DNA of 64,000 bases from Halorubrum yunnanense (GTDB lineage: Archaea; Halobacteriota; Halobacteria; Halobacteriales; Haloferacaceae). The stretch covers positions 109,872-173,871 of the forward strand of contig NZ_JAODIX010000030.1 in NCBI RefSeq assembly GCF_026586675.1, read 5' to 3'. A program made the translations under genes and the position numbers. Positions 1 to 64,000 of this stretch are shown here, in pieces (the stretch's first letter is position 1; the number at the start of each line of letters is the position of its first letter). Under the pieces are notes generated by a model. The model saw only the letters and a list, made by a program, of their open reading frames with translations. It searched no databases and was not told the DNA's origin.

Positions 1-994
1 CCTCGGCCTCAGCGATCGTCTCCTCGGTGAGCGCCTGCTCGGAGCGGTAGGCGGCCCCGGCGTAGAAGGTTCGGACCACGTTGACGCCGAGCACCTCCAA
101 GGCGTCCGGGACGGTCCAGAAGTTCCCGATCGAGGAGGACATCTTCTCGCCGTCCATCGCCAGCAGCCCGACGTGGAGCCAGTGGCGGGCGAACCGCTCG
201 CCGGTCGCCGCCTCCGACTGTGCGATTTCGTTTTCGTGGTGCGGGAAGACCAGGTCGCGCCCGCCCATGTGAATATCGAGGGTGTCGCCGAGGTGCGTCG
301 TCGACATCGCCGAGCACTCGACGTGCCACCCCGGGCGCCCCTCGCTCCACGGCGACTCCCACGTCTCGCCCGGGGGCGTCTCGGTGCCGTGGTCGTGTTT
401 CGCGTGCTCGCGCGCGGCGGTCTCGCTCACGCCGTCGGCCTTCCATAGCGCGAAGTCGGACGGGTTGCGCTTCTCCGACCGCTCATCGGGCTCGCCCTGC
501 GCTTCGAGCTCGTCGACGTCCTGGTTCGAGAGCTTCCCGTAGTCGTCGAAGCTCGTGACGTCGAAGTAGACGGAGCCGTGCGACTCGTAGGCGTACCCCT
601 TCTCGACCAGGGTCTCGACGAGCTCGCGGATCTCCGGGACGTGCTCGGTGACGCGGGGGTACACCTCCGCGCGCTTGAGGTTCAGCCCGCGCATCGCGTC
701 GAAGACGGTCGCCGTGAACGTCTCGGCCACGTCGCGCTCCGCGGCCCAGTCGTCGCGCTCGCCGACGCGGGCCGCGATCTTCTCGTTGACGTCGGTGACG
801 TTCTCGACGTGGCGCACGTCGTAGCCGAGGTGGTCGAGCCACCGGTGGAGGACGTCGGCGTGGAACCACAGCCGGGCGTGGCCGAGGTGGGGGTCGTCCG
901 ACACCGTCAGGCCACAGACGTACAGCGTGACGTCGCCGTCGGCCGTGAACTCGACGCGCTCGTCTTCCAGGGTGTCGGTAACGACGAGACTCAT
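1..994 (-). CDS. cysS: Cysteinyl-tRNA synthetase, N-terminal part (cut by window edge)
   Basis: Charges tRNA-Cys with cysteine in the cytoplasm. The frame reads from an ATG at 992-994 to the left edge with no stop, giving about 331 residues of a protein usually near 490. Class I synthetase signatures are visible: HLGH at residues 36-39 (HIGH motif), the zinc-site Cys in YVCGLT, the WHVECSAMS block, HMGGRDLVFPHHENE, and KMSSS near residue 282. No frameshift is seen. The missing part is the C-terminal helical and anticodon-binding region. The 5' side faces a dispersed repeat element that begins about 85 bp upstream. Identification is secure from the motif order. Confidence 0.97.
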   Translation of the reverse strand, partial: MSLVVTDTLEDERVEFTADGDVTLYVCGLTVSDDPHLGHARLWFHADVLHRWLDHLGYDVRHVENVTDVNEKIAARVGERDDWAAERDVAETFTATVFDAMRGLNLKRAEVYPRVTEHVPEIRELVETLVEKGYAYESHGSVYFDVTSFDDYGKLSNQDVDELEAQGEPDERSEKRNPSDFALWKADGVSETAAREHAKHDHGTETPPGETWESPWSEGRPGWHVECSAMSTTHLGDTLDIHMGGRDLVFPHHENEIAQSEAATGERFARHWLHVGLLAMDGEKMSSSIGNFWTVPDALEVLGVNVVRTFYAGAAYRSEQALTEETIAEAE

Positions 995-1077
995 TAGCGG
1001 GTCGTTGCTACGGTGAGAGTTTTAACCCGTCGAATCGAGCGAGGGTACCGAGGCGAGCGCTCTGGCGACTCGTGAAG

Positions 1078-1357
1078 TTATTTATAAATGGCCGACGCTG
1101 ACGGCGGATCGGTGACGGACGCCTGTGAACTCCTACTTGCTCGAGCATACGTCTGCGGCTGCTCTACGGAAAACACCTCCAAAGCCCCAGCCGCGAGGAG
1201 CGCCCAACCGCAACACACCGCGGCCTCACACCTCCCCAGCCTCGTCAGTCGCCCTTCGCTTCGCTCCGGGCGACTGACTCCCTCGCACGTGCTCCTCGTG
1301 GCCGCCTTCGGCGACCACTCGGCGGCGCGCGCCGACCGCCTCGTTTACTTATAAATG
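1078..1357 (-). repeat. Dispersed structured repeat, copy 1
   Basis: Noncoding element read on the minus strand, directly downstream of the photolyase stop. Both ends carry ATTTATAA-type boxes (about 1347-1357 and 1078-1089). It has a perfect 11-bp inverted repeat GTCAGTCGCCC/GGGCGACTGAC at 1244-1254 and 1268-1278. This is followed, on the minus strand, by the conserved block GACGAGGCTGGGGAGGTGTG and by GGCTGGGGCTTTGGAGG near 1183-1199, both shared with the copies at 25036 and 34763. It is shorter than the other copies and lacks their second and third hairpins. A short open frame inside (1088-1354) is not a gene. Confidence 0.8.
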
Positions 1358-1365
1358 GCTGCGTC

Positions 1366-2751
1366 TCACCGCTTCCCGAGCGCCTCCTCGAAGACGCGCT
1401 GCGCGCGGTCGTACCCCTCGTTGCGGTCGACGATCGGATGCGGGTAGTCGGGCGCGAGCTCCTCGCGCTCCCCGTGAGAGAGCGTCGGCCAGTCGACGAC
1501 TTTGCCCGCGGGCACGTCGCTGAGCTCGGGGACGTACTCTTTCACGAAGTGGGCGCCGTCGTCGTACTTGCTCATCTGGCTCACGGGGTCGAAGATGCGC
1601 ACGTCGACGGAGTCGGTGCCGGTCGAGGCGGTCCACTGCCACGCGCCGTGATTCGAGGCGTAGTCGTGGTCGATCAGCTGCTTGGTGAAGTAGCGCGCCC
1701 CGCGCCGCCAGTCGATCAGGAGATGTTTCGCGAGGAAGCTCGCGACGACCTGCCGCGGGCGGTTGTGGATGTACCCCTCCGCGTTCAGCTGGCGCATCCC
1801 GGCGTCGACGAGGGGATAGCCGGTCTCCCCGCGCGCCCAAGCCGCGAAGTCCTCGTCGGACTCACGCCACGCGATCTCGTTCGGGAACGACTTGTAGTTC
1901 GACACCGCCAAGTCGGGGTTGTAGTAGAGCAGGTGGTACATCTGCTCGCGCCACGACAGCTCGTACCGGTACTTGTCCACGTTGCGGCGCTCGCCGCCCG
2001 TCACGGCCTCGTAGACGTCGCTCGCGCCGGCCCACAGCTCGCGGATCCCGATCGCGCCGGTCGCGAGGTACGGGGACATCCGAGAGACCGCGTGCGTGGG
2101 TGCCTCCGCGGCGCGCCGGAGATCGTCCCGGGTGTCGTTGTACGACGCGATCCCGTAGTCGAGAAACTCGTCGAAGCGCTCGCGAGCGCCCTCGTACCCC
2201 GCCGCCGGGAGGTCGATATCGGCGTCCGGCTCAGGGACCGTCTTCCCGTCGCGCACGGCCGCGAGCGCGTCGGCGTCCGGCTCGGCGTACGGCCCCCGCT
2301 TCGGGACCGCCTCCCAGTCGTCGTGGAACCGGCTGTGGTTCGCGTAGCGCGACTCGAGCCGACCGGGGTCGACTAACACGGCGTCGGTCCGCGCGTCCGT
2401 CTCCACTCCCGCCCCCGCGAGAGCATCCTCGACGGCTCGCTGGCGGTTCCGCCGGGCCGCGCGGTAGTACTCGTTATGAAAGACGGTCTCGGCGCCGTAC
2501 TCGTCGGCGAGCTCGACGAGGACCTCCTCGGGGTCGCCCGCCCGGACGACGAGGTCGCTCCCGAGCTCCCGGTAGCGCGCCTCCAGCCGTTTCACGTGTC
2601 GGAGGAGGAACGCCCGCTGGCGTGCTCCCACCGTCTCGAGCAGGTCAGCGTCGTAGACGAAGACGGGGACGACGGTCCCCGCCCGCGCGGCCGCCGCCAG
2701 CCCGGCGTTGTCTCGGGTCCGCGGGTCGCGTCGGTGCCAGAATAGCTGCAT
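1366..2751 (-). CDS. phr: Deoxyribodipyrimidine photolyase (cryptochrome/photolyase family)
   Basis: Light-driven repair of UV cyclobutane pyrimidine dimers using FAD. The 461-residue product has the N-terminal Rossmann-like antenna domain (start MQLFWHRRDPRTRDN) and the C-terminal FAD domain. Visible motifs are HNRPRQVVASF near residue 330, ASNHGAWQW near 362 and TGTDSVDVRIFDP near 375. Length fits class I photolyases. An in-frame upstream start at 2838 would add 29 residues unlike the family, so ATG at 2749-2751 is preferred. The TGA stop is followed within about 10 bp by the TTTATAA boundary of a dispersed repeat. Photolyase is favoured over a signalling cryptochrome because there is no C-terminal extension, but the sequence alone does not decide this. 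Confidence 0.93.
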   Translation of the reverse strand: MQLFWHRRDPRTRDNAGLAAAARAGTVVPVFVYDADLLETVGARQRAFLLRHVKRLEARYRELGSDLVVRAGDPEEVLVELADEYGAETVFHNEYYRAARRNRQRAVEDALAGAGVETDARTDAVLVDPGRLESRYANHSRFHDDWEAVPKRGPYAEPDADALAAVRDGKTVPEPDADIDLPAAGYEGARERFDEFLDYGIASYNDTRDDLRRAAEAPTHAVSRMSPYLATGAIGIRELWAGASDVYEAVTGGERRNVDKYRYELSWREQMYHLLYYNPDLAVSNYKSFPNEIAWRESDEDFAAWARGETGYPLVDAGMRQLNAEGYIHNRPRQVVASFLAKHLLIDWRRGARYFTKQLIDHDYASNHGAWQWTASTGTDSVDVRIFDPVSQMSKYDDGAHFVKEYVPELSDVPAGKVVDWPTLSHGEREELAPDYPHPIVDRNEGYDRAQRVFEEALGKR

Positions 2752-2873
2752 GAGATCGATACGGGCTCCACCGAATAGTGTCCTTCGGACGGGATTCCCG
2801 GTTGGCACGGTCGCAGCCGCGTTCCACCCGAAACTCACCCGTGCGCTTAAGCCGATGAGCCCGAAGCGGAGGT

Positions 2874-3236
2874 ATGCAACCGCTCGTCGTCGCCATCCTC
2901 GTCGGCGTCCCGCTCGCGTGGCTGGTCGGCTTCGCGGCGTACGCCTACGTCGACGCGCCGAAACACGGGATGGATCGGAGGAAGTGGGCGCTCATCACCT
3001 TCGTCGTCCCGCTGTTCGGGCTCTTCGCGTACCTCTTCGAGCGCGACGAGCAGTCGTACGACCCCTCAGAGGACCCCTACGCCGGCGGGAGCGACGCGCG
3101 TAAGGCCGGCCTCGCCGTCCACGAGCGACGCCGCGGCGAGAAGCCGCTCGGGCCGGCTGGGACCGAGGCCGACGACGAGGCGGACGCGGAGGACGAGTGG
3201 GACGACCCGCCGGGCGTCGACGTCGACGAGTCGTGA
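2874..3236 (+). CDS. Small membrane protein, PLDc_N-like
   Basis: A 120-residue protein with two predicted membrane helices, about residues 3-25 and 39-56, then a charged, very acidic cytoplasmic tail ending near DVDES. The segment APKHGMDRRKWALITF followed by VPLFGLFAYLFER resembles the N-terminal two-helix domain that precedes phospholipase D nucleases (PLDc_N), which occurs alone in many haloarchaea. No catalytic HKD motif is present, so enzymatic activity is not suggested. It is divergent from phr, about 120 bp away, and convergent with the next gene. Function is unknown. Confidence 0.75.
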   Translation: MQPLVVAILVGVPLAWLVGFAAYAYVDAPKHGMDRRKWALITFVVPLFGLFAYLFERDEQSYDPSEDPYAGGSDARKAGLAVHERRRGEKPLGPAGTEADDEADAEDEWDDPPGVDVDES

Positions 3237-3255
3237 GGGAGCTCCCGACGAGGCC

Positions 3256-3660
3256 TCACAGCGCGTCGAGCAGCGCCGCCCGTCGCCGGTCGAGATCGAA
3301 GGCGGCGTCCGGGGCGTCGAGCCGCTCGAGGAAGGCGAAGACGTCCGCGCCCGACCGCTCCGCGTGTTCGACGAGCGCCTCGATCGAGGTGCGGTTGAGC
3401 GCGAACGACTCCAGGTGCCCGCAGACGAGCGCGAGCGCAACGCCCGCCTCGCCGTCGGGAAAGGCGGGGTCGACGACGGAGAAATCGGGGTCGCCGGACT
3501 CGCTCCCGGCCGCGACGTCGACGGCCTCCCCGCTCCCGTCGGCCGCGAACGTCCGCAGACAGCGGGCGCAGATCGCCGTCGTCGGGGCCGGCGCGTGCTC
3601 CCGGAGCGGGGGCGGGACGGCGAAGGCGACGAGAGTGGCGTCACAGCGGGGACAGGCCAT
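3256..3660 (-). CDS. Conserved haloarchaeal zinc-ribbon protein (DUF6276-like)
   Basis: A 134-residue protein with two Cys pairs, CPRC at residues 3-6 and CARC near 31-34, which together can form one zinc ribbon. The rest is an acidic alpha/beta region with LALVCGHLESFALNR and a C-terminal helix. From memory this matches a haloarchaea-specific family labelled DUF6276; the family number is recollection, the zinc ligands are seen. It starts at ATG 3658-3660 and converges on the small membrane protein with a 19-bp gap. It is not obviously part of the atpD transcript upstream. No function can be assigned. Confidence 0.7.
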   Translation of the reverse strand: MACPRCDATLVAFAVPPPLREHAPAPTTAICARCLRTFAADGSGEAVDVAAGSESGDPDFSVVDPAFPDGEAGVALALVCGHLESFALNRTSIEALVEHAERSGADVFAFLERLDAPDAAFDLDRRRAALLDAL

Positions 3661-3747
3661 GAGAAGCGAGATGGATGAGACGGTGAGTTATCGAGTGGTG
3701 CAGTGCGGGGCAGTAGGGGCCGGGGAGAGCTGGGTCGGCGAGGGCCG

Positions 3748-4440
3748 TCAGTCCGCTGGCTCCGGCTCCTCGGCCGCGGCCGCTTCGGCGGCCGCTTCTC
3801 GCTCTTCCTTCTCCTCTTCCTCCTTTTTGTCCTTGATCTTCTTCATCCGGAAGATCTCCTCGCGCTCCTGTTCTTCCAGTTTCTGCTCGATGTACTCCTG
3901 ATTCTCGTACAGGGTCGGGAGGAGCGTGAACTCGAGGGCGTTCACGCGGCGCTTGGTGGTCTCGATCTCCGTGAGCATCTTCTTCATCGCCGTCTCGACC
4001 TCGGCCGCGAGGATGACCTTCTCCAACAGCGCCTCGTAGGCGTCGGCAGCCTCGTCTATCCGGGCGGAAGAGCCGAGCAGCCCGTAGCCGCGCTCGTCGA
4101 GGCTCTTCCGCACCTTCGAGGACTCGATCTGCGGGACGACCACGCCCATGATGTTCTTCGACTGGGTGGTGATCTCGGGGTGCTCTTTCAGCGCCGCGGC
4201 CGCGCCGCGGACGGCGACGTCGCCCTCCATCGCGCGGGCCATGTCGATCTTGCGCTGGGCCGTCTCGTACGTCTCGGACACGTCCGAGCGGACGTCCTGC
4301 GCCTGATCGAGAATGTCCATGAACTCCATGATGAGGCCGTCACGCTTCTGTTCGAGGGTGTCGTGACCGCGCTCGGAGAGCTCGATGCGGTCCTCGATCG
4401 CCATCAGGTTCTTCCGCGTCGGTTTGACGTCCTTGGCCAT
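3748..4440 (-). CDS. atpD: A-type ATP synthase subunit D (central stalk)
   Basis: Forms the rotating central shaft of the A1Ao ATP synthase, coupling membrane proton flow to catalysis in A1. The 230-residue product starts [13 protein letters not shown], typical of the family, and is a long coiled coil. The N-terminal helix region covers about residues 5-75 and the C-terminal helix runs through [23 protein letters not shown]. The C-terminal tail is Ala/Glu-rich and highly charged. The frame is open upstream to 4719 but only the ATG at 4438-4440 fits the family. The gene is separated from atpHIKECFAB by a 4.5-kb block of unrelated genes, so it probably has its own promoter; an AT-rich stretch at about 4467-4478 is the likely BoxA. 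Confidence 0.96.
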
Positions 4441-4761
4441 CTTGTTGGAGAACGGTTCCGCTCCGACGCGGATAATTCTTTTCAGTCGGGACGTCTCATC
4501 GCCGCGGCCACGCACGGGACGAGGGGCCGGCGAAACCGACGCACGGGACAAATATCTCGCCGCATCGAGAGCGAACGTACAACAAAGAAAGGCGAAGCCG
4601 GGAGACGCAACAGGTCGTGTGCCTCTGACGGCGCGGGCGATCGCTTCCGACGGCGGTCGCCGGGATAGCGGCCGTCCGTTCGGGTCCGGTGGGGCCGCGG
4701 TCAGCGGGGATCTCGCCACCCGGTGGGACCCGTAGCGGTCGCGTCGGTCAGGGCTGTCGGG
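4441..4761. other. Intergenic region upstream of atpD
   Basis: About 320 bp without a supportable gene. The frame continuing upstream of atpD has no family-like sequence. An AT-rich segment (4467-4478; minus strand AAGAATTATC) is the best candidate for a separate atpD promoter. I see no repeat or terminator-like T tract. Confidence 0.5.
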
Positions 4762-5490
4762 TTACGCCCGCCGCCAGCCCGCGTAACCGAGCAGCCCGGC
4801 GACGAGGAGCGCCAGCGTCGGCGCCAACGGGGTGGGCGCCGAGTCGTCGGTAGCCCCGGCGGCGTCGCTCGGGGCGAACGCGGCCGAGAACTCCGACAGG
4901 TCCGTTCCGGCGGTCCACTCGGCGGTCGCGGCGTCGTTCCCGTCGGGCGAGGTCGTGGCGTCGGCGGGGACCGTCGCGTCCGCGAGCGCGTACCCGTCGG
5001 GCGCGACGAGGACGAACGGGCGGTCCGGGCGGAACTCGCTGGCGAACGGCTCGCTCACGACCAGCCGGTCGCCGTCGACCGCGGCGAGGCTCGTCCAGGC
5101 CGCCGAAAGCCGGACGACGCCGGTGCCGTCTCCGGATTCGATTTCGGCGCGGACGTCGGAGACGGTCATCTCGCGTCCGGTTTGGGCCGCCGTTCGCTCG
5201 GCGATCCGGGTCATACGGTCACCGAACGGCCCCGTGATGTTCTCCGGGCGCTCGCGCAGGTCCGCGAACGCGGCCCGGTCGTCGGCGTCGTCGAGGTCGT
5301 ACGCCAAGACGAGCGTGACCGTCGCGTCGCCGTCGGATTCGAGCGCGACGACGAACGCCGACCCCTCCTCGGTCGCGGCCTCCGCCCCCGGACCGTCGAC
5401 CGCGGCGGCTCCCGGCGCGAGGAGCGCGCCGACCAGCGCGACCGTTGCGACGGCCGCGACCGCGGTGAGGACGCGACTGCGGGACGCCAT
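4762..5490 (-). CDS. Secreted/anchored DUF7345-like protein
   Basis: Predicted exported protein of 242 residues. It has an N-terminal signal sequence (about residues 1-31, hydrophobic AVAAVATVALVGALLAPGAAA), a globular domain of about 170 residues, and a C-terminal membrane helix PTLALLVAGLLGYAGW followed by RRA. The globular domain is clearly paralogous to the external domain of the product of 7718-8893: both share F.DRMT, REM, a following beta region, AAVDGD, and APDGYA.ADA. Unlike that paralogue it has no cytoplasmic DNA-binding domain. The ATG start overlaps the stop of the preceding gene (TGATG; an in-frame GTG lies one codon upstream), so the two are translationally coupled. The DUF7345 label is from memory. 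Confidence 0.8.
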   Translation of the reverse strand: MASRSRVLTAVAAVATVALVGALLAPGAAAVDGPGAEAATEEGSAFVVALESDGDATVTLVLAYDLDDADDRAAFADLRERPENITGPFGDRMTRIAERTAAQTGREMTVSDVRAEIESGDGTGVVRLSAAWTSLAAVDGDRLVVSEPFASEFRPDRPFVLVAPDGYALADATVPADATTSPDGNDAATAEWTAGTDLSEFSAAFAPSDAAGATDDSAPTPLAPTLALLVAGLLGYAGWRRA

Positions 5491-7538
5491 CACTCGTCGT
5501 CCTCCTCGTCGTCGTCTTCCTCATCGTCCGCGTCGTCACCGTCCGCCTCATCGTCGTCGACCTCCTCGTCCGCGTCGCCGCTGTCGGTCTCGAACTCCAC
5601 TTCGAGTTGGCCCTCGCGGTCGCCGTCCTCGACGTCGATATCGGCCCCGTCGGCGTCGGCCGGTAGCGTCACCTCGACGCGACCGTCAGCGTCGGTCGCG
5701 CCGACGGACTCTCCTTCGACCTCGACGCTCGCGCCCTCCACGGGCTCGGCGTCAGCGTCGGTCACCTCGACGGTCACCGTCGCGCCGGGACCGAGTTCGC
5801 CGGAGACGACGGCGACGGAGAGGTCGGGGGCGTCGCGGTCGTCCTCTTCGTCTTCGCGGTCGTCCTCTTCGTCTTCGCGGTCGTCCTCTTCGTCTTCGCG
5901 GTCGGCCTCGTCCTCGCTGCCGTCGGCCTCGTCGTCCGCGTCGCGGTCGTCGACGTCGACCTCGTCGAGCACGAGGCCCCCGTCCGCGCCGACCTCGAAG
6001 TCGAGTGCGGCCTCGAACGCGCCCTTCACGAGGGTGACCTGCAGCTCGTCGTCGACGCCCGACGCGTCGAACGAGAGCGTTCCGTCCTCGTCGGTCGTCC
6101 CGACGCGCTCGTCGTCGACGTAGACGGCGACGCCGTCGACGCCATCGCTGTCGTAGGTCACTGAGACGGTGACCGTTCCGTTCTCGACGGTGCCGTCCAC
6201 GGAGAGCCGTTCGCGGATCTCCGCGTCCGCCTCGTCGCCGTCGTCGCCCGCGCCGAGCGTGATCTCCAGTTCGCCCTCGCGGTCGGCGTCTTCGGCCTCG
6301 ATATCCACCTCGTCGTCGTCGGGCAGCGTCACCGTGATCCGCCCGTCCGCGTCGGTCGCGCCGACGCCCCGGTCGCCCAGTTCGACGGTCGCGCCCTCGA
6401 CGGGCTCGCCGGCGGCGGTCACGCGGAGGGTCACCGTCGCGCCCGGCTCGGCCGTGCCGTCGACGATCGAGATCGAGAGGGGCGTCTCATCGGCCTCGTC
6501 GCCGTCGTCGTCCGGGTCGCGGGACTCGAGCTCCTCCTCGAACTCGAAGGCTTCGCCGGTCTGTCCGTCGACGCTCACCTCGGCCTCGCCGGTCGTCTCC
6601 GGACCGAAGAAGGTGAACTCGAACTCGTAGTAGCCGTCGTCCTCGTCGCGGTCGGTGGACCGAAGGGTCCACTCGCCGTCGCCGTCGGTCGACAGCTGCT
6701 CCGTGGCGGCCGTGAGCGCTTCGCTCTGGCTGACCTCGAAGCTGCCGTCGCCGGGCTGTTCGCGTTCGATCTCGCGCGAGCGATCGCCGTCGTCGCCCTC
6801 GACCTCGATGGAGACGCCGCCGTCGACGGCGAGGGAGAACTCCCCGGCGCTCTCGCCGGTGTACTGCGCGAGCAGCGCGCTCGCCCCGGTCCCCGTCACG
6901 CGGGCGAGCCGCTGGCGGGCGTCCGCGTTGGCGCTCCGGTCGTAGCCCGCCGCGCGGAGTTCGAGCCCGGAGACGTCGTCCGCGTGGTCGTCGAGCCGGT
7001 CGAACTCACGGTCGACCGTGCGCGCCTGTCCGGCGAGGACCGCGAGCCGCTGTGCGAACTCCCCGCGGTCGATCTCGCCGTCCTCGTAGGCGACCCGCGC
7101 CTCGCGCTGGTCGGCGACGATCCCGTCGGCGCGGTCGCGGAGCGCGGCCGCCCGGTCAGCGAGGATCGCCGCGCGCTCCGACTCGTTCGCGTCCTCCAGC
7201 GCCGCGTCGAGCGACGAGGCCTCGACGTCGCTCGACACCTCGTCGTCGGTGACGGCGATGACCGTCGCGAGCTGCTGTCCGACCGTCGCGCGCGACGTGT
7301 CCGAGTCCGAGGCGTTCGCGTCACCGTCGGTCGTGCTCGTCGCGTTCCCGTCCGTGGCGTTCCCGTCGTCCGTCTGCGCCGTGACGGTCGATTCGTCGAT
7401 ACCCTCGATCGCCGCGTCGGCCGAGTCGATGTCCGTCGCGTCCCCGGCGCCGGCGGCGCTCGCGAGCGCCCCGCCCGGCACGGAGCCCAAGACGAGCCCC
7501 AGCGCCACGAGAACGGTCAGGAGTCGTGTGGCTTGCAT
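5490..7538 (-). CDS. Large secreted acidic protein with Ig-like repeats (DUF7096-like)
   Basis: A 682-residue exported protein. A signal peptide spans about residues 1-24 (MQATRLLTVLVALGLVLGSV), followed by an Asp/Thr/Asn-rich linker, a charged helical region (about 75-220), a PepSY-like alpha/beta region, and then three beta-sandwich modules. Two modules share the pattern PGATVT..V..A..PVEGA.VE followed by GATDADGR and VTLP, like carboxypeptidase-regulatory/CNA-B repeats. The tail is almost pure Asp/Glu and no C-terminal membrane anchor is seen. A 7-residue repeat (REDEEDD, three copies) lies between modules. ATG at 7536-7538 is chosen because a BoxA lies about 30 bp upstream and the signal peptide starts there. 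It forms an operon with the downstream DUF7345-like gene. Surface location is inferred; function is unknown. Confidence 0.82.
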   Translation of the reverse strand: MQATRLLTVLVALGLVLGSVPGGALASAAGAGDATDIDSADAAIEGIDESTVTAQTDDGNATDGNATSTTDGDANASDSDTSRATVGQQLATVIAVTDDEVSSDVEASSLDAALEDANESERAAILADRAAALRDRADGIVADQREARVAYEDGEIDRGEFAQRLAVLAGQARTVDREFDRLDDHADDVSGLELRAAGYDRSANADARQRLARVTGTGASALLAQYTGESAGEFSLAVDGGVSIEVEGDDGDRSREIEREQPGDGSFEVSQSEALTAATEQLSTDGDGEWTLRSTDRDEDDGYYEFEFTFFGPETTGEAEVSVDGQTGEAFEFEEELESRDPDDDGDEADETPLSISIVDGTAEPGATVTLRVTAAGEPVEGATVELGDRGVGATDADGRITVTLPDDDEVDIEAEDADREGELEITLGAGDDGDEADAEIRERLSVDGTVENGTVTVSVTYDSDGVDGVAVYVDDERVGTTDEDGTLSFDASGVDDELQVTLVKGAFEAALDFEVGADGGLVLDEVDVDDRDADDEADGSEDEADREDEEDDREDEEDDREDEEDDRDAPDLSVAVVSGELGPGATVTVEVTDADAEPVEGASVEVEGESVGATDADGRVEVTLPADADGADIDVEDGDREGQLEVEFETDSGDADEEVDDDEADGDDADDEEDDDEEDDE
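5838..5900 (-). repeat. Three tandem 21-bp repeats in coding sequence
   Basis: Three identical head-to-tail units of 21 bp encode a 7-residue acidic repeat (R-E-D-E-E-D-D) in the linker between the second and third beta modules of the large secreted protein. Unit length is a multiple of three, so copy-number change would keep the frame. Confidence 0.9.
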
Positions 7539-7564
7539 TACGGACGGATTAACGGGCTCCGACC

Positions 7565-7573
7565 ACATATACC
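7565..7573 (-). promoter_or_regulatory. BoxA of the large secreted protein operon
   Basis: Minus-strand GTATATG lies about 30 bp upstream of the ATG at 7538, the spacing used by leaderless haloarchaeal promoters. The phased repeat array starts directly on its upstream side. Confidence 0.6.
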
Positions 7574-7582
7574 GGGACGACC

Positions 7583-7649
7583 GTGGCGGTCCGTTGCGGT
7601 CAGTTGCACCGCGTTTCACCGGACTGACGACCGTTTCACCGAGTTTCGG
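7583..7649. promoter_or_regulatory. 10-bp-phased operator-like array between divergent promoters
   Basis: Heptamers of the form GTTKCRS recur at exactly 10-bp intervals: 7583 GTGGCGG, 7593 GTTGCGG, 7603 GTTGCAC, 7613 GTTTCAC, 7633 GTTTCAC and 7643 GTTTCGG, with a weak copy at 7653 (ATTGCGC). CGTTTCACCG occurs twice, exactly 20 bp apart. All copies therefore lie on one face of the helix. The array fills the space between the BoxA of the minus-strand operon and that of the plus-strand regulator. A binding site for the winged-helix protein encoded at 7718-8893 is the simplest reading; this is inference. Confidence 0.65.
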
Positions 7650-7685
7650 CGGATTGCGCGAGACGGGTCGCGTGGCTATCTGTGG

Positions 7686-7692
7686 ATTTAAG
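7686..7692 (+). promoter_or_regulatory. BoxA of the membrane-anchored regulator
   Basis: ATTTAAG lies 26-32 bp upstream of the ATG at 7718, predicting a leaderless transcript. Confidence 0.6.
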
Positions 7693-7717
7693 CCGGACGC
7701 CGAAGTACCCCAGATCG

Positions 7718-8893
7718 ATGAGACGACGCGATCGGACCGTCGGGTCGATCGCCGCCCTCCTCCTCGCCGCCTGCTGCGTCGTCGCCCTCGCGTTCGCCGT
7801 CCCCGCGAGCGCGCAGACGGCGGCGTTCCCGCAGACCGACGACCAACCGGAGCCGGACAACACGGTCACGAGGATCGGCCTGTCGGCCGACGGCTCCGCG
7901 ACGTGGGAGATAACCCTCCGAACGCGGCTCGAAAACGACAGCGAAGTCGCCGAGTACGAGCGGTTTCAAGAGCGGTTCCGGTCGAACACGAGCCGCTACC
8001 TCGACCCCTTCGCCGACCGGATGACAGGGGTGGTCGCGGCCGCGAACGACTCGGCCGACCGCGAGATGCGCGCGACGGAGTTCGAGGCCGAGACGTCGAT
8101 ACAGGAGGTTCCGCGCCGGTGGGGGGTCGTCAGCTTCCGGTTCACCTGGACCGGCTTCGCCGCGGTCGACGGCGACGCGGTCGTCGTCGGGGACGTGTTC
8201 GAGGGCGGCTTCTTCATCGGCGACGACGACGCGCTGGCGATCGCGGCGCCCGACGGCTACGCGGTCGCGGACGCCTCGCCGACCCCCGACGAACTCGACG
8301 GCGGGGTCGCCGAGTGGCGGGGGCGCGAGGACTTCGCCGGGGGTCGTCCGAGCGTTCGAGCCGTGCCCGGATCGACTGCCGACGGCGGAAACGGCGGCAC
8401 GGGCGGAGGTGACGGAGGAGGAGCGGTGACCGGCGACGCGCTGATTCTCGTCGCGCTCGGCGGCATCCTACTCGTTGGAGGCGCCGCGCTCGTCGCCTTC
8501 GCCGTCCGGACCGGCCGGATCGGGGATGGGGGCGACAACGACACCCCCACGGCGAGCGCGTCGATAAGCGGCGGTGTCGCGTCGGAGCAAGGCGGTGGGA
8601 ACGGCTCCGGCGCTCCATCGACGGAGCCGCGCGCGGAGCGGGCGGCCGCGACGGAGGAGTCGGCCGGATCGGGTGAGACCGATCCGGCGCTGCTCACTGA
8701 CGAAGACCGCGTTACGCGCGTGCTCCGCGAGGAGGGCGGACGAATGAAGCAGTCCGATGTGGTCGACGCGCTCGGCTGGTCGAAATCGAAGACTTCACGC
8801 GTGCTCTCGCGGATGGCCGACGCCGGCGAGGTGGAGAAGCTGCGGATCGGCCGAGAGAACGTGATCGACGTCGTTGACGACGACGAGGCGTGA
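7718..8893 (+). CDS. Membrane-anchored transcription regulator: DUF7345-like sensor, TM helix, winged helix
   Basis: A 391-residue protein in four parts. First is a signal sequence (about residues 8-37, ending ALAFAVPASAQT). Second is an extracytoplasmic domain (about 45-225) paralogous to the product of 4762-5490. Third is a Gly-rich linker with a membrane helix (about 245-267, ALILVALGGILLVGGAAL). Fourth is a cytoplasmic tail ending in a winged helix (about 325-388) with the recognition segment ALGWSKSKTSRVLSRM. This is the layout of a one-component membrane-bound transcription factor. The start is fixed by a BoxA 28 bp upstream. It is divergent from the operon encoding the secreted paralogue, across a phased repeat array, so auto- and cross-regulation is likely. 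Ligand and targets are unknown. Confidence 0.85.
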   Translation: MRRRDRTVGSIAALLLAACCVVALAFAVPASAQTAAFPQTDDQPEPDNTVTRIGLSADGSATWEITLRTRLENDSEVAEYERFQERFRSNTSRYLDPFADRMTGVVAAANDSADREMRATEFEAETSIQEVPRRWGVVSFRFTWTGFAAVDGDAVVVGDVFEGGFFIGDDDALAIAAPDGYAVADASPTPDELDGGVAEWRGREDFAGGRPSVRAVPGSTADGGNGGTGGGDGGGAVTGDALILVALGGILLVGGAALVAFAVRTGRIGDGGDNDTPTASASISGGVASEQGGGNGSGAPSTEPRAERAAATEESAGSGETDPALLTDEDRVTRVLREEGGRMKQSDVVDALGWSKSKTSRVLSRMADAGEVEKLRIGRENVIDVVDDDEA

Positions 8894-8946
8894 GAGGCCG
8901 ACGCAGCCGCTGACCGAGGGCGGGCAAGCGGAAAGAAGGCCGGGGA

Positions 8947-10365
8947 TTAGTCGGCGGCTTCGATGACCTTGCGCTCGGAGTCGTCCTCGCGGTAGTACTC
9001 CTCGATGAACTCCTCGTCGATCCGGTTGAGGGCGTCTTTCGGGAGCATCGAGAGCAGGTCCCAGCCGATCGAGAGCGTCTCCTCGATGTCGCGGTTCTGA
9101 TCGAAGCCCTGGTCGACGAACTCAGACTCGAAGGCGTCCGCGAAGTCGAGGTACTTGTTGTCGAGCTCCGAGAGCGCCTCGCGGCCGACGATGTTCACGA
9201 GGTCGCGGAGGTCCTCGCCCTCGGCGTACGCCGCGAACATCTGGTCTTTCACGTCGGCGTGGTCCTCGCGGGTGAGCCCCTCGCCGATCCCGTCGTCCAT
9301 CAGCCGAGACAGGCTGGGGAGCACGTTGATCGGGGGCTGCAGGCCCTGACTGTTGAGGTCGGGGTCGACGTATATCTGCCCCTCCGTGATGTATCCGGTC
9401 AGGTCGGGGATCGGGTGGGTGTCGTCGTCGCCCGGCATCGTGAGGATCGGGATCTGGGTGACGGACCCCTCACGGCCCTGGATCCGCCCGGCGCGCTCGT
9501 ACAGCTGCGCCAGGTCGGTGTACATGTACCCGGGGTAGCCACGCCGGCCGGGGACCTCCTCGCGGGCCGCCCCGATCTCGCGGAGCGCCTCGCAGTAGTT
9601 GGTCATGTCCGTCAGGATGACCAGGACGTGGTAGTCCTTCTCGAAGGCGAGGTACTCGGCCGTCGTCAGGACCATTCGCGGAGTGACCGTCCGCTCGACG
9701 GCGGGGTCGTCCGCGAGGTTCATGAAGACGACGGAACGCTCCAAGGCGCCGGTGCGCTCGAAGTCGTCCATGAACTCGTTGGCCTCCTCCTGGGTGATTC
9801 CCATCGCGCCGAAGATGACGGCAAACTCGGAGCTCTCCTCGCCGTCTTCCTCCTCTTCGGGCACACTGGCCTGCCGGGCGATCTGCATCGCCAGCTGGCT
9901 GTGCGGCTGGCCGGAGCTGGAGAAGATCGGGAGCTTCTGCCCGCGGACGAGGGTGTTCATCCCGTCGATCGCGGAGACGCCCGTCTCGATGAACTCCTCG
10001 GGGTACTCGCGGGAGTACGGGTTGATCGCCGCGCCGACGATGTCCTGGCGCTCCTCGGGGACGATCTCCGGCCCGTCGTCGATCGGGCGGCCGGAGCCGT
10101 CGAGGACCCGTCCGAGGAGGTCCTCGGTGACGGGCATCTTCATCGTCTCGCCCAGGAAGCGGACGGACGCGTTCTGGTCGATACCGGAGGTGCCCTCGAA
10201 CACCTGGATGGCGACGACGCCCTCCGAGGATTCGAGCACCTGTCCGCGTAGCGTCTCTCCCTGTGCCGTCTCGATCTCGACGATCTCGTCGTAACCGATC
10301 GCCTCGTCGACCTCGGCGTACACGAGGGGGCCGCTGATCTCGGTGATGGTTTGGTACTCTTTCAT
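8947..10365 (-). CDS. atpB: A-type ATP synthase subunit B
   Basis: Non-catalytic nucleotide-binding partner of subunit A in the A3B3 hexamer. The 472-residue product starts [16 protein letters not shown], typical of the family. It has the N-terminal beta barrel, an altered P-loop (IFSSSGQPH in place of GxxxxGKT, as expected for B), [25 protein letters not shown] and [22 protein letters not shown]. Length matches archaeal B subunits. It is the last gene of the contiguous atp operon; the atpA stop lies 1 bp before its start codon. The plus-strand open frames opposite are shadows. Confidence 0.98.
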
Positions 10366-10366
10366 G

Positions 10367-12145
10367 TTAGTAGAGGCTCCGGAGTTCCTCGGCGATGTCC
10401 GCCTTGAGCTCCTCGATGTACTCCTCGTAGTCCTCCTGGACGCCGATCCGGTTGATCCGGGGAGCGGCCTCCGTGTCGACGATCTCCTCGACGGGGACGC
10501 CCGCTTCGAGGGCGTCGAACGCCTCGTCGTGGAGCGTCTGGATGGCCGTCAGCATGAGGTACGTCTTCTCCGGCGGACAGTACGTGTCCACCGGGTGGAA
10601 CGCGTTCTGCTGGAGGTACGCCTCGCGCAGGTAGCGAGCGATTTCGAGGATGAGCTGCTGGTCGTCCGGCAGCGCGTCCTTCCCGACGAGCTGGACGATC
10701 TCCTGCAGCTCCGTCTCCTCGTCCAAGATGTCGACCGCCCACTGGCGCTTCTCGGGCCAGTCTTCCTCAACGTTCTCCTGGAACCACGGGTCGAGCTGTT
10801 CTTTGTACAGCGAGTACGACTCGTTCCAGTTGATCGACGGGAAGTGGCGGCGCTCCGCCAGGTCCGCGTCGAGCGCCCAGAACGTTTTCACGATGCGCAG
10901 CGTGTTCTGGGTGACCGGCTCGGAGAAGTCGCCGCCGGGCGGCGACACCGCGCCGATCGCCGAGACGGAGCCCTCCGTGCCGTTGACGTTCTCGAAGTAG
11001 CCGGCGCGCTCGTAGAACTGCGCGAGCCGGGCGGCGAGGTACGCGGGGTACCCCTCCTCGCCGGGCATCTCCTCCAGCCGGGAGGAGATCTCGCGCATGG
11101 CCTCCGCCCACCGCGAGGTGGAGTCGGCCATCAGCGCGACGTCGTACCCCATGTCGCGGTAGAACTCCGCGATCGTGATTCCCGTGTAGATACAGGACTC
11201 ACGCGCCGCGACGGGCATGTTCGACGTGTTCGCGATGAGCGAGGTGCGGGCCATCAGCGGGTTGCCGTTGGCCGGGTCCTCCAGCTCGGGGAAGTCCTCG
11301 ATGACCTCGGTCATCTCGTTGCCGCGCTCGCCGCAGCCGACGTAGATGATGATGTCCGCGTCAGCGTACTTCGCGAGCTGGTGTTGAGTGACCGTCTTCC
11401 CGGAGCCGAACGGCCCCGGAATCGCGGCCGTCCCGCCCTTCGCGATGGGGAACAGGCCGTCGAGGATGCGCTGTCCGGACACCAGCGGCGTCCGGGGCGT
11501 CTTCTTGTTCTGGGAGGGGCGCGCCTCGCGGACGGGCCACTCCTGGTGCATCGAGACGCCCGTGCCGTTGGCGAGCTCGGCCACCGTCTCGGTGACGTCG
11601 AACGAGCCCGACTCGACGGCGGTGACCTCGGTGGTCTCGCCCTCCTCGAGGGCGTCCGGCGGCACCATCACCTTGTGGTCGATGGTGACCGTCTCCTCGA
11701 CGACGCCGACGATGTCGCCGCGACCGACCTCGTCGCCGACCTCGACGGTCGGCTCGAACTCCCACTGCTGCTCGAGGTCGATACCGGGCGCGTCGACCCC
11801 GCGGTCGAGGTACGGACTGCCCATCTTGCCCTCCAGCACGTCCAGGGGGCGCTGGACGCCATCGTAGATGGAGTCCAGCATTCCCGGACCAAGGTCGACC
11901 GACAGCGGCTCGCCCGTGTTCTCGACGGGTTCGCCGGGGCTGACCCCGGAGGTTTCCTCGTACACCTGAATGGTCGTGATGTCGCCTTCGATCTCGATCA
12001 CTTCCCCCATGAGGCCTTCGTCGCCGACGTAGACGACGTCGTTCATGCGGGCGTCGAGGTCGCGGGCGCTCACGACCGGACCGCTCACGCTTTGGATAGC
12101 ACCGTCTTCGGTTGTGGTGGTCTCCGTGGATTCTGCTTTACTCAT
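10367..12145 (-). CDS. atpA: A-type ATP synthase catalytic subunit A
   Basis: Catalytic subunit of A1Ao ATP synthase. The 592-residue product contains the N-terminal barrel, the A-specific non-homologous insert (about residues 115-190), the Walker A loop GPFGSGKT near residue 243, [14 protein letters not shown], the Walker B region [15 protein letters not shown], and [13 protein letters not shown]. All catalytic motifs are present and there is no intein insertion in the P-loop region, a frequent intein site in other archaea. It sits 1 bp from atpF upstream and atpB downstream, so it is co-translated within atpHIKECFAB. Confidence 0.98.
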
Positions 12146-12146
12146 A

Positions 12147-12476
12147 TTAGTCGTCCTCCTCCATCAGGTCGATCCCGATGGCTCGTTTGATCTGGTCGCG
12201 CAGCCCGCCGCTGCCGGCGCCGGCGCCGCCGAGCGTGACGAGCACGGGCTCGATGCTCCCCTCCACCGCCTCGCGGGTCCCCCGCGAGAGGTGGTCGAGG
12301 TCGTCGTCGTGCATCACGATGATGCCGGTGCCCTCGTCGTCGAGGGTCCGCTCGACGGCGTCGTCGAGGCGCTCGTCCTTCTCGTCGTCCGGGATGTTCT
12401 CGAACTTCCGCACGCCGGCGAGCCGAAACCCGGTGGTGAACTCGGGGCTGCCGACGACGGCGATCTCCTGGCTCAT
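12147..12476 (-). CDS. atpF: A-type ATP synthase subunit F
   Basis: Small regulatory subunit bound to the central stalk. It has 109 residues starting [21 protein letters not shown], the typical Rossmann-like start, with [13 protein letters not shown] in the middle. Length is normal for the family. Its ATG overlaps the atpC stop by 4 bp (ATGA), and the next gene atpA starts 1 bp after its stop. The order C-F-A-B is the standard archaeal one. Confidence 0.95.
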
Positions 12477-13519
12477 GTTATCACCAGCTCCGATTCGATC
12501 TCGTCGGCCGACAGCCCGGCCTCCTTCCCGCGGGCGATCGCCCGGATGTTCTCCACCTCGCGCTCCTTGGCGAGGATGTACGAGATGATCGGGGTGATCG
12601 AAACCGGGTGGACCGTCCCGAGTCGGTCTCCGTACGCCAGCAGCGCCCGGTCCGTCGCGTGCTCGAACGCGATGAGGCTGTCCGCCTCTTCGAGTTCGCG
12701 CAGCGCCGGGCCGAGCTCGTCGGCGTACTGGCTGTCCGCGATGTACTCCACGAGCTCATCGAGGTTCCGCGCGAGCCGCGCGAGCGACCCGCGAGAGAAC
12801 AGCTCGCCGCCCTCGATGAAGTACGCGGCAGGGTCGATGTCCGCGCCCGACCGGGCGAGCCGGAGAGCGTTGGTCGCGTTCCGGAAGTCGACCTCCGCCT
12901 TGAGGAACGCCTCGTACTGCCGGGTCGGCTCGTCGTTGCCGAGCCCGGAGAGGAGCCGCTCGTAGAACGCGCGGTCAACGGCGTTCTCCAGCGGGACCAG
13001 CACGTCCGTCTCCTCGTACTCGGCGTACGCCTCGCGGAGCGGGTCGCCGTAGATCGTGTCCTCCAGCACCTCGACCACGGCGTCGATCGAGTCGGCTTCG
13101 AGCAGGCGGCGGACCCGCCGGTCGTCGAACTCGCCGGCGCGGATCAGGTCGACCTCGATGGCCGACTGGTCCGCGTCGGTGTAGGCGCCGCGGATGACCG
13201 TCTTCACGTTCCACGCGTCGAACTTGCGGAGGTACCGGGCGATGAGGTCGTACAGCGACCCCTCGCTCCAGTCCAAGATCCCCTCGAACTGCTGTGCGAG
13301 GTTCCGGTTCAGCGCGTACTCGATGAGGTCCACGCCGCCGTGGCGGCTCCCGAGAGCGTTGATCTCCGCGCCGTAGCTCGACTCCTCCATGAACCGGGCG
13401 ATCTCCGCTGGACCCATCCGGGTCAGCTTGCGATACTCCTCGTCCCCGTAGAGGCTGCCGCGGCGGGCGCGAACCCGCGCGACGACGTACTCTGGGTTCG
13501 AGCTCCCGGCGGCGCTCAT
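12473..13519 (-). CDS. atpC: A-type ATP synthase subunit C
   Basis: Links the central stalk to the membrane rotor ring, as does eukaryotic V-ATPase subunit d. The 348-residue all-helical protein contains the family-typical YVVARVRARRG near the start, LTRMGPAEIARFMEE, and the C-terminal HPVSITPIISYILAKEREV followed by NIRAIARGKEAG. Length fits. The ATGA overlaps with both atpE upstream and atpF downstream indicate translational coupling. Confidence 0.96.
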   Translation of the reverse strand: MSAAGSSNPEYVVARVRARRGSLYGDEEYRKLTRMGPAEIARFMEESSYGAEINALGSRHGGVDLIEYALNRNLAQQFEGILDWSEGSLYDLIARYLRKFDAWNVKTVIRGAYTDADQSAIEVDLIRAGEFDDRRVRRLLEADSIDAVVEVLEDTIYGDPLREAYAEYEETDVLVPLENAVDRAFYERLLSGLGNDEPTRQYEAFLKAEVDFRNATNALRLARSGADIDPAAYFIEGGELFSRGSLARLARNLDELVEYIADSQYADELGPALRELEEADSLIAFEHATDRALLAYGDRLGTVHPVSITPIISYILAKEREVENIRAIARGKEAGLSADEIESELVIT

Positions 13520-14094
13520 TGGTCGAACAGTCGCTCCGAGATGCTCTTCAACTCGTCGTCCCAGACGGACTCCAGGACCGAGTCGAACGTGTTGTTCACG
13601 CGAACGCGAGAGGTGTCGCTCTCGGCGACGACGCCGCCGAGACAGTCGATCTCGCCGTCGACCTCGGCGTTGCGGTCGTCGACGAGCTCCTCGAGGAGCT
13701 CGACGTCCTCGGCGCGGGTGTAGACGGCGACGTCGTCGCCGTCGTCGAACTCCGCCAGGGTCGCGTCGAGCAGCGTCTCGGTCAGCTCGCGCCGGCGGTC
13801 GTCGTCGAGGTCGGCGATCGCCGCCTCGACGTCGTCGCGGACGTCCTCCAAGACGTCGCGCCGAGCCCCGAGCCGCTCCTGTTTGGCCTCGAGCTTGGCC
13901 GACGAGAGCGTCTGCTCGCGCTCTTGGTCGATCCGGGAGTCGGCCGTCGCGAGCCGCTCCTCGCGGATGCGCTCGGCGTCGGCCTCCGCCTCGGCGACGA
14001 TCTCGTCCGCCTCGGACTCCGCCGCTTCGCGGATCTCCTCTGCACGCGCGCGGGCTTCGTCTCGAACGTCCTCAACGACAGTGTCCAAACTCAT
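13516..14094 (-). CDS. atpE: A-type ATP synthase subunit E (peripheral stalk)
   Basis: Peripheral stalk subunit that pairs with subunit H to hold A3B3 still. The 192-residue product has a long charged N-terminal coiled coil (about residues 1-85, rich in EARARAEEI-type heptads) followed by a globular C-terminal domain with DCLGGVVAESD and NNTFDSVLESVWDDEL, typical of subunit E. It overlaps atpC by 4 bp and lies 20 bp after atpK. Confidence 0.95.
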   Translation of the reverse strand: MSLDTVVEDVRDEARARAEEIREAAESEADEIVAEAEADAERIREERLATADSRIDQEREQTLSSAKLEAKQERLGARRDVLEDVRDDVEAAIADLDDDRRRELTETLLDATLAEFDDGDDVAVYTRAEDVELLEELVDDRNAEVDGEIDCLGGVVAESDTSRVRVNNTFDSVLESVWDDELKSISERLFDQ

Positions 14095-14114
14095 TGTGTG
14101 AAAGGAAGTGCCGC

Positions 14115-14366
14115 TCAGACGATGAAGACGACGACGAGTGCGAGGATGACGATCGTCTCGGGAAGCACCGTCAGGATGAGCCCGTTGACGAAGAGGTCGT
14201 CGTCCTCGGCCATCGCGCCGACGGCGGCCGAACCGATCCCGCGCTCGGCGTAGCCCGCACCGAGGGCGGCGAGCCCGACGGCGAGCGCCGCTGCGGCGCT
14301 GGGGTCAGTGAGGGTTCCTCCGGTGGACAGTACGGCGTTCCCGAGTGCGTTGGTAGCTTCAAGCAT
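14115..14366 (-). CDS. atpK: A-type ATP synthase subunit K (rotor proteolipid)
   Basis: Membrane rotor subunit carrying protons. The 83-residue hairpin has two membrane helices, about residues 22-45 and 60-83. The second contains LTVLPETIVILALV with the ion-binding Glu. The two Gly-rich helices (AVGLAALGAGYAERGIGSAAVGAMA) are as expected. It is a single hairpin, not a fused double one. The gene is separated from atpI by a 248-bp gap, the only long gap inside the operon. Confidence 0.94.
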   Translation of the reverse strand: MLEATNALGNAVLSTGGTLTDPSAAAALAVGLAALGAGYAERGIGSAAVGAMAEDDDLFVNGLILTVLPETIVILALVVVFIV

Positions 14367-14614
14367 TGGTAGTAGTTGCGGTTGCTCGTCTCCGAACAGT
14401 TGCTATTTGCCGCCACAGGAGTCATAAAGCTTCCCAAAACGACCGAATAGAGCGGCCTTAATCGGGAGCGGAGGCGTCGCTAAACGCGCGTCGCGCTCCG
14501 ACTCGCACGCCGCGTAGCGGAGAGTTCGGACCGACGGCGCGGTTCCGACTCGAGCGGCGAGACGCGCTTCGGGGCGGCCGGCGGCACGAGAGAGGCGAGC
14601 GCCTGTGCGGCGCC

Positions 14615-16813
14615 CTACTCCTCCGTGGTGTACTCCCGGTCGTAGCCGAACGGCAGGTAGCTGTCGCCGCCGCCCTCGTAGAAGTTCCCGAAGAACTCCA
14701 CGTACTCGAGGCGCACCGCCTGAATGCCGGCGGAGGTGACGCCCAACAGGAGGACGACGATGTGGCCGACGACGGCCACGAGGACCCCGCCGACGAGCGC
14801 GGCGACGCCGACCGCGCCGATCGAGGCCGGGTCGAAGGCGGTCGTCATCCCCGCGAAGACGAGCTCGTAGTCGGCGGTGTTTTGCACCTCGGCGAGGTAG
14901 TCGGCGGAGAAGATGAAGTGGAAGCTCCCCTCCCCGCTGTCGTCGATGTACGCGCCGAACGCGAGCAAGTTCACCGCGAGCGCCATCCCGCCCTTCGCGA
15001 GCAGCACCGCCATGATCCGGGCGTACGAGATGACGTTGACGATGGGCGCGAGCACTTCCGCGAGCTCCGCGGTCGCACCGATCCCCAAGAGGACGACACC
15101 GACAACGGCGGCCGCGAGCCCGGCGTAGCCGACGACCACGGGGAAGCCGGCGAACGAGACCGCGCCGAGGGTGAGCAGCGACACGGACTCGAACAGGAAG
15201 TCGGGCTTGGGAGCCGGGACGTGCTGGCTGAAGATCCAGATCCACGCGCCGTTGAGGATCAGCAGCCACGAGCCGCTCTCGTACAGCGCGTGCTTGACGT
15301 CGTGCTGCTGGTAGTTGCTCACGAACGAGAGGGCGTGACCCGCGTTCAGGTGGATCATCCCGAACAGCACGCTGGCGACGAGGAACGCCAGCCCCCAGTC
15401 GAGGTCGGCCGGCGAGAGTCCCTTCCCGGCGACCGGCCAGTGGACGTCACCGGGTAGCAGCTGGTAGGCGTGGTAGCCGAACACGTCGATCCCGAAGTAG
15501 ATCCCGAACAGGACGGTGAAGCCGCCGGCCCACATCGCCACGGAGCCGAGTTCGCGGAACGCCCCGTCGTATCGGCTGTACAGGAAGGCGCCGATCCCGG
15601 CGTAGAGGACGCCGTAGCCGACGTCGCCGATCATGAAGCCGAACATGAGCGGGAACGTGAGGAAGACGAGGAGCGTCGGGTCAAACTCCGAGTACTTCGG
15701 TCGGCCGAACCCCTGGACGAGCAGTTCGAAGGGGCCCGCCGCGCCGCCGTTGTCCTGGACGACCGGCGGGTCGTCCTCGCCGTGGCCCGCGTGGCCGCCG
15801 TCGGTGGCGGCCTCGCGTTCGGCGTCGAGGTCCGCGCCGCCGTCGGCGACCGCCTCGGTGTGGTGGTCGCCGTCGGGCGTGAACGAGGCGCGTTCGAGCT
15901 CCTCGACCTCGGCGTGGTCGCCGACGGCGTCCGCGATGGTCGCCTCGAAGTCGGGATAGGTGTCGGTCGGGACCCATCCCTCGGCGACGAACGCGTTCTC
16001 GGTGGTGGCAAAGGAGAGCGGCGCCTCCTTTTTTTCGGCCTCGATAGTGAGCTGCTCCTCGGCGCGGAGCAGGAAGCCGGCCGCCTCCTCTTTCACCGCG
16101 GCGAGCTCGGTCTCGACCTCGTCGAGATCGGCTCGAAGCTCCTCGCGCTCGCGGTCCAGCTCCGCGACGTACTCGGCGGGACTGGCCTCGGCCTCGGGGA
16201 CCTCCAGCAGCGCGATGTCGACGCCGACGAGCGAGTCTTGGAGGACCCCCTCCTCGGCGTCGGCGGCGGGCTTCGCGAAGACCGCCACGACGTCGCCGCC
16301 GGCGAACAGCTCGTAGGCCTCGATCCCGTCGGCGCCGGCGAGCGTCGCCTCGACGGCGTCGGGCTTCGTCTCGCCGACGACGACCTCCAGCGAGTCGTAG
16401 CCCCCCAGGAGGTCGAGCTCGATGCCGAGGTCAGCGAACGGCTCCATCCGGTCGATCTCGTCCGCTCGGTCGCGGATCTCGGCCTGGAGCTCGTCGCGCC
16501 GGTCGTTGAGCGCGTTGACGCGGTCGCGGACGTCGTCGAGCTCGCGTTCGAGCGCCTCGTCGTCTATCGCGTCGGCCGCGCCGACCTCGTCGCCGTCGAC
16601 GTCGAGGACGCTCTCCAGCGAGCGGACGGTGACGAGCCGCTCGTTCACCGTCTCGGCGCCGTCGAGCGACTCGCCGGGCGCGAACCCCTCGTAGCGCTCG
16701 TCGTAGTCCGTGACGTGCAGCGAGTGGTGGGCGTACGCCGCCTCGATGACGTCGTCGATGACGCGCTTCGAGCCCGTCACCGACACCTTGCTCATCCGCT
16801 CAGGCCTGAGCAT
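14615..16813 (-). CDS. atpI: A-type ATP synthase subunit I (stator)
   Basis: Membrane stator that forms the proton half-channels facing the K ring. The 732-residue product has an N-terminal cytoplasmic region with coiled coils (about 1-385) and an acidic, His-containing insert (GHAGHGEDD), then about seven or eight membrane helices beginning FDPTLLVFLTFPLMFGFMIGD. The essential Arg region lies in the SYARIMAVLLAKGGMALAVN segment. The start MLRPERMSKV is preferred over an internal ATG at 16795 because family members begin with a similar xRPExM motif. This gives a 14-bp overlap with the atpH stop. Confidence 0.95.
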   Translation of the reverse strand: MLRPERMSKVSVTGSKRVIDDVIEAAYAHHSLHVTDYDERYEGFAPGESLDGAETVNERLVTVRSLESVLDVDGDEVGAADAIDDEALERELDDVRDRVNALNDRRDELQAEIRDRADEIDRMEPFADLGIELDLLGGYDSLEVVVGETKPDAVEATLAGADGIEAYELFAGGDVVAVFAKPAADAEEGVLQDSLVGVDIALLEVPEAEASPAEYVAELDREREELRADLDEVETELAAVKEEAAGFLLRAEEQLTIEAEKKEAPLSFATTENAFVAEGWVPTDTYPDFEATIADAVGDHAEVEELERASFTPDGDHHTEAVADGGADLDAEREAATDGGHAGHGEDDPPVVQDNGGAAGPFELLVQGFGRPKYSEFDPTLLVFLTFPLMFGFMIGDVGYGVLYAGIGAFLYSRYDGAFRELGSVAMWAGGFTVLFGIYFGIDVFGYHAYQLLPGDVHWPVAGKGLSPADLDWGLAFLVASVLFGMIHLNAGHALSFVSNYQQHDVKHALYESGSWLLILNGAWIWIFSQHVPAPKPDFLFESVSLLTLGAVSFAGFPVVVGYAGLAAAVVGVVLLGIGATAELAEVLAPIVNVISYARIMAVLLAKGGMALAVNLLAFGAYIDDSGEGSFHFIFSADYLAEVQNTADYELVFAGMTTAFDPASIGAVGVAALVGGVLVAVVGHIVVLLLGVTSAGIQAVRLEYVEFFGNFYEGGGDSYLPFGYDREYTTEE

Positions 16814-17156
16814 CCACCGCCTCCTCGGCCTGTTGGTTCACCGCTTCCTCAAACCGTTCGACTCCGTAGTCGACGGCCGAGTCCACGCGCTCGCGGGCCT
16901 CGCGTTCGAGCTCGTCGCGGTCGGACCGCCCCGCCTCGAGGATCTCCTCCCGCCGTTCCTCGATCTCCTCGCGGGCCGCCTCGAGCCGCTCCGCGGCCTC
17001 GGACTCCGCCCCCTCCTCGGCCTCGGCGCGGATCTCGTCCGCGCGCTCTCGAGCCTCGGCGAGGCGCTCGTCGGCGTCCGATTCCGCCGCCGCGATGATC
17101 TCGTCCGCCTCCCGTTCAGCCTCCTTGATCCGGTCGAGCACCTCTGGTCTCGCCAT
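16800..17156 (-). CDS. atpH: A-type ATP synthase subunit H
   Basis: Peripheral stalk coiled-coil subunit, partner of AtpE. It has 118 residues starting MARPEVLDRIKEAEREADEI, almost entirely helical with Glu/Arg/Ala heptads, and ends DYGVERFEEAVNQQ. It is the first gene of the operon. The ATG at 17154-17156 lies about 31 bp from a BoxA (17187-17194). The frame stays open upstream to 17681 but that extension overlaps the divergent minD gene and is not real. Confidence 0.92.
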   Translation of the reverse strand: MARPEVLDRIKEAEREADEIIAAAESDADERLAEARERADEIRAEAEEGAESEAAERLEAAREEIEERREEILEAGRSDRDELEREARERVDSAVDYGVERFEEAVNQQAEEAVDAQA

Positions 17157-17186
17157 GCTACTAATCGCCTGAAACTCCACAAGCGA

Positions 17187-17194
17187 CGTATAAG
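17187..17194 (-). promoter_or_regulatory. BoxA of the atp operon
   Basis: Minus-strand CCTTATACG element about 31 bp upstream of the atpH ATG. It is the only good candidate promoter for atpHIKECFAB. Confidence 0.6.
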
Positions 17195-17281
17195 GTGTTT
17201 GCGAAAGTACGCGGGTGTTGCCCCCGGTATCGGCGGGAATCCGCGGCGTCGAGACGCGCCAAGCCGGCGACCGCCGCCTAC

Positions 17282-17288
17282 ATTTAAG
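17282..17288 (+). promoter_or_regulatory. BoxA of the minD4-like gene
   Basis: ATTTAAG 25-31 bp upstream of the ATG at 17313, predicting a leaderless mRNA. It shares a 156-bp divergent region with the atp operon promoter. Confidence 0.6.
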
Positions 17289-17312
17289 TACCAGTCGCCG
17301 GACCGTCACCGT

Positions 17313-18944
17313 ATGGCAACGGTGTATGCGGTCGCGTCGGCGAAAGGTGGGGTCGGGAAAACCACCACGACCGCGGCGATGGCGACGATTCTGGCGGGTT
17401 CCGGCGCCGACGTCGTCGCGATCGACGCCGACATCGGCATGGCGAACCTCGCGGGCGCGCTGGGCGTGACGCCCGGCGAGACGACGCTCCACGACGTGCT
17501 CGCGGGACGGGCCGACCCGCTCGACGCGGTCCACGAGGGCCCGGAGGGGCTCGTCGTCGTCCCGGGCGCGGACGACCTCGACGCCTACGCGTGGGCGGAT
17601 CCCGCGGGGCTCACGGACGTCGTCGCGGCCTTCGAGGACGCCGACTACGTGTTCGTCGACGCCGGCGCGGGGCTCTCGCACGACTCGAGCCTCCCGCTCG
17701 CGATCGCCGACGAGACGCTGCTCGTCTCGACGGCCGAGCGGAGCGCCCTCGGCGACACCGAGAAGACCCGACAGCTCGCCGAGCGCCTCGGCGGCACGGT
17801 GGCCGGCGCCGCGATCACTCGCGTCGACCCCGACGGCGGCGAGGGGCTCGGCGACGTCGGCGACGTGCTCGACGCGGCGGTTCTCGGCCGGATCCCGGAG
17901 GACGACGCGGTAGTGCGTGCGGCGACCGCGAACCGCCCGCTACCGACGTCCGCGCCGGACGCACCCGCCACCCGGGCCTACCGTGACCTCACCCGCATGC
18001 TGACGGGCGTGGAGATCGAGGGCGCGGGAGTCAGCGAGACCGACGAGACCGGCGAAGCGGTCGAGGGGGGCGAGGCCGAGGGCCCCGAACGCGACGGGGA
18101 GGACAGAGCGAAAGGCGCCGAATCCGACGCAGGCGACGAACCGGGCGACGACGCGAGTGTCGAGCCGGACGACGCAGGCGACGAGGACGAGTTCGACGCA
18201 GCCGACGAGGACGAATCCGACCCGAGAGACGCCGCAGCCGTCGATGCGTCGGCGGACGACGCGGACGATGCGGACGACGCGGCCGATGCGGACGACGCGG
18301 CCGATGCGGACGACGCGGCCGATGCGGACGACGCGGACGACGAGGACATCATCGTCGCCGACGCCGAGTCGGGCGGACTGAGCGACCCGGGCGACGAGGA
18401 GGAGATCATCGTCGCCGACGAGGACCCCGTCTCCGAGGCGGACGCGGCGGCAGACGCCGACGACCGCGAGGGCGCCGCCGCCGAGACCGCCGACGACGCC
18501 GCGGCCCCGGAGCCGGCGACGGCCGGCGAGACGGAGACCGTCGGCGAGGAGCACGTCGACGGCGACGACCTCGAGGCGATGATCGAAACGGGCGAGGCCG
18601 AGGCGTTCGCCGACCAAGCGACGGACGTCGATGCGGAGTCCGGGGGCGACGGGGTCGACGACGCGGGCGCGACCGACTCGGACGACGACGACCCCGCTCC
18701 GGGAGAGGCGGGCGAAGCCGCGTCGACGAGCGAGGACGGGGAGGCGTCGACCGACCTCGACGACGAGCTCGCGGGCAGCGTTCCGTTCCGCGACGACGAC
18801 ACCGGGAGCATGAACACCGTCCTCTCGGAGGGCGACGAAGGCGGAAGCGGGAGCGAGGCGAGCGGAGAGGCGGCGGACGGCGACGAGGGCGACGACGAGG
18901 ACGAGGAGAGCGGCGGCTTCTTCAGCCGGCTGTTCGGGCGGTGA
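17313..18944 (+). CDS. minD4: MinD/ParA-type ATPase with long acidic tail (MinD4-like)
   Basis: Cell-positioning ATPase. Residues 1-about 235 form a MinD/ParA domain with the deviant Walker A KGGVGKTTT at 11-19 (signature Lys present), Walker B region YVFVDAGAGL, and a NRPLPT-type helix. About 300 further residues form a low-complexity Asp/Glu/Ala tail containing an 18-bp tandem repeat, and the chain ends with a hydrophobic-basic tip GGFFSRLFGR. From memory, Haloferax MinD4 has such a C-terminal extension, oscillates between poles, positions archaella and chemosensory arrays, and lies close to the atp genes; neighbour and architecture both fit here. Assignment to MinD4 rather than another MinD is inference. 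Confidence 0.8.
   Translation: MATVYAVASAKGGVGKTTTTAAMATILAGSGADVVAIDADIGMANLAGALGVTPGETTLHDVLAGRADPLDAVHEGPEGLVVVPGADDLDAYAWADPAGLTDVVAAFEDADYVFVDAGAGLSHDSSLPLAIADETLLVSTAERSALGDTEKTRQLAERLGGTVAGAAITRVDPDGGEGLGDVGDVLDAAVLGRIPEDDAVVRAATANRPLPTSAPDAPATRAYRDLTRMLTGVEIEGAGVSETDETGEAVEGGEAEGPERDGEDRAKGAESDAGDEPGDDASVEPDDAGDEDEFDAADEDESDPRDAAAVDASADDADDADDAADADDAADADDAADADDADDEDIIVADAESGGLSDPGDEEEIIVADEDPVSEADAAADADDREGAAAETADDAAAPEPATAGETETVGEEHVDGDDLEAMIETGEAEAFADQATDVDAESGGDGVDDAGATDSDDDDPAPGEAGEAASTSEDGEASTDLDDELAGSVPFRDDDTGSMNTVLSEGDEGGSGSEASGEAADGDEGDDEDEESGGFFSRLFGR
18267..18338 (+). repeat. 18-bp tandem repeats in the MinD tail
   Basis: Units of GATGCGGACGACGCGGCC repeat head to tail three times, with a fourth differing at the end, encoding a 6-residue Asp/Ala unit (DADDAA). 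The unit length preserves frame; variation in copy number between strains is expected. Confidence 0.85.
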
Positions 18945-18988
18945 CCGGAGCTATTTTGAGATAGCGGGTTTTGACCGCGCTCGCTGGC

Positions 18989-19960
18989 TCAGGCCTCGGA
19001 GGGCGTCGCGGCGCGGTCGCGGATGAGCTCGCGGATCTCCTCGGGGTCGGTGATGCCCGCGAGCTCCTCGCAGGAGACGAGGGCGGTGCCGTCGACCGAC
19101 TCGCGCTTCTCGTCTTCCTCGGTGAAGTACACCGAGCGCGTGTGGGCGACCTCGCCGATGGAGGACATGATCCGCGCGCGCTTCTCCGCGGCGGGAGTGA
19201 ACGCCGAGTGGCCGGTGAGTACGCGGGTCTCGGCGCGCTGGTCGTCCTCGGAGACCGCCTTGAACGGGGCGCGGGCGGTCGGGTGGACCGTGAAGCCGGC
19301 GTTGGTGAGCACGTGGAGGACGTGCTCGTCGTCGGGGTCGGTCTCGGGCGCCGACGGGGTCGGGTCCGCGTCGCGGACGTCGTCCGCGCCCTCCAGCACG
19401 TCGACCGGGCTGGAGAACGGCTCGTCGAACAGCTCCTCGAGCTGGATCGCGACTTCGATGGAGGCGTTCATCCCGTCCTCGTACTTCGAGACGGTGCGCC
19501 GCGAGACGCCGAGCTCGGTCGCGAGCCGGCCGAGCGACCAGCCGCGCTCCTCGCGCTCGTCGGCGAGCAGGTCGCCGTCGAGGCTGACGTAGAGCCCGCC
19601 GGGCGCCGCGTAGATGAGCGGCGGCATCCCCTCGACGAACAGGTCGTAGGCGGTGTCGGGGTTGACCACCGGGACGCCGTGCCGGAAGTAGACGACGCCC
19701 GGCTTCAGCTCCTCGTCGCGCGTTCGGATCCCGGTCACCATCGGCGTCGCCTGCAGGTACTCGCCGAGGCGGCGCATCTCCGCGCCGGTCTCCGCGTCGA
19801 GCGCGTCGACGTTGCCGAGGATCTTCAAGAGGAGCAGGTCCTCGCCGCGCCGGGCCGCCACGTCGAAGCTCTTGGGCCGGACCGCACACCGGTCGCTGAC
19901 GAGGAAGCCCGCGTCCTCCAGCATCGCGGTGACGTTTTCGATCAGCGCAGTCCGGGACAT
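18989..19960 (-). CDS. XRE-type helix-turn-helix transcriptional regulator
   Basis: A 323-residue haloarchaeal regulator. The N-terminal domain (about 1-125; [37 protein letters not shown]) looks like an inactive restriction-endonuclease-like fold. It is followed by a Cro/XRE helix-turn-helix near residues 135-160 ([20 protein letters not shown]). The C-terminal domain of about 110 residues repeats the N-terminal pattern ([18 protein letters not shown]). The start ATG at 19958-19960 is leaderless behind a TATATAT box. It converges on minD4 with a 44-bp gap. Targets are unknown. Confidence 0.85.
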
Positions 19961-19982
19961 ACCCGAAGCAAGCGGCTCGTCG

Positions 19983-19989
19983 TATATAT
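19983..19989 (-). promoter_or_regulatory. BoxA of the XRE regulator
   Basis: TATATAT about 26 bp upstream of the ATG at 19960, giving a leaderless transcript. Confidence 0.6.
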
Positions 19990-20167
19990 GCGTTGTGTCA
20001 CTTGTATTCGCGCGAAAGCGCCGCGGGCTTGCGGTTTTCCCGCGAGCGTCGTCGGAGCGATTAAATACCGGAACCTGGGCGAGCGCCTCGCCGGGGCGTC
20101 CGGCCGCCGGAGACCCGCTCGGCAACCCGGCCGAAACCGGTTTGTCCGGGAGCGGGAAAGGACGCGC

Positions 20168-21592
20168 ATGCCGATCGTCGCCGTCGACGACACCGACTCC
20201 CGAGAGCGGGGGATGTGCACGACGTACGTCGGCGCGCGGCTCGCCGAGCGGCTCGAATCGGCCGGCGGACGGGTCCGGCGCCGACTCCTCGTCCGGCTGA
20301 ACCCCGCCGTGAAACACAAGACGCGGGGGAACGCCGCCGTCGCGGTTCACGTCGCCGACCTCGCCGTCGATACCGCCTTCGACCTCGCCGCGGAGACCGT
20401 TCGGGAGTTCGCCGCCGCCGACGACCCGCGGACCTCTCCGGGCCTCGTGGTCGCCGACGGCGACGTGACCGGCGACCCGTTCGCACCGGGATCGGCTCCG
20501 ATCGGCAAGGGGGTCCCCGGCGACGTTGCTGAGTTCGCCCGCCGCGCGCTCCGGCATCGCCTCGGCCTCGACGAGGCGCTGTCGCTGGCCGAGGCGTACG
20601 GGTACCGACACGCCGCGTTCGGAACCGGCGGGGAGACCGAGGCGACGGCCGTCGCCGGCCGGGGGCGGATCGGCGCGCTCGCGGCGGTCGGCGCCCCGGG
20701 GGCGTTCGACGACTGGACCGCGGAGCGCATCTCCTATCGGGAGCTGGACCGGTGTGGCACGCCTCGTGAGGTCGACGTCGAGAGCGTCTTCGCCGCGGCC
20801 GACGCCGGGTACCCGACCGTCTGGGACACCGTCGACCGCGAGACGGGGGCCGCCGTCTGCGTCCCCAACGCCCCGGGCCCGATCCTCCACGGGATCCGCG
20901 GCGACGACCCGGCGGCGTGCCGGGAGGTGGCGGGGGCGATCGAGAGCGAACCGGTCGAGCGCGCCGCGACGTTCCTCACGAACCAAGGCACCGACGTCCA
21001 CCTCGCGCCCGGGCGGATCGGCGACCTCCGGGACGGCGCGGGGTACGAGGTCGCCGGGAGGGTCGCGAGCGACCCGGAGACGAAACGCGGAGGTCACGTC
21101 CACGTCGACGTCGCGGCGAGAGAGGAGGGGGGCGAGACGGACGCCGGGAGCGGCGCGGCCCGCCTCGGGTGCGTCGCCTTCGCGCCGACCGGCCGGTTTC
21201 GCGACCGCGTGCGGGCCCTCCGCCCCGGCGACCGGGTGACGCTGTGCGGCGAACACGAGGTCCGGGAGCCGGGCAACGGTGGGGCGGACGACGGGCGCGC
21301 CGCGGGGGCGACGTCGACCCTCAAACTCGAGAAGTTCGCCGTGCGCGACCTCGTGCGGACCGAGCCGGCCGTGCCGACCTGCCCGGACTGCGGGCGGTCG
21401 ATGTCCTCGGCGGGCCGGGACCAGGGCTACCGCTGCCGCGACTGCGGCACCGCCGCGCCCGGGAAGGTCGCCCGGGAGGTCGACCGCGAGCTGGAGCCCG
21501 GCTGGTACGAGGTGCCCCCGAGCGCCCGGCGCCACGTCGCGAAGCCGCTCGTCAGGGGTGGGTTCGACGCGCCGGTCCACCCGGAGCGGTGA
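20168..21592 (+). CDS. tiaS: tRNA(Ile2) 2-agmatinylcytidine synthetase
   Basis: Modifies C34 of tRNA-Ile2(CAU) with agmatine so that it reads AUA; an essential archaeal function. The 474-residue protein has the N-terminal kinase-like TCKD domain (VAVDDTDS at 4-11, [16 protein letters not shown]), the ferredoxin-like domain, an OB-fold ([20 protein letters not shown]) with an acidic Gly-rich insert, and a C-terminal zinc ribbon with CPDCGRSM and CRDCG. Length is at the upper end of the family because of the halophilic insert. The best upstream BoxA (20059-20067) is about 100 bp before the ATG, so a 5' leader of roughly 75 nt is possible. Confidence 0.95.
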
Positions 21593-21618
21593 GGTGGTCC
21601 GGGCGTGAGGCGTCGGGC

Positions 21619-22001
21619 ATGTCCGGGATCGTTTTCCACGAGACGGAGAACCGAGACGGCGGCGTCGACTTCTACCGCGAGGAGTTGGGCGCCGAGACGT
21701 GGCTCGGACAGCCGGACTGCACGGTCCTGCGGTACGACAACCTCCTGTTCGGCTTCTGCGACCGCGACGAGACCGAGACGTGCGGGACGCTCACGTTCGT
21801 CTACCCCGACCGCGGGGGAGTCGACGAGGTCCACGAGCGCCTCGTCGAGGCGAGCGACCGGCGCGACGACGGGAGCGCGCCCGCCGCGGTCGAGGAACCG
21901 AGTGAGAACGAGCGGTACCGCATTTATTAGTTGTTCGCCGAGGACCCCGACGGACCGTCGAGTGCCGGGCGTTCCTCGCCGCCGACGCGCCGGCTATTTA
22001 A
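21619..22001 (+). pseudogene. Broken VOC-family (glyoxalase-like) gene
   Basis: The reading frame [21 protein letters not shown] begins like a small single-domain VOC protein of about 125 residues. It runs to NERYRIY and stops at TAG (21928-21930). The same frame continues with LFAEDPDG, then a shift occurs: a different frame from 21954 reads TVECRAFLAADAPAI and ends at TAA 21999-22001. The parts before and after the stop are therefore pieces of one family protein (normally FFAEDP-G-RTVE-QAFL). One nonsense change plus a small deletion, probably 4 bp, explain it. The metal ligand pattern cannot be judged. The final TAA sits in a TATTTAA box resembling the dispersed repeat ends. Confidence 0.75.
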
Positions 22002-22040
22002 AAGGGAGACGTCGCGCGGAAAGCCGCCGCGGCGCTCGGC

Positions 22041-22271
22041 TCACTCCTCGACGGTCCGGTCGTCGCGCCACTCCGCGGCGCGGTCGAGCGCGGCCTCGCG
22101 GTCGCCGAAGCGCTCGCGCTCGTAGGCCGACTCGTCGGCCGCCTGCTCCATCACGTCGAGGCGGACGACGAACCCGCCGTCGGCGCGCTCGCGGACCCGG
22201 ACCGTCGCGTAGCCGTCGGAGCGCTCCCACTCGGTGATCGTGTCGTCCTCGCGGCCCAGTGACCAGCTCAT
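22041..22271 (-). CDS. Conserved small haloarchaeal protein
   Basis: A 76-residue acidic soluble protein: MSWSLGREDDTITEWERSD at the start, a beta-rich middle with ATVRVRERADGGFVVRLDV, then a helix DREAALDRAAEWRDD. It has no cysteines or membrane segment. The pattern resembles small haloarchaea-only families with no known function. It is encoded opposite the broken VOC gene, 39 bp beyond it, and the start ATG at 22269-22271 is the only reasonable one. Confidence 0.7.
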   Translation of the reverse strand: MSWSLGREDDTITEWERSDGYATVRVRERADGGFVVRLDVMEQAADESAYERERFGDREAALDRAAEWRDDRTVEE

Positions 22272-22393
22272 ACCTCACGGGGCGGGCGCCGCGGCTAAAA
22301 CGGCCCGGTTCGGGCGCGGGCGTCGAAGCGGACGAGCCGGCCGCGCGCGATCGTTGGCCTGTCATAGTCGGCCACTCGGTCCCAGTCGGCCGC

Positions 22394-22534
22394 TCAGTCC
22401 CCGTCGGCCGGTCCCCTCGTGTACGAGCAGACCGGGCAGACGGCGTAGCCGAGGGTGTCGTACGGGACGGACGCCGAGGGGGCGGTCACGTCGCACTCCG
22501 GGCAGTCGAACGTCGACGCGTTCTCGATGCTCAT
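22394..22534 (-). CDS. Zinc-finger microprotein (46 residues)
   Basis: A 46-residue protein starting MSIENASTFDCPECD and ending GPADGD. It has two CxxC pairs, CPEC at residues 11-14 and CPVC at 33-36, forming a single beta-ribbon zinc site. Small two-CxxC proteins of this type are common in haloarchaea and often escape gene callers. It is divergent from the M24 peptidase gene, about 95 bp away. Function is unknown; from memory, some such proteins in Haloferax affect biofilm formation and swarming. Confidence 0.72.
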   Translation of the reverse strand: MSIENASTFDCPECDVTAPSASVPYDTLGYAVCPVCSYTRGPADGD

Positions 22535-22630
22535 ATCTCGTCGTGACACGGGGACCCGTATCGTTACACGCCGCCTGCCGGGCCGTCAACGAGTCTCTAC
22601 TTATAAGCGACCGCCGAGCCGAGGGCGCGC

Positions 22631-23776
22631 ATGGCCGACGACATCCACGCGGACCGACGGGAGCGCGCCGCCGCTCGACTCCGGGAGGTCGACGCCGAGG
22701 GGCTGGTCTGCTTCCCGAGCCGGACCCTCCGGTACCTCACCGGCTTCGACGGGGAACCGAGCGAGCGGCACTTCCTGTTCGCGGTGCCGGCTGGGACGGG
22801 CGACGGCGGGGCCGACGCGCCGAGCGACGGGGAGGCGCCGACCCTCCTCGTCCCGTCGCTGTACGAGACGCAGGTGCGCGAGGAGACGACGGTCGCGACC
22901 GTCCGGACGTGGGCCGACGGCGACGACCCGGTCGCAGCCGCGCGAGACCTGCTGGCCGACCTCGACCTCCGCGGGGGTCGCCTCCTCGTCGACGACACGA
23001 TGTGGGCGGCGTTCACGCAGGACCTCCGCGCGGCGGCGCCGGACGCGACGTGGGGGCTCGCGAGCGAGGCCCTCGCCGACCTCCGGGTTCGCAAGGACGA
23101 CGCCGAGCTGGCGGCCCTGCGCGAGGCGGCCGCCGCCGCGGACGCGACCGTGCGCGACCTCCGCGAGCTGGGCGCCGACGCGGTCGGGATGACCGAGCGC
23201 GATCTCGCCGAGCGGATCGCCGATCGGCTGGCGGCGCACGGCGGCACCGGCGTCTCGTTCGAGACGATCGTGGGCGCGGGCCCCAACGGCGCGAAGCCCC
23301 ACCACGGCCACGGCGACCGTGAGGTCCGGGCGGGCGAGCCCGTCGTCCTCGACTTCGGGACGCGCGTCGACGGCTACCCCTCCGACCAGACCCGGACGAT
23401 CGTCTTCGACGGCGACCCCCCAGCGGCGTACGAACGGGTTCACGAGGCGGTCCGGGAGGCGCAGGCGGCCGCGGTCGACGCCGCCGAGCCGGGGGGCACC
23501 GCAGCCGCGGTTGACCGGGCCGCGCGGGAGGTGATCGAGGCGGCGGGGTACGGCGACGACTTCGTCCACCGGACCGGGCACGGCGTGGGGCTCGACGTCC
23601 ACGAGGAGCCGTACATCGTGGCGGGCAACGACCGCGAACTGGAGCCGGGGATGGTGTTCTCCGTCGAGCCGGGCGTCTACCTCGACGGCCGGTTCGGCTG
23701 CCGGATCGAGGACCTCGTCGCCGTCACGCCGGACGGCTGCGAACGGCTGAACGACACCGACCGCGGCTGGCGCTGA
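22631..23776 (+). CDS. M24-family metallopeptidase (Xaa-Pro dipeptidase-like)
   Basis: Cleaves N-terminal residues before proline or small dipeptides, using two divalent metals. The 381-residue protein has a creatinase-like N-terminal domain (about 1-145) and a pita-bread catalytic domain. The five metal ligands are visible: D241 and D252 in LDFGTRVDGYPSDQTRT, H317 in RTGHGVG, the Glu in FSVEPGVY and the Glu in CRIEDLV. All are intact, so it is probably active. A TTATAAGCGACCG box lies about 28 bp upstream and may act as its BoxA. A second M24 protein is encoded at 41060-42403. Confidence 0.9.
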   Translation: MADDIHADRRERAAARLREVDAEGLVCFPSRTLRYLTGFDGEPSERHFLFAVPAGTGDGGADAPSDGEAPTLLVPSLYETQVREETTVATVRTWADGDDPVAAARDLLADLDLRGGRLLVDDTMWAAFTQDLRAAAPDATWGLASEALADLRVRKDDAELAALREAAAAADATVRDLRELGADAVGMTERDLAERIADRLAAHGGTGVSFETIVGAGPNGAKPHHGHGDREVRAGEPVVLDFGTRVDGYPSDQTRTIVFDGDPPAAYERVHEAVREAQAAAVDAAEPGGTAAAVDRAAREVIEAAGYGDDFVHRTGHGVGLDVHEEPYIVAGNDRELEPGMVFSVEPGVYLDGRFGCRIEDLVAVTPDGCERLNDTDRGWR

Positions 23777-24202
23777 CCGGATCCGTCCGGCGACGGTGGC
23801 GTCGGTGACGTCGGCGATGGCGGCGACGTCGAGGAGCCCCTACGCGTGGCGTGAGGGCTCGTGAAACGGGAGAACGCGTGAAAGGGGGAAGACGCGGGAG
23901 GAGAACCGTGAGGATCTCCGAAAACCGACGCGCCGGTCGCCCGACGCGGGATGCGGGAGTCGTGTGCTTACTCCGCAATCAGAGGTCATTGTCGAATCAC
24001 ATAGTTGTGACACCGAATTATTTCGGTGTTGAGCAGGGGTCTCGAGGCGAGCGATTCGAACGGGTCGCCACCGATCGCGGCAGACGGGCGTGAGAACCGA
24101 TCGAACGTGTGAGGGCGGAGCGAACGCGGGGGTCGACGACGGGGACGGAACGCACCGGTCCGCATCGAAACCATTAGTGTCGCCGGAGCGGAACCGCGGG
24201 GT
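23777..24202. other. 426-bp region without a gene
   Basis: No supportable coding sequence. It is AT-richer in the middle (about 23985-24030), with a perfect inverted repeat ACACCGAA/TTCGGTGT at 24010-24017 and 24022-24029 around a 4-bp loop. The flanks are GC-rich with no family-like translation. Confidence 0.55.
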
Positions 24203-24490
24203 ATGAGCGACAACGACGAGGCCGAGGAAAGCGAACCGGCCGTCGAGCTCGGCGAGGGGCCGGACGTGGCGGGCGAGCCGATCGCCCGCGTCGCGTCCCG
24301 GCTCACGTGGCCCGCGAAGCGCAGCGACGTCCTGGCACAGGAGGGCGACGCCGCGGTCCGGAGCCCGGACGGGGCGCGCGACCTCGACGAGGTCCTCGCG
24401 GACTCCGACGTGCCCCTGTTCGAGAGCCGCAGCGAGTTCGTCGCGGAGGTCGAGGAACTCGTCGGGCGCGGCCCGGTCGCGACCGAGTAG
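24203..24490 (+). CDS. DUF5789 family protein
   Basis: A 95-residue acidic haloarchaeal protein. The core GEPIARVASRLTWPAKRSDVLAQEGD, then RSPDG and DLDEVLADSDVPLFESRSEF, is the characteristic pattern of this family as I remember it. There are no metal ligands or membrane helices. It is monocistronic between a gene-free region and the DUF302 gene. Function is unknown. Confidence 0.75.
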   Translation: MSDNDEAEESEPAVELGEGPDVAGEPIARVASRLTWPAKRSDVLAQEGDAAVRSPDGARDLDEVLADSDVPLFESRSEFVAEVEELVGRGPVATE

Positions 24491-24562
24491 CCCTCTCGTC
24501 GCCAGACGCGAGCGGTCTCCGTCCCCCGCGGCCTTTTTCCCCCGTCAGCGCGGAGTCGACGT

Positions 24563-25018
24563 ATGGCAATCCCCTTCGATCCGCACGAGATCGACCCCGA
24601 AGAGTACGGTGAGACGCGGACGACGCTGTCGACCGACCACGAGTCCGCGATCGAGCGCGTGCGCGAGGTGTGTCTCGACGCCGGCTTCGGCATCCCGGTC
24701 GAGTTCTCTCCGTCGGAGATGCTGAACAAGAAGATCGACGCCGACCGCGACCCGTACTACGTCCTCGGGGCCTGTAACCCGTCGATGGCGGACCGCGCGC
24801 TCGACGCGACCGACAAGCGCATGGGAGGGCTGTTCCCCTGCAACATGGTTATCTGGCAGGAGTCGCCCGGCAAGCAGGTCGTCTACCACATCTCGATCAT
24901 GAAGACCGCGCGGCTCCTTGGGCTCCCGGTCGACGACGCAGCGATGGACGAGATCATCGCCGACACCGGCGAGATGGTCGACGCCGTGTTCGCGGAGTTA
25001 GCGGACGGCGCCGAATAG
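24563..25018 (+). CDS. DUF302 domain protein
   Basis: A 151-residue cytosolic protein with the DUF302 alpha/beta fold: TTLSTDHESAIERVREVCLDAGFG, then YYVLGACNPSMADRALDAT, and GLFPCNMVIWQESPGKQVV. DUF302 proteins occur with sulfur and heavy-metal genes in many organisms, but nothing in this neighbourhood supports such a role. The start ATG at 24563 is preceded by GC-rich sequence and no clear BoxA. A dispersed repeat copy begins 18 bp after the stop. Confidence 0.85.
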   Translation: MAIPFDPHEIDPEEYGETRTTLSTDHESAIERVREVCLDAGFGIPVEFSPSEMLNKKIDADRDPYYVLGACNPSMADRALDATDKRMGGLFPCNMVIWQESPGKQVVYHISIMKTARLLGLPVDDAAMDEIIADTGEMVDAVFAELADGAE

Positions 25019-25035
25019 CGAGCGGACGACGGCGA

Positions 25036-25383
25036 CTATTTAAAAACTGGACGCGGTGGCGTGCGCCTGCGAGCGGGCCGCAGGCCCGTGAGCAGACCGC
25101 ACGAGGGAGTCGGTCGTCCGGAGCAACGCCGAGGACGACCGACAGGGCGAGAGCGGAGCTCTCGCTTGCAACCGGCGCTACGCGCCGGTGACGAGGCTGG
25201 GAAGGTGTGAGGCTGCGGTGCTGTGCGGTATGGGGTGGGATTCAAACGGGCAGTGGCGAGGGCGAAGCACGCCGCAGCAAGGCGCGCGAGCGAAGCGAGT
25301 GCGGCGCGCAGCAAGGCGCGCGAGTCGTCGCGACTGGGGCTTTGGAGGTCTTCACCGTCGATCTGTTGATGACTATTTATAAG
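25036..25383 (+). repeat. Dispersed structured repeat, copy 2
   Basis: Noncoding element in the same sense as the DUF302 gene just upstream. It opens with CTATTTAAAA and closes with CTATTTATAA. It holds a series of perfect hairpins: CGGGCC/GGCCCG (about 25074-25089), an 11-bp stem GTCGGTCGTCC/GGACGACCGAC (25109-25119, 25133-25143), GCGAGAGC/GCTCTCGC (25147-25165) and ACCGGCGC/GCGCCGGT (25171-25189). These are followed by conserved GACGAGGCTGGGAAGGTGTG and GACTGGGGCTTTGGAGG. Stems differ from copy 3 by paired changes. The open frame at 25188-25382 is not a gene. Confidence 0.82.
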
Positions 25384-25497
25384 TAAGCGACCGAAGCTTC
25401 TGACGTCTTCGCCGTTAAGGTGGTATCAACTATTTATAAGCTATTAACTGTGACTATCGAAGATTTCACCGCCGATCCGCGGACGACCATTTATAAA
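25347..25497 (+). repeat. Three degenerate tandem copies of the repeat 3' module
   Basis: A module of about 37 bp, TTCACCGNCGATC(N)10-12 ACTATTTATAA, occurs three times with a period near 57 bp: 25347-25383, 25404-25440 and 25460-25497. The first is the 3' end of dispersed repeat copy 2. The last contains, inside its TTTATAA, the stop codon of the antiporter gene on the other strand. Confidence 0.65.
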
Positions 25498-26726
25498 CGC
25501 TCACCGCCCGCATCACCGGAGTCTCGGTCCAGCCACGAGACGGTGATCGACTCGAACGGCTCGGAGTACTGCATCAGCGTCGTGCCGAGGATCGCCATCA
25601 CGAGCACGTAGCCGACCGCGAACGCGTTGATCGTCTGCGCGAGCGCCGGGTCGAACGCGCCCGCGTCGGCCCCGGTCACGGCGATCGTCGCGATGATCAG
25701 CGAGAACTCCCCGCGGGTCGTCATCCCGAGCGCGACGCGGGTCGACCGCCGGGTGTTCAGGTCGAAGGCGCGCCCGGCGAAGAAGCCGGTGACGAGCTTC
25801 GTCGGCGTCGTCACGAGGACCGCGAGCGCGATCAGCCCCGCCACGCCGCCGAACAGCAGCGGGTCGGTGACGAGCCCGATCCAGAAGAAGAACACCGCCG
25901 CGAACGTGTCGCGGACGGGTTCGAGCAGCGCCTCGATATCGTGGGCGTCGTCGGTCGAGGCGAACGCCATCCCGACGAAGAAGGCTGCGACCGCCTCGCT
26001 GACGCCGAGCGCGAGCGCCGCGCCGGCGATGAGCACCACGGCCGCGATCGACCGGAGCGCGACGAACTCCTGGTTGTCGGTCGCGACCAGCCGGTCGAGC
26101 GCCGGCGTGCCGAACCGGACCGCGGCCAGCAGCGCGAGGATGAAACCGACCGCGACGCCGACGTCGACGGCAGCCGCGGCGACGTCGCCGCCCCCGAGCA
26201 CGAGCGCGGCCGCGACGGAGAGGTAGACGGCGATGAACAGGTCCTCGTAGACGAGCGTCCCGAGCAGCGGCTCGGCCTCGTCGTTGGCGATCCAGCCGAG
26301 GTCGATGAGCGACTTCGTGATCACCGCCGACGAGGAGATGTACACGATCCCGGCGACCAGGAACGCCGGGAGGAACGCCCCGAAGACGAGCCAGCCGAGG
26401 ACCAGCCCCGCCCCGAAGTTGGCGAGGTCAATCGTCCCGGCCGCCCCGATCTGGCGCCGCCGCGCGAGCAGGCGGTCGAGGTTGAACTCGAGCCCGAGGA
26501 AAAAGAGGAGGAAGACGATCCCGAGCTCCGCGCCGAGCGCGATGAACTCCGTCTCGGGGACGTAGGCGGGGCCCACGACCGGGAGCGAGACCCGTCCGAG
26601 GACGAACTCCCCGAGCAGCATTCCCGCGACGATGTAGAAGGGGATCACGGACTGGCCGAGGCGGTTCGCGAGCGCGCCGGCCACCGCGACGGCGGCGAAC
26701 ATGACGCCGACGTCGAGCAGCGCCAC
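25491..26726 (-). CDS. Monovalent cation:proton antiporter (CPA2 family)
   Basis: Membrane antiporter of 411 residues with about 12 helices, exchanging K+ or Na+ for protons. CPA2 features are visible: a helix-rich N-terminus ending in LGIVFLLFFLGLEF, SSSAVITKSLIDLGWI, EPLLGTLVYEDLFIAVYLS, SEAVAAFFVGMAFA, and TRVALGMTTRGEFSLIIA with the conserved Arg-Gly-Glu. There is no cytosolic RCK tail; instead a separate regulatory gene lies upstream at 26791-27270. The two form a KhtU/KhtT-like pair. The stop codon lies in a TTTATAA box of the neighbouring repeat. Ion specificity cannot be read from the sequence. Confidence 0.9.
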   Translation of the reverse strand: MALLDVGVMFAAVAVAGALANRLGQSVIPFYIVAGMLLGEFVLGRVSLPVVGPAYVPETEFIALGAELGIVFLLFFLGLEFNLDRLLARRRQIGAAGTIDLANFGAGLVLGWLVFGAFLPAFLVAGIVYISSSAVITKSLIDLGWIANDEAEPLLGTLVYEDLFIAVYLSVAAALVLGGGDVAAAAVDVGVAVGFILALLAAVRFGTPALDRLVATDNQEFVALRSIAAVVLIAGAALALGVSEAVAAFFVGMAFASTDDAHDIEALLEPVRDTFAAVFFFWIGLVTDPLLFGGVAGLIALAVLVTTPTKLVTGFFAGRAFDLNTRRSTRVALGMTTRGEFSLIIATIAVTGADAGAFDPALAQTINAFAVGYVLVMAILGTTLMQYSEPFESITVSWLDRDSGDAGGERL

Positions 26727-26790
26727 TACGGGTCACCGCCGAGGCGGGCGGCCGAGGCGGTCGAGCCGACGGCGGCGTCCGACCGGTCGC

Positions 26791-27270
26791 TCATTCCGTG
26801 AGGAGCTCCTCGAACGCCGCGCAGTTCTCGGGCGTCCCGACCCCGATCACGGTGTCGCCCTCGCGGAGCGTGGTGTCGGCGGTCGGGCTGTCGATCACCT
26901 CGTCGCCGCGCTGGATCGCGACGACGGCGAGACCGGTGCGGTTACCGATGTCCGCGCTCTCCAGCGTCTCGCCGATCAGCAGGGAGCCGGGCTGAAGCTC
27001 GTACCACTCCAGGAGGATCCCGCCGGGCAGGGTGGTCTCCCGCGTCTCGGGCTCGACCGGCTGGAAGTACGCGCCCTCGATGATCGACCCGATCGTCCGG
27101 GCGAGGTCGTCGCTGAACTCGAACGCCTTCTCCGAGTCGGCGTCGGGGTCGGGACGGCGGAACACCTCGCGTTTCCCCGTGTTGTGGATGACGACGACCA
27201 TCTCGCCGTCGTCGAGCTCGATCTCGAACTTCTTGCCGACGCCCGGGAGGTCGGATTCGCGGATCGTCAT
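26791..27270 (-). CDS. Antiporter regulatory subunit, RCK_C domain (KhtT-like)
   Basis: A 159-residue cytosolic protein. The N-terminal part (MTIRESDLPGVGKKFEIELDDG) is KhtT-like. The C-terminal 80 residues form an RCK_C/TrkA_C domain (LEWYELQPGSLLIGETLESADI, NRTGLAVVAIQRGDEVI, LREGDTVIGVGTPENC), which usually binds a nucleotide such as c-di-AMP or senses ions. It is upstream of the antiporter in one operon with a 64-bp gap. The start ATG at 27268-27270 is chosen over upstream extensions, which lack family-like sequence. Confidence 0.88.
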   Translation of the reverse strand: MTIRESDLPGVGKKFEIELDDGEMVVVIHNTGKREVFRRPDPDADSEKAFEFSDDLARTIGSIIEGAYFQPVEPETRETTLPGGILLEWYELQPGSLLIGETLESADIGNRTGLAVVAIQRGDEVIDSPTADTTLREGDTVIGVGTPENCAAFEELLTE

Positions 27271-27463
27271 ACCGGAGTGAGCGGCGCCCGGGTAATAGGT
27301 GTACACGTCGGGGGTCGGCGTCCGGGCGACGGTCCGCGCGACGGTCCGCGGCGATGCCCGGCGTCGGCGGCGGGATCGCGGCCCCGCGGACCGCGGCACC
27401 GCAGACCGCGGCGCGCGCCCCCGCGCACAAAACGCTAAGTGGGGTGGGGCCGAGGTGGGAACC

Positions 27464-27814
27464 ATGTGGGGATCCCGGAAGAGCCGGGACCGGCGATCGG
27501 TGACCTGTATCGCATGCGGGGACTCGCTGCTTCGCGAGGAGGCGCGCGAGTACGACAAGGAGGGGAACCGCTGGAACCGGCGCGACAAGGAGTTCGAGTA
27601 CCTCTGTACCGACTGCGACGACGAGCTCTGCCACCAGCCCCGCGACGGGCTGGAGTCGCTGGTCTGTTCGATCGAGGCCGACGGGCTCTCGCGCGAGGAG
27701 TTCCTCGCCCGGTACGGCGACGCGGTCGCGGTCGACGAGCGCGACGACGACGGCGCGACCGGGTCCCGCGGCCGATCCGACCGCGACAGGGAGCCGTCGG
27801 ACCGCGACCGGTAG
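27464..27814 (+). CDS. Conserved haloarchaeal zinc-finger protein
   Basis: A 116-residue protein starting MWGSRKSRDRRSVTCIACGD. Zinc ligands are likely CIAC (about 15-18) and CTDC (about 45-48), with an additional Cys-His in DELCHQPRDGLESLVCS. The tail is a low-complexity Arg/Asp region. An upstream frame extension to 27299 is rejected because it overlaps the divergent promoter region of the antiporter operon and is low complexity. No function is known. Confidence 0.72.
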   Translation: MWGSRKSRDRRSVTCIACGDSLLREEAREYDKEGNRWNRRDKEFEYLCTDCDDELCHQPRDGLESLVCSIEADGLSREEFLARYGDAVAVDERDDDGATGSRGRSDRDREPSDRDR

Positions 27815-27885
27815 CGCGCCGCCGTTCCGGGCGGCTCCGCCCGCCCCCCGACAGGCCTTTCTAACGGACCCGCGTTGGTCCCGGT

Positions 27886-29187
27886 ATGTCAGACGACGAG
27901 CCGAAACCGGGGTCCGCAGAGGACCAGGGTCCCGTGACGATCACGCCGGAGCTGGCCGACCGCCTCGCCGAGAAGCGGGCGGACCTCTTCGAGGAGTTCG
28001 AGATCCCCGACGAGTTCCCGAGCGAGGTCCTCCGCGAGGCCGAGGCGCGGACCGAGGGCGTGGACGACGAGATCGAATCGGAGATCGACGGGCGCGAGGA
28101 CCTCAGGGACCTCACGACGTGGACCACCGACCCGATCGACGCGCAGGACTTCGACGACGCCATCTCCATCGAGCGCGAGGAGGGCGCCTACCGGCTGTGG
28201 GTCCACATCGCCGATGTCACCCACTACGTCAACCCGGACACCGCGATGTGGGAAGAGGCGGTGAAGCGGTCGAACACCGTCTACCTGCCCGACTACACGA
28301 TCCACATGCTCCCGCCGGTGCTCGCCGAGACCGTCTGCTCGCTCGTCGCCGACGAGGACCGGCTCGCGCACACCGTCGAGATGGAGATCGACGACGAGAC
28401 GCTCTCCTTCGAGGATATCGACATCTACAAATCGGTGATCAACTCCGACGAGCGACTCACCTACTCCGAGTGCGAGAACCGGCTCGACGACCCTTCGCTC
28501 CCCCTCGGCGAGGAGAACCAGCTCGCCTTCGAGCTCGCTGACCGCATGCACGAGCAGCGCAAGGCGGACGGCTCGCTCGTGTTGAACCCCCGCCGCGACC
28601 GCGCGCACACCATCATCGAGGAGTCGATGCTGAAGGCGAACAAGGCGGTGACGCACACCCTGATGTGGGACCGCGGCGTCGAGGCGATGTACCGCGTCCA
28701 CCCGCAGCCGACCCCCGACCAGTGGAACGAGGCCTTAAAAGAGATCCAGGAGCTCGACTCCGTCTCCATCCCCGGGGACGCGTGGGGTGACGACCCGCGC
28801 AAGGCGGTCAACGCCGCCCTTGAGGAGTCGCCCGGCCGCCAGCTCAACAAGATCCAGCGCGCCGTGCTGAAGGTGATGCCGCGCGCGAAGTACATGAACG
28901 ACCCGTTCGGCGGCCACCACGCGCTCAACTTCGACATCTACGGCCACTTCACCTCGCCAATTCGGCGGCTCTCCGACACGATCAACCACTGGATCGTCCA
29001 CGAGAACGACGTGCCGGAGAACCTGATCGAGCTGTGCGACCACGCCAGCGACCGACAGAAGGACGGCGAGACGGTTGAGCGCCTCTACAAGCAGTTCCTC
29101 CAGGAGCAGGGGCTCGACCCTCACGCGGTGAACAACCGCGGGACCGAGGTCGTCGACGACGCCGAGGAAGCGAAACACACCGTCTGA
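27886..29187 (+). CDS. rnr: RNB-domain 3'-5' exoribonuclease (RNase R-like)
   Basis: Exoribonuclease for RNA turnover; haloarchaea use an RNase R-type enzyme. The 433-residue protein is essentially one RNB domain. The catalytic acid cluster is present (TTDPIDAQDFDDAIS near residues 81-95), followed by LWVHIADVTHYV, MLPPVLAETVCSLV, EESMLKANKAV, and NFDIYGHFTSPIRRLSDTINH. The N-terminal cold-shock and C-terminal S1 domains of bacterial RNase R are missing, as is usual for haloarchaeal members. It is monocistronic, with the ATG at 27886 about 45 bp after a GC-rich stretch. Confidence 0.92.
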   Translation: MSDDEPKPGSAEDQGPVTITPELADRLAEKRADLFEEFEIPDEFPSEVLREAEARTEGVDDEIESEIDGREDLRDLTTWTTDPIDAQDFDDAISIEREEGAYRLWVHIADVTHYVNPDTAMWEEAVKRSNTVYLPDYTIHMLPPVLAETVCSLVADEDRLAHTVEMEIDDETLSFEDIDIYKSVINSDERLTYSECENRLDDPSLPLGEENQLAFELADRMHEQRKADGSLVLNPRRDRAHTIIEESMLKANKAVTHTLMWDRGVEAMYRVHPQPTPDQWNEALKEIQELDSVSIPGDAWGDDPRKAVNAALEESPGRQLNKIQRAVLKVMPRAKYMNDPFGGHHALNFDIYGHFTSPIRRLSDTINHWIVHENDVPENLIELCDHASDRQKDGETVERLYKQFLQEQGLDPHAVNNRGTEVVDDAEEAKHTV

Positions 29188-29241
29188 CCCCTCGCTCACC
29201 TCGGCGAAGCGTATAGACCGCCGGAGCTCCTACATGGCGGT

Positions 29242-29631
29242 ATGAACGCTCACGATGAGGACGAGGGCCATGCCGCCGATCGGATCGGCGACCGAGACCG
29301 CATCCGGTCCGAACGGGAGGCGGAGCGAGGCGCCACGATGGGCGGATTCGCGGGCGCCGTGCTCGGCGCTCGTGGCGGCCCAATCGGCGCCGGGATCGGT
29401 GCCTTTCTCGGGGGGTCGACCGGCTACGCCGTCGGCTACGCGCTGAGCGAACTGGAGGGGAGCCGCGGCGAGCCCCACGAGACGACGCTCGACGACTACG
29501 CGACCGACGCGGGCGCGGCGGACGCCCCGGGAGACGACTCCCGCGACGACCTCGGGGACGAGGGGCCGGTCCGGATCGAGGTCGACGAGGCAGACGACGA
29601 GGCGGGCAGCGAGGCGGACGACGGGGACTGA
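29242..29631 (+). CDS. Glycine-zipper-like small protein
   Basis: A 129-residue protein with a charged N-terminus, a glycine-zipper stretch about residues 30-72 (GGFAGAVLGARGGPIGAG, IGAFLGGSTGYAVGYAL) that could form a membrane hairpin, and a long Asp/Glu-rich tail. Such proteins are often membrane-associated; no catalytic residue is seen. A predicted BoxA is not obvious. Function is unknown. Confidence 0.6.
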   Translation: MNAHDEDEGHAADRIGDRDRIRSEREAERGATMGGFAGAVLGARGGPIGAGIGAFLGGSTGYAVGYALSELEGSRGEPHETTLDDYATDAGAADAPGDDSRDDLGDEGPVRIEVDEADDEAGSEADDGD

Positions 29632-29707
29632 TCGGCTCCGGGAGCCCGGGCCCCGCCGCCGCGTCCCCGCCGAGAGCCGAATGATGTCTCGCGCGCGACG
29701 CGAGCGC

Positions 29708-30106
29708 ATGGTAACTGACCGCGTTGTCGCCCGCTGCGAGGTCGCCGACGGCGACCGAGCCGGCCTGTCCGAACACGTCTTCGACTGGTTCGCGGTGACG
29801 ATCGGCGGGGCCGAACACGCGGACTCCTCGCCGGCCGTGCTGGACGGGATCGACCGGATCGCCGGGCCGACGCCGGATCCGGGGACAGACGCGAGCATCG
29901 ACCGGTTCCTCGCCGGCGTCGCGGCCGGCTACGACGTGGCCTGCACCGTCGGCGAGGCGGTCGGTCCGGACTCGCACTACGACCGCGGCTTCCACGTGAC
30001 CGCCACCTGCGGCACCTTCGGGGCCGTGGCGACCGCCGGCGTGGTCCGGGAGACCTCGGCGGCGGTCGGGCGGTCGGGAGGGGCCGAGGTGACCGCTCAG
30101 TCCTGA
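29708..30106 (+). pseudogene. MmgE/PrpD-family remnant
   Basis: A frame of 132-141 residues retains two separate pieces of an MmgE/PrpD (2-methylcitrate dehydratase-like) protein: the N-terminal EHVFDWFAVTIGGAEHADS region and an internal FLAGVAAGYDVACTVGEAVGPDSHYDRGFHV, then TATCGTFGAVA. The roughly 60 residues that normally separate them, with the catalytic Asp-His segment, are absent, and the C-terminal 300 residues are missing. After GVVRET the sequence loses similarity and stops, overlapping the 3' end of the opposite MFS gene by 10 bp. This is a gene decayed by at least two deletions and not a functional enzyme. Confidence 0.72.
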
Positions 30107-31389
30107 CGCGTCGCGAACCGGGAGACCGCGGCCGCCGAAAGCGCGCCTAACGCCGCGATCCCCGCGAGGACGAGGAACAGCTCGCGGGGGCCGGCGCGGG
30201 TGAGGACCGTCCCGGCGAGCGCCGCGCCGAACGACCCGACGCCGAAGATGCCGAGGTACGTGTAGCCGAACGAGATGCCCCGCGCCTCACTCGGGGAGTA
30301 GGCCGCGACCGTCGCCTGCGAGAGCGGCTGAACCGTGAACAGTGCGATTCCGAGCGAGAGCGAGACGACGAGGAACGTCGCGGGGCCGCCGCTGGCGGGA
30401 ACGAACAGGAGCGCGAGTCCCGTCAGCACGGACATGAGGACGATCAGGCCGCGTTCCGGGGGCATCCGGTCGGCGATCCGCCCGCCGAGGTACTGGCCGA
30501 ACACGCCGACCGTGAGGATCGCGACGTACATGTACCGGGCGACGTCGAACTCCTCGGCGTACGGGCTCTCCGGGTCGATCAGCTGGACGTCGATGAGCCC
30601 GCCGAGGACGTCGCCGAGGAGGTCCGGCAGGAACGTGAGGAACGTCCGGTAGTAGAGCCCGCTGAACGTGACGAACGCGAACACGATCAGGAACCCGCCG
30701 GCGAGCAGGACCCGCGTGTCGTCCGCGACCGTCGACAGCGAGACCTCCCCTTTGGCGCTGCCGCTCGTGGCGGGCTCGCGTTCCCCGCTTCCGTCCCCGC
30801 GCTCACCCCCGCCGTCGGCCGCCGCGGGGTCCGCGAGCGCCGCGTCGACGTCGACGGTGGCCCCGTAGGCGCCGACGACGACCGCGGGGAGCGTGAGCGC
30901 GGCCGCGACGATGCGCCAGTCGAACGCCAAGAGGAGCAGCGCGGTCGCCAGCGGACCGAGCGCGATGCCGAGGTTGCCGCCGATCCCGTGGTAGCCGAGC
31001 GCGGTCCCGCGCTGCGCCACCGACTTCGAGAGCAGCGACAGCCCCGCGGGGTGGTAGACGCTCGCGGTGACCCCCCAGACGCCGATCGCGAGCGCGAGCG
31101 CGAGGAGGTTCGGAGCGACGCTCACGAGGAGAAACGAGCCCGCCATCCCGGCGAGACACGCGAGGATGACCGGCTTGGAGCCGAACCGGTCGACGACGAT
31201 GCCCCCGGGGAGCGCGCCGACTCCGAACAGCCCGTAGCCGATCGTCGAGACGAGCCCGAGCGTGGCCGCAGTCGTCGAGAACTCCGCGATCCACACCGTC
31301 AGCAGGATCGGGATCGAGAGCTCGTACGTGTGGACGAGCCCGTGTGAGCCGGCGGTAAAGGCCACGATCCGTCGCTCGGCGGAGTCCAT
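30097..31389 (-). CDS. MFS transporter
   Basis: A 430-residue major facilitator protein with 12 predicted membrane helices in two halves of six. Loop 2-3 carries the MFS signature GGIVVDRFGSKPV, with a second version GGRIADRMPPERG in the C half. A charged cytoplasmic loop of about 50 residues separates the halves. HPAGLSLLSKSVAQRGTALG resembles the fosmidomycin-resistance/efflux group. It is intact, unlike the two damaged genes that flank it. Substrate is unknown. The ATG is at 31387-31389. Confidence 0.85.
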   Translation of the reverse strand: MDSAERRIVAFTAGSHGLVHTYELSIPILLTVWIAEFSTTAATLGLVSTIGYGLFGVGALPGGIVVDRFGSKPVILACLAGMAGSFLLVSVAPNLLALALAIGVWGVTASVYHPAGLSLLSKSVAQRGTALGYHGIGGNLGIALGPLATALLLLAFDWRIVAAALTLPAVVVGAYGATVDVDAALADPAAADGGGERGDGSGEREPATSGSAKGEVSLSTVADDTRVLLAGGFLIVFAFVTFSGLYYRTFLTFLPDLLGDVLGGLIDVQLIDPESPYAEEFDVARYMYVAILTVGVFGQYLGGRIADRMPPERGLIVLMSVLTGLALLFVPASGGPATFLVVSLSLGIALFTVQPLSQATVAAYSPSEARGISFGYTYLGIFGVGSFGAALAGTVLTRAGPRELFLVLAGIAALGALSAAAVSRFATRQD

Positions 31390-31493
31390 TACGCCGGCGT
31401 TCGCGGTGACCGCTCAAAGGTTCGGGGGTAGCTGCCGGGGTTGCCGCGAGGGCGCGCCGGGAGACACGGGCGCCGGGGTCTCGCGCCGCCCGG

Positions 31494-32062
31494 TCACTCC
31501 GCCATCGCCGTCTCGCCGCCCGGCGGGTCGGCGGGTCGGCGGGGACGAGCGTCGCCATGCAGGAGTAGTAGACGCCCGTGAAGCCCAGGACGAAGAAGCC
31601 GAGCGCCGCGAACGCGACCCCCGCGTTCACCGGCGTCGACGTCCGGGCCACGACGAGGAACAGGCCCGCGCTGGCGACGGTCTGAACGAGGAGGATCCCC
31701 CCGATCCGGGTCTGCGGGTCGCCGGGGAGCGCGTCGGAGAGCCACCCGCCGAGGAGCCGGCCGCCGCTCCCGAACAGCTGCACGACCGCGAGCACGGCGC
31801 CGCCGAAGGCGACCGACCCGCCGATCGGCCCCTCGACGTAGAGCACCGTGTACCCGGTGGTCGTGAAGAGGGCCGCACCGAGGAACAGCCCGGAGACGGC
31901 CAGCAGCACGTACGCCCGGTTGGCCGCCAGCCCGCGGAGGTCCGGGTAGCTGGCGGCGTCGCCGCTCTCGCCGCGGTAGAGCGCGTAGAAGCCGACCGCG
32001 ACGACGCCGAGCGCGGCCGCGATCAGGAAGCCGACCTGCCAGGGTTGCGTTCGGGGACCCAT
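31494..32062 (-). pseudogene. MFS transporter remnant (C-terminal half)
   Basis: The frame begins just after what would be the middle loop of an MFS protein (WQVGFLIAAALGVVAVGFYALYRG) and covers helices 7-10, including GGRLLGGWLSDALPGD. It ends in YYSCMATLVPAD, where the last two helices should begin. From there the frame runs out into low-complexity Arg-rich sequence, while a neighbouring frame gives GGETAMAE and a stop at 31494. Both the N-terminal half and the last helices are lost. It is a separate gene from the intact MFS gene downstream. Confidence 0.7.
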
Positions 32063-32084
32063 CGCCCCGGTTTCGAGCGGTCGA

Positions 32085-32219
32085 CTACGAGAGGTTAAAC
32101 GACGTGTACAGAAGCAGCCCGACGGAGATGACGGTGACCAGCACCAGCCAGCCGATCATGATCGCGCCCATCTGGCGATGCGAGAGGTTCTTTCCCTCGA
32201 GTATCTCTGAAACGCCCAT
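32085..32219 (-). CDS. Single-pass membrane microprotein (44 residues)
   Basis: A 44-residue protein: MGVSEILEGKNLSHRQMG as a short cytoplasmic segment, then one membrane helix (about residues 19-39, IMIGWLVLVTVISVGLLLY) and a short tail FNLS. The ATG at 32217-32219 lies 22-30 bp from a clean BoxA (32241-32250), consistent with a leaderless mRNA. The promoter is the main support that it is expressed. Function is unknown. Confidence 0.6.
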   Translation of the reverse strand: MGVSEILEGKNLSHRQMGAIMIGWLVLVTVISVGLLLYTSFNLS

Positions 32220-32240
32220 ATCTCGACGATTCGCCGAAAG

Positions 32241-32250
32241 TATTTAAATC
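32241..32250 (-). promoter_or_regulatory. BoxA of the membrane microprotein
   Basis: Minus-strand GATTTAAATA 22-31 bp upstream of the 44-residue gene start. Confidence 0.55.
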
Positions 32251-32288
32251 GTTTTCAACGGGCCGAGAGCGACGGTTCGCGACCGGGC

Positions 32289-32579
32289 CTACCACTCGAC
32301 GTACGCGAGGTATTCGGTCCCCGCGTACGCGAGGAGCCACGTGCCGTAGGAGTCGGTCACGTCGGTCCCCTCGTGCTCCCGGATCCGGTCGACCACCGAC
32401 CGGAACGCCTCGTCGTCCTCGAAGTACCCGCCGTCGACCGCCTCCTCGACGACAGCGCGCTCGGCCTCGGAGAGCCCCGAGAGCGCGAACAGGTACCGGT
32501 CTCGGACCCGGTCGGCGAACGCCTCGACGTCTACGCCGTCTCGACGCTCCTCTCGGCGCACCCGGTCGAGATATTCCAC
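32289..32579 (-). CDS. Hypothetical protein, possibly 5'-truncated
   Basis: A 96-residue acidic helical protein if a GTG at 32577-32579 is used (EYLDRVRREERRDGVDVEAF), ending DSYGTWLLAYAGTEYLAYVEW. The C-terminal 80 residues look like real protein: DRYLFALSGLSEAERAVVEEA and GGYFEDDEAFRSVVDRIREHE. The frame stays open further upstream (to 32768) but that part lies opposite a flippase-like remnant and is low complexity. Either the gene is complete with a GTG start, or its original start was lost when the two regions were joined. Function is unknown. Confidence 0.55.
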   Translation of the reverse strand: MEYLDRVRREERRDGVDVEAFADRVRDRYLFALSGLSEAERAVVEEAVDGGYFEDDEAFRSVVDRIREHEGTDVTDSYGTWLLAYAGTEYLAYVEW

Positions 32580-32792
32580 GAGTACACCCACCCGGCGATC
32601 GGGTCGGCGGTCATGTTCGGGGGTATCTGGTACGCGCAGCGCCTCGTGGACGTCTCCCCGCTGGTCGAACTGGTCCTGACCGTGCCGACCGGAGCCGTCA
32701 TCTACACCGTCTCCGTGCTGTTGCTCGACCAGCTGTTCAGCTGGGGCATCAAACGCGACCTCCGACACGTCGTCGCCGAAGTGCAGAGCTAG
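32580..32792 (+). pseudogene. Remnant of a polysaccharide flippase-like membrane protein
   Basis: About 70 codons without a start reading HEYTHPAIGSAVMFGGIWYA, then LVDVSPLVELVLTVPTGAVIYTVSVLLLDQLF and KRDLRHVVAEVQS. Two membrane helices followed by a basic segment fit the extreme C-terminus of Wzx/MATE-type oligosaccharide flippases. The rest of the gene is missing; upstream sequence belongs to another gene on the opposite strand. It is an end fragment left by a deletion. Confidence 0.5.
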
Positions 32793-32935
32793 CGGCGTCG
32801 GCGCTGGGCGCGTCGCGACTCGGAACCGCGATTCTGGCGATCATTACGGAGAAACAGGGACCCGCGGGGTGCCCACGAGCCGAGCGAGTGGGGGCACGCG
32901 AGAGAACGGCTGAACGGCCGAAGCGAGTGAAAGAG

Positions 32936-33007
32936 TGGACTCGCGGGGATTTGAACCCCGGGCCTCTTCCTTGCGAAGGAAGCGATCTGCCGCTGATCTA
33001 CGAGCCC
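32936..33007 (-). tRNA. tRNA-Ala (anticodon CGC)
   Basis: A 72-nt cloverleaf on the minus strand. The acceptor stem is GGGCTCG/CGAGTCC with the G3:U70 wobble that marks tRNA-Ala. The anticodon stem is CTTCC/GGAAG around the loop TTCGCAA (anticodon CGC), and the T arm is CGGGG TTCAAAT CCCCG. The discriminator base is A, and no intron is present. CCA is not encoded. Confidence 0.96.
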
Positions 33008-33030
33008 GCATCTGAGATCAGTCGCCGTTC

Positions 33031-33039
33031 GTATTTGTA
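33031..33039 (-). promoter_or_regulatory. BoxA of tRNA-Ala
   Basis: Minus-strand TACAAATAC 24-32 bp upstream of the tRNA 5' end. Confidence 0.6.
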
Positions 33040-33255
33040 CCTTACCTTTCGACGACCCGCACGCGGGTCGTTCGCAGGCGGCGCCGGCCGCCGCAGCCCG
33101 CGACGGACACCGCCGACACCGACGGGATTAGGTGGTTGCCGCCGCAAGATTTGGTCGACATCGGAATCGCGGCTCCGAGCCTAAACCAGATTAACGTTTT
33201 TGAGACGCATACCACATTCGTTACTCTTTTGCGTGCGGGCGACGAAGATCTGAGT

Positions 33256-34038
33256 ATGGCAGAAGCGACGGCGACGACGGACCCCGACCCGGCCGCGATC
33301 GCGGCCCTGAAACACGTCGGGCTCGTCGGCGGCCTGACCGAGACGAAGGTGTCGTGCGCGGCCCTCGGCGACCGGCTCGACGCCTCGACGCAGACCGCAT
33401 CCCGGCGGCTCCAGACCCTCGAGTCCGCGGGCTACATCGAGCGAGACGTGGTCGGCGACGGCCAGTGGGTGCGCGTCACCGACGCGGGCGAGGCAGCCCT
33501 CCGGGCCGAGTACGCCGACTACCGCCGGCTGTTCGAGAGCAACGTCGAGCTCGTCCTCCGCGGCGCGGTCACCGGCGGGATGGGCGAGGGGCGCCACTAC
33601 ATCACCCTGCCCGGCTACGCCGAGCAGTTCCGGACGCGGCTGGGCTACGAGCCGTTCCCCGGCACGTTCAACGTCGACCTGAGCGAGGAGAGCGTCCGGC
33701 GTCGCGGCGAGATGGCCGGCATCGACGCAGTCCCGATCGACGCGTGGGAGGACGACGACCGGACCTACGGCGCGGCCTCGTGTTACGGCGTCACCCTCGT
33801 CGCCGGCGACGAGCGCTACGAGGAGGCCCACGCGATCGTCCCGGACCGGACCCACCACGACGACGACCAGCTGGAGCTCATCGCGCCCGAGCGGCTCCGC
33901 GCCGCGCTCGGCCTCGACGACGGCGACGAGGTCGAGGTCCGGGTGACCGCGACGAGCCGAGCGGACGAACCCGGCGAGGGCGCCACGGAGGAGGAGGAAA
34001 CCGGCGAGGGCGAGGTCGCCGGGACGGAGGCGGCCTGA
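33256..34038 (+). CDS. rbkR: CTP-dependent riboflavin kinase with N-terminal winged helix (RbkR)
   Basis: Makes FMN from riboflavin with CTP. The 260-residue protein has an N-terminal winged helix (about residues 10-85; [25 protein letters not shown]) and a C-terminal DUF120 riboflavin kinase domain ([33 protein letters not shown]), then an acidic tail. Proteins of this two-domain type are known from other archaea as RbkR, kinase and DNA-binding repressor of riboflavin genes. The start ATG at 33256 excludes an in-frame extension to 33136. It is coupled to ribB by a TGATG overlap. That it regulates this operon is inferred from the family. Confidence 0.92.
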
Positions 34039-34772
34039 TGCGCGCCGACGTCGACGCCGACGCGGAGGTCGCTCCCGACGCCGAGACGGATAGCGCCCCG
34101 GACGCGACCGACGAGTCGGTCGGGCGCGCGCTTGACGCCTTCCGCGCCGGCGACCCGGTCTGCGTCCACGACTTCGCCGACCGCGAGGGCGAGACGGACA
34201 TCGTCTACCCGGCCGGCGCGGTCGACGAGGGCGCCGTCGCGCACATGCGCAACGACGCCGGCGGGCTGATCTGCGTCGCGGTCGGGGACCCGGTCGCGGA
34301 CGCGTTCGGGCTCCCGTTCCTCGCGGACGCGCTCGACCACCCCGCGGTCGACGACGACCCCGACTACGACGACCGCTCCTCGTTCTCGCTGCCGGTGAAC
34401 CACCGCGAGACGTTCACCGGGATCACGGACGAGGACCGCGCGCGGACCATCGTCGAGCTGGCGGGCGCGGCCGCCGCCGTCGACGCCGACCCCGGGGGGT
34501 ACAGCCCCGAGGACTTCGCGACGGAGTTCCGCGCGCCCGGCCACGTCCACGTGCTCCGAGGCGACCGCGACGGGCTCGGCGGCCGGACCGGCCACACGGA
34601 GCTCGGGCTCGCGATGGCCGGGGCGGTCGGCGCCGCCCCCGCCGCCGTGGTCTGCGAGATGCTCGACGACGAGACGGGCGCCGCGCTGGCGCCCGCGGAC
34701 GCCGAGGCGTACGCGACCCGCCGCGATATCCCGTACGTCGAGGGCGCGGCGCTCGTTGAAGCATTTAAATAA
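34038..34772 (+). CDS. ribB: 3,4-dihydroxy-2-butanone-4-phosphate synthase
   Basis: Converts ribulose 5-phosphate to the four-carbon riboflavin precursor. The 244-residue protein has an acidic N-terminal extension of about 30 residues, then the RibB fold. ADREGETDIVYPA carries the metal-binding acidic loop, and NDAGGLICVAV, the ending of the NHRETFTGITDEDRA segment, and GRTGHTELGLAMA supply substrate and metal ligands. Length is normal for archaea. It overlaps rbkR (TGATG). Its TAA stop (34770-34772) is inside the ATTTAAATAA box that opens a dispersed repeat. Confidence 0.95.
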   Translation: MRADVDADAEVAPDAETDSAPDATDESVGRALDAFRAGDPVCVHDFADREGETDIVYPAGAVDEGAVAHMRNDAGGLICVAVGDPVADAFGLPFLADALDHPAVDDDPDYDDRSSFSLPVNHRETFTGITDEDRARTIVELAGAAAAVDADPGGYSPEDFATEFRAPGHVHVLRGDRDGLGGRTGHTELGLAMAGAVGAAPAAVVCEMLDDETGAALAPADAEAYATRRDIPYVEGAALVEAFK

Positions 34773-35171
34773 GCGACCGCTGTGCAGTCGGCGCGAGCCT
34801 CCGAGCGCCCTGATAAGGGCGCGAGGAGCGCGTGGGAGGTCGTCGGGCGAAGCCCGACTGCCAGAGGGACCTCCGGTCCCTCGCTGGAGTCGGTCGCCCG
34901 GAGCGACGCGGAGGGCGACCGACAGGACGAGAGCGAAGCTCTCGCTTGCAGCCGGCGGCTTCACCGCCGGCGACGAGGCTGGGGAGGCGTGAGGCTGCGG
35001 TGCGGTCGCGGTCGGGTGGGACTCAAAGGGGCAGCCGGGAGGGCGGCGCAGGCGACGTAAGCACCACAAGGAGGGAGCGGAGCGACTGACTGAGGAGCGC
35101 AGCGAGCGTGCGCCGCCCTCCCGGCTGGGGCTTTGGAGGCGTTCACCGGCGATCCGACAGCAACTATTTAT
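34763..35171 (+). repeat. Dispersed structured repeat, copy 3 (longest)
   Basis: Noncoding element in the sense of ribB, whose stop codon lies in its first bases. It consists of perfect hairpins in a row: GCGCCC/GGGCGC (34805-34822), GTCGGGC/GCCCGAC (34842-34858), GAGGGACC/GGTCCCTC (34864-34882), GTCGGTCGCCC/GGGCGACCGAC (34889-34899, 34913-34923), CGAGAGC/GCTCTCG (34928-34944) and GCCGGCGG/CCGCCGGC (34951-34971). These are followed by the conserved GACGAGGCTGGGGAGGCGTG and an 18-bp perfect stem AGCCGGGAGGGCGGCGCA (35033-35050) with its complement at 35109-35126. It ends GGGGCTTTGGAGG, TTCACCGGCGATC and CTATTTAT. Overlapping short open frames are not genes. Confidence 0.83.
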
Positions 35172-35234
35172 GACCGGTCGACTCAGATGCCGACAGCACT
35201 CGACTCGCAAGAGTCGCGTTCTCCACATGTCACA

Positions 35235-35242
35235 CTTTTAAG
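35235..35242 (+). promoter_or_regulatory. BoxA of ilvE
   Basis: CTTTTAAG 24-31 bp upstream of the ilvE ATG, giving a leaderless transcript. Confidence 0.55.
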
Positions 35243-35265
35243 CCCGATCACCGCAACTCTCAACT

Positions 35266-36195
35266 ATGGGATTCGACGAGATGGACGTCGACACGATCTG
35301 GAAGAACGGTGAGTTCCTCGACTGGGAGGACGCGACGACTCACGTTCTGACCCACGCGCTCCACTACGGGAGCGGCGTGTTCGAGGGCGTCCGCTGTTAC
35401 GACACGGAGCGGGGCCCGGCGGTGTTCCGGTGGGACGAACACCTCGACCGGCTGTTCGACTCCGCGAAGATGTACGACATGGATATCGAGCACTCCCGCG
35501 AGGAGATCACCGAGGCCACCCTCGAGCTCCTCGACCGACAGGACCTCGACTCCGCGTACATCCGCCCGATCGCCTACTACGGGTACGACTCGCTCGGCGT
35601 CTCGCCGAAGGACTGCCCGACCGACCTCGTGCTCGCGGCGTGGCCGTGGGGCGCGTACCTCGGCGACGAGGCCCTGGAGGAGGGCGTCGACGTCATGGTC
35701 TCCTCGTGGCGGAAACACGCCTCCTCGCAGGTCCCGACCAACGTGAAGACCACCGGCCTCTACGTCAACTCCATGCTCGCGGGCGAGGAGGCCCGGCGGA
35801 ACGGCTACGTCGAGGCCATCGTCCTCAACAAGGAGGGGAACGTCGCCGAGGGCCCCGGCGAGAACATCTTCATGGTGAACGACGGCGAGATATACACCAC
35901 CGGGCCCGCCCAGTCGATCCTCGAGGGAATCACCCGCGACACCGTCATCGCGCTCGCCGAGGAGCGCGGCTACGAGGTCCACGACGAGGCCGTCATCTCC
36001 CGCGGCCAGCTGTACACGGCCGACGAGCTGTTCTTCACCGGCTCCGCGGCCGAGGTGACCCCGATCCGCTCCGTCGACGACACCGAGATCGGATCGGGCA
36101 GCCGCGGACCGGTCACCGAGGAGCTGCAGACCGCCTTCTTCGACCTCGTCGAGCGGCGGACGGACGACCACGACGAGTGGTTCGCGTATTTATAA
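35266..36195 (+). CDS. ilvE: Branched-chain amino-acid aminotransferase
   Basis: Last step of valine, leucine and isoleucine synthesis (transfer of an amino group from glutamate), using PLP. The 309-residue fold-type IV protein shows HALHYGSGVFEGVRCYDTERG, RLFDSAKMY, SAYIRPIAYYGYDSLG, the PLP-Lys region NVKTTGLYVNSMLA, and EGPGENIFMVNDGEIYT. Length is normal. The start ATG at 35266 sits at leaderless distance from a BoxA. Its TAA stop lies in a TATTTATAAGCG box like those that bound the dispersed repeats. Confidence 0.94.
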   Translation: MGFDEMDVDTIWKNGEFLDWEDATTHVLTHALHYGSGVFEGVRCYDTERGPAVFRWDEHLDRLFDSAKMYDMDIEHSREEITEATLELLDRQDLDSAYIRPIAYYGYDSLGVSPKDCPTDLVLAAWPWGAYLGDEALEEGVDVMVSSWRKHASSQVPTNVKTTGLYVNSMLAGEEARRNGYVEAIVLNKEGNVAEGPGENIFMVNDGEIYTTGPAQSILEGITRDTVIALAEERGYEVHDEAVISRGQLYTADELFFTGSAAEVTPIRSVDDTEIGSGSRGPVTEELQTAFFDLVERRTDDHDEWFAYL

Positions 36196-36217
36196 GCGGC
36201 GACGCCGTCGCCGCCGG

Positions 36218-36922
36218 TCAGTCGTTCCCGGGGTCCGCGGCGGACCGGTCCGTCTCCCCGGGCGTGCCGTCGGTTCTGACGCCGCCGACGCCGCCGGGGG
36301 TGTCGGTGTCGCCGTCCGGCGGGCGCTCCTCTTGAACGGGGACCTGGTGAGCCGACTCGGCGAAGCCGGCCGAGAGCACGCGAGTCATCCCCTCCTCAAC
36401 GGTCTCGCCGGTCTCCTCGATGCGCTCCGGCTCGACCTCGATGACGAATCCGGTAGTGATGTTCGGCGCCGTCGGCATGAATAAGACGATCTTCCCGTCG
36501 CGGGTCTTCTTTCCGGTCCGGAACGCCGTCATGCGGATCCCCTGCCACGTCTCGATGTACACCGGGCTCTGGAGCTCGTCGGTCCCGGAGACGGCCGTCT
36601 CGATCGCGAGCTTGGAGGCGTTGTACACCACGCGCAGCGCGGGGATCCGGTTGATGGCGCCGTCGACGGCGGACTCGGCCAGTCGGCCGAACGTCGTCCG
36701 CATGAGGTAGCCGACCGCGAGGACGACGGTCGCGAACACCGCGAGCGCGATGATCACGCGGGAGATCGGCTCGAGCGGCCCCGGGATGATCGCCGGCTGG
36801 AGCCCCTCGATGAGGGGGATAGAGGCGATGTACCGGTAGATCCACTGGAGGACTAAGAGGAGGACTAAGAGGGGCGCCAACACGATGAGCCCGCTGGCGA
36901 AGTCGCGTTTCCACGTGGACAT
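36218..36922 (-). CDS. DUF502 family membrane protein
   Basis: A 234-residue membrane protein with two N-terminal helices (about 9-33 and 54-75), then a soluble domain with NRIPALRVVYNASKLAIETAV, YIETWQGIRMTAFRTG and MPTAPNITTGFVIEVEPE, the standard DUF502 pattern. The last 45 residues are a low-complexity Gly/Asp/Thr tail. DUF502 proteins are widespread and uncharacterised. It converges on ilvE with a 22-bp gap. Confidence 0.88.
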   Translation of the reverse strand: MSTWKRDFASGLIVLAPLLVLLLVLQWIYRYIASIPLIEGLQPAIIPGPLEPISRVIIALAVFATVVLAVGYLMRTTFGRLAESAVDGAINRIPALRVVYNASKLAIETAVSGTDELQSPVYIETWQGIRMTAFRTGKKTRDGKIVLFMPTAPNITTGFVIEVEPERIEETGETVEEGMTRVLSAGFAESAHQVPVQEERPPDGDTDTPGGVGGVRTDGTPGETDRSAADPGND

Positions 36923-36990
36923 CTATCGAGTTGGTATGTGGCGGCGACCCTTAAGAGGGCTTCCACGCGCCGCCCCACTCGCGAGGGCGG

Positions 36991-37830
36991 TCACCGGCCC
37001 ACGACCGCCCGCAGCGCGAACGTCAGGTTCTCTCTGCGCTCGCGGACGCGCCGGTAGAAGTACGAGAGCCACTTGTCGCCGTACGGCGCGTACTGGGCCA
37101 CGTCGACGCCTTGCGCGGCGAGGTCGCGCTGCGCGTCCCCCCGGACGCCCATCAGCATCTGGACCTCGTAGTCGGTGCCGTGGTCGGCGGCCAGCCGGTT
37201 CGCCAGCGAGATCATCGCCGGGTCGTGGCTGCCGACGGCGACTCCCCGGTCTCTGCGCTCGAAGAGGAAGCGGAGGTTCTCGCGGTACGCCTCGTCGACG
37301 CGGTCCGCGTCCGCGTACGCGATCGACGCCGGCTCGTCGTACGCGCCCTTCACGAGCCGGATCTTGCCGGGGACGTCGACGAGGCGGTCAAGATCCTCGC
37401 GGGTGCGCCTGAGGTTCGCCTGCACGCACTGCCCGACGCTCCACGGGTAGTCGGCGGCGATCGACTCGAAGGCGTCGAGGGCGTCGTCGGTGGTGTCGGC
37501 GTCCTCCATGTCGCACCAGACGAAGGCGTCGAGCTCGTGGGCGCGGTCGACGATCTCGCGGTAGTACTCCTCGAACAGCTCGGTGGAGACGTCGAGCCCG
37601 ATCTGCGAGGGCTTCACCGAGACGCAGGCGTCGAGGCCGCTGCCGGCGATGTCGTCCAACAGCGCGAGGTACGCGTCGACGTCGGCGCGGGCGTCCGTCG
37701 GGCGGTCGTAGTGCTCGCCGAGCAGGTTGACGATGACGGCGACGCCGTCCTCGTTGCACGCTCGGACGTGGTCGAGGGCCTCCGGGACGCTCTCGCCGGC
37801 GACGAACCGCCGGGCGATCGGGGGGATCAT
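36991..37830 (-). CDS. Proline dehydrogenase
   Basis: FAD enzyme oxidising proline to pyrroline-5-carboxylate, the first step of proline catabolism. The 279-residue TIM-barrel protein contains [60 protein letters not shown], and the C-terminal [23 protein letters not shown]. This is the short monofunctional type, not the bifunctional PutA. The start ATG at 37828-37830 gives the expected length. It is divergent from carS by 140 bp. Confidence 0.93.
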
Positions 37831-37970
37831 ACCCGATATGGGGGTGGCGGCGACTTGACTGTTGTCGAGCCGAGGGGTCGCGCGGATCGCCGGCGAGACC
37901 GACCCGCAACGCGGAGCCGCCCCGCGAGAGGGATCGTGGTTTATATACCCCCGACGGGAGTGGAGCGCGT

Positions 37971-38513
37971 ATGATCGGTTCGCTCGTCGCGACCGCGTTC
38001 TGGGCGATGGTACCCGCGTACGTGCCCAACAACGCCGCGGTGCTCGCCGGCGGCGGCCGCCCCATCGACGGCGGCCGGGAGTGGCGCGGGGCGCGCCTGC
38101 TCGGCGACGGGAAGACGTGGCGCGGCACGGCGGTCGGCACCCTCACTGGCGTCGTCCTCGCGCTCGCGCTCAACCGTCTCAACGAGCCCGCCAGCGCCGC
38201 CCTCGGCGTCGACCTCCCGACGTTCGCGCTCCCCGCGGCGGTCGCGCTCGCGTTCGGCGCGATGTGCGGCGACATCGGCGCCTCCTTCCTCAAGCGGCGC
38301 TCCGGCCGCGAGCGCGGCGCGGCGTTCCCCGGGCTCGATCAGCTCGACTTCGTCGTCGTCGCGCTGTTGGCCGTCTTCGTCGTCGACACCAACTGGGCGC
38401 TGGCGACGTTCACGCCCGCCGTCCTCGGGGTCGTCCTCGTGATGACCCCCGTCCTCCACGTGGTCACGAACGTCGGCGCCTACGCCCTCGGGCTGAAGAA
38501 CGAGCCGTGGTGA
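37971..38513 (+). CDS. carS: CDP-archaeol synthase
   Basis: Activates the archaeal lipid precursor digeranylgeranylglyceryl phosphate with CTP, before head-group attachment. The 180-residue integral membrane protein (about five helices) carries the CarS/DUF46 motifs [55 protein letters not shown] and a C-terminal [18 protein letters not shown]. The same pathway's first lipid step (GGGP synthase) is encoded at 43463-44170. A TTTATATA box about 30 bp upstream of the ATG fits a leaderless promoter. Confidence 0.94.
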
Positions 38514-38670
38514 GCGCCGGGAGAACGGTCCCGTCGCCCGCGGGAATTCGCGTGTGAGAGCAGTTTACAAGCACCGCGCCGCCGGCGGGGAAAACGTCTA
38601 TTCGAACATGTTCACGGGTATTTCCGATCGTTCGTGGGAGAGACATCTGTTCGACGAGAATCGTGAGAAG

Positions 38671-38680
38671 ATATATATAC
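38671..38680 (+). promoter_or_regulatory. BoxA of the zinc-finger microprotein gene
   Basis: ATATATATAC 24-33 bp upstream of the ATG at 38704, within an unusually AT-rich stretch. A perfect palindrome GAACATGTTC (38604-38613) lies about 60 bp further upstream. Confidence 0.6.
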
Positions 38681-38703
38681 CCGTGTGTCATTAATTGGCA
38701 TGC

Positions 38704-38886
38704 ATGTCCAGTAGTGCACCCAGCTCGGACGACGACGTGCTCGACGAGTTCCTGTCCGATCGCGGCCACGAGACGGAGATCGTACGCTGGGAGCGATCCT
38801 ATAACAAGCTCCAGTGTCCGGAGTGCGGTGCACTCCACCCTGAGGGAACGGCGCGGTGCGACGTCTGCGACTGGCGCCCGACCTGA
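38704..38886 (+). CDS. Zinc-finger microprotein (HVO_0416-like)
   Basis: A 60-residue protein starting MSSSAPSSDDDVLDEFLSD. After an acidic helix, WERSYNKLQCPECGALH and CDVCDWRP supply two CxxC pairs (CPEC, CDVC) for one zinc ribbon. From memory it matches a haloarchaeal family named after HVO_0416. The start is fixed by leaderless distance from the BoxA; an in-frame TTG 9 bp upstream is less likely. It is followed closely by a second zinc-finger microprotein. Confidence 0.72.
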   Translation: MSSSAPSSDDDVLDEFLSDRGHETEIVRWERSYNKLQCPECGALHPEGTARCDVCDWRPT

Positions 38887-38974
38887 CGCCGACGGCGGCG
38901 CACGGGCGACGAGCGGTTTTCTTTCGATGATGTTTGGCGGCAGCATTATGTAGTATCAATCGATAGTGACGATT

Positions 38975-39133
38975 ATGCCGACCTGCCAGAACTGCGGTTC
39001 GTTCGTCACGACGGATTACGTTCGGGTGTTCACCCCGAACGAGGTCGATCGTCCCCGGGTCTGCCCCGCCTGCGAGGACCTCGTCCGCGACGGCGCCGAC
39101 GTCCGGGAAGCGCGCGCGACGCGGAGTAACTGA
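38975..39133 (+). CDS. Zinc-finger microprotein (DUF7563-like)
   Basis: A 52-residue protein MPTCQNCGSFVTTDYVRVF through NEVDRPRVCPACEDLVRDG, ending ATRSN. The CQNC and CPAC pairs form one zinc site. Proteins starting MPxCxNCG followed by VTxDYVRVF are a recurrent haloarchaeal family (labelled DUF7563 in my memory). It lies 88 bp after the previous zinc-finger gene and 85 bp before the helicase gene. Function is unknown. Confidence 0.75.
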   Translation: MPTCQNCGSFVTTDYVRVFTPNEVDRPRVCPACEDLVRDGADVREARATRSN

Positions 39134-39188
39134 CGTATCAGTCCGTGAGATCGGAGGATTCCTTCCGGAGCGACCCCGAGCCACGGCG

Positions 39189-39194
39189 TTTAAG
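39189..39194 (+). promoter_or_regulatory. BoxA of the UvrD-family helicase
   Basis: TTTAAG 25-30 bp upstream of the ATG at 39219. Confidence 0.5.
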
Positions 39195-39218
39195 GAGAAC
39201 CGGGGTCAGAAGTAGACA

Positions 39219-41063
39219 ATGACCGATCCCACGGTGACGCGACTGTTCGGCGGTCCGGGCAGCGGGAAGACCACGGCGCTCCTGGATCGCGTCGAGGGGA
39301 TCCTCGAGGACGGCGACGCCGAGGTGCGCGACGTGCTCGTCGTCTCGTACACGCGCGCGGCCGCCGCCGAGATCCGCGAGCGGCTCGCGGAGCGACTCGA
39401 CGTCTCCCCCCGCAGCCTCCAAGGGAACGTCAGCACCATGCACGCGAAAGCGTACGAGCTGCTCGACCTCTCCCGCGGCGACGTCGTGGGCGAGGACGAC
39501 AAGGAGGCGTTCTGCGAGGAGTACGGCATCGAGTTCGAGGACCAGCACGGCGGCGCCGGCCGCCGGACCGCCCGGTCGACGACGATCGGGAACAAGATCA
39601 TCGCCACCTCCCAGTGGCTCCAGCGCACCGAGCGCGACGTCGCCGACTGGTACGACGTCCCCTTCCAGTGGAACGTCGAGGAGGTCCGGCTCCCGCCCGA
39701 GGAGGACCCCAACGCCCAGGAGGGGAACAAGTACACCCCCACGTGGCCCTCCGACGACGAGCGGATCGACATCCCCGAGACGATCCGCGCGTGGCGCGGC
39801 TACAAGGGCGACAACGAGCTCATCGGCTTCGCGGACATGCTCGAGCGAGTCGCGCAGCGCTCGCTCGTGCCCAGTGTCGACTACCTGATCATCGACGAGT
39901 TCCAGGACATCACGACGCTGCAGTACAACGTCTTCGAGGAGTGGAAACCGCACATGGAGAAGGTGCTCATCGCGGGCGACGACGACCAGGTCGTCTACGC
40001 GTGGCAGGGTGCCGACCCGGACCTCCTGCTGGACACCGAGGTCGACGAGGACGTCGTGCTCCCGAACTCCTACCGGCTCCCCTCGGAGATCCTCAACGTC
40101 GTCAACGCCGAGATCCGCCACATCGACAAGCGCCAGGAGAAGGACCTCCATCCCCGCAAGGAGGGCGGGACCGTCGAGGCGATCCAGTCGCCGTCGATGA
40201 TCGAACTCGTCCGGAACGTCCGGTACACGGTCGACGACGACGAGGGCGACATCATGTGTCTGTTCCGCGCGCGCTACCAGATGTTCGACTTCATCGACGA
40301 GTTCATCGACCACGGCATCCCGTTCACGATGCTGACCGACGGGCGGATGTGGACCGACCGCGTGCAGGACTACGTCAGCGCCATCGAGAAGGCCGAGGCG
40401 GGCGACCCCGTGAACGGGCTCGAGGCCCGGCGGCTCGCCGATATGCTCCAGGACTCGGCGTTCGGGACCCACGAGCGCGACGAGTTCTACGACTTGCTCG
40501 ACGACCGCGAGGAGGCCGCCGACGTCGACGACGTCTCCCTGATCGAGGTGACGGCCGACGAGCTCGACGACCACATCCCCTTCATGCCGGACACCGCGAG
40601 CGCCGACGACATGGTCCGGAAGGTGACGAGCTTCCAGCGGAAGTCGATGGGCGCGTACTTCGACGGCGACTACGAGGGGGCGGACCCGACCCGCGTCCGC
40701 GTCGGCACGATCCACTCCGCGAAGGGCCGCGAGGCCGACCACGTGTTCGTCGCGACCGACCTCACAGAGAAGGTCGTCGAGCAGATGGCGGCCTCCATCG
40801 AAGACCCGGCCGACGTCGACGGGGTCGACGAGTTCACGAAGGCGACGAGCCCCGTCCCCGTCCTCACCGACAACGAGCGCCGCGTCTTCTACGTCGGGAT
40901 GTCCCGTGCCCGCGAGCGGCTCGTCATCATGGAGAGCCTCATCAGTGGGGCGCCGACCCTTCCGATCAGCGTCCTGCTGTTCAACGAGATCCGCGACGAG
41001 CCCGCACAGGAGCTCATTGAGGAAGTCCAGGCCGAGCTGGCGGTCCCCGAACCGGAGCCGTGA
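39219..41063 (+). CDS. UvrD/Rep-family DNA helicase
   Basis: Superfamily 1A ATP-dependent 3'-5' DNA helicase, 614 residues. Motifs are in order: Walker A GGPGSGKTT at 11-19, SYTRAAAAEIRERL (motif Ia), IIDEFQDIT (Walker B with the DEFQD signature), GDDDQVVYAWQGAD (motif III), NSYRLPSEIL (motif IV), VGTIHSAKGREADHVFVA (motif V) and FYVGMSRARERLVI (motif VI). All are intact. It is shorter than bacterial UvrD because the 2B domain is small. Role in repair or replication restart is inferred from the family. It overlaps the downstream M24 gene by 4 bp (GTGA). Confidence 0.93.
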   Translation: MTDPTVTRLFGGPGSGKTTALLDRVEGILEDGDAEVRDVLVVSYTRAAAAEIRERLAERLDVSPRSLQGNVSTMHAKAYELLDLSRGDVVGEDDKEAFCEEYGIEFEDQHGGAGRRTARSTTIGNKIIATSQWLQRTERDVADWYDVPFQWNVEEVRLPPEEDPNAQEGNKYTPTWPSDDERIDIPETIRAWRGYKGDNELIGFADMLERVAQRSLVPSVDYLIIDEFQDITTLQYNVFEEWKPHMEKVLIAGDDDQVVYAWQGADPDLLLDTEVDEDVVLPNSYRLPSEILNVVNAEIRHIDKRQEKDLHPRKEGGTVEAIQSPSMIELVRNVRYTVDDDEGDIMCLFRARYQMFDFIDEFIDHGIPFTMLTDGRMWTDRVQDYVSAIEKAEAGDPVNGLEARRLADMLQDSAFGTHERDEFYDLLDDREEAADVDDVSLIEVTADELDDHIPFMPDTASADDMVRKVTSFQRKSMGAYFDGDYEGADPTRVRVGTIHSAKGREADHVFVATDLTEKVVEQMAASIEDPADVDGVDEFTKATSPVPVLTDNERRVFYVGMSRARERLVIMESLISGAPTLPISVLLFNEIRDEPAQELIEEVQAELAVPEPEP

Positions 41064-42403
41064 GCGACGGGAGCGAGGAGGGTGCGCTCGACGGGAGCGC
41101 CGCCTCCGTGCGCCCCCTCCGGACCGATCTCGCCCCGATCATCGAGACGGTCGAGGCCGCCGACGCCGACGCGCTCGTCGCGGTCGGCGACCGCTTCGAC
41201 GACGACCTGCGGTACCTCACGCGCTTTTCCGGTCCGGACCGGGCGTACGCGCTGGTGGTGGTCCCGGACGGCGACCGCACTGACGAAACCGACGGCGACG
41301 TCGCCACCGGCCGCGCCGTCTGCTGTGCGCCCGCGCCGTTCGCCGAACAGGCCGAGCGGGAGTTCGTCGGGGGCGGGCGGGCTCGGAACGGCGGTGAGGA
41401 TCGGGGCAGCGGCGGCGGCGACCGCAGGTTCCACGACGGCGTCGCTCGCGAGGTCCGAACCGAAAACGTCGGCGACCACGCCGGAGAGCGCGCGGCCGCG
41501 GCGGTCGACGAGTTGGTCGACGAGTCCGACGGCCGCCACGCCCTCCTCGTCCCGCCGTCTATCCCCCACGACGCCGCCGTCTACCTCGAACGCGCCGGCA
41601 ACGAGCTCGCGTCGACGAGCGCGGTGACGACGGCGCGAGCCCGGAAGACCGACGCCGAACTCGACCGTCTCCGCCGCGCGCAGCGCGCGACGGCCGCCGG
41701 GATGGCGCGCGCCGAGACCGTGCTGGCCGGGAGCGAGGTCGGCGAGGGCGAGGAGACGGGAAGCCCGACGCTCCGCTGGGAGGGCGCGCCCCTGACGACC
41801 GAGCGGCTCCGCCGCGAGGTGAACGCTGCCCTCACCGCCCGGGGCGTCCGCGACGCCGGCAACACCGTGATCGGCGCCGGCCCGTCCGCCGCGGACCTCC
41901 ACTTCGTCGGCGACGAGCCGATCCGGCCGGGGGAGACGGTGTTGCTCGACGTCTCGCCTCGCGGTCCGGACGGCTACTACGGCGACATGACCCGGACGTT
42001 CGTCGTCGACGGCGACGGCGGCTGGGGGCGCCGCGCGTACGTCGCGATCGAGGCCGCGCGGGAGGCCGCGCTCGCGGAGGTCGAACCCGGCGTGCCGGCC
42101 AAGACCGTCCACGGCGAGGCGGCCGCCGAGCTGGCGGCCTACGGCTTCGACCCGAACGCCGGCGAGGGGGAGGCGGGGTTCACGCACGGCACCGGCCACG
42201 GCGTGGGCGTGAGCCTCCACGAGTCGCCGTCGCTGACGGGCGCGGGCGAGCTGCGGCCGGGCCACGTCGTGACGATAGAGCCCGGCGTCTACGACCCCGA
42301 TGTCGGCGGCGTCCGACTGGAGGACCTCGTCGCCGTCACCGACGACGGCTACGAGATACTGGCCGAGTACCCGTTCGGGATCGCGCCCGAGAAGCGCGAG
42401 TGA
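41060..42403 (+). CDS. M24-family peptidase-like protein
   Basis: A 447-residue protein translated from a GTG overlapping the helicase stop. The N-terminal domain (about 1-215) has a long Gly/Arg-rich insertion (GGGRARNGGEDRGSGGGD) absent from the other M24 protein in this window. The catalytic domain keeps the metal ligands: two Asp in LLDVSPRGPDGYYGDMTRTF, His in GTGHGVGVSLHE, Glu in TIEPGVYDPD, and Glu in VRLEDLVAV. It is likely an active aminopeptidase or prolidase; substrate is unknown. Translational coupling to a DNA helicase has no obvious functional reason. Confidence 0.87.
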   Translation: MSDGSEEGALDGSAASVRPLRTDLAPIIETVEAADADALVAVGDRFDDDLRYLTRFSGPDRAYALVVVPDGDRTDETDGDVATGRAVCCAPAPFAEQAEREFVGGGRARNGGEDRGSGGGDRRFHDGVAREVRTENVGDHAGERAAAAVDELVDESDGRHALLVPPSIPHDAAVYLERAGNELASTSAVTTARARKTDAELDRLRRAQRATAAGMARAETVLAGSEVGEGEETGSPTLRWEGAPLTTERLRREVNAALTARGVRDAGNTVIGAGPSAADLHFVGDEPIRPGETVLLDVSPRGPDGYYGDMTRTFVVDGDGGWGRRAYVAIEAAREAALAEVEPGVPAKTVHGEAAAELAAYGFDPNAGEGEAGFTHGTGHGVGVSLHESPSLTGAGELRPGHVVTIEPGVYDPDVGGVRLEDLVAVTDDGYEILAEYPFGIAPEKRE

Positions 42404-42422
42404 GGTCGGCTCCGGCCGCCGA

Positions 42423-42695
42423 TCACTTCTCGACGGACTCCGCGTCGGACTCCGCGCCGGAGCCCTCCTCGCCGCGGAGTTGTCGGGGAAGCAGCCCCGA
42501 GATCAGTCCGCGGAGGATCCGCCCCGGGTCGAGGAAGTACTGCGGGAGGACGACCATCGCGGCGGCGACGACGAGCAGCCCGGCGCCGAGCGCGACCTCG
42601 CCGACGAACAGCCGGATAACGGCGTAGTTCGCGAGCGGCAGCGCGAACACGAGCGACGCCGCCAGCCCGATCATATCCATCAACCCGAGGTTCAT
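42423..42695 (-). CDS. Small membrane protein (DUF7533-like)
   Basis: A 90-residue protein starting MNLGLMDMIGLAASLVF, with two or three membrane helices (about 5-25, 30-55) and a charged tail after GRILRGLISGLLPRQLRG. A frame extension to 42719 adds 8 residues and is possible, but the ATG at 42693-42695 begins the hydrophobic core more typically. It is convergent with the M24 gene and divergent from riboflavin synthase. The family label is from memory. Function is unknown. Confidence 0.7.
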   Translation of the reverse strand: MNLGLMDMIGLAASLVFALPLANYAVIRLFVGEVALGAGLLVVAAAMVVLPQYFLDPGRILRGLISGLLPRQLRGEEGSGAESDAESVEK

Positions 42696-42814
42696 CGGAC
42701 TCGAGTTGGCGCCCGGCATTCAAAAGGGCCGCGGCGGCGACAGGGAGGGGACGGCGGGGCGAGACGGCCGCCCGAACACCGAACCGATATGTGTCGCGCG
42801 CGCCCAGATCGGGT

Positions 42815-43429
42815 ATGTTCACCGGCATCGTCGAAGGGACCGCCACGGTCCGCGAGCGGACCGAGACAGCGGACGGGCTGCGGCTCCGGATCGGCGTCGA
42901 GGGGTTCAACGACATCGGTCACGGCCAGTCGATAAGCGTCAGCGGCGTCTGTCTCACCGTCGAGGAGTACGAGGTCAGCGAGGACGAGAGCGGCTGGTTC
43001 GAGGTGTTCCTCGCGAGCGAGACGGTCGCGAAGACGTACCTCGGCGACGTCGGCGAGGGCGACCCGGTCAACGTCGAGCGCGCGATGCCGGCCGACGGCC
43101 GGTTCGACGGCCACGTCGTGCAGGGCCACGTCGACACCGTCGCCGAGGTGACGGGGGTCGAGCGCGTCGGCGAGGATTGGCGGTTCGGGTTTGAGATCCC
43201 CGAGGGACACGCCGACTACCTCGTCGACAAGGGGTCGGTGACGCTCGACGGCATCTCGCTGACGGTCGCCGAGAAGCGCGAGGGGGAGTTCGACGTCGCC
43301 GTCATCCCGACGACGTACGAGCTGACGACGCTCTCTGAGAAGTCGGTCGGCGACCCGGTCCACCTGGAGGTCGACGTGATCGCGAAGTACGTCGAGAACA
43401 TGATCGGCGGGTACGCGGGAGCGGACTGA
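42815..43429 (+). CDS. ribE: Riboflavin synthase (alpha-chain, bacterial type)
   Basis: Dismutates two 6,7-dimethyl-8-ribityllumazine molecules to riboflavin. The 204-residue protein has the two internally repeated barrel domains of the bacterial/eukaryotic enzyme. It begins MFTGIVEGTATV; the first domain has SVSGVCLTV and a later GRFDGHVVQGHVDTVAEV, and the second has LVDKGSVTLDGISLTV. Many archaea use an unrelated pentameric RibC instead, so this gene marks an acquired bacterial pathway step, common in haloarchaea. An in-frame GTG at 42791 is rejected because the family begins MFTGIVE. Confidence 0.95.
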   Translation: MFTGIVEGTATVRERTETADGLRLRIGVEGFNDIGHGQSISVSGVCLTVEEYEVSEDESGWFEVFLASETVAKTYLGDVGEGDPVNVERAMPADGRFDGHVVQGHVDTVAEVTGVERVGEDWRFGFEIPEGHADYLVDKGSVTLDGISLTVAEKREGEFDVAVIPTTYELTTLSEKSVGDPVHLEVDVIAKYVENMIGGYAGAD

Positions 43430-43462
43430 GAGGAAGGAACCGCCGCGCTCGGAATCTGACGC

Positions 43463-44170
43463 TCAGTCGTCGTGTGCGTCCTTCGCGCCCTCCACCGTCT
43501 CCCGGACCGCGTCGACGCCCTGGTCGTGGAGCAGGTCGCCGACGACGATCACGTCGCTGTGGGCGGCCATCTCGTTGGCGGACTCGTAGTCGTGGATTCC
43601 GCCGCCGTAAAAGAGGGTGGACTCGTCGAGCGCGTCGTGGGCGGCCGCGACCTTCTCCGTGTCACCGAAGGTGCCCGAGTACTCGACGTAAACGATCTCC
43701 TGGCCGAACATCCGCTCGGCGACCTTCGCGTACGCCCCGACGTCGTCGGCCGCGAGGTCGCAGTTCGCGTCCGTCAGCTCCGCGACGGCGGCGTCGGGGT
43801 TGAGAACGATGTACGCCTCGGTGTGAGTCCGGTCCCAGTCTAACTCGTCGATGCGGACCCACTCCTTGTGCGCGCCCGTGATCCAGAACGGCCCGCCGGC
43901 GTTGAACACCGTCGGGATCAGGTAGCCGTCGAGCGCGGGCGAGTCGATGACGACGCCCGGGTTCGACGGCTCCTGGTACAGGGGAACGTCGTACTCGGCC
44001 GCGGCGTCGACGACGCGCGTCATCTTCTCCGCGGTGACGTCAAGGGTCCCGCCGATCTCGATCGCGTCGGTGCCGGTGCGGCAGACGTCCTCGAAGGTCT
44101 CGCCGTCCCGCAGCTCCTTGTCGGGGTCGACCTTCAGCACGTGGTCCCAGTCGTCCCACGGGTTGCTCAT
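43463..44170 (-). CDS. Geranylgeranylglyceryl phosphate synthase
   Basis: First committed step of archaeal membrane lipid synthesis: transfers geranylgeranyl to sn-glycerol-1-phosphate. The 235-residue TIM barrel starts [20 protein letters not shown] and shows [58 protein letters not shown], and [13 protein letters not shown] at the phosphate end. The ATG at 44168-44170 is preferred over one 15 bp upstream. It is downstream of cetZ with a 70-bp gap in the same direction, so it may share its transcript. Confidence 0.94.
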
Positions 44171-44240
44171 CGGGAACGACTCCACCGGGCGGAACCAAAA
44201 AGGTGCGGAACCGACGCCGTCGAACGACCGCGTCCGTTGA

Positions 44241-45320
44241 TCAGAGCAGGTCGTCGAGATCGTCGTTCTGGAACGCCGCCGCGGGGTCGGGTCGCTCCTC
44301 CGGCTCGTCGCGGACGGCCTGGCGGGCGCGTTCGAGGAACGCCTCGATCCGCCGGGAGCGCTCGACGCCGCCGAGCAGCACGAGCGCCGCGATCCGGTCG
44401 GAGTCGAGCGGGAAATCGCCGCCGCGCACCTGCATCGAGCCGGTCTCCTCCTGGAGCCACTTGCGCGCCTTCTCCGCGCCCTTCCGGGAGATGCGGTCCG
44501 GGTCGCCCGCGACTGCGACGAGGGCGGCGTCGGCGTCGGTCGCGTTCGGGAGCGACATCCCCGTCATCACCGCGCTCCGGACCGCGCTCATCACGGTCGT
44601 GACGTTCTCCTCGGCGTCCTCGGCGGCCGGCGCCGAGGCGAACCCGACCGCCGCCATCCCGCCGGCCCGTAGCGTGTTTATCACCTCGCTGGTGTCGACG
44701 ACCGACTCCGCGACGCCCTCCACGGACTCCCCGGCGGCCAGGAGGAGCCCGACGCGCCGCGCCATCGACTCGTTGATCGCGGCGAAACCGCCCTCGACCG
44801 ACTCCCCCGAGGAGCGCCACGCGTCGTTGTCGAGCAGAATCGTCGCGTCCGCCTCCCGGACCAGCGTCTTCAGCGACCGGCCCGCATTCACCTGGTACAT
44901 CGCCCCCTCGTCGCGGCCGGGGAGGATACCGATCGCGTACACCGGGACGTCGTACACGCGGCTCAGCTCGCGGACGAGCACCGGCGCGCCGCCCGACCCG
45001 GTGCCGCCGCCGAGCCCGGCGACGACGAACAACGCCTCAGCCTCCGCCGTCACCTTCGAGGCGAGCGCGTCCAGCACCTCGATGGCGTCCCCGTCCATCA
45101 CCTCGGCGCCGAGTTCGTTGTCGCCGCCGACGCCGTGGCCGTTCACCCGGGACTGACCGACGAGGACCGTGTCGAGTGGGAGCGGGTCGAGGTCCGCCGC
45201 GGCCGTGTTGACCGCGAGCGCGTCAAGCACCGCCCCGTGGCCGGCATCGGCGTCGAACCGGGCGAGAGCGGTCGTGAGCTTCCCGCCCGCCTGCCCGACG
45301 CCGAGGAGGACTGCCTTCAT
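44241..45320 (-). CDS. cetZ: CetZ-family tubulin-like GTPase
   Basis: Archaeal cytoskeletal GTPase of the FtsZ/tubulin superfamily, involved in cell shape and motility in haloarchaea. The 359-residue protein has [15 protein letters not shown] at the start, the tubulin signature [10 protein letters not shown] near residues 103-112, [23 protein letters not shown], and LLDNDAW. The C-terminal half is the GTPase-activating domain. The tail ends [10 protein letters not shown], a short acidic peptide. CetZ rather than FtsZ is indicated by the overall pattern and N-terminus; the subgroup is not certain. It is divergent from the pilus-like cluster by 75 bp. Confidence 0.87.
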
Positions 45321-45363
45321 GATCGGAGGGTAACCGATCCGTCGTCTTACCTTTTCCCCCGAG

Positions 45364-45371
45364 GTTTAAGT
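45364..45371 (+). promoter_or_regulatory. BoxA 1 of the pilus-like cluster
   Basis: GTTTAAGT 25-32 bp upstream of the first gene's ATG (45396). Confidence 0.6.
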
Positions 45372-45395
45372 GCGAAATCGAGGCCAACCGCGAGC

Positions 45396-45962
45396 ATGTC
45401 GAACGCCACCGACGAGGGGAGTCAGACGTCGAAGCGCGGAGAGCGACGAGGCGCTGCCGGAGCCGACGGACCGAGCGACGCACGGGGTCAAGATCGACTC
45501 GACGAGCGCCTCAGCGCGGTCGAGCGCGCCGTGACGGGGTCCGACGCGGCCGTCGCGGACCTCGGCGACAGCGCGGCGGCCGCCGCGGAACGCGAGGCGT
45601 TGGCGTCGCGCGTGGCCGAGGTCGAGTCGCGAGTGGAGGAGTTGGAGGCCGCCACACAGGCAATCAGGGGGTACGTGGGATCGATCCGAGCCGTCAACCA
45701 AGAGGTCGAACGGCGAGCCGACCTCGCGCTGGCGAGGGCGAGTGGCGGCGAGGACGCCGCCCCGGAGAGCGAACGTTCGAGCGAGGCCGGCCCGGGCGAC
45801 GCCGTGCCGAGCGAGACCGCTCTCGACGCCGCCGTTCCGGCGGACGACGACCGTCGGACCGAGGCGCCGGGAGGGGCTGACCGGGAGGGCTTGAGAGAGG
45901 GGGCCGACGCGGACGGAACGTGGCGAGACGAGGCGCTGGACCGACTCCGTGAGTCCCTGTAG
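45396..45962 (+). CDS. Coiled-coil protein of the pilus-like cluster (DUF7310-like)
   Basis: A 188-residue acidic soluble protein. The central part (about 33-110) is an alpha-helical coiled coil (LSAVERAVTGSDAAVADL, SRVAEVESRVEELEAA), followed by a low-complexity acidic region and a C-terminal helix DEALDRLRESL. It is the first gene of the cluster with its own BoxA; the next gene starts 60 bp on. It may act as a cytosolic assembly or regulatory factor, inferred only from position. The DUF number is from memory. Confidence 0.72.
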   Translation: MSNATDEGSQTSKRGERRGAAGADGPSDARGQDRLDERLSAVERAVTGSDAAVADLGDSAAAAAEREALASRVAEVESRVEELEAATQAIRGYVGSIRAVNQEVERRADLALARASGGEDAAPESERSSEAGPGDAVPSETALDAAVPADDDRRTEAPGGADREGLREGADADGTWRDEALDRLRESL

Positions 45963-46022
45963 AGCGGACGGCACGGCGGAGCGGGGCAGAGCGCCGCGGA
46001 CCGGAAACGATGGGATCGAACT

Positions 46023-46505
46023 GTGATCCGCGTCGTTCTCACGGTTCTCGTCGCTGTCGCCCTCCTCGCGGCCGCAATGCCGGCGCTGGAAAGCGCCCGG
46101 GCGACCACGACCGCCGAGCGGCTCGACACGGAGGCGGACAGGGTCGAGCGAGCCGTCGGACGTCTCGTCGCGGATTCCGTGAGCGTCGCGAACCCGTCGC
46201 TCGCCGCCCGGACGACCGTGACCGTCCGCGTCCCGAGCGGGTTCGGGGCGGCACCGATCGACCGCGTCGCGCTCGCGGAGACCGACGAGGTCAGTGAGGG
46301 GGACACCGCAGGGGCGGATGTCGCGCTCCGATATCGGATCGACGGCGGCTCCGAGCGGAGCGTGCCGATCGCGCCCGGTGGCGTGGACGCGACCGTCGCG
46401 GTCGACGGGGAAGCGATCGCGCTGCGACCGGGCGGCGAGAGCCGGCTGGTGCTCCGGCTCGTCGACGACGGCGGGCCGACCGTCCGTATCGGCAGGGTCG
46501 GGTGA
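46023..46505 (+). CDS. Pilin-like protein (DUF7311-like)
   Basis: A 160-residue protein from a GTG start: one N-terminal membrane helix (about residues 3-20, VVLTVLVAVALLAAAMPAL) with no long basic leader, then an amphipathic helix TTTAERLDTEADRVERAVGRL, and a beta-rich domain. This N-terminal hydrophobic helix plus beta head is a pilin-like shape, but a canonical class III signal-peptide cleavage site is not visible. It ends 33 bp before the ATPase gene. Confidence 0.7.
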   Translation: MIRVVLTVLVAVALLAAAMPALESARATTTAERLDTEADRVERAVGRLVADSVSVANPSLAARTTVTVRVPSGFGAAPIDRVALAETDEVSEGDTAGADVALRYRIDGGSERSVPIAPGGVDATVAVDGEAIALRPGGESRLVLRLVDDGGPTVRIGRVG

Positions 46506-46508
46506 GCG

Positions 46509-46516
46509 TTTATATA
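46509..46516 (+). promoter_or_regulatory. BoxA 2, before the secretion ATPase
   Basis: TTTATATA 23-30 bp upstream of the ATPase ATG (46539) and directly after the upstream stop codon, suggesting an internal leaderless promoter. Confidence 0.6.
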
Positions 46517-46538
46517 CGATGCCGGGAGCACGCCCGCC

Positions 46539-48464
46539 ATGAACCTCGATCTCCCCTCGCTGCCGCGGATCGACGGCGACGAGGCCTCGCTTCGGTCGCT
46601 GCCGTGGACGGACGACGAGCGCGGCTGTCGGTGCGAGCCGTCGTTCCGGGAACCGGTCGGAACGGGCGTCGGCGACCGCGTCGTGCTCGCCGTCGACGCG
46701 GACGACTGTCCCGGACGCGGCGATCTCGCCGAGAGCCCGGACTGCCTGGCGACCGTCGTCGAGGCGCTGAGCGAGCGCGACGCCGACGTGATCAGGACTC
46801 GCCACCGGGGACGTGAGCGGGCCTACGCCGGACGTGCCGCGGCGTGTCTGGTCGCGGCGGGGAGGTTCCGCGAGCGCGTTGAGTTCCACGAGACGCGGCT
46901 CGCCGACCGCGTGCTGCGCGACCCGGTCGGTGCTGCCCGGGAAGCCGCCGGACGCGAGGGACCGCCGGCTCGGATCGTCGCGGAGACGGGGTTGTCGGCA
47001 GTCGTCGAGGGGTCCGACGGGGTCGAAGGGGTGTTGCGAGCGCACGCGGGTCCCCGGATCGCGGCCGCGCGTGTCGCGACCGCGCCGCCGCCGGAGGCGA
47101 CGCTCGTCGAGCGCTGGGAGCTCGACACCGGCGCGACGGTCCGGCTGTACGATGGGGCGGGACCGCTCCGGACGTATCACCTCAGGCCCCCGGTCCGAGA
47201 GCTCGACGACGGGGCGGTTGAGCGGCTCGACGACGCCAAGCGGCGGCTGCTCGACGATCCGACCGGGGGAGAGCGGGCGCCCGGCCGCGCGGCGCGTGCT
47301 GTCGCCGAGGACGCGGATCCGGTCTCGACGCTCGCCGATGCCCTCCGGCGGCACACGCGGGGATACGGCGCGTTCGAGCACGTGTTCGCCGACAACCGAG
47401 TCAGCGACGCGACGCTGTCGGCGCCGGTGACCGAGAACCCGCTTCGCGTCGTCGTCGACGGCGAGCGCTGTCGGACGAACGTCAGGCTCCCGCCGGAGGG
47501 GGCCGCCACCCTGGCCTCTCGGCTCCGGCGGACCAGCGGCCGAGGCTTCTCCCGGGCGAGCCCGACCCTCGATGCGACGCTGGAGACGGACGCCGGTCGC
47601 GTCCGCGTCGCCGCAACAACGGACCCCGCCAGCGACGGCCTCTCGTTTGCCTTCCGCCGCGGCGACCCCGACGCGTGGACGCTCGCGCGGCTCGTCGACG
47701 TCGAGACGATCACGCCGGGGGCCGCCGGGCTCCTCTCGGTCGCCGTCGAGCGGGGCGTGACCGGGCTCGTTGCCGGCGGGCGGGGCGCGGGAAAGACGAC
47801 CGCGCTCGGCGCGCTCCTGTGGGAGCTCCCCGCGGAAGCGCGGTCGATTCTGATCGAAGACACGCCCGAGCTCCCGGCAAGCGCCCTGACGGCCGGCGGG
47901 CGGGACGCCCAGCGCCTCCGCGTCGGCGACGGCGCAGAGCCGTCGCCGAGCGACGCGGTTCGGACCGCGCTCCGACTCGGCGGCGGCGCGATCGTCGTCG
48001 GAGAGGTCCGCGGCGAGGAGGCGCAGGCCCTCTACGAGGCGATGCGCGTCGGCGCGACCGGCGAGACGGTGCTGGGGACGATCCACGGCGAGGATCCGGG
48101 GGCCGTCCGAGAGCGGGTGGTCTCCGATCTGGGCGTGTCACCCTCGTCGTTCGCCGCGACCGACCTGATCGTCATGCTCGATGACCACCGCGTCGGCGCG
48201 ATCGCCGAGGTGGTCGGTCACGACGGCGGCGCCGCGTTCGACCCGCTGTTCGAGCGGACGGCCGAAGGGCTGACGCCGACCGGACGGATCGACCGCGGCG
48301 AGAGCCGGCTCATCGAGCGACTCGCGGAGACCGACGGATCGTACGCCGCGGCTCGAGAGACCGTCAGAGAACGGGGAGAACGAATCCGCGAGGCGGTCGC
48401 CGTCGGGCGAACCGATCCAGAGCAATACGCCGAGTTCGTCGGCGCGGACGGTGAGCGGAGATGA
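46539..48464 (+). CDS. Type II/IV secretion (pilus assembly) ATPase
   Basis: Hexameric ATPase powering pilus or pilus-like fibre assembly. It has 641 residues. The N-terminal region (about 1-240) has Cys-containing segments (GCRCEPSFREP). The ATPase core begins near 270 (RRHTRGYGAFEHVFADN), with Walker A GGRGAGKTTA near 413, DTPELP, Walker B IVVGEVRGEEA near 485, and the histidine region GTIHGEDPG near 512. All ATPase motifs are intact. The gene overlaps the following platform gene by 4 bp (ATGA), the usual TadA/TadC or PilB/PilC arrangement. Confidence 0.92.
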   Translation: MNLDLPSLPRIDGDEASLRSLPWTDDERGCRCEPSFREPVGTGVGDRVVLAVDADDCPGRGDLAESPDCLATVVEALSERDADVIRTRHRGRERAYAGRAAACLVAAGRFRERVEFHETRLADRVLRDPVGAAREAAGREGPPARIVAETGLSAVVEGSDGVEGVLRAHAGPRIAAARVATAPPPEATLVERWELDTGATVRLYDGAGPLRTYHLRPPVRELDDGAVERLDDAKRRLLDDPTGGERAPGRAARAVAEDADPVSTLADALRRHTRGYGAFEHVFADNRVSDATLSAPVTENPLRVVVDGERCRTNVRLPPEGAATLASRLRRTSGRGFSRASPTLDATLETDAGRVRVAATTDPASDGLSFAFRRGDPDAWTLARLVDVETITPGAAGLLSVAVERGVTGLVAGGRGAGKTTALGALLWELPAEARSILIEDTPELPASALTAGGRDAQRLRVGDGAEPSPSDAVRTALRLGGGAIVVGEVRGEEAQALYEAMRVGATGETVLGTIHGEDPGAVRERVVSDLGVSPSSFAATDLIVMLDDHRVGAIAEVVGHDGGAAFDPLFERTAEGLTPTGRIDRGESRLIERLAETDGSYAAARETVRERGERIREAVAVGRTDPEQYAEFVGADGERR

Positions 48465-50281
48465 CGGAGCCGATCGACGGGCCGACTGACGGCTCGCCTC
48501 GTTCCCTCGGGGACGAGGCGATCGAGTCGCCCGAGCTCCGTCGCGCGGTCGCGTTCCTCGGGTGGGACTCCTCGGCCGAGCGCGTCGTCGAACTCGGGTA
48601 TCGGGTCGGGATCGGTGTCGGTCTGCTCTGTGTCGCCGTGTTCTCCTTCGCTGTTGGTCCTGTTCCGGGAGCGCTCGCCGGGCTCGCCGGCGGGCTGACG
48701 GCGACCCACGCGGCCCATCGGGCACCGGTGTGGCTCGCCTCGCTCCGGCGGACGCGAGCGCTCGGGGCGGCTCCCGGCCTCGTCGGTCGACTTGTGTTGC
48801 GAATGCGTCTGGACCCGTCGGCGGAGCGCGCCGTCCGGTTCGCCGCGCGTACTGGAGACGGGCCGCTCGCCGAGGGACTGGCGCGTCACGAACGCGGGAG
48901 CGCGAACGGACCGACGAGCGGGCTTCGGTCGTTCGCCCGGGAGTGGCAACCGTGGTTCCCCGCGATCGACCGCGCCGCCGCGCTGATCCGGACGGCGGCG
49001 TCGGCGCCCGCAGAGCGGCGAGGACGCTGTCTGAACCGCGCGCTCGACGCGACCGTCTCCGGGACGACCGATCGGCTCGCGGCGTTTGTCGGCGAGGTCC
49101 GCGGCCCGGTCTCTGCGCTATACGCCTTCGGGGTGCTCCTCCCGTTGGCCCTGATCGCTCTGCTCCCCGCGGCGGCCGCATCGGGCGTTCCCGTCGGGTC
49201 CGGCGTCGTCGCCGGACTCTACCTCGGCGTACTCCCTGCCGGACTGCTCGCCGCGTCGGCGTGGCTGCTCTCGCGCAGACCGGTCGCGTTCGCGCCGCCG
49301 TCGATCGACGGTAGTCACCCGGACGTACCGGAGCGGGCGAAACACGCCGTCGCGGCCGGTTCCGTTTCCGGAGTCATCGCAGCCGCGGTCGCCGGTCGGC
49401 TGGTTGCCGGATGGGCCGCGCCCGTCGCCGGCGTCGGGACCGGGACGGGAGCAGCGCTCCTCGTCGGGGTCCGACACCGGCGAGCGGCGCTCTCGGAGAT
49501 CCGCGCCGTCGAACGCGGGCTACCGGACGCCATGACGGTTATCGGCGGTGACGTGGCCGAGGGCGTCGCCGTCGAGACGGCGATCGCGAACGCCGGCAAG
49601 CGGCTCGACGGCGCGACCGGCGAGCTGTTCGAGCGCGCAGGAAGCCGGAGCGAGACCCTCCGAGTTGGCGTGCGAGAGGCGTTCCTCGGTCGTGGCGGGC
49701 CGGCCGTTCCGGTTCCGTCACCGCGAGTTCGCGGCGCGGTCGCGCTGCTCGCCGTCGCCGCGCGGGAGGGGCGTCCGGCCGGCGACGTGCTCCTCGAGCT
49801 CGCCGATCAACTGGAAGAGCTCCGCGCGCTCGAAACCGACGCCCGGCGGCAGCTCGCGACCGTGACGGGGACGTTGACGAACACCGCCGCGGTGTTCGCG
49901 CCGCTCGTCGGCGGCGCAACCGTCGCGCTCGCGACGGGGATCGATACCGTCGACGCCGGCGGGCTGGGTGGCGGAGCCACCGCCGGCGCGGACGTCCTCG
50001 GAGTGGGCGGCGGGGATCCTACCGGCGGCGGGGACGTGGGCACGGCCGGGACGGTTGGGGATTCCGCCGGCGGATCCGGCTCCGGAACGCTCTCCGTCCC
50101 GATGCTCGGTCGGATCGTCGGCGCCTACGTGCTGATCCTCGCGGCGCTGCTCACCGCGCTGGCGACGGGGCTGGAGCGCGGTTTCGACCAGACGCTCGTG
50201 GCCTACCGAGTCGGGATCGCGCTGCCGACCGCGACGGCGACCTACCTCGTCGCGTTCGTCGGCGCGGGAGCGCTGTTGTAG
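48461..50281 (+). CDS. Type II secretion F/TadC-like membrane platform protein
   Basis: Inner-membrane platform that works with the ATPase to extrude pilin subunits. It has 606 residues with two T2SF-like units: helices near 48-85, 215-272 and 300-330, a second cytoplasmic T2SF segment (RGLPDAMTVIGGDVAEGVAVETAI, RGAVALLAVAAREGRPAGDVL), and a C-terminal helix pair near 455-605. A Gly-rich periplasm-facing loop (about 500-545) is unusual. It overlaps the ATPase gene by ATGA. Confidence 0.88.
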   Translation: MTEPIDGPTDGSPRSLGDEAIESPELRRAVAFLGWDSSAERVVELGYRVGIGVGLLCVAVFSFAVGPVPGALAGLAGGLTATHAAHRAPVWLASLRRTRALGAAPGLVGRLVLRMRLDPSAERAVRFAARTGDGPLAEGLARHERGSANGPTSGLRSFAREWQPWFPAIDRAAALIRTAASAPAERRGRCLNRALDATVSGTTDRLAAFVGEVRGPVSALYAFGVLLPLALIALLPAAAASGVPVGSGVVAGLYLGVLPAGLLAASAWLLSRRPVAFAPPSIDGSHPDVPERAKHAVAAGSVSGVIAAAVAGRLVAGWAAPVAGVGTGTGAALLVGVRHRRAALSEIRAVERGLPDAMTVIGGDVAEGVAVETAIANAGKRLDGATGELFERAGSRSETLRVGVREAFLGRGGPAVPVPSPRVRGAVALLAVAAREGRPAGDVLLELADQLEELRALETDARRQLATVTGTLTNTAAVFAPLVGGATVALATGIDTVDAGGLGGGATAGADVLGVGGGDPTGGGDVGTAGTVGDSAGGSGSGTLSVPMLGRIVGAYVLILAALLTALATGLERGFDQTLVAYRVGIALPTATATYLVAFVGAGALL

Positions 50282-50308
50282 CGGTCTGCCCGCGTTCGCA
50301 GGCGACCG

Positions 50309-50316
50309 TTTAAATA
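50309..50316 (+). promoter_or_regulatory. BoxA 3, before the minor pilin-like genes
   Basis: TTTAAATA 23-30 bp upstream of the GTG at 50339, giving a third leaderless promoter in the cluster. Confidence 0.6.
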
Positions 50317-50338
50317 CGAAGCCGCGGTCAGCCGCTCC

Positions 50339-50827
50339 GTGTTCGAGACCCACTTCGACGCGACGTACGCGTGGCTCGGCCTCGCCGTGGTGAGCGTCGC
50401 AACGGCCGGCGTGGCCGCGACGCTCCCCGCGTCGCCGCCCCCGGACGCGGCCGGCGTCGCACACACGATCGAAACGGTCGCCGGCGGGGAGTATCCCGCG
50501 ACGGCGGAGCACGGAGTCGCGGCGGACCGGATCCGTCTCACTCCTCGATCGGTTTCCCTCGATGGGGGCGGCGGGACCATCCGGGCACCGCTCCGGGGCC
50601 CGAGGATAACGCCGGTTCAGACGGGAGAAAACGGCGAGTTCGACGACGAGCGGCTTCGGCGAGTGCTCGACGGCGTGCCGCCGGACGCGGTGTTCGACGA
50701 TCCCGAGGCGCTGTCGGCGGCGGCAAAGCGTGCGCGAAGCACGGACCGCGGCTGGCGACCGGCACCGGAACGGCTCACCGTGCGGCGGGTTCACTACGGG
50801 GGAGTGCATGTCACGCTCGTCGGGTGA
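50339..50827 (+). CDS. Pilin-like exported protein (DUF7283-like)
   Basis: A 162-residue protein from a GTG start at leaderless distance from BoxA 3. An N-terminal membrane helix (about 10-28, WLGLAVVSVATAGVAATL) is followed by a soluble, mostly beta domain ending RRVHYGGVHVTLVG. FETHFDATYAWLG before the helix suggests an uncleaved or pilin-type leader. Its last 20 bp overlap the next gene's start. The family label is from memory. It is a likely minor pilin or fibre-associated subunit. Confidence 0.7.
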   Translation: MFETHFDATYAWLGLAVVSVATAGVAATLPASPPPDAAGVAHTIETVAGGEYPATAEHGVAADRIRLTPRSVSLDGGGGTIRAPLRGPRITPVQTGENGEFDDERLRRVLDGVPPDAVFDDPEALSAAAKRARSTDRGWRPAPERLTVRRVHYGGVHVTLVG

Positions 50828-51245
50828 CCGGTCCGAGGCCGGGAACGCAGCCGCGGACCGAGCCGCGGTCGAACCGCTCGCCGCGCTCGTCGCGGTGTTG
50901 GCCGTCGGCGCGGCGCTGGGGCTGTACGTCGTCGCGCTCGACGACGCGACGGTCGATCGGGAGCAGCCGGGCGCCGAGACGACCCTCGATCGGGTCGAGC
51001 GGACGGCGATGGTCGGGGGCGTCGTGGAGCCGGACCGTCTCCGCGACGCAGAACCGTTTCGGTACCCGACGACAGCGACGGTGGAGGCCGACGGAACGAC
51101 GTGGCGAATAAAGTCGGGCGAGGACGCGCCTGAACGGGCGGGGACCGGGGACGGCACGACTGCAGTCGCCGAGCGGTCGGTGACTGTGCGGGTCGCCCCC
51201 GGACAGAACGTCCGCGGAACGCTTCGCGTGGTGGTCCGGCGGTGA
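50808..51245 (+). CDS. Pilin-like protein (DUF7285-like)
   Basis: A 145-residue protein. After a charged leader (MSRSSGDRSEAGNAAADRAA) comes VEPLAALVAVLAVGAALGLYVV, a hydrophobic helix with a Glu at its start, as in TadE-like pseudopilins. The remainder is a small beta domain (FRYPTTATVEADGTTWRIK, VTVRVAPGQNVRGTLRVVV). It overlaps both neighbours (20 bp upstream; 4 bp GTGA downstream). It is a probable pseudopilin; the signal peptidase site is not proven. Confidence 0.72.
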   Translation: MSRSSGDRSEAGNAAADRAAVEPLAALVAVLAVGAALGLYVVALDDATVDREQPGAETTLDRVERTAMVGGVVEPDRLRDAEPFRYPTTATVEADGTTWRIKSGEDAPERAGTGDGTTAVAERSVTVRVAPGQNVRGTLRVVVRR

Positions 51246-51934
51246 CGAGCACCGTACTCGACGTGACGGTCCTCCTCCTCTGTGTGTCCGCGAGCGTCGT
51301 CGCGCTCGGCGGCGTCGGCGACGACGTCGGAGCGCGGGGGCCGACCGCCGGCGAGGCGGCCGACCGACTGGTGACCGAGACGGTGACCGTGCGGTACCGC
51401 GCGCCGGAGGCGGCGAACGAAACCCGGACGGTACACGCGACCCGCGCGGAGTTGCTCGCGCTGCTCGTCGCTGACGCCGGGGGAGTACACGGGGAACGTG
51501 GCGCCGTCCGAAGCCCCGACGACGCGGACCGGAACAGGTTCGAATCGCGGGCGACGGCGGCGGTCGCGGCGGGGATCGACGAGCGGACGCGGATCGACGC
51601 AACGGTCCCGACGGCCGCGAACTGGGAGGGCGAGACCGCGGGGTCGATAGCCGACCGGGACGGAGCGAGTCGACGCGGGGGCCGACGGACGGTCCGCCCG
51701 AGAATCGCGCTGGATGCGCCGAACGCGCGGGTATCCCCTCAGCGTGGCGCCCCAGACGGCGGCTCACGGCGAGGGAGAGCGGACGGGTCAGTGGTGACCG
51801 GAGACGCGAGGACGGTCACCGTCGGCGAGGAACCCCCTCGGAACGCCGACGTCACGACGGCGGTCATCGCGCATCCGGCGGCGGGCGAGACCGAGACGGA
51901 CGGCCCGGTCCGCATCGTCGTGAGGAGGTGGTGA
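51242..51934 (+). CDS. Pilin-like protein (DUF7284-like)
   Basis: A 230-residue protein from a GTG coupled to the upstream stop. The short leader TSTVLD leads directly into a membrane helix (about 6-24, VTVLLLCVSASVVALGGV), then an alternating alpha/beta soluble domain and a disordered Arg/Gly-rich loop (about 130-175) before VTTAVIAHPAAGETETDGPVRIVV. It has no cleavage motif of the KGQ type. It is part of a tightly packed set of four pilin-like genes. Confidence 0.7.
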   Translation: MTSTVLDVTVLLLCVSASVVALGGVGDDVGARGPTAGEAADRLVTETVTVRYRAPEAANETRTVHATRAELLALLVADAGGVHGERGAVRSPDDADRNRFESRATAAVAAGIDERTRIDATVPTAANWEGETAGSIADRDGASRRGGRRTVRPRIALDAPNARVSPQRGAPDGGSRRGRADGSVVTGDARTVTVGEEPPRNADVTTAVIAHPAAGETETDGPVRIVVRRW

Positions 51935-51936
51935 AC

Positions 51937-54900
51937 GTGCGGAGGCGAGTCGGAAGCGACGCGGACACACAGAGGGGAAGAAGTGAGAGAAGCGGACGAC
52001 GCTTCACCGTTGACGAGCGGGCGCGCGTTCCCTTCGCACTGATCGGGGTGCTGCTCCTGGTGACGAGCACGACGTACGCGGCAGGGGTCGCGGATCAGGG
52101 CCTTGTCGGCGAGGATCGGAGCGTCGAGCGGGCCGTCGAGCGCGTCGACGCGGACGCCACCGCCGCGCTGCGCGCCGCAGCGCGTGAGGCGGCGCACGAC
52201 GCCGCGCGCGAGCCGGTGACGCGGGCGCCCGAGGGCGAGACCGGGGTCGAGGCGGTACGCGAGGGGTCGGCCTTCGCGGACGCGTTTCGGATCCGACTCG
52301 CGGTGGCCGGCGGAGACGCGCTCTCCGCCGTCGACGCCGAGGTCGGATCGGTGACGGCGACAGCGTCGCTGCCCGCGGTTGAGGAGCGGCATGACCTCGC
52401 CGCGGCCCGCGACCGCGTCCGCGTCGATCCGGCGGCGAACGGGACGGCGACGCGCGTGACTTTCGAGGGGGTCACGACGACCGCGACCCGGGACGGGCGA
52501 ACGGTCGTGAACCGCACCCAAACGAGGACCGTCGTGGTGGCCGTGCCGACGTTCGCCGCACACGATCGGACGGAGCGGTTCGAGGAGCGGCTCGACAGGG
52601 GTCCCGCCGAGGGGCCGGGGCTCGGCCGACAGCTCACCGCGAGCCTCTACCCGATGACCTGGGCGCGCGGCTACGCCCAGTACGCCGGAGCGCCGGTTGA
52701 GAACGTCCTCGCAAACCGACACGTGGAGCTGTCGACGAACGCGGGGCTCGTCCGGACCCAGCGGGCGGTCTTCGGGACGAGCGATCCGGACGCCCGCGGC
52801 GGAGTAGCGCGAGCGACGGCACGGACCGGGGCGACAGACCTTCTCGCGCCCACTGGGCTCAAGGAGGGCTCGTGGACCGACGCGGTACTCGGGGCGCCGA
52901 CGCCGACCGGAACCGGTGGGGCCGCGACGGGATCGGACGCCGGGGGGGACTCAGACGGGGAAGCGACCGAAGACGCCGCGTTCGATCCGGAGACCGACCG
53001 GACCAACGAGGAGACGTCGGTCCCCATCGGGCACGCCGCGGACGTCGGAGCGGCGCGCGTTCACGAGGACCTCGACGAGGTGATCGGCGGCTCGTACCGG
53101 GTTGAGGCCGAAGTGGAGACCGCGACGACACAGGTCGCCGACGGCGGGCGACTCACACCCCCTGCTCCGGACGGCTCGGCGGCCGGCGAGTGGGAGCGTG
53201 TGGACGTGTCGCGGTCAGAGCGTCTGACCGGTGTCTCGGGGAGCGACGTGCCGAAAGGGGTCCCGGCGGGAACCGTCCATCCCGGCGAGCCGGTCCCGTT
53301 CGGTGACGTGAGCCGCGAGGTGGCGGTCGAACGAACCGCCACCGCGACGTGGGGGCGGGAGGTCGTGGAGCGGGGGCCGAACGGAACCGTCGTCGATCGG
53401 ACCGTTCACCGGACGACGACGGGCGACGAAGCGACCGATCGCTACCGGGTCCGCGTCTCGGTGACGGGGCGACACGCGCCCAGCGACAACGCGCCGGACC
53501 GCCCGGCTGCGACGTTCGGAGCGGGGAGCGCAGACGCGGTCACGGACCTGCGAGAGACACCCGAGACGGCCCGCTCGGAGCTCGGCGTCGACACGGGGAC
53601 CGGCGTGGACCGACTCGCTCGAAACGCCGTCCGAAGCGGCGACGTCAGCGACTCGGCGGTCGTCTACGGGTCGCCGTCGGACGTCGGACGGGACCGCGTG
53701 GCGGCGGACGTCGCTGCGCTCTCCGCCGAGGTCCGAGAGTTCGAGACGGATGCGTCAATGGAGGCGGCGGCGGTCGGCGAGGCGGAGCCGTACGCAGACC
53801 TCGCGGATGCGGTCCGGGACCGCCGCGCGGCGCTCGTCGACGCCCCGGGGACGTACGACGGCGCGACCGATCGGGCGCGGGTCGCTGCGCGCGCGGCGTA
53901 CGTCGACGCCGTCGTCACAGAGTTGGAAGCCGCCGCCGAGGACCGCGAGACGGCAACGACCGGGTTCCTCGGCCGGGTGAAGGGCGCCTTCGGCGGTCCG
54001 TCGGTCGGCGAGGCGATCGCCGCTCGCGAGGCCGCGAAGGATCCGGGCACCTACGCGGTGGCCGGCGACGGTCCCGGCGGAGCGGTGACGTTCTCGCCGC
54101 GAGGGTCACCGGGATACCTGCCTCGGACGGCGGTCGACGGCGAACGAACTGGGGACCCGAACGCGACCTCGACGCGGCCCCTCGCCGTCCGCAACGTGAA
54201 CTACGCCACCGTCCCGTACGGGGAACTGTCGAGCGGGATCGTAGACCGGATTCTCGGGGCGGGTGATACGGTCCGGATCGGCACCGCCGGGCGCGCGCTC
54301 CTGCTTGCCGACGAGGCGCTGACCGCGGGCGGCGACCCGGACCTCCGCAGCGACCGAGACGCGCTCGCGGATCGGGTGGAAGGGTCGCTGCGCGCCGTCG
54401 ACCGCGACCTCGGAGGCGTGCTGCGGGACCGGACTTCGCTCTCGCGCGAGGCGCGGCGCGACGCGATCCGCGAGGCCGCCACGTCCTACAGTTCGACGGG
54501 CGACCGAGCGGCCGCGGTCGGTACCGGCGAGTACGCCGAGCGAGTCGCCGCCGAGGCCGCGGCCGCCGGAACGCTCTCGACCGCGGCGGAGGCGTCGCTG
54601 GCCGCGCGGCTCCGCGTCGCGACCCGGCGGGCGGCCGATCGAGACAGCGCTCGAGTCCCGACGCGGATCGTCGAGCCGCCGACGGAGGGGGCCCGGCTCC
54701 TGCTCAGAGACCGGATGGAGAAGGCGGTCGAGGAGGAGGCCGCACGGGCGGGCGAGACTGCGACCAGAGAGCTGGGCGAGCGGGCGGCAAACGAGCTGGG
54801 CGAGGAGTGGTCGCTGAAGCCCGCCCGGAGCGTCGGCGCGGGGCTACCCGTCGCTCCGGTTCCCGGCTACTGGGTGACGACGGTGAACGCCTGGCGCGTG

Positions 54901-55203
54901 CAGGTCCGCGGGGAGTACCCACGGTTCGCACTGCGCGCCGACGTCGGCACCCCGGAGAAACCGTTCGAGTACGTCCGACGGGAGGGCGACGTGACCCTCG
55001 ACATCGGCGAGGAAACCGTGCGGCTCGGGGCGACGGAACCCGTCCGGTTCGAGACGGAGACCGTCGTCGCGGTCGCGGTTCCGGCCGGTCCGCCGGGCGT
55101 CGGAGACGTCGACGGCGTCCGCGACGAGACCTCCCCTGGGTGGCCGTGTCCGGGGCCGCCGGAAGCGTCGAGCGGAGGGGACGCGGGCTGCGCGGCGCGG
55201 TGA
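51937..55203 (+). CDS. Giant pilin-like surface protein of the cluster (DUF7286-like)
   Basis: About 1088 residues, the largest product in the window. One N-terminal membrane helix (near 28-50, RVPFALIGVLLLVTSTTYA) follows a charged leader, and the rest appears extracytoplasmic: repeated Ala/Asp/Glu/Arg helices, a Thr/Gly-rich linker near 320-360, and a C-terminal beta region with YWVTTVNAWRVQVRGEYPRF. A Shine-Dalgarno-like GGAGGTG (51924-51930) six bases before the GTG at 51937 supports that start; GTGs at 51928 and 51931 are alternatives. It may be an adhesin or tip protein of the pilus; function is inferred only from context. Confidence 0.75.
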   Translation: MRRRVGSDADTQRGRSERSGRRFTVDERARVPFALIGVLLLVTSTTYAAGVADQGLVGEDRSVERAVERVDADATAALRAAAREAAHDAAREPVTRAPEGETGVEAVREGSAFADAFRIRLAVAGGDALSAVDAEVGSVTATASLPAVEERHDLAAARDRVRVDPAANGTATRVTFEGVTTTATRDGRTVVNRTQTRTVVVAVPTFAAHDRTERFEERLDRGPAEGPGLGRQLTASLYPMTWARGYAQYAGAPVENVLANRHVELSTNAGLVRTQRAVFGTSDPDARGGVARATARTGATDLLAPTGLKEGSWTDAVLGAPTPTGTGGAATGSDAGGDSDGEATEDAAFDPETDRTNEETSVPIGHAADVGAARVHEDLDEVIGGSYRVEAEVETATTQVADGGRLTPPAPDGSAAGEWERVDVSRSERLTGVSGSDVPKGVPAGTVHPGEPVPFGDVSREVAVERTATATWGREVVERGPNGTVVDRTVHRTTTGDEATDRYRVRVSVTGRHAPSDNAPDRPAATFGAGSADAVTDLRETPETARSELGVDTGTGVDRLARNAVRSGDVSDSAVVYGSPSDVGRDRVAADVAALSAEVREFETDASMEAAAVGEAEPYADLADAVRDRRAALVDAPGTYDGATDRARVAARAAYVDAVVTELEAAAEDRETATTGFLGRVKGAFGGPSVGEAIAAREAAKDPGTYAVAGDGPGGAVTFSPRGSPGYLPRTAVDGERTGDPNATSTRPLAVRNVNYATVPYGELSSGIVDRILGAGDTVRIGTAGRALLLADEALTAGGDPDLRSDRDALADRVEGSLRAVDRDLGGVLRDRTSLSREARRDAIREAATSYSSTGDRAAAVGTGEYAERVAAEAAAAGTLSTAAEASLAARLRVATRRAADRDSARVPTRIVEPPTEGARLLLRDRMEKAVEEEAARAGETATRELGERAANELGEEWSLKPARSVGAGLPVAPVPGYWVTTVNAWRVQVRGEYPRFALRADVGTPEKPFEYVRREGDVTLDIGEETVRLGATEPVRFETETVVAVAVPAGPPGVGDVDGVRDETSPGWPCPGPPEASSGGDAGCAAR

Positions 55204-55245
55204 ATCGACCGCAGCCGTTTTGAGAGACCGCGACCGAGAGCGACC

Positions 55246-55707
55246 ATGTTTCACGAGGTTGTCGAAGACGGGGCCGCCGGCGCCGGGGGGACCCCCGACG
55301 CCGACACTAACGGGGTGACCGCGACCGCGCTGCTCGCGGCGTTCGAGAGGCTGCTGAGCGAAGCGGTGACCGAGGCCGGCCGGGGGCGCGTCGGCGACGA
55401 GACCGGCGTCAGCGAGGCGGCGATCGAGGCGGCCGCCGAGGGCGACGCCGCGGAACTCAGCCTCACTGACGGGGCGGCGATAGTCGCCGTGACCGCCGAC
55501 CGCGACACCGACGCGATCGTCGCGGAGCTGCGCGATCACCTGCTGATGGGGATGGCGACGGCAGTGCTGGACGTCGACACCCTGGCGGCGGCGATCGACG
55601 CGGATCTCACCGGGCAGGAGGTCCAGCAGGCCCTCGAGGGACGCGCCGGGATAACGCTGGGACAGCTCGCGGAGGTCATGGCGGTCATCGAGCGCCGCAA
55701 GCGATGA
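55246..55707 (+). CDS. DUF5791 family protein
   Basis: A 153-residue acidic helical protein (MFHEVVEDGAAGAG start; VTATALLAAFERLLSEAV; GVSEAAIEAAAEGD; IVAELRDHLLMGMATAVLDVDTLAAAI; LEGRAGITLGQLAEVMAVIERRKR). The C-terminal half resembles a small helical DNA- or protein-binding domain, but the family is only known as a haloarchaeal DUF. It overlaps the next gene by 4 bp (ATGA), so it is co-translated with the epimerase. Confidence 0.75.
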   Translation: MFHEVVEDGAAGAGGTPDADTNGVTATALLAAFERLLSEAVTEAGRGRVGDETGVSEAAIEAAAEGDAAELSLTDGAAIVAVTADRDTDAIVAELRDHLLMGMATAVLDVDTLAAAIDADLTGQEVQQALEGRAGITLGQLAEVMAVIERRKR

Positions 55708-56624
55708 GGGTCGTCGTCGTCGGCTGCGGCTACGTCGGGCTCGAACTCGCGACACAGCTCGGCGAGCGTCGCCACGCGGTGACGGGCGTGCGCCGGTCGG
55801 ACGCCGGTCTCGACGCTATCGAGAGGGTCGAAGAGGGTATCGACGGTGACGGGGTCGTCGACGCGGTGCGCGCGGACGCAACCGACCCGTCGTCGCTCGA
55901 TGCGCTGCCCGACGCGGACGCCGTCGTCTTCGCGGTCAGCTCCGGCGGCCGCGGCGCCGAGGCGGCTCGCGAGGTGTACGTCGACGGGCTCCGAAATGTG
56001 ATCGAGGCGTACGCCGGGCGGCCGTCGCCGCCCGATCGGCTCGTCTACACCTCCTCGACGGGGGTGTACGGCGACCACGACGGCACGTGGGTCGGCGAGG
56101 AGACGCCGATCGACCCCACCACGGAGAAGACGGGGGTCCTCGCAGAGGCAGAACGGATCGCGCTGGAGGCGGCCGGCGACGCCGGGATCGACGGGACCGT
56201 CGCTCGGTTCGCGGGACTGTACGGACCGGGCCGATACCGGCTCAACCGATATCTCGACGGCCCCGTCACTGGGGGGTACCTCAACATGGTCCACCGTGAC
56301 GACGCCGCGGGAGCGGTCCGGTACCTCCTCGAGACGGATTGCGCCCGCGGCGAGCCGGTCGTGGTCGTGGACGACGAGCCCGTCGACAAGCACGCCTTCG
56401 CCGACTGGCTCGCGGACGAGTGCGGCGTGTCGCGGCCGGAGAAGCGGGCGAAGGACGAGCGAATCGCGGCCGGCGACCTCTCCGCGGCGGCCGAACGGCG
56501 GGTCCGCACGAGCAAGCGCTGTTCGAACGACCAGCTGCGTGCGCTCGGTTACGAGTTCGCCTACCCGACCTTCCGCGAGGGGTACCGCGACGCGGTCCGG
56601 TCGTTCCGGGCGGCCGAGGAGTGA
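55704..56624 (+). CDS. NAD(P)-dependent SDR-family epimerase/reductase
   Basis: A 306-residue extended short-chain dehydrogenase. The dinucleotide site VVVGCGYVGLELA (GxGxxG) is at residues 5-17; VFAVSSGG, RLVYTSSTGVYGDHDGTW contains the Ser and Tyr-Gly of the active site, and the C-terminal part (VHRDDAAGAVRYLLE, VVDDEPVDKHAF) is typical of YeeZ-like members. The usual YxxxK is altered here (TTEKTGVLAEAE), so catalytic competence is uncertain. Substrate is unknown. It is co-translated with DUF5791. Confidence 0.83.
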   Translation: MRVVVVGCGYVGLELATQLGERRHAVTGVRRSDAGLDAIERVEEGIDGDGVVDAVRADATDPSSLDALPDADAVVFAVSSGGRGAEAAREVYVDGLRNVIEAYAGRPSPPDRLVYTSSTGVYGDHDGTWVGEETPIDPTTEKTGVLAEAERIALEAAGDAGIDGTVARFAGLYGPGRYRLNRYLDGPVTGGYLNMVHRDDAAGAVRYLLETDCARGEPVVVVDDEPVDKHAFADWLADECGVSRPEKRAKDERIAAGDLSAAAERRVRTSKRCSNDQLRALGYEFAYPTFREGYRDAVRSFRAAEE

Positions 56625-56705
56625 GCTCGGCCCTCGCCCCCGTCGTCGTCTGTCGGTCGGAACAGTAACGAACCTTCATGTGTGGGGAGAGAGTGGCGGA
56701 GACAC

Positions 56706-57881
56706 ATGTGGAACCAGATCGCGGCCGACGAGCGCTTCTCACAGGCGGAGGCGCTCGCGCGGGAGAACCCGGAGCTAGCGGCGCTCGCGGTCGCCGTCGT
56801 GCTCGTCGCGATCACCAGTGGCTACCTGTTGTTCCGGGCCCGCTGGACGTCGGGAGTTCGGTTCCGGCGGCTGCTCGCCGAACAGGACGAAATCACGGTG
56901 CTGATGCACCCGAACCCCGACCCGGACGCGATGTCGGCCGCCCTCGGCGTCGCGTCGCTCGCGTCGCAGGTCGACGTCGACGCGACGGTGCAGTACCCCG
57001 GCCAGATCCGCCACCAGGAGAACCGCGCGTTCCGGACGGTGCTCGATCTGGACCTGGAGCCGATCGAACACGTGAGCGAGCTCGCCGCGGAGTCCGTCGT
57101 GCTGGTCGATCACAACGAGCCGCGGGGGTTCGCCGGCGCGGACGGCGTACTCCCTGTGGCGGTCGTCGACCACCACCCCGGCGACGGCGCCGGAGAGCGG
57201 TTCACCGACGTCCGGACCGACTACGGCGCGACCGCGTCCGTCATCGCCGAGTACTTCAAGCAGAACGACGCGACCCCGGTCCCGCCGGACAAGCACGCGA
57301 GCGAGACCAACAGCGACCTCACGCTTCCAACGGACACCGCGACCGGGCTGCTGTACGGCATTCTCTCCGACACCAAACACCTCACGGTCGGCGCGAGCGA
57401 GCCGGACTTCGCGGCCGCCGCGTACGTGTATCCCGGCGTGGATCAGGACCGCCTCGACCGCATCGCCAACCCCGCGGTCGACGCGGAGGTGCTGGAGGTG
57501 AAGGCGCGGGCCATCGCCGGCCGTCGCGTCGAAGGGTCGTTCGCCGTGGCCGACGTCGGCGGCGTGAACAACGTGGACGCGATCCCCCAAGCCGCGGACG
57601 AGCTGATCCAGCTCGAGGGAGTCAGCGCCGTCGTGGTGGTCGGGGAGCGTGACGAGACGGTCCACCTCTCGGGGCGCTCCCGGGACGACCGGGTCCACAT
57701 GGGCAACGCGATCAACGCGGTGCTCGCGGACTTCGAGAACGGAAACGGCGGCGGCCACTCCCGGATGGGCGGGGGGACCGTCACGCCGAAGATCGATCCG
57801 ACCAGCGACGCGGACCCGGAGACGATCGACCGAGACCAGCTCGCCGACGCGCTGTTTCGAGCGATGGCCGGCGACGTGTGA
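56706..57881 (+). CDS. Membrane-anchored DHH-DHHA1 phosphoesterase
   Basis: A 391-residue protein. A membrane helix (about 25-46, LAALAVAVVLVAITSGYLLF) is followed by a cytosolic DHH domain with the metal motifs HPNPDPDA near 75-82, VLVDHNEP and VDHHPGD (the DHH signature), and a C-terminal DHHA1 domain with GNAINAV and GGGHSRMGGGTV. All metal ligands are present. DHH-DHHA1 enzymes degrade nanoRNA or cyclic dinucleotides; a membrane anchor is reminiscent of GdpP-type c-di-AMP phosphodiesterases. The role here is inference. An in-frame start at 56682 is less likely because the helix then shifts. Confidence 0.85.
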   Translation: MWNQIAADERFSQAEALARENPELAALAVAVVLVAITSGYLLFRARWTSGVRFRRLLAEQDEITVLMHPNPDPDAMSAALGVASLASQVDVDATVQYPGQIRHQENRAFRTVLDLDLEPIEHVSELAAESVVLVDHNEPRGFAGADGVLPVAVVDHHPGDGAGERFTDVRTDYGATASVIAEYFKQNDATPVPPDKHASETNSDLTLPTDTATGLLYGILSDTKHLTVGASEPDFAAAAYVYPGVDQDRLDRIANPAVDAEVLEVKARAIAGRRVEGSFAVADVGGVNNVDAIPQAADELIQLEGVSAVVVVGERDETVHLSGRSRDDRVHMGNAINAVLADFENGNGGGHSRMGGGTVTPKIDPTSDADPETIDRDQLADALFRAMAGDV

Positions 57882-57921
57882 GCGTCGGGGGATCACGGAC
57901 CACCCGACTCCGATGGCACTT

Positions 57922-57929
57922 TTTAATTA
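57922..57929 (+). promoter_or_regulatory. BoxA of the 43-residue membrane protein
   Basis: TTTAATTA 22-29 bp upstream of the ATG at 57951, supporting an independent leaderless mRNA. Confidence 0.55.
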
Positions 57930-57950
57930 CCGGGCCGCGGAGTGGACCGT

Positions 57951-58082
57951 ATGGATCTCGAACTCCCGACCGACGACGGCTGGGGCGCGCTCGCCGGCGT
58001 CGGCCTCGGCTACGCGCTCGCGACCGGACTGGTGTTCCTCCTGCTGTTCGTGGTCCCGTACCTGATCGTGCGGGGGCTGTAA
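57951..58082 (+). CDS. Single-pass membrane microprotein (43 residues)
   Basis: A 43-residue protein: MDLELPTDDGWGALAGVGL, then a membrane helix (about 18-40) ending VVPYLIVRGL. The BoxA at leaderless distance is the main evidence of expression. It is convergent with pan and downstream of the DHH gene. Function is unknown. Confidence 0.62.
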   Translation: MDLELPTDDGWGALAGVGLGYALATGLVFLLLFVVPYLIVRGL

Positions 58083-58116
58083 CTGCCAGAAAAGCGGCCG
58101 GACGTCGAAGGGCCCG

Positions 58117-59334
58117 TCAGGCGAACGCGAGTGAGTCGTCGGCGCTGCCGTCGTCGTCCTGCTGGAGCTTCTCGTGGGCCTCGAGGAAGTCCTGGAGCGT
58201 GACCTCGGTGCGGTCGTCGCGGATGGCGAACATCCCGGCCTCCGTGCAGATGGCCTTGATGTCGGCGCCGGACGCGTCCGGACTCATCTCGGCGAGCTCG
58301 TCGAAGTCGATGTCGCCCGCGAGGTTCATCTTTCGGGTGTGGATCTGGAAGATGATCTCTCGGCCCTCGGTGTTCGGCTTAGGCACCTCGATGAGGCGGT
58401 CGAACCGGCCGGGGCGGAGGATCGCGGGGTCGAGCATGTCGAAGCGATTGGTCGCGGCGATGATCCGGACCTCGCCGCGCTCGTCGAAGCCGTCCATCTC
58501 GGAGAGCAGCTGCATCATCGTCCGCTGGACCTCGGCGTCGCCCGAGGTCTTCGAGTCCGTCCGCTTCGAGGCGATCGCGTCGATCTCGTCGATGAAGAGG
58601 ACGGCGGGCTGGTTGTCTCGGGCGACCTCGAACAGGTCCCGGACGAGCTTCGCGCCCTCGCCGATGAACTTGTGGACGAGCTCGGAGCCGGCCATCTTGA
58701 TGAACGTCGCGTCCGTCTCGTTGGCGACGGCCTTGGCGAGCATCGTCTTCCCGGTCCCCGGCGGCCCGTACAGCAGGACGCCGCTCGGCGGCGTGATCCC
58801 GACGTCCTCGAACATGTCGGGGTGTTCGAGCGGCATCTCGACGGTCTCACGGACCTCCTGCATCTGGTCTTCGAGCCCGCCGATGTCGGCGTACGTGACG
58901 TCCGGCGAGTGCTCGACCTGCATCACGCGGGCGCGCACGTCGGTCTCCTTCTCCAGTTTCTTCACGACGGACAGAGAGTTGTTGACCGCGACCCGGTCGT
59001 CGGGGTCGAGTTTCTCGCGCATCTCGGCGGTGACCTCCGTGAGCGCCTCCTGGTTGTTGCCGTGCTGTTTGATCACGGCCCCGTCGGGCGTGACCTCTTG
59101 GACCGTCGCCACGAACAGCGGGGACTGCTTCAGCTTCTTGTTCTCGTGGGTGAGCCGCTCGAGCTTCTGCTGGTACTTGTTGTTCTCCGCGTTCGCGTCG
59201 AGGAGCTTGTCGCGCATCTCCTCGTTCTGCGACTCCAGCACGTCGAGTTCCTCTTGGAGGGACTCGATTTTCTCCTGTCTCGACGCCGCGCCCTCGTCGT
59301 AGGGCATCTCGACGTCCTCGACGGTATCAGTCAT
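58117..59334 (-). CDS. pan: Proteasome-activating nucleotidase (AAA+ ATPase)
   Basis: Hexameric unfoldase that feeds the 20S proteasome. It has 405 residues: an N-terminal coiled coil (about 18-72, [19 protein letters not shown]), an OB domain (about 75-150), and an AAA+ module with Walker A GPPGTGKT near 189, Walker [13 protein letters not shown], and the sensor/arginine-finger region [21 protein letters not shown]. The C-terminus is ...SLAFA: the HbYX gating tripeptide is not perfect (Phe in the Tyr position). A GTG two codons upstream is in frame, but ATG at 59332-59334 is preferred. Confidence 0.95.
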
Positions 59335-59422
59335 TGTCACTAATAAGGCGTTTCGCGCGTAAGAGGTTTCGGGTGGGGGAGAGCCAGACGGTTCCCGCCC
59401 CGAAGTATAATGCTCATAAGTA

Positions 59423-59430
59423 ATTAAATA
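59423..59430 (+). promoter_or_regulatory. BoxA of the winged-helix regulator
   Basis: ATTAAATA in an unusually AT-rich stretch (59407-59450) about 28 bp upstream of the in-frame ATG at 59455; a second AT-rich box (59437-59445) could serve the ATG at 59476. Confidence 0.5.
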
Positions 59431-59475
59431 GGATAGTAAATATTATCTAACGGCATGAGAAATGGGAAGGTACGT

Positions 59476-59739
59476 ATGAGTACCACCGACGCCGTCGCCG
59501 CCGACGAGGACGTCACGGACCGCTGGAGCGCCGTCCGCGATCTCCCCCCGAGCGCGAAGCTCGTGGCGAAGGTCCTCGACTACAACGACACGCTGACGCA
59601 GAGCGAACTCGCCGAGGAGACGCTGCTACCGCCCCGGACCGTCAGGTACGCGCTCTCGCGGCTGGAGGAGGAGGACGTCGTCGACTCGCGGTTCTCGTTC
59701 ACCGACGCCCGGAAGCGGCTGTACACGCTCGCGGTGTAG
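59476..59739 (+). CDS. MarR-like winged-helix transcription regulator
   Basis: An 87-residue regulator, essentially one winged helix: RDLPPSAKLVAKVLDYNDTLTQSELAEETLLPPRTVRYALSRLEEEDVV, where TQSELAEETLLPPRTVRYAL is the helix-turn-helix. The wing is SRFSFTDARKRLYTL. Start choice is uncertain: the ATG at 59476 is preceded by a GGAAGGT SD-like sequence and begins MSTTDAVA like relatives, while an in-frame ATG at 59455 lies at leaderless distance from BoxA. Target is unknown; divergent from pan. Confidence 0.82.
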   Translation: MSTTDAVAADEDVTDRWSAVRDLPPSAKLVAKVLDYNDTLTQSELAEETLLPPRTVRYALSRLEEEDVVDSRFSFTDARKRLYTLAV

Positions 59740-59831
59740 GCCGGGAGGGTCGGCGAGGGAGCGCGGCCGACGAGGCCGGGACTCGCAACCGCGAGGTCTC
59801 TCCTTATCACCGATGCCGACGCAGGGAGCGC

Positions 59832-60107
59832 GTGGTCTCGACTACCGCCGTCAAACGGGCGCTGACCGCGCTGGCGACGCGCACCGACACCGCGACCCGG
59901 CCGTACGTCGCCGTGATCGACGAGGCCGAGGCCGCGCGAACCGACCTGCGACGCGCCGCCGGGTTCGTCGACTCGGTCGGACTCGACCGGCTGTCGGAGG
60001 CGGTCGCGACCGCTGAGCGCGACGGCGATGAGGCCGCGGCCGAACGGGGCCGGGCGTCGCTCGCGGCCTACCGAGCGTTCCGCGAGGCGGCGACCGACGG
60101 GGAGTGA
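59832..60107 (+). CDS. Hypothetical small helical protein
   Basis: A 91-residue protein read from a GTG: VSTTAVKRALTALATRTDTATRPYVAVIDEAEAARTDL, helical with two coiled segments, rich in Ala, Arg and Glu. No motif is recognised. It lies between the winged-helix gene and mre11, 75 bp before mre11, in the same direction. Support is the open frame length and protein-like composition on the coding strand; no family assigned. Confidence 0.55.
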   Translation: MVSTTAVKRALTALATRTDTATRPYVAVIDEAEAARTDLRRAAGFVDSVGLDRLSEAVATAERDGDEAAAERGRASLAAYRAFREAATDGE

Positions 60108-60181
60108 ACCGACCGGCCCGCAGACCACTTTCGCTCCGCCCCCGGAACCCCTAAACCCGATACCGGCCAACACCCGGACAG

Positions 60182-61474
60182 ATGACACGGGTGATCCACA
60201 CCGGCGACACCCACATCGGGTACGCGCAGTACCACTCGCCGGTCCGACGCCAGGACTTCCTTGACGCCTTCGCGGCCGTGGTCGACGACGCGATCGACGG
60301 CGACGTCGACGCGGTGGTCCACGCGGGGGACCTCTTTCACGACCGGCGGCCCGAGCTCGCCGACCTGATGGGGACGATATCGATTCTCCGGCGGCTCGAC
60401 GACGCCGGGGTCCCCTTCCTCGCGGTCGTCGGGAACCACGAGTCGACGCGGGGCGGCCAGTGGCTCGACCTGTTCGAGCGGCTGGGGCTCGCGACCCGCC
60501 TCGGCGACGAGCCGACGGTCGTCGGCGACACGGCCTTCTATGGGCTCGACCACGTCCCAGTCTCCCGTCGCGACGACCTCGACTACGCGTTCGCCGACCA
60601 CGACGCCGACTACGCCGCCCTCGTCGCGCACGGACTCTTCGAACCGTTCGGCTACGCCGACTGGGACACCGAGGAGGTGCTCACGGAGAGCGACGTCGCG
60701 TTCGACGCGATGCTCCTCGGCGACAACCACGCGCCCGACGTCGCCGAGGTCACCGACACGTGGGTCACCTACCCGGGGTCCACGGAGCGGGCGAGCGCGA
60801 GCGAGAAGGAGGGGCGTGGCTACAACCTCGTGGCCTTCGACGCCGACGCCGCGGGCGGCGACGACCGCGTGGAGATCCGGCGACGCGCGCTCGACACGCG
60901 CCCCTTCGTCTTCGTGGAGGCCGATCTCCGCGAGGGCGAGGGCGCGGCCCGGGTGCGCGAGAAAGTCCGCCAGCACGACCTCGATGACGCGGTCGTGCTC
61001 GTGAGCGTGACCGGCGACGGCGACCCCGTCACCCCGGCCGCGATCGAGGAGTTCGCGACCGAGGAGGGGGCGCTCATCGCCCGGGTCACCGACCGCCGCG
61101 AGGTCGAGACCGACGCCGAGGTCGACGTGAGCTTCGCCGATCCGGAAGACGCCGTCCGCGAGCGCGTCGAGGGGATGGACCTGTCCGAAGCCGCCCGCGA
61201 CGTCGACGAGGCGGTCCGGGCCGACACGCTCTCCGACAGCAACATCAGGGAGACCGTGAAGGGACGGATCGAGGAGCGGATCGACGACCTCGACGCGTTC
61301 GGGCGGGGCGAAGCGGACGGTAGCGACGAGGGGAGCGCCGACCCAGACGGGGAAGACACCGAGACCGACGTAGACGAGACAGGCGAGGTGGTCGAGGCGG
61401 GCGACGAGGCCGAGACCGACCAGCCGGACCCGGCCGCGACCGACGGCCAGGTCTCCATGGAGGACTACCTGTGA
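60182..61474 (+). CDS. mre11: DNA double-strand break repair nuclease Mre11
   Basis: Manganese nuclease that, with Rad50, processes DNA ends. The 430-residue product shows the calcineurin-like phosphoesterase motifs in order: [19 protein letters not shown] (Asp and His), [34 protein letters not shown], and [16 protein letters not shown] regulatory C-terminal domain follows, and a long acidic tail ends QVSMEDYL. All metal ligands are present. The rad50 start overlaps its stop by 4 bp (GTGA), fixing a co-translated Mre11-Rad50 operon. Confidence 0.96.
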
Positions 61475-64000
61475 ACTTCGACCGCGTCCGGCTCTCGAAC
61501 TTCAAGCCGTACGGCGACGCCGACCTCCGGCTGACGGAGGGCGTCACGGTCATCCACGGGCTCAACGGCAGCGGCAAGTCGTCGCTGCTGGAGGCCTGTT
61601 TCTTCGCGCTGTACGGGTCGAGAGCGCTCGACGGCACTCTCGACGACGTCGTCACGAAGGGCGAGGAGGAGACGGAGGTCGAGCTGTGGTTCACCCACGA
61701 CGGGACGCCGTACCGCGTCGAGCGGCGCCTCCGGGTGTACGACGACCGGATCGACCACCAGTGTACGCTCGAATCCACCGACGGGAGCGACGTGAGCCGC
61801 GACGGCGCGCGGGCGGTGCGCGGGTTCGTCACCGAGCTGCTCCGGATGGACGCCGAGGCGTTCGTCGGCTGCGCGTACGTCCGACAGGGCGAGGTGAACG
61901 AGCTGATCGACGCCACCCCTCGGGAGCGACAGGACACGATCGACGACCTGCTCCAGCTCGGGAAGCTCGAGGAGTACCGCGAGCGGGCCGGCGACGCGAG
62001 GCTCGGCGTTGAGGACGTGCTGGAGAACCGCCGCGGGCGGCTCGACCAGCTCGACGAGCAGATCGCGGCGAAGGAAGAGCGGGACCTCCACGAGCGGCTC
62101 AACGGGCTCGAGAGCGACCTTTCGGAGGTCACCGACGAGATCGACCGCTACGAGGACCAGCGCGAGCGGGCGAAAGAGACGCGCGAAGAAGCAAAGGAGG
62201 CGCTCTCGACTCACGCCGAAAAGCGCGACGAGCTGGAGTCAGTCAAAGCCGAGATCGGCGAAATCGAGGAGGCGATCCGCGAGGCCGAGCGCGAGCGCGA
62301 CGAGCACCGGGACGCGGTCCGTGAGGCCCGCGAGCGGATCGGGGAGATCGAGGCCGCGATCGGCGACCGGCTCGACGACGCCGGCCTCGACGCAGCCGAC
62401 AGGGACGCCGTCGCGGCCCGCCGCGAGCGGCTCGACGACCGAGAGTCGGAGATCCGCGAGGAGCTCGACGGCGAGCGGGTGAGCGCCGAGGCGTTCCGGA
62501 ATCAGGCGACGAACCTCGCCGGGAAGGCCGACGACCTCACCGAGCGCGCCCCGGAACTGGAATCGGAGGCCGACGACCTCGCCGACGAGGCCGAGGCGGC
62601 CGCCGACGAGGCCGACGAGCGCGAGTCCTCGGTCGAGGAGCTCGGCGCGGAGGCCGAAGACCTCCGCGAGCGGTTCGCGGCCGCCGACGTCGACCGCGAC
62701 GGGGTCGCCGACGAGCGCGAGGCCCTCCGGGAGCGGCGCGGCGAGGTCCGCGAGCGGCGCGCGGAGCTCTCCGCGGAGTTGAAGAACGCCCGCGAGCGCG
62801 TCGATGAGGCTGAGGAGCTGCTCGCGGCGGGGAAGTGCCCCGAGTGCGGCCAGCCGGTCGAGAACTCGCCGCACGCGACCGGGATCGACGAGGACCGCGA
62901 GCGCGTCGCGGAGCTGGAGGCCGAACTAGAGGCGGCCCGCGAGCGAGAGACCGAACTCGACGAGGAGATCGAGGGGCTAAACCGGCTCGCCGACGCCGCG
63001 GACCGGCTCGACGAGATCGAGGAGACGACCGAGATGCTCGAGGACCGCGTCGAGGAGAGGCGCGCGGAGGCGGAGCGGAAGCGGGAGGCCGCGGCGGAGA
63101 AGCGCGAACAGGCCGAAGAGGCCCGCGAGCAGGCAGAGGAGACCCGCGAGGTCGCCGCGGAGAAGCGCGAGCAGGCCGAGTCGACCGCGGAGCGCGTTTC
63201 GGAGCTCGAGGCGGCGCTCGCCGACGTCGACGACGCCCGGGAGGCGGTCGACGCGGTCGAGGAGCGGACGGAGGCGATCAGCGACGCCGAGGCCGATATC
63301 GAGCGCCGGCGGGAGCGGCGCGAGACCCTCGGCGAGCTGAACGACGAGCGGCGCGACCGCCTCGCCGACAAGCGCGAGCGGCGAGACGAGCTCGCGGCCG
63401 CGGTCGACGAGGCGGCGGTCGAGGAGGCGAGAGAGAGGAAAGAGGAGGCCGAGGAGTACCTCGAGAGGGTCGGCGGGGAGCTCGACCGGCTCGCGGAGCG
63501 ACGAACGGAGCTGGAGAACGCGATCGGGGGCGTCAACGGCGAGATACGGGAGCTGGAGGACCTCCGTTCGGAGCGCGAGGGGCTGGCCGCGACCGTCGAG
63601 GCGCTCGAGGGACTCCACGAGGAGACGAGCGAACTGGAGGCGATGTACGGCGACCTCCGCGCGGAACTCCGGCAGCGCAACGTCGCCGAGCTGGAGCGCA
63701 CCCTCAACGAGACGTTCGACCTGGTGTACGGCAACGACGCCTACTCGCACATCGAGCTCGACGGCGAGTACGCGCTCACCGTCTACCAGAAGGACGGCGA
63801 GGCGCTCGACCCCGGACAGCTCTCCGGCGGCGAGCGAGCCCTGTTCAACCTCTCGTTGCGCTGTGCCATCTACCGGCTGCTCTCGGAGGGGATCGAGGGC
63901 GCGGCGCCGACGCCGCCGCTCATCCTCGACGAGCCCACCGTCTTCCTCGACTCCGGGCACGTCTCCCGGCTCGTCCGGCTCGTCGAGGAGATGCGCGGCT
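61471..64000 (+). CDS. rad50: DNA double-strand break repair ATPase Rad50 (3' end cut by window edge)
   Basis: SMC-like ATPase that bridges DNA ends with Mre11. The frame runs from a GTG overlapping the mre11 stop to the right edge, giving about 843 residues. Order: Walker [10 protein letters not shown] at residues 30-38, Q-loop [15 protein letters not shown], a long coiled coil, the zinc hook CPECGQPV near residue 455, a return coiled coil, then signature LSGGERALF near 784 and Walker [15 protein letters not shown] near 817. Only the final residues are missing. No defects are seen. Confidence 0.96.

Follow-up and report, generated by a model that had tools for sequence, protein, structure and literature searches.

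The window, a stretch of 64,000 nucleotides (64 kb) from Halorubrum yunnanense to which all coordinates below refer, contains a three-gene cassette between atpB (8947–10365) and atpD (3748–4470). The insertion breaks the gene order of the A-type ATP synthase (3748–10365). The regulator gene of the cassette (7718–8893, plus strand) encodes a DUF7345–TM–DUF7343 protein (Pfam PF24036 and PF24034). Pfam and an AlphaFold model place a signal/TM helix at residues 6–26, a DUF7345 ectodomain at 52–181, a TM helix at 240–264, a low-confidence linker, and a DUF7343 winged helix at 325–384, the latter with a pLDDT of about 93–96 in the monomer model. The first-pass annotation of this DNA had described the product as a membrane-anchored winged-helix protein, which agrees with the TM helix (240–264) and winged helix (325–384) predicted in one chain. 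A fold search with the whole model placed the FMO protein on top over the ectodomain, at TM-scores near 0.16 that carry no meaning, and the regulator profile had no match in a sequence search of the PDB.

The other two genes lie on the minus strand. The gene at 5490–7538 encodes a surface or secreted protein with DUF7096 (PF23379) and carboxypeptidase-regulatory-like domains, and is the conserved partner of the regulator in orthologous loci. The gene at 4762–5493 encodes a DUF7345 protein (PF24036) with a C-terminal hydrophobic stretch; the beginning of this gene overlaps the surface-gene stop, and the two probably form an operon. This second product belongs to the same ectodomain family as the regulator and is kept in most orthologous loci, and Pfam recognized no DNA-binding domain in it. 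A possible role for it is to pair with the regulator's ectodomain or to titrate it.

Both flanking promoters could be read directly from the sequence. The surface operon has its TATA box at 7566–7572 on the minus strand (CATATAC as read on the plus strand), at the same distances from the array cores as in other genera. The BRE/BoxA of the regulator gene, GTGGATTTAA, spans 7682–7691 on the plus strand with its BoxA, ATTTAA, at 7686–7691, and ATCTGTGGGTTTAA is kept at this position in Halorubrum orthologues. The two BoxA elements thus lie where the first-pass annotation had put them.

A helically phased array of direct repeats

Read in tens, positions 7580–7659 between these promoters are accgtggcgg, tccgttgcgg, tcagttgcac, cgcgtttcac, cggactgacg, accgtttcac, cgagtttcgg, and cggattgcgc. 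Related heptamers fall on an exact 10-bp grid at 7593 (GTTGCGG), 7603 (GTTGCAC), 7613 (GTTTCAC), 7633 (GTTTCAC), 7643 (GTTTCGG), and 7653 (ATTGCGC). The register at 7623 is skipped: it reads ACTGACG and leaves core position 7624 empty. Direct reading, a chain scan, and the Halorubrum orthologues all identify a phased array of six (R)TTKCR units on the plus strand (7593–7659), with six TTKCR cores starting at 7594, 7604, 7614, 7634, 7644, and 7654. An earlier list of GTTKCRS heptamers on this grid holds for the sites from 7593 to 7643 and for the skipped register, but its entry at 7583 reads GTGGCGG and does not fit GTTKCRS. In the orthologue alignment, this heptamer (7583–7589, plus strand) is a degenerate outer register that precedes the first core by one turn, towards the surface gene, and CCGTGG is kept there in all eight aligned Halorubrum-type loci. 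The site at 7653, previously regarded as a weak seventh, is a full register, the core TT and C of which are kept in the same eight of eight loci.

The six-core array is the longest TTKCR chain on either strand of the window, with a runner-up of two, and 300 composition-preserving shuffles of the window gave chains of at most three. Scanning the window at periods of 7–9 and 11–15 bp revealed no chain of four or more cores (maximum two). The 3.17 Mb genome contains the exact triple heptamer pattern a single time, and matches to this pattern at up to one mismatch are confined to the array; the remaining genomic sites carry two mismatches each and are about as frequent as those of a reversed-pattern control.

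Conservation across orthologous loci

Orthologues were collected from 20 named genome loci and from genomes of the same genus, and 21 intergenic regions were measured. Phased cores are present at orthologous loci of Halorubrum, Natronorubrum, Halobellus, Haloparvum, Halohasta, Halomarina, and others, and the array is kept in many genera while the surrounding sequence has mostly changed. Over the 21 loci, TTBCR cores are separated by 10 bp (51 pairs), 20 (25), 21 (11), 30 (7), 31 (20), 40 (6), 41 (21), 50 (2), and 51 bp (11), with a few pairs one bp off these lags and almost none elsewhere, and the reverse strand gave one pair in total and chains of 0–1. Absence of the 10-bp spacing from orthologous regions had been named beforehand as grounds for discarding the array; phased cores are instead found across genera, at lags that nearly all correspond to helical steps. 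Compared with 2000 dinucleotide shuffles per locus, 13 of the 21 loci reached the floor of p = 0.0005, three more gave p ≤ 0.0015, and five, which comprise one Halorubrum locus (G022) and four short two-core arrays, lay at 0.036–0.052; since the loci are related, these tests are not independent of each other.

Base conservation was counted by register, rather than by motif match, in 48 units from eight Halorubrum-type loci. The first T is present in 48/48 units, the second T in 47/48, and the C in 47/48, and the flanking G or T and the R are conserved as well; the skipped register of the eight loci contains no such core. Registers 1–6 span 51 bp for five turns in most Halorubrum loci. The gap between the two triplets measures 20–21 bp in Halorubrum versus 11 bp in Halobellus rarus and Haloparvum, which is one turn less, and Hrr. 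salipaludis and Hrr. amylolyticum retain just the first three sites. Together, these comparisons establish that the phased array is real and under functional constraint.

The array is phase-locked to the surface-gene TATA box

The cores of the window lie 28, 38, 48, 68, 78, and 88 bp upstream of the surface TATA box. This series recurs, with small variations, across genera: distances are 28, 38, and 48, then 69, 79, and 89 bp in Halorubrum; 28, 38, and 48, then 59, 69, and 79 bp in Halobellus rarus and Haloparvum; 38 and 48 bp in Halobellus captivus, Hrr. saccharovorum, and Halomarina; 48, 58, and 68 bp in QS_1; 28, 39, 48, 58, and 68 bp in SHR40; and 28 and 38 or 28 and 37 bp in four further loci (L043, L050, L012, and L088). 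Exceptions of one or two bp are found in Halohasta (37 and 47) and QH_7 (30 and 40). For each surface gene, the TATA box was chosen visually from the interval upstream of the start where one is expected, and Halobaculum (L048) was not counted because its TATA choice is uncertain.

Between the last core and the start of the regulator lie anywhere from 52 to about 150 bp, and kilobases in one genome. On the Haloquadratum contig L043, the surface gene starts at 2766 and the regulator lies at 5864, about 3 kb away, and the two cores keep their distances of 28 and 38 bp to the TATA box of the surface gene. The constant distance to the TATA box, the varying distance to the regulator, and the arrangement in L043 therefore assign the array to the surface promoter. 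The first-pass annotation had placed it between divergent promoters, which do flank it on both sides, but the arrangement is not symmetric: the array is locked to the surface TATA box, and its distance to the regulator is free to vary. It is foremost an upstream element of the surface operon, and autoregulation of the regulator gene is optional. Like an archaeal upstream activating sequence, it is a conserved element at a fixed distance upstream of BRE/TATA (28, 38, and 48 bp across genera), and it starts beyond the expected BRE.

The region that separates the genes in L043 contains a transposon-like stretch (2880–5860) and a second related surface-type gene (3522–4502).

The array travels with the cassette

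Named Halorubrum loci of this type, and Halobellus rarus, likewise have the cassette between atpB and atpD, and a search for atp genes around the cassette in Natronorubrum, Halohasta, and Halomarina found no match. The array accompanies the cassette in these unlike genomic contexts. The gene tree mixes genera, grouping Halobellus captivus with Hrr. saccharovorum and Natronorubrum with Halobellus rarus. Unlike contexts and a genus-mixing tree suggest that the three genes were transferred between haloarchaea as a unit, array included.

The candidate DNA-binding protein

The only DNA-binding domain that Pfam recognizes in the cassette is the DUF7343 winged helix of 7718–8893, and the regulator is the likely binder of the array, with one subunit per turn. 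Besides DUF7343, Pfam reports weak HTH_IclR and MarR_2 matches for this winged helix, and in a fold search with the DUF7343 domain the nearest folds were mostly of the MarR/ArsR type. MarR/ArsR-type proteins usually bind palindromes as symmetric dimers, and this fold thus counts against a head-to-tail reading of direct repeats.

Most array types go with the recognition-helix sequence WSKSKTSR, and one group has WSASKTSR or WSASKASR in its place. TTTGC-form units make up 16 of 22 units next to a WSAS helix versus 4 of 75 next to a WSKS helix. The covariation suggests that a recognition-helix residue sets the repeat preference; as the K/A change is a single event on the tree, it is no stronger than suggestive. 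Residue 356, the first of the recognition helix, is K or A in loci L032–L051 and tracks GTTTCA versus GTTTGCA repeats, which makes it a candidate specificity determinant.

A paralogous divergent DUF7096/DUF7345–DUF7343 cassette (G000:C82:14257-16358, L122–L151) occurs in most of the Halorubrum genomes searched. Inspection of these cassettes for a phased array revealed no grid and a different conserved promoter element, GATGGAAAGCGTTTTGCC, instead. Since the domain pair is the same, not every DUF7343 protein needs a grid. Conversely, other 10-bp-phased arrays of the GTTTCGG type are found in haloarchaea (L069, L073, L074, L078, L079, and L091, near position 1501 as oriented), where they precede genes for winged-helix regulators of PadR-like and DUF7344-like type; the L078/L079 array is common to two species. 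Phased RTTKCR arrays before such unrelated genes imply that the motif is not exclusive to the cassette. DUF7344 genes examined for similar upstream arrays showed no general pattern.

A putative upstream activating operator

We favor, at a probability of roughly 55%, the reading that the array is the upstream activating operator of the surface operon and is bound by membrane-held regulators of the same cassette. The regulators would be anchored in the membrane so that DUF7345 lies outside the cell and the winged helix of DUF7343 in its interior. Each TTKCR core would take up one winged helix, so that the subunits form a head-to-tail row along a single face of the DNA, with one subunit in each helical turn, presumably binding cooperatively. 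The bound row would start at the two sites nearest the TATA box (28 and 38 bp away), abut the TFB/TBP site, and recruit or stabilize the basal factors at the surface promoter. Where the far end of the array lies at the regulator's own promoter, as in Halorubrum, autoregulation is possible. The regulator and the second product of the operon share the DUF7345 ectodomain, which hints at contact or feedback on the outside of the cell, and DUF7345 might serve to sense the surface. Archaeal activators bind upstream of BRE/TATA (PMC6737238, PMC4706686). There is precedent for such a row in two winged-helix proteins that bind head to tail: BldC, which on four repeats leaves one turn between protected tracts (PMC5859096), and RdfS, with one molecule per 10 bp (PMC11963761). 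A bolder, more tentative version is that the membrane-anchored regulator, by assembling head to tail on the TATA-locked operator, docks the promoter under the membrane by the surface proteins that it controls, and that the three-gene sensor cassette moves between haloarchaea as an independent unit that brings its operator along.

The same regulator might instead bind the array to repress, its filament blocking TFB/TBP or RNA polymerase until signals from outside release it. Promoter-proximal sites near BRE/TATA could hinder basal factors, and a position between divergent genes suits autorepression. Yet the first full core lies 28 bp upstream of the TATA box, beyond the BRE, where activators are positioned in archaea, and TrmBL1 activates from upstream sites and represses from downstream ones (PMC4706686); we consider repression rather unlikely. 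Still less probable is that another widely conserved haloarchaeal transcription factor, encoded elsewhere, occupies the array and that the cassette winged helix acts at other sites. The RTTKCR triples on a 10-bp grid before other regulator genes in several genera and the grid-less paralogous DUF7343 cassette would fit such a factor. The array, however, is the only such site of the genome at up to one mismatch, it stays with a mobile three-gene cassette in unlike contexts, and the change in the recognition helix parallels that in the repeat.

Explanations that dispense with a sequence-specific operator fare worse. Phasing of TT at 10 bp could reflect histone positioning or DNA curvature, and loci bound by HpyA in Halobacterium do show a 10.4-bp dinucleotide periodicity (PMC10128011). 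A positioning signal would consist of AA/TT/TA periodicity on either strand with no base-specific motif, whereas the TTKCR repeats are confined to one strand, preserve specific bases beyond TT, and are locked to one promoter family. These properties, together with the finding that genome-wide periodicity was not detected in halophile genomes (PMC10128011), make this reading very improbable. Chance or plain tandem duplication of a short repeat deserves next to no credence. Some triple matches in other genomes are indeed plain tandem repeats, and simple repeats dominate among the matches listed in a spacing control, which we use only qualitatively. At this locus, by contrast, spacer bases vary from unit to unit while the cores persist, shuffles fail to reproduce the array, and its retention over many genera refutes both origins.

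Comparison with known systems

The upstream activating sequence for GvpE in haloarchaeal gas vesicle promoters is a two-part element, unlike the six-unit array described here. Read on the reverse strand, an array unit is TGAAAC, which resembles a half-site of the GvpE element. GvpE itself is an activator of the leucine-zipper type (PMC6737238), whereas the candidate here is a winged helix.

The operators of BldC from Streptomyces and RdfS from Mesorhizobium are closer in layout: they too consist of direct repeats with one site per helical turn or 9–10 bp and a variable repeat number (PMC5859096, PMC11963761). The array shares the tandem repeats at about one turn, with its 10-bp grid and a gap that changes by one turn, and probably the single winged-helix domain per site. 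However, BldC and RdfS are small, soluble bacterial proteins, and the regulator considered here is archaeal and membrane-anchored with a TATA-locked array; its DUF7343 domain resembles MarR/ArsR-type folds rather than the BldC/MerR or Xis winged helices.

Among archaeal proteins, ArnR and ArnR1 of Sulfolobus acidocaldarius are likewise membrane-bound one-component HTH regulators, which control surface structures, oligomerize, and bind upstream boxes (PMC6396743). ArnR, however, carries its HTH at the N-terminus, and its proposed boxes are inverted repeats (TCGAC-N5-GTCGA) with no 10-bp direct array, unlike the direct repeats found here. EarA of Methanococcus maripaludis is also an archaeal winged-helix protein and activates a surface-structure operon through four TACATA sites in one promoter; it is soluble as far as known, and a 10-bp phase lock is not reported in the portion of PMC6396743 consulted. 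More generally, the TTRs are a class of one-component regulators that combine a TM segment with a DNA-binding domain (PMC10269533), as our regulator does by prediction (TM 240–264 and winged helix 325–384 in one chain); the portion of that source consulted describes no helical-array operator for them.

A literature search for DUF7343, DUF7344, DUF7345, and DUF7096 found no paper naming any of them, and the literature searched contained no TATA-locked helical array for a membrane-anchored regulator from archaea. Little is understood of how a membrane-fixed transcription factor locates and retains its promoter, and operators have been defined for few archaeal activators. Conservation alone yields a precise candidate operator for the DUF7345/DUF7343 family, with site, phase, and TATA distance, which makes direct tests feasible. 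Head-to-tail operators of direct repeats and membrane-bound regulators are each known separately; the TATA-locked array described here appears to combine both, and this combination would be new.
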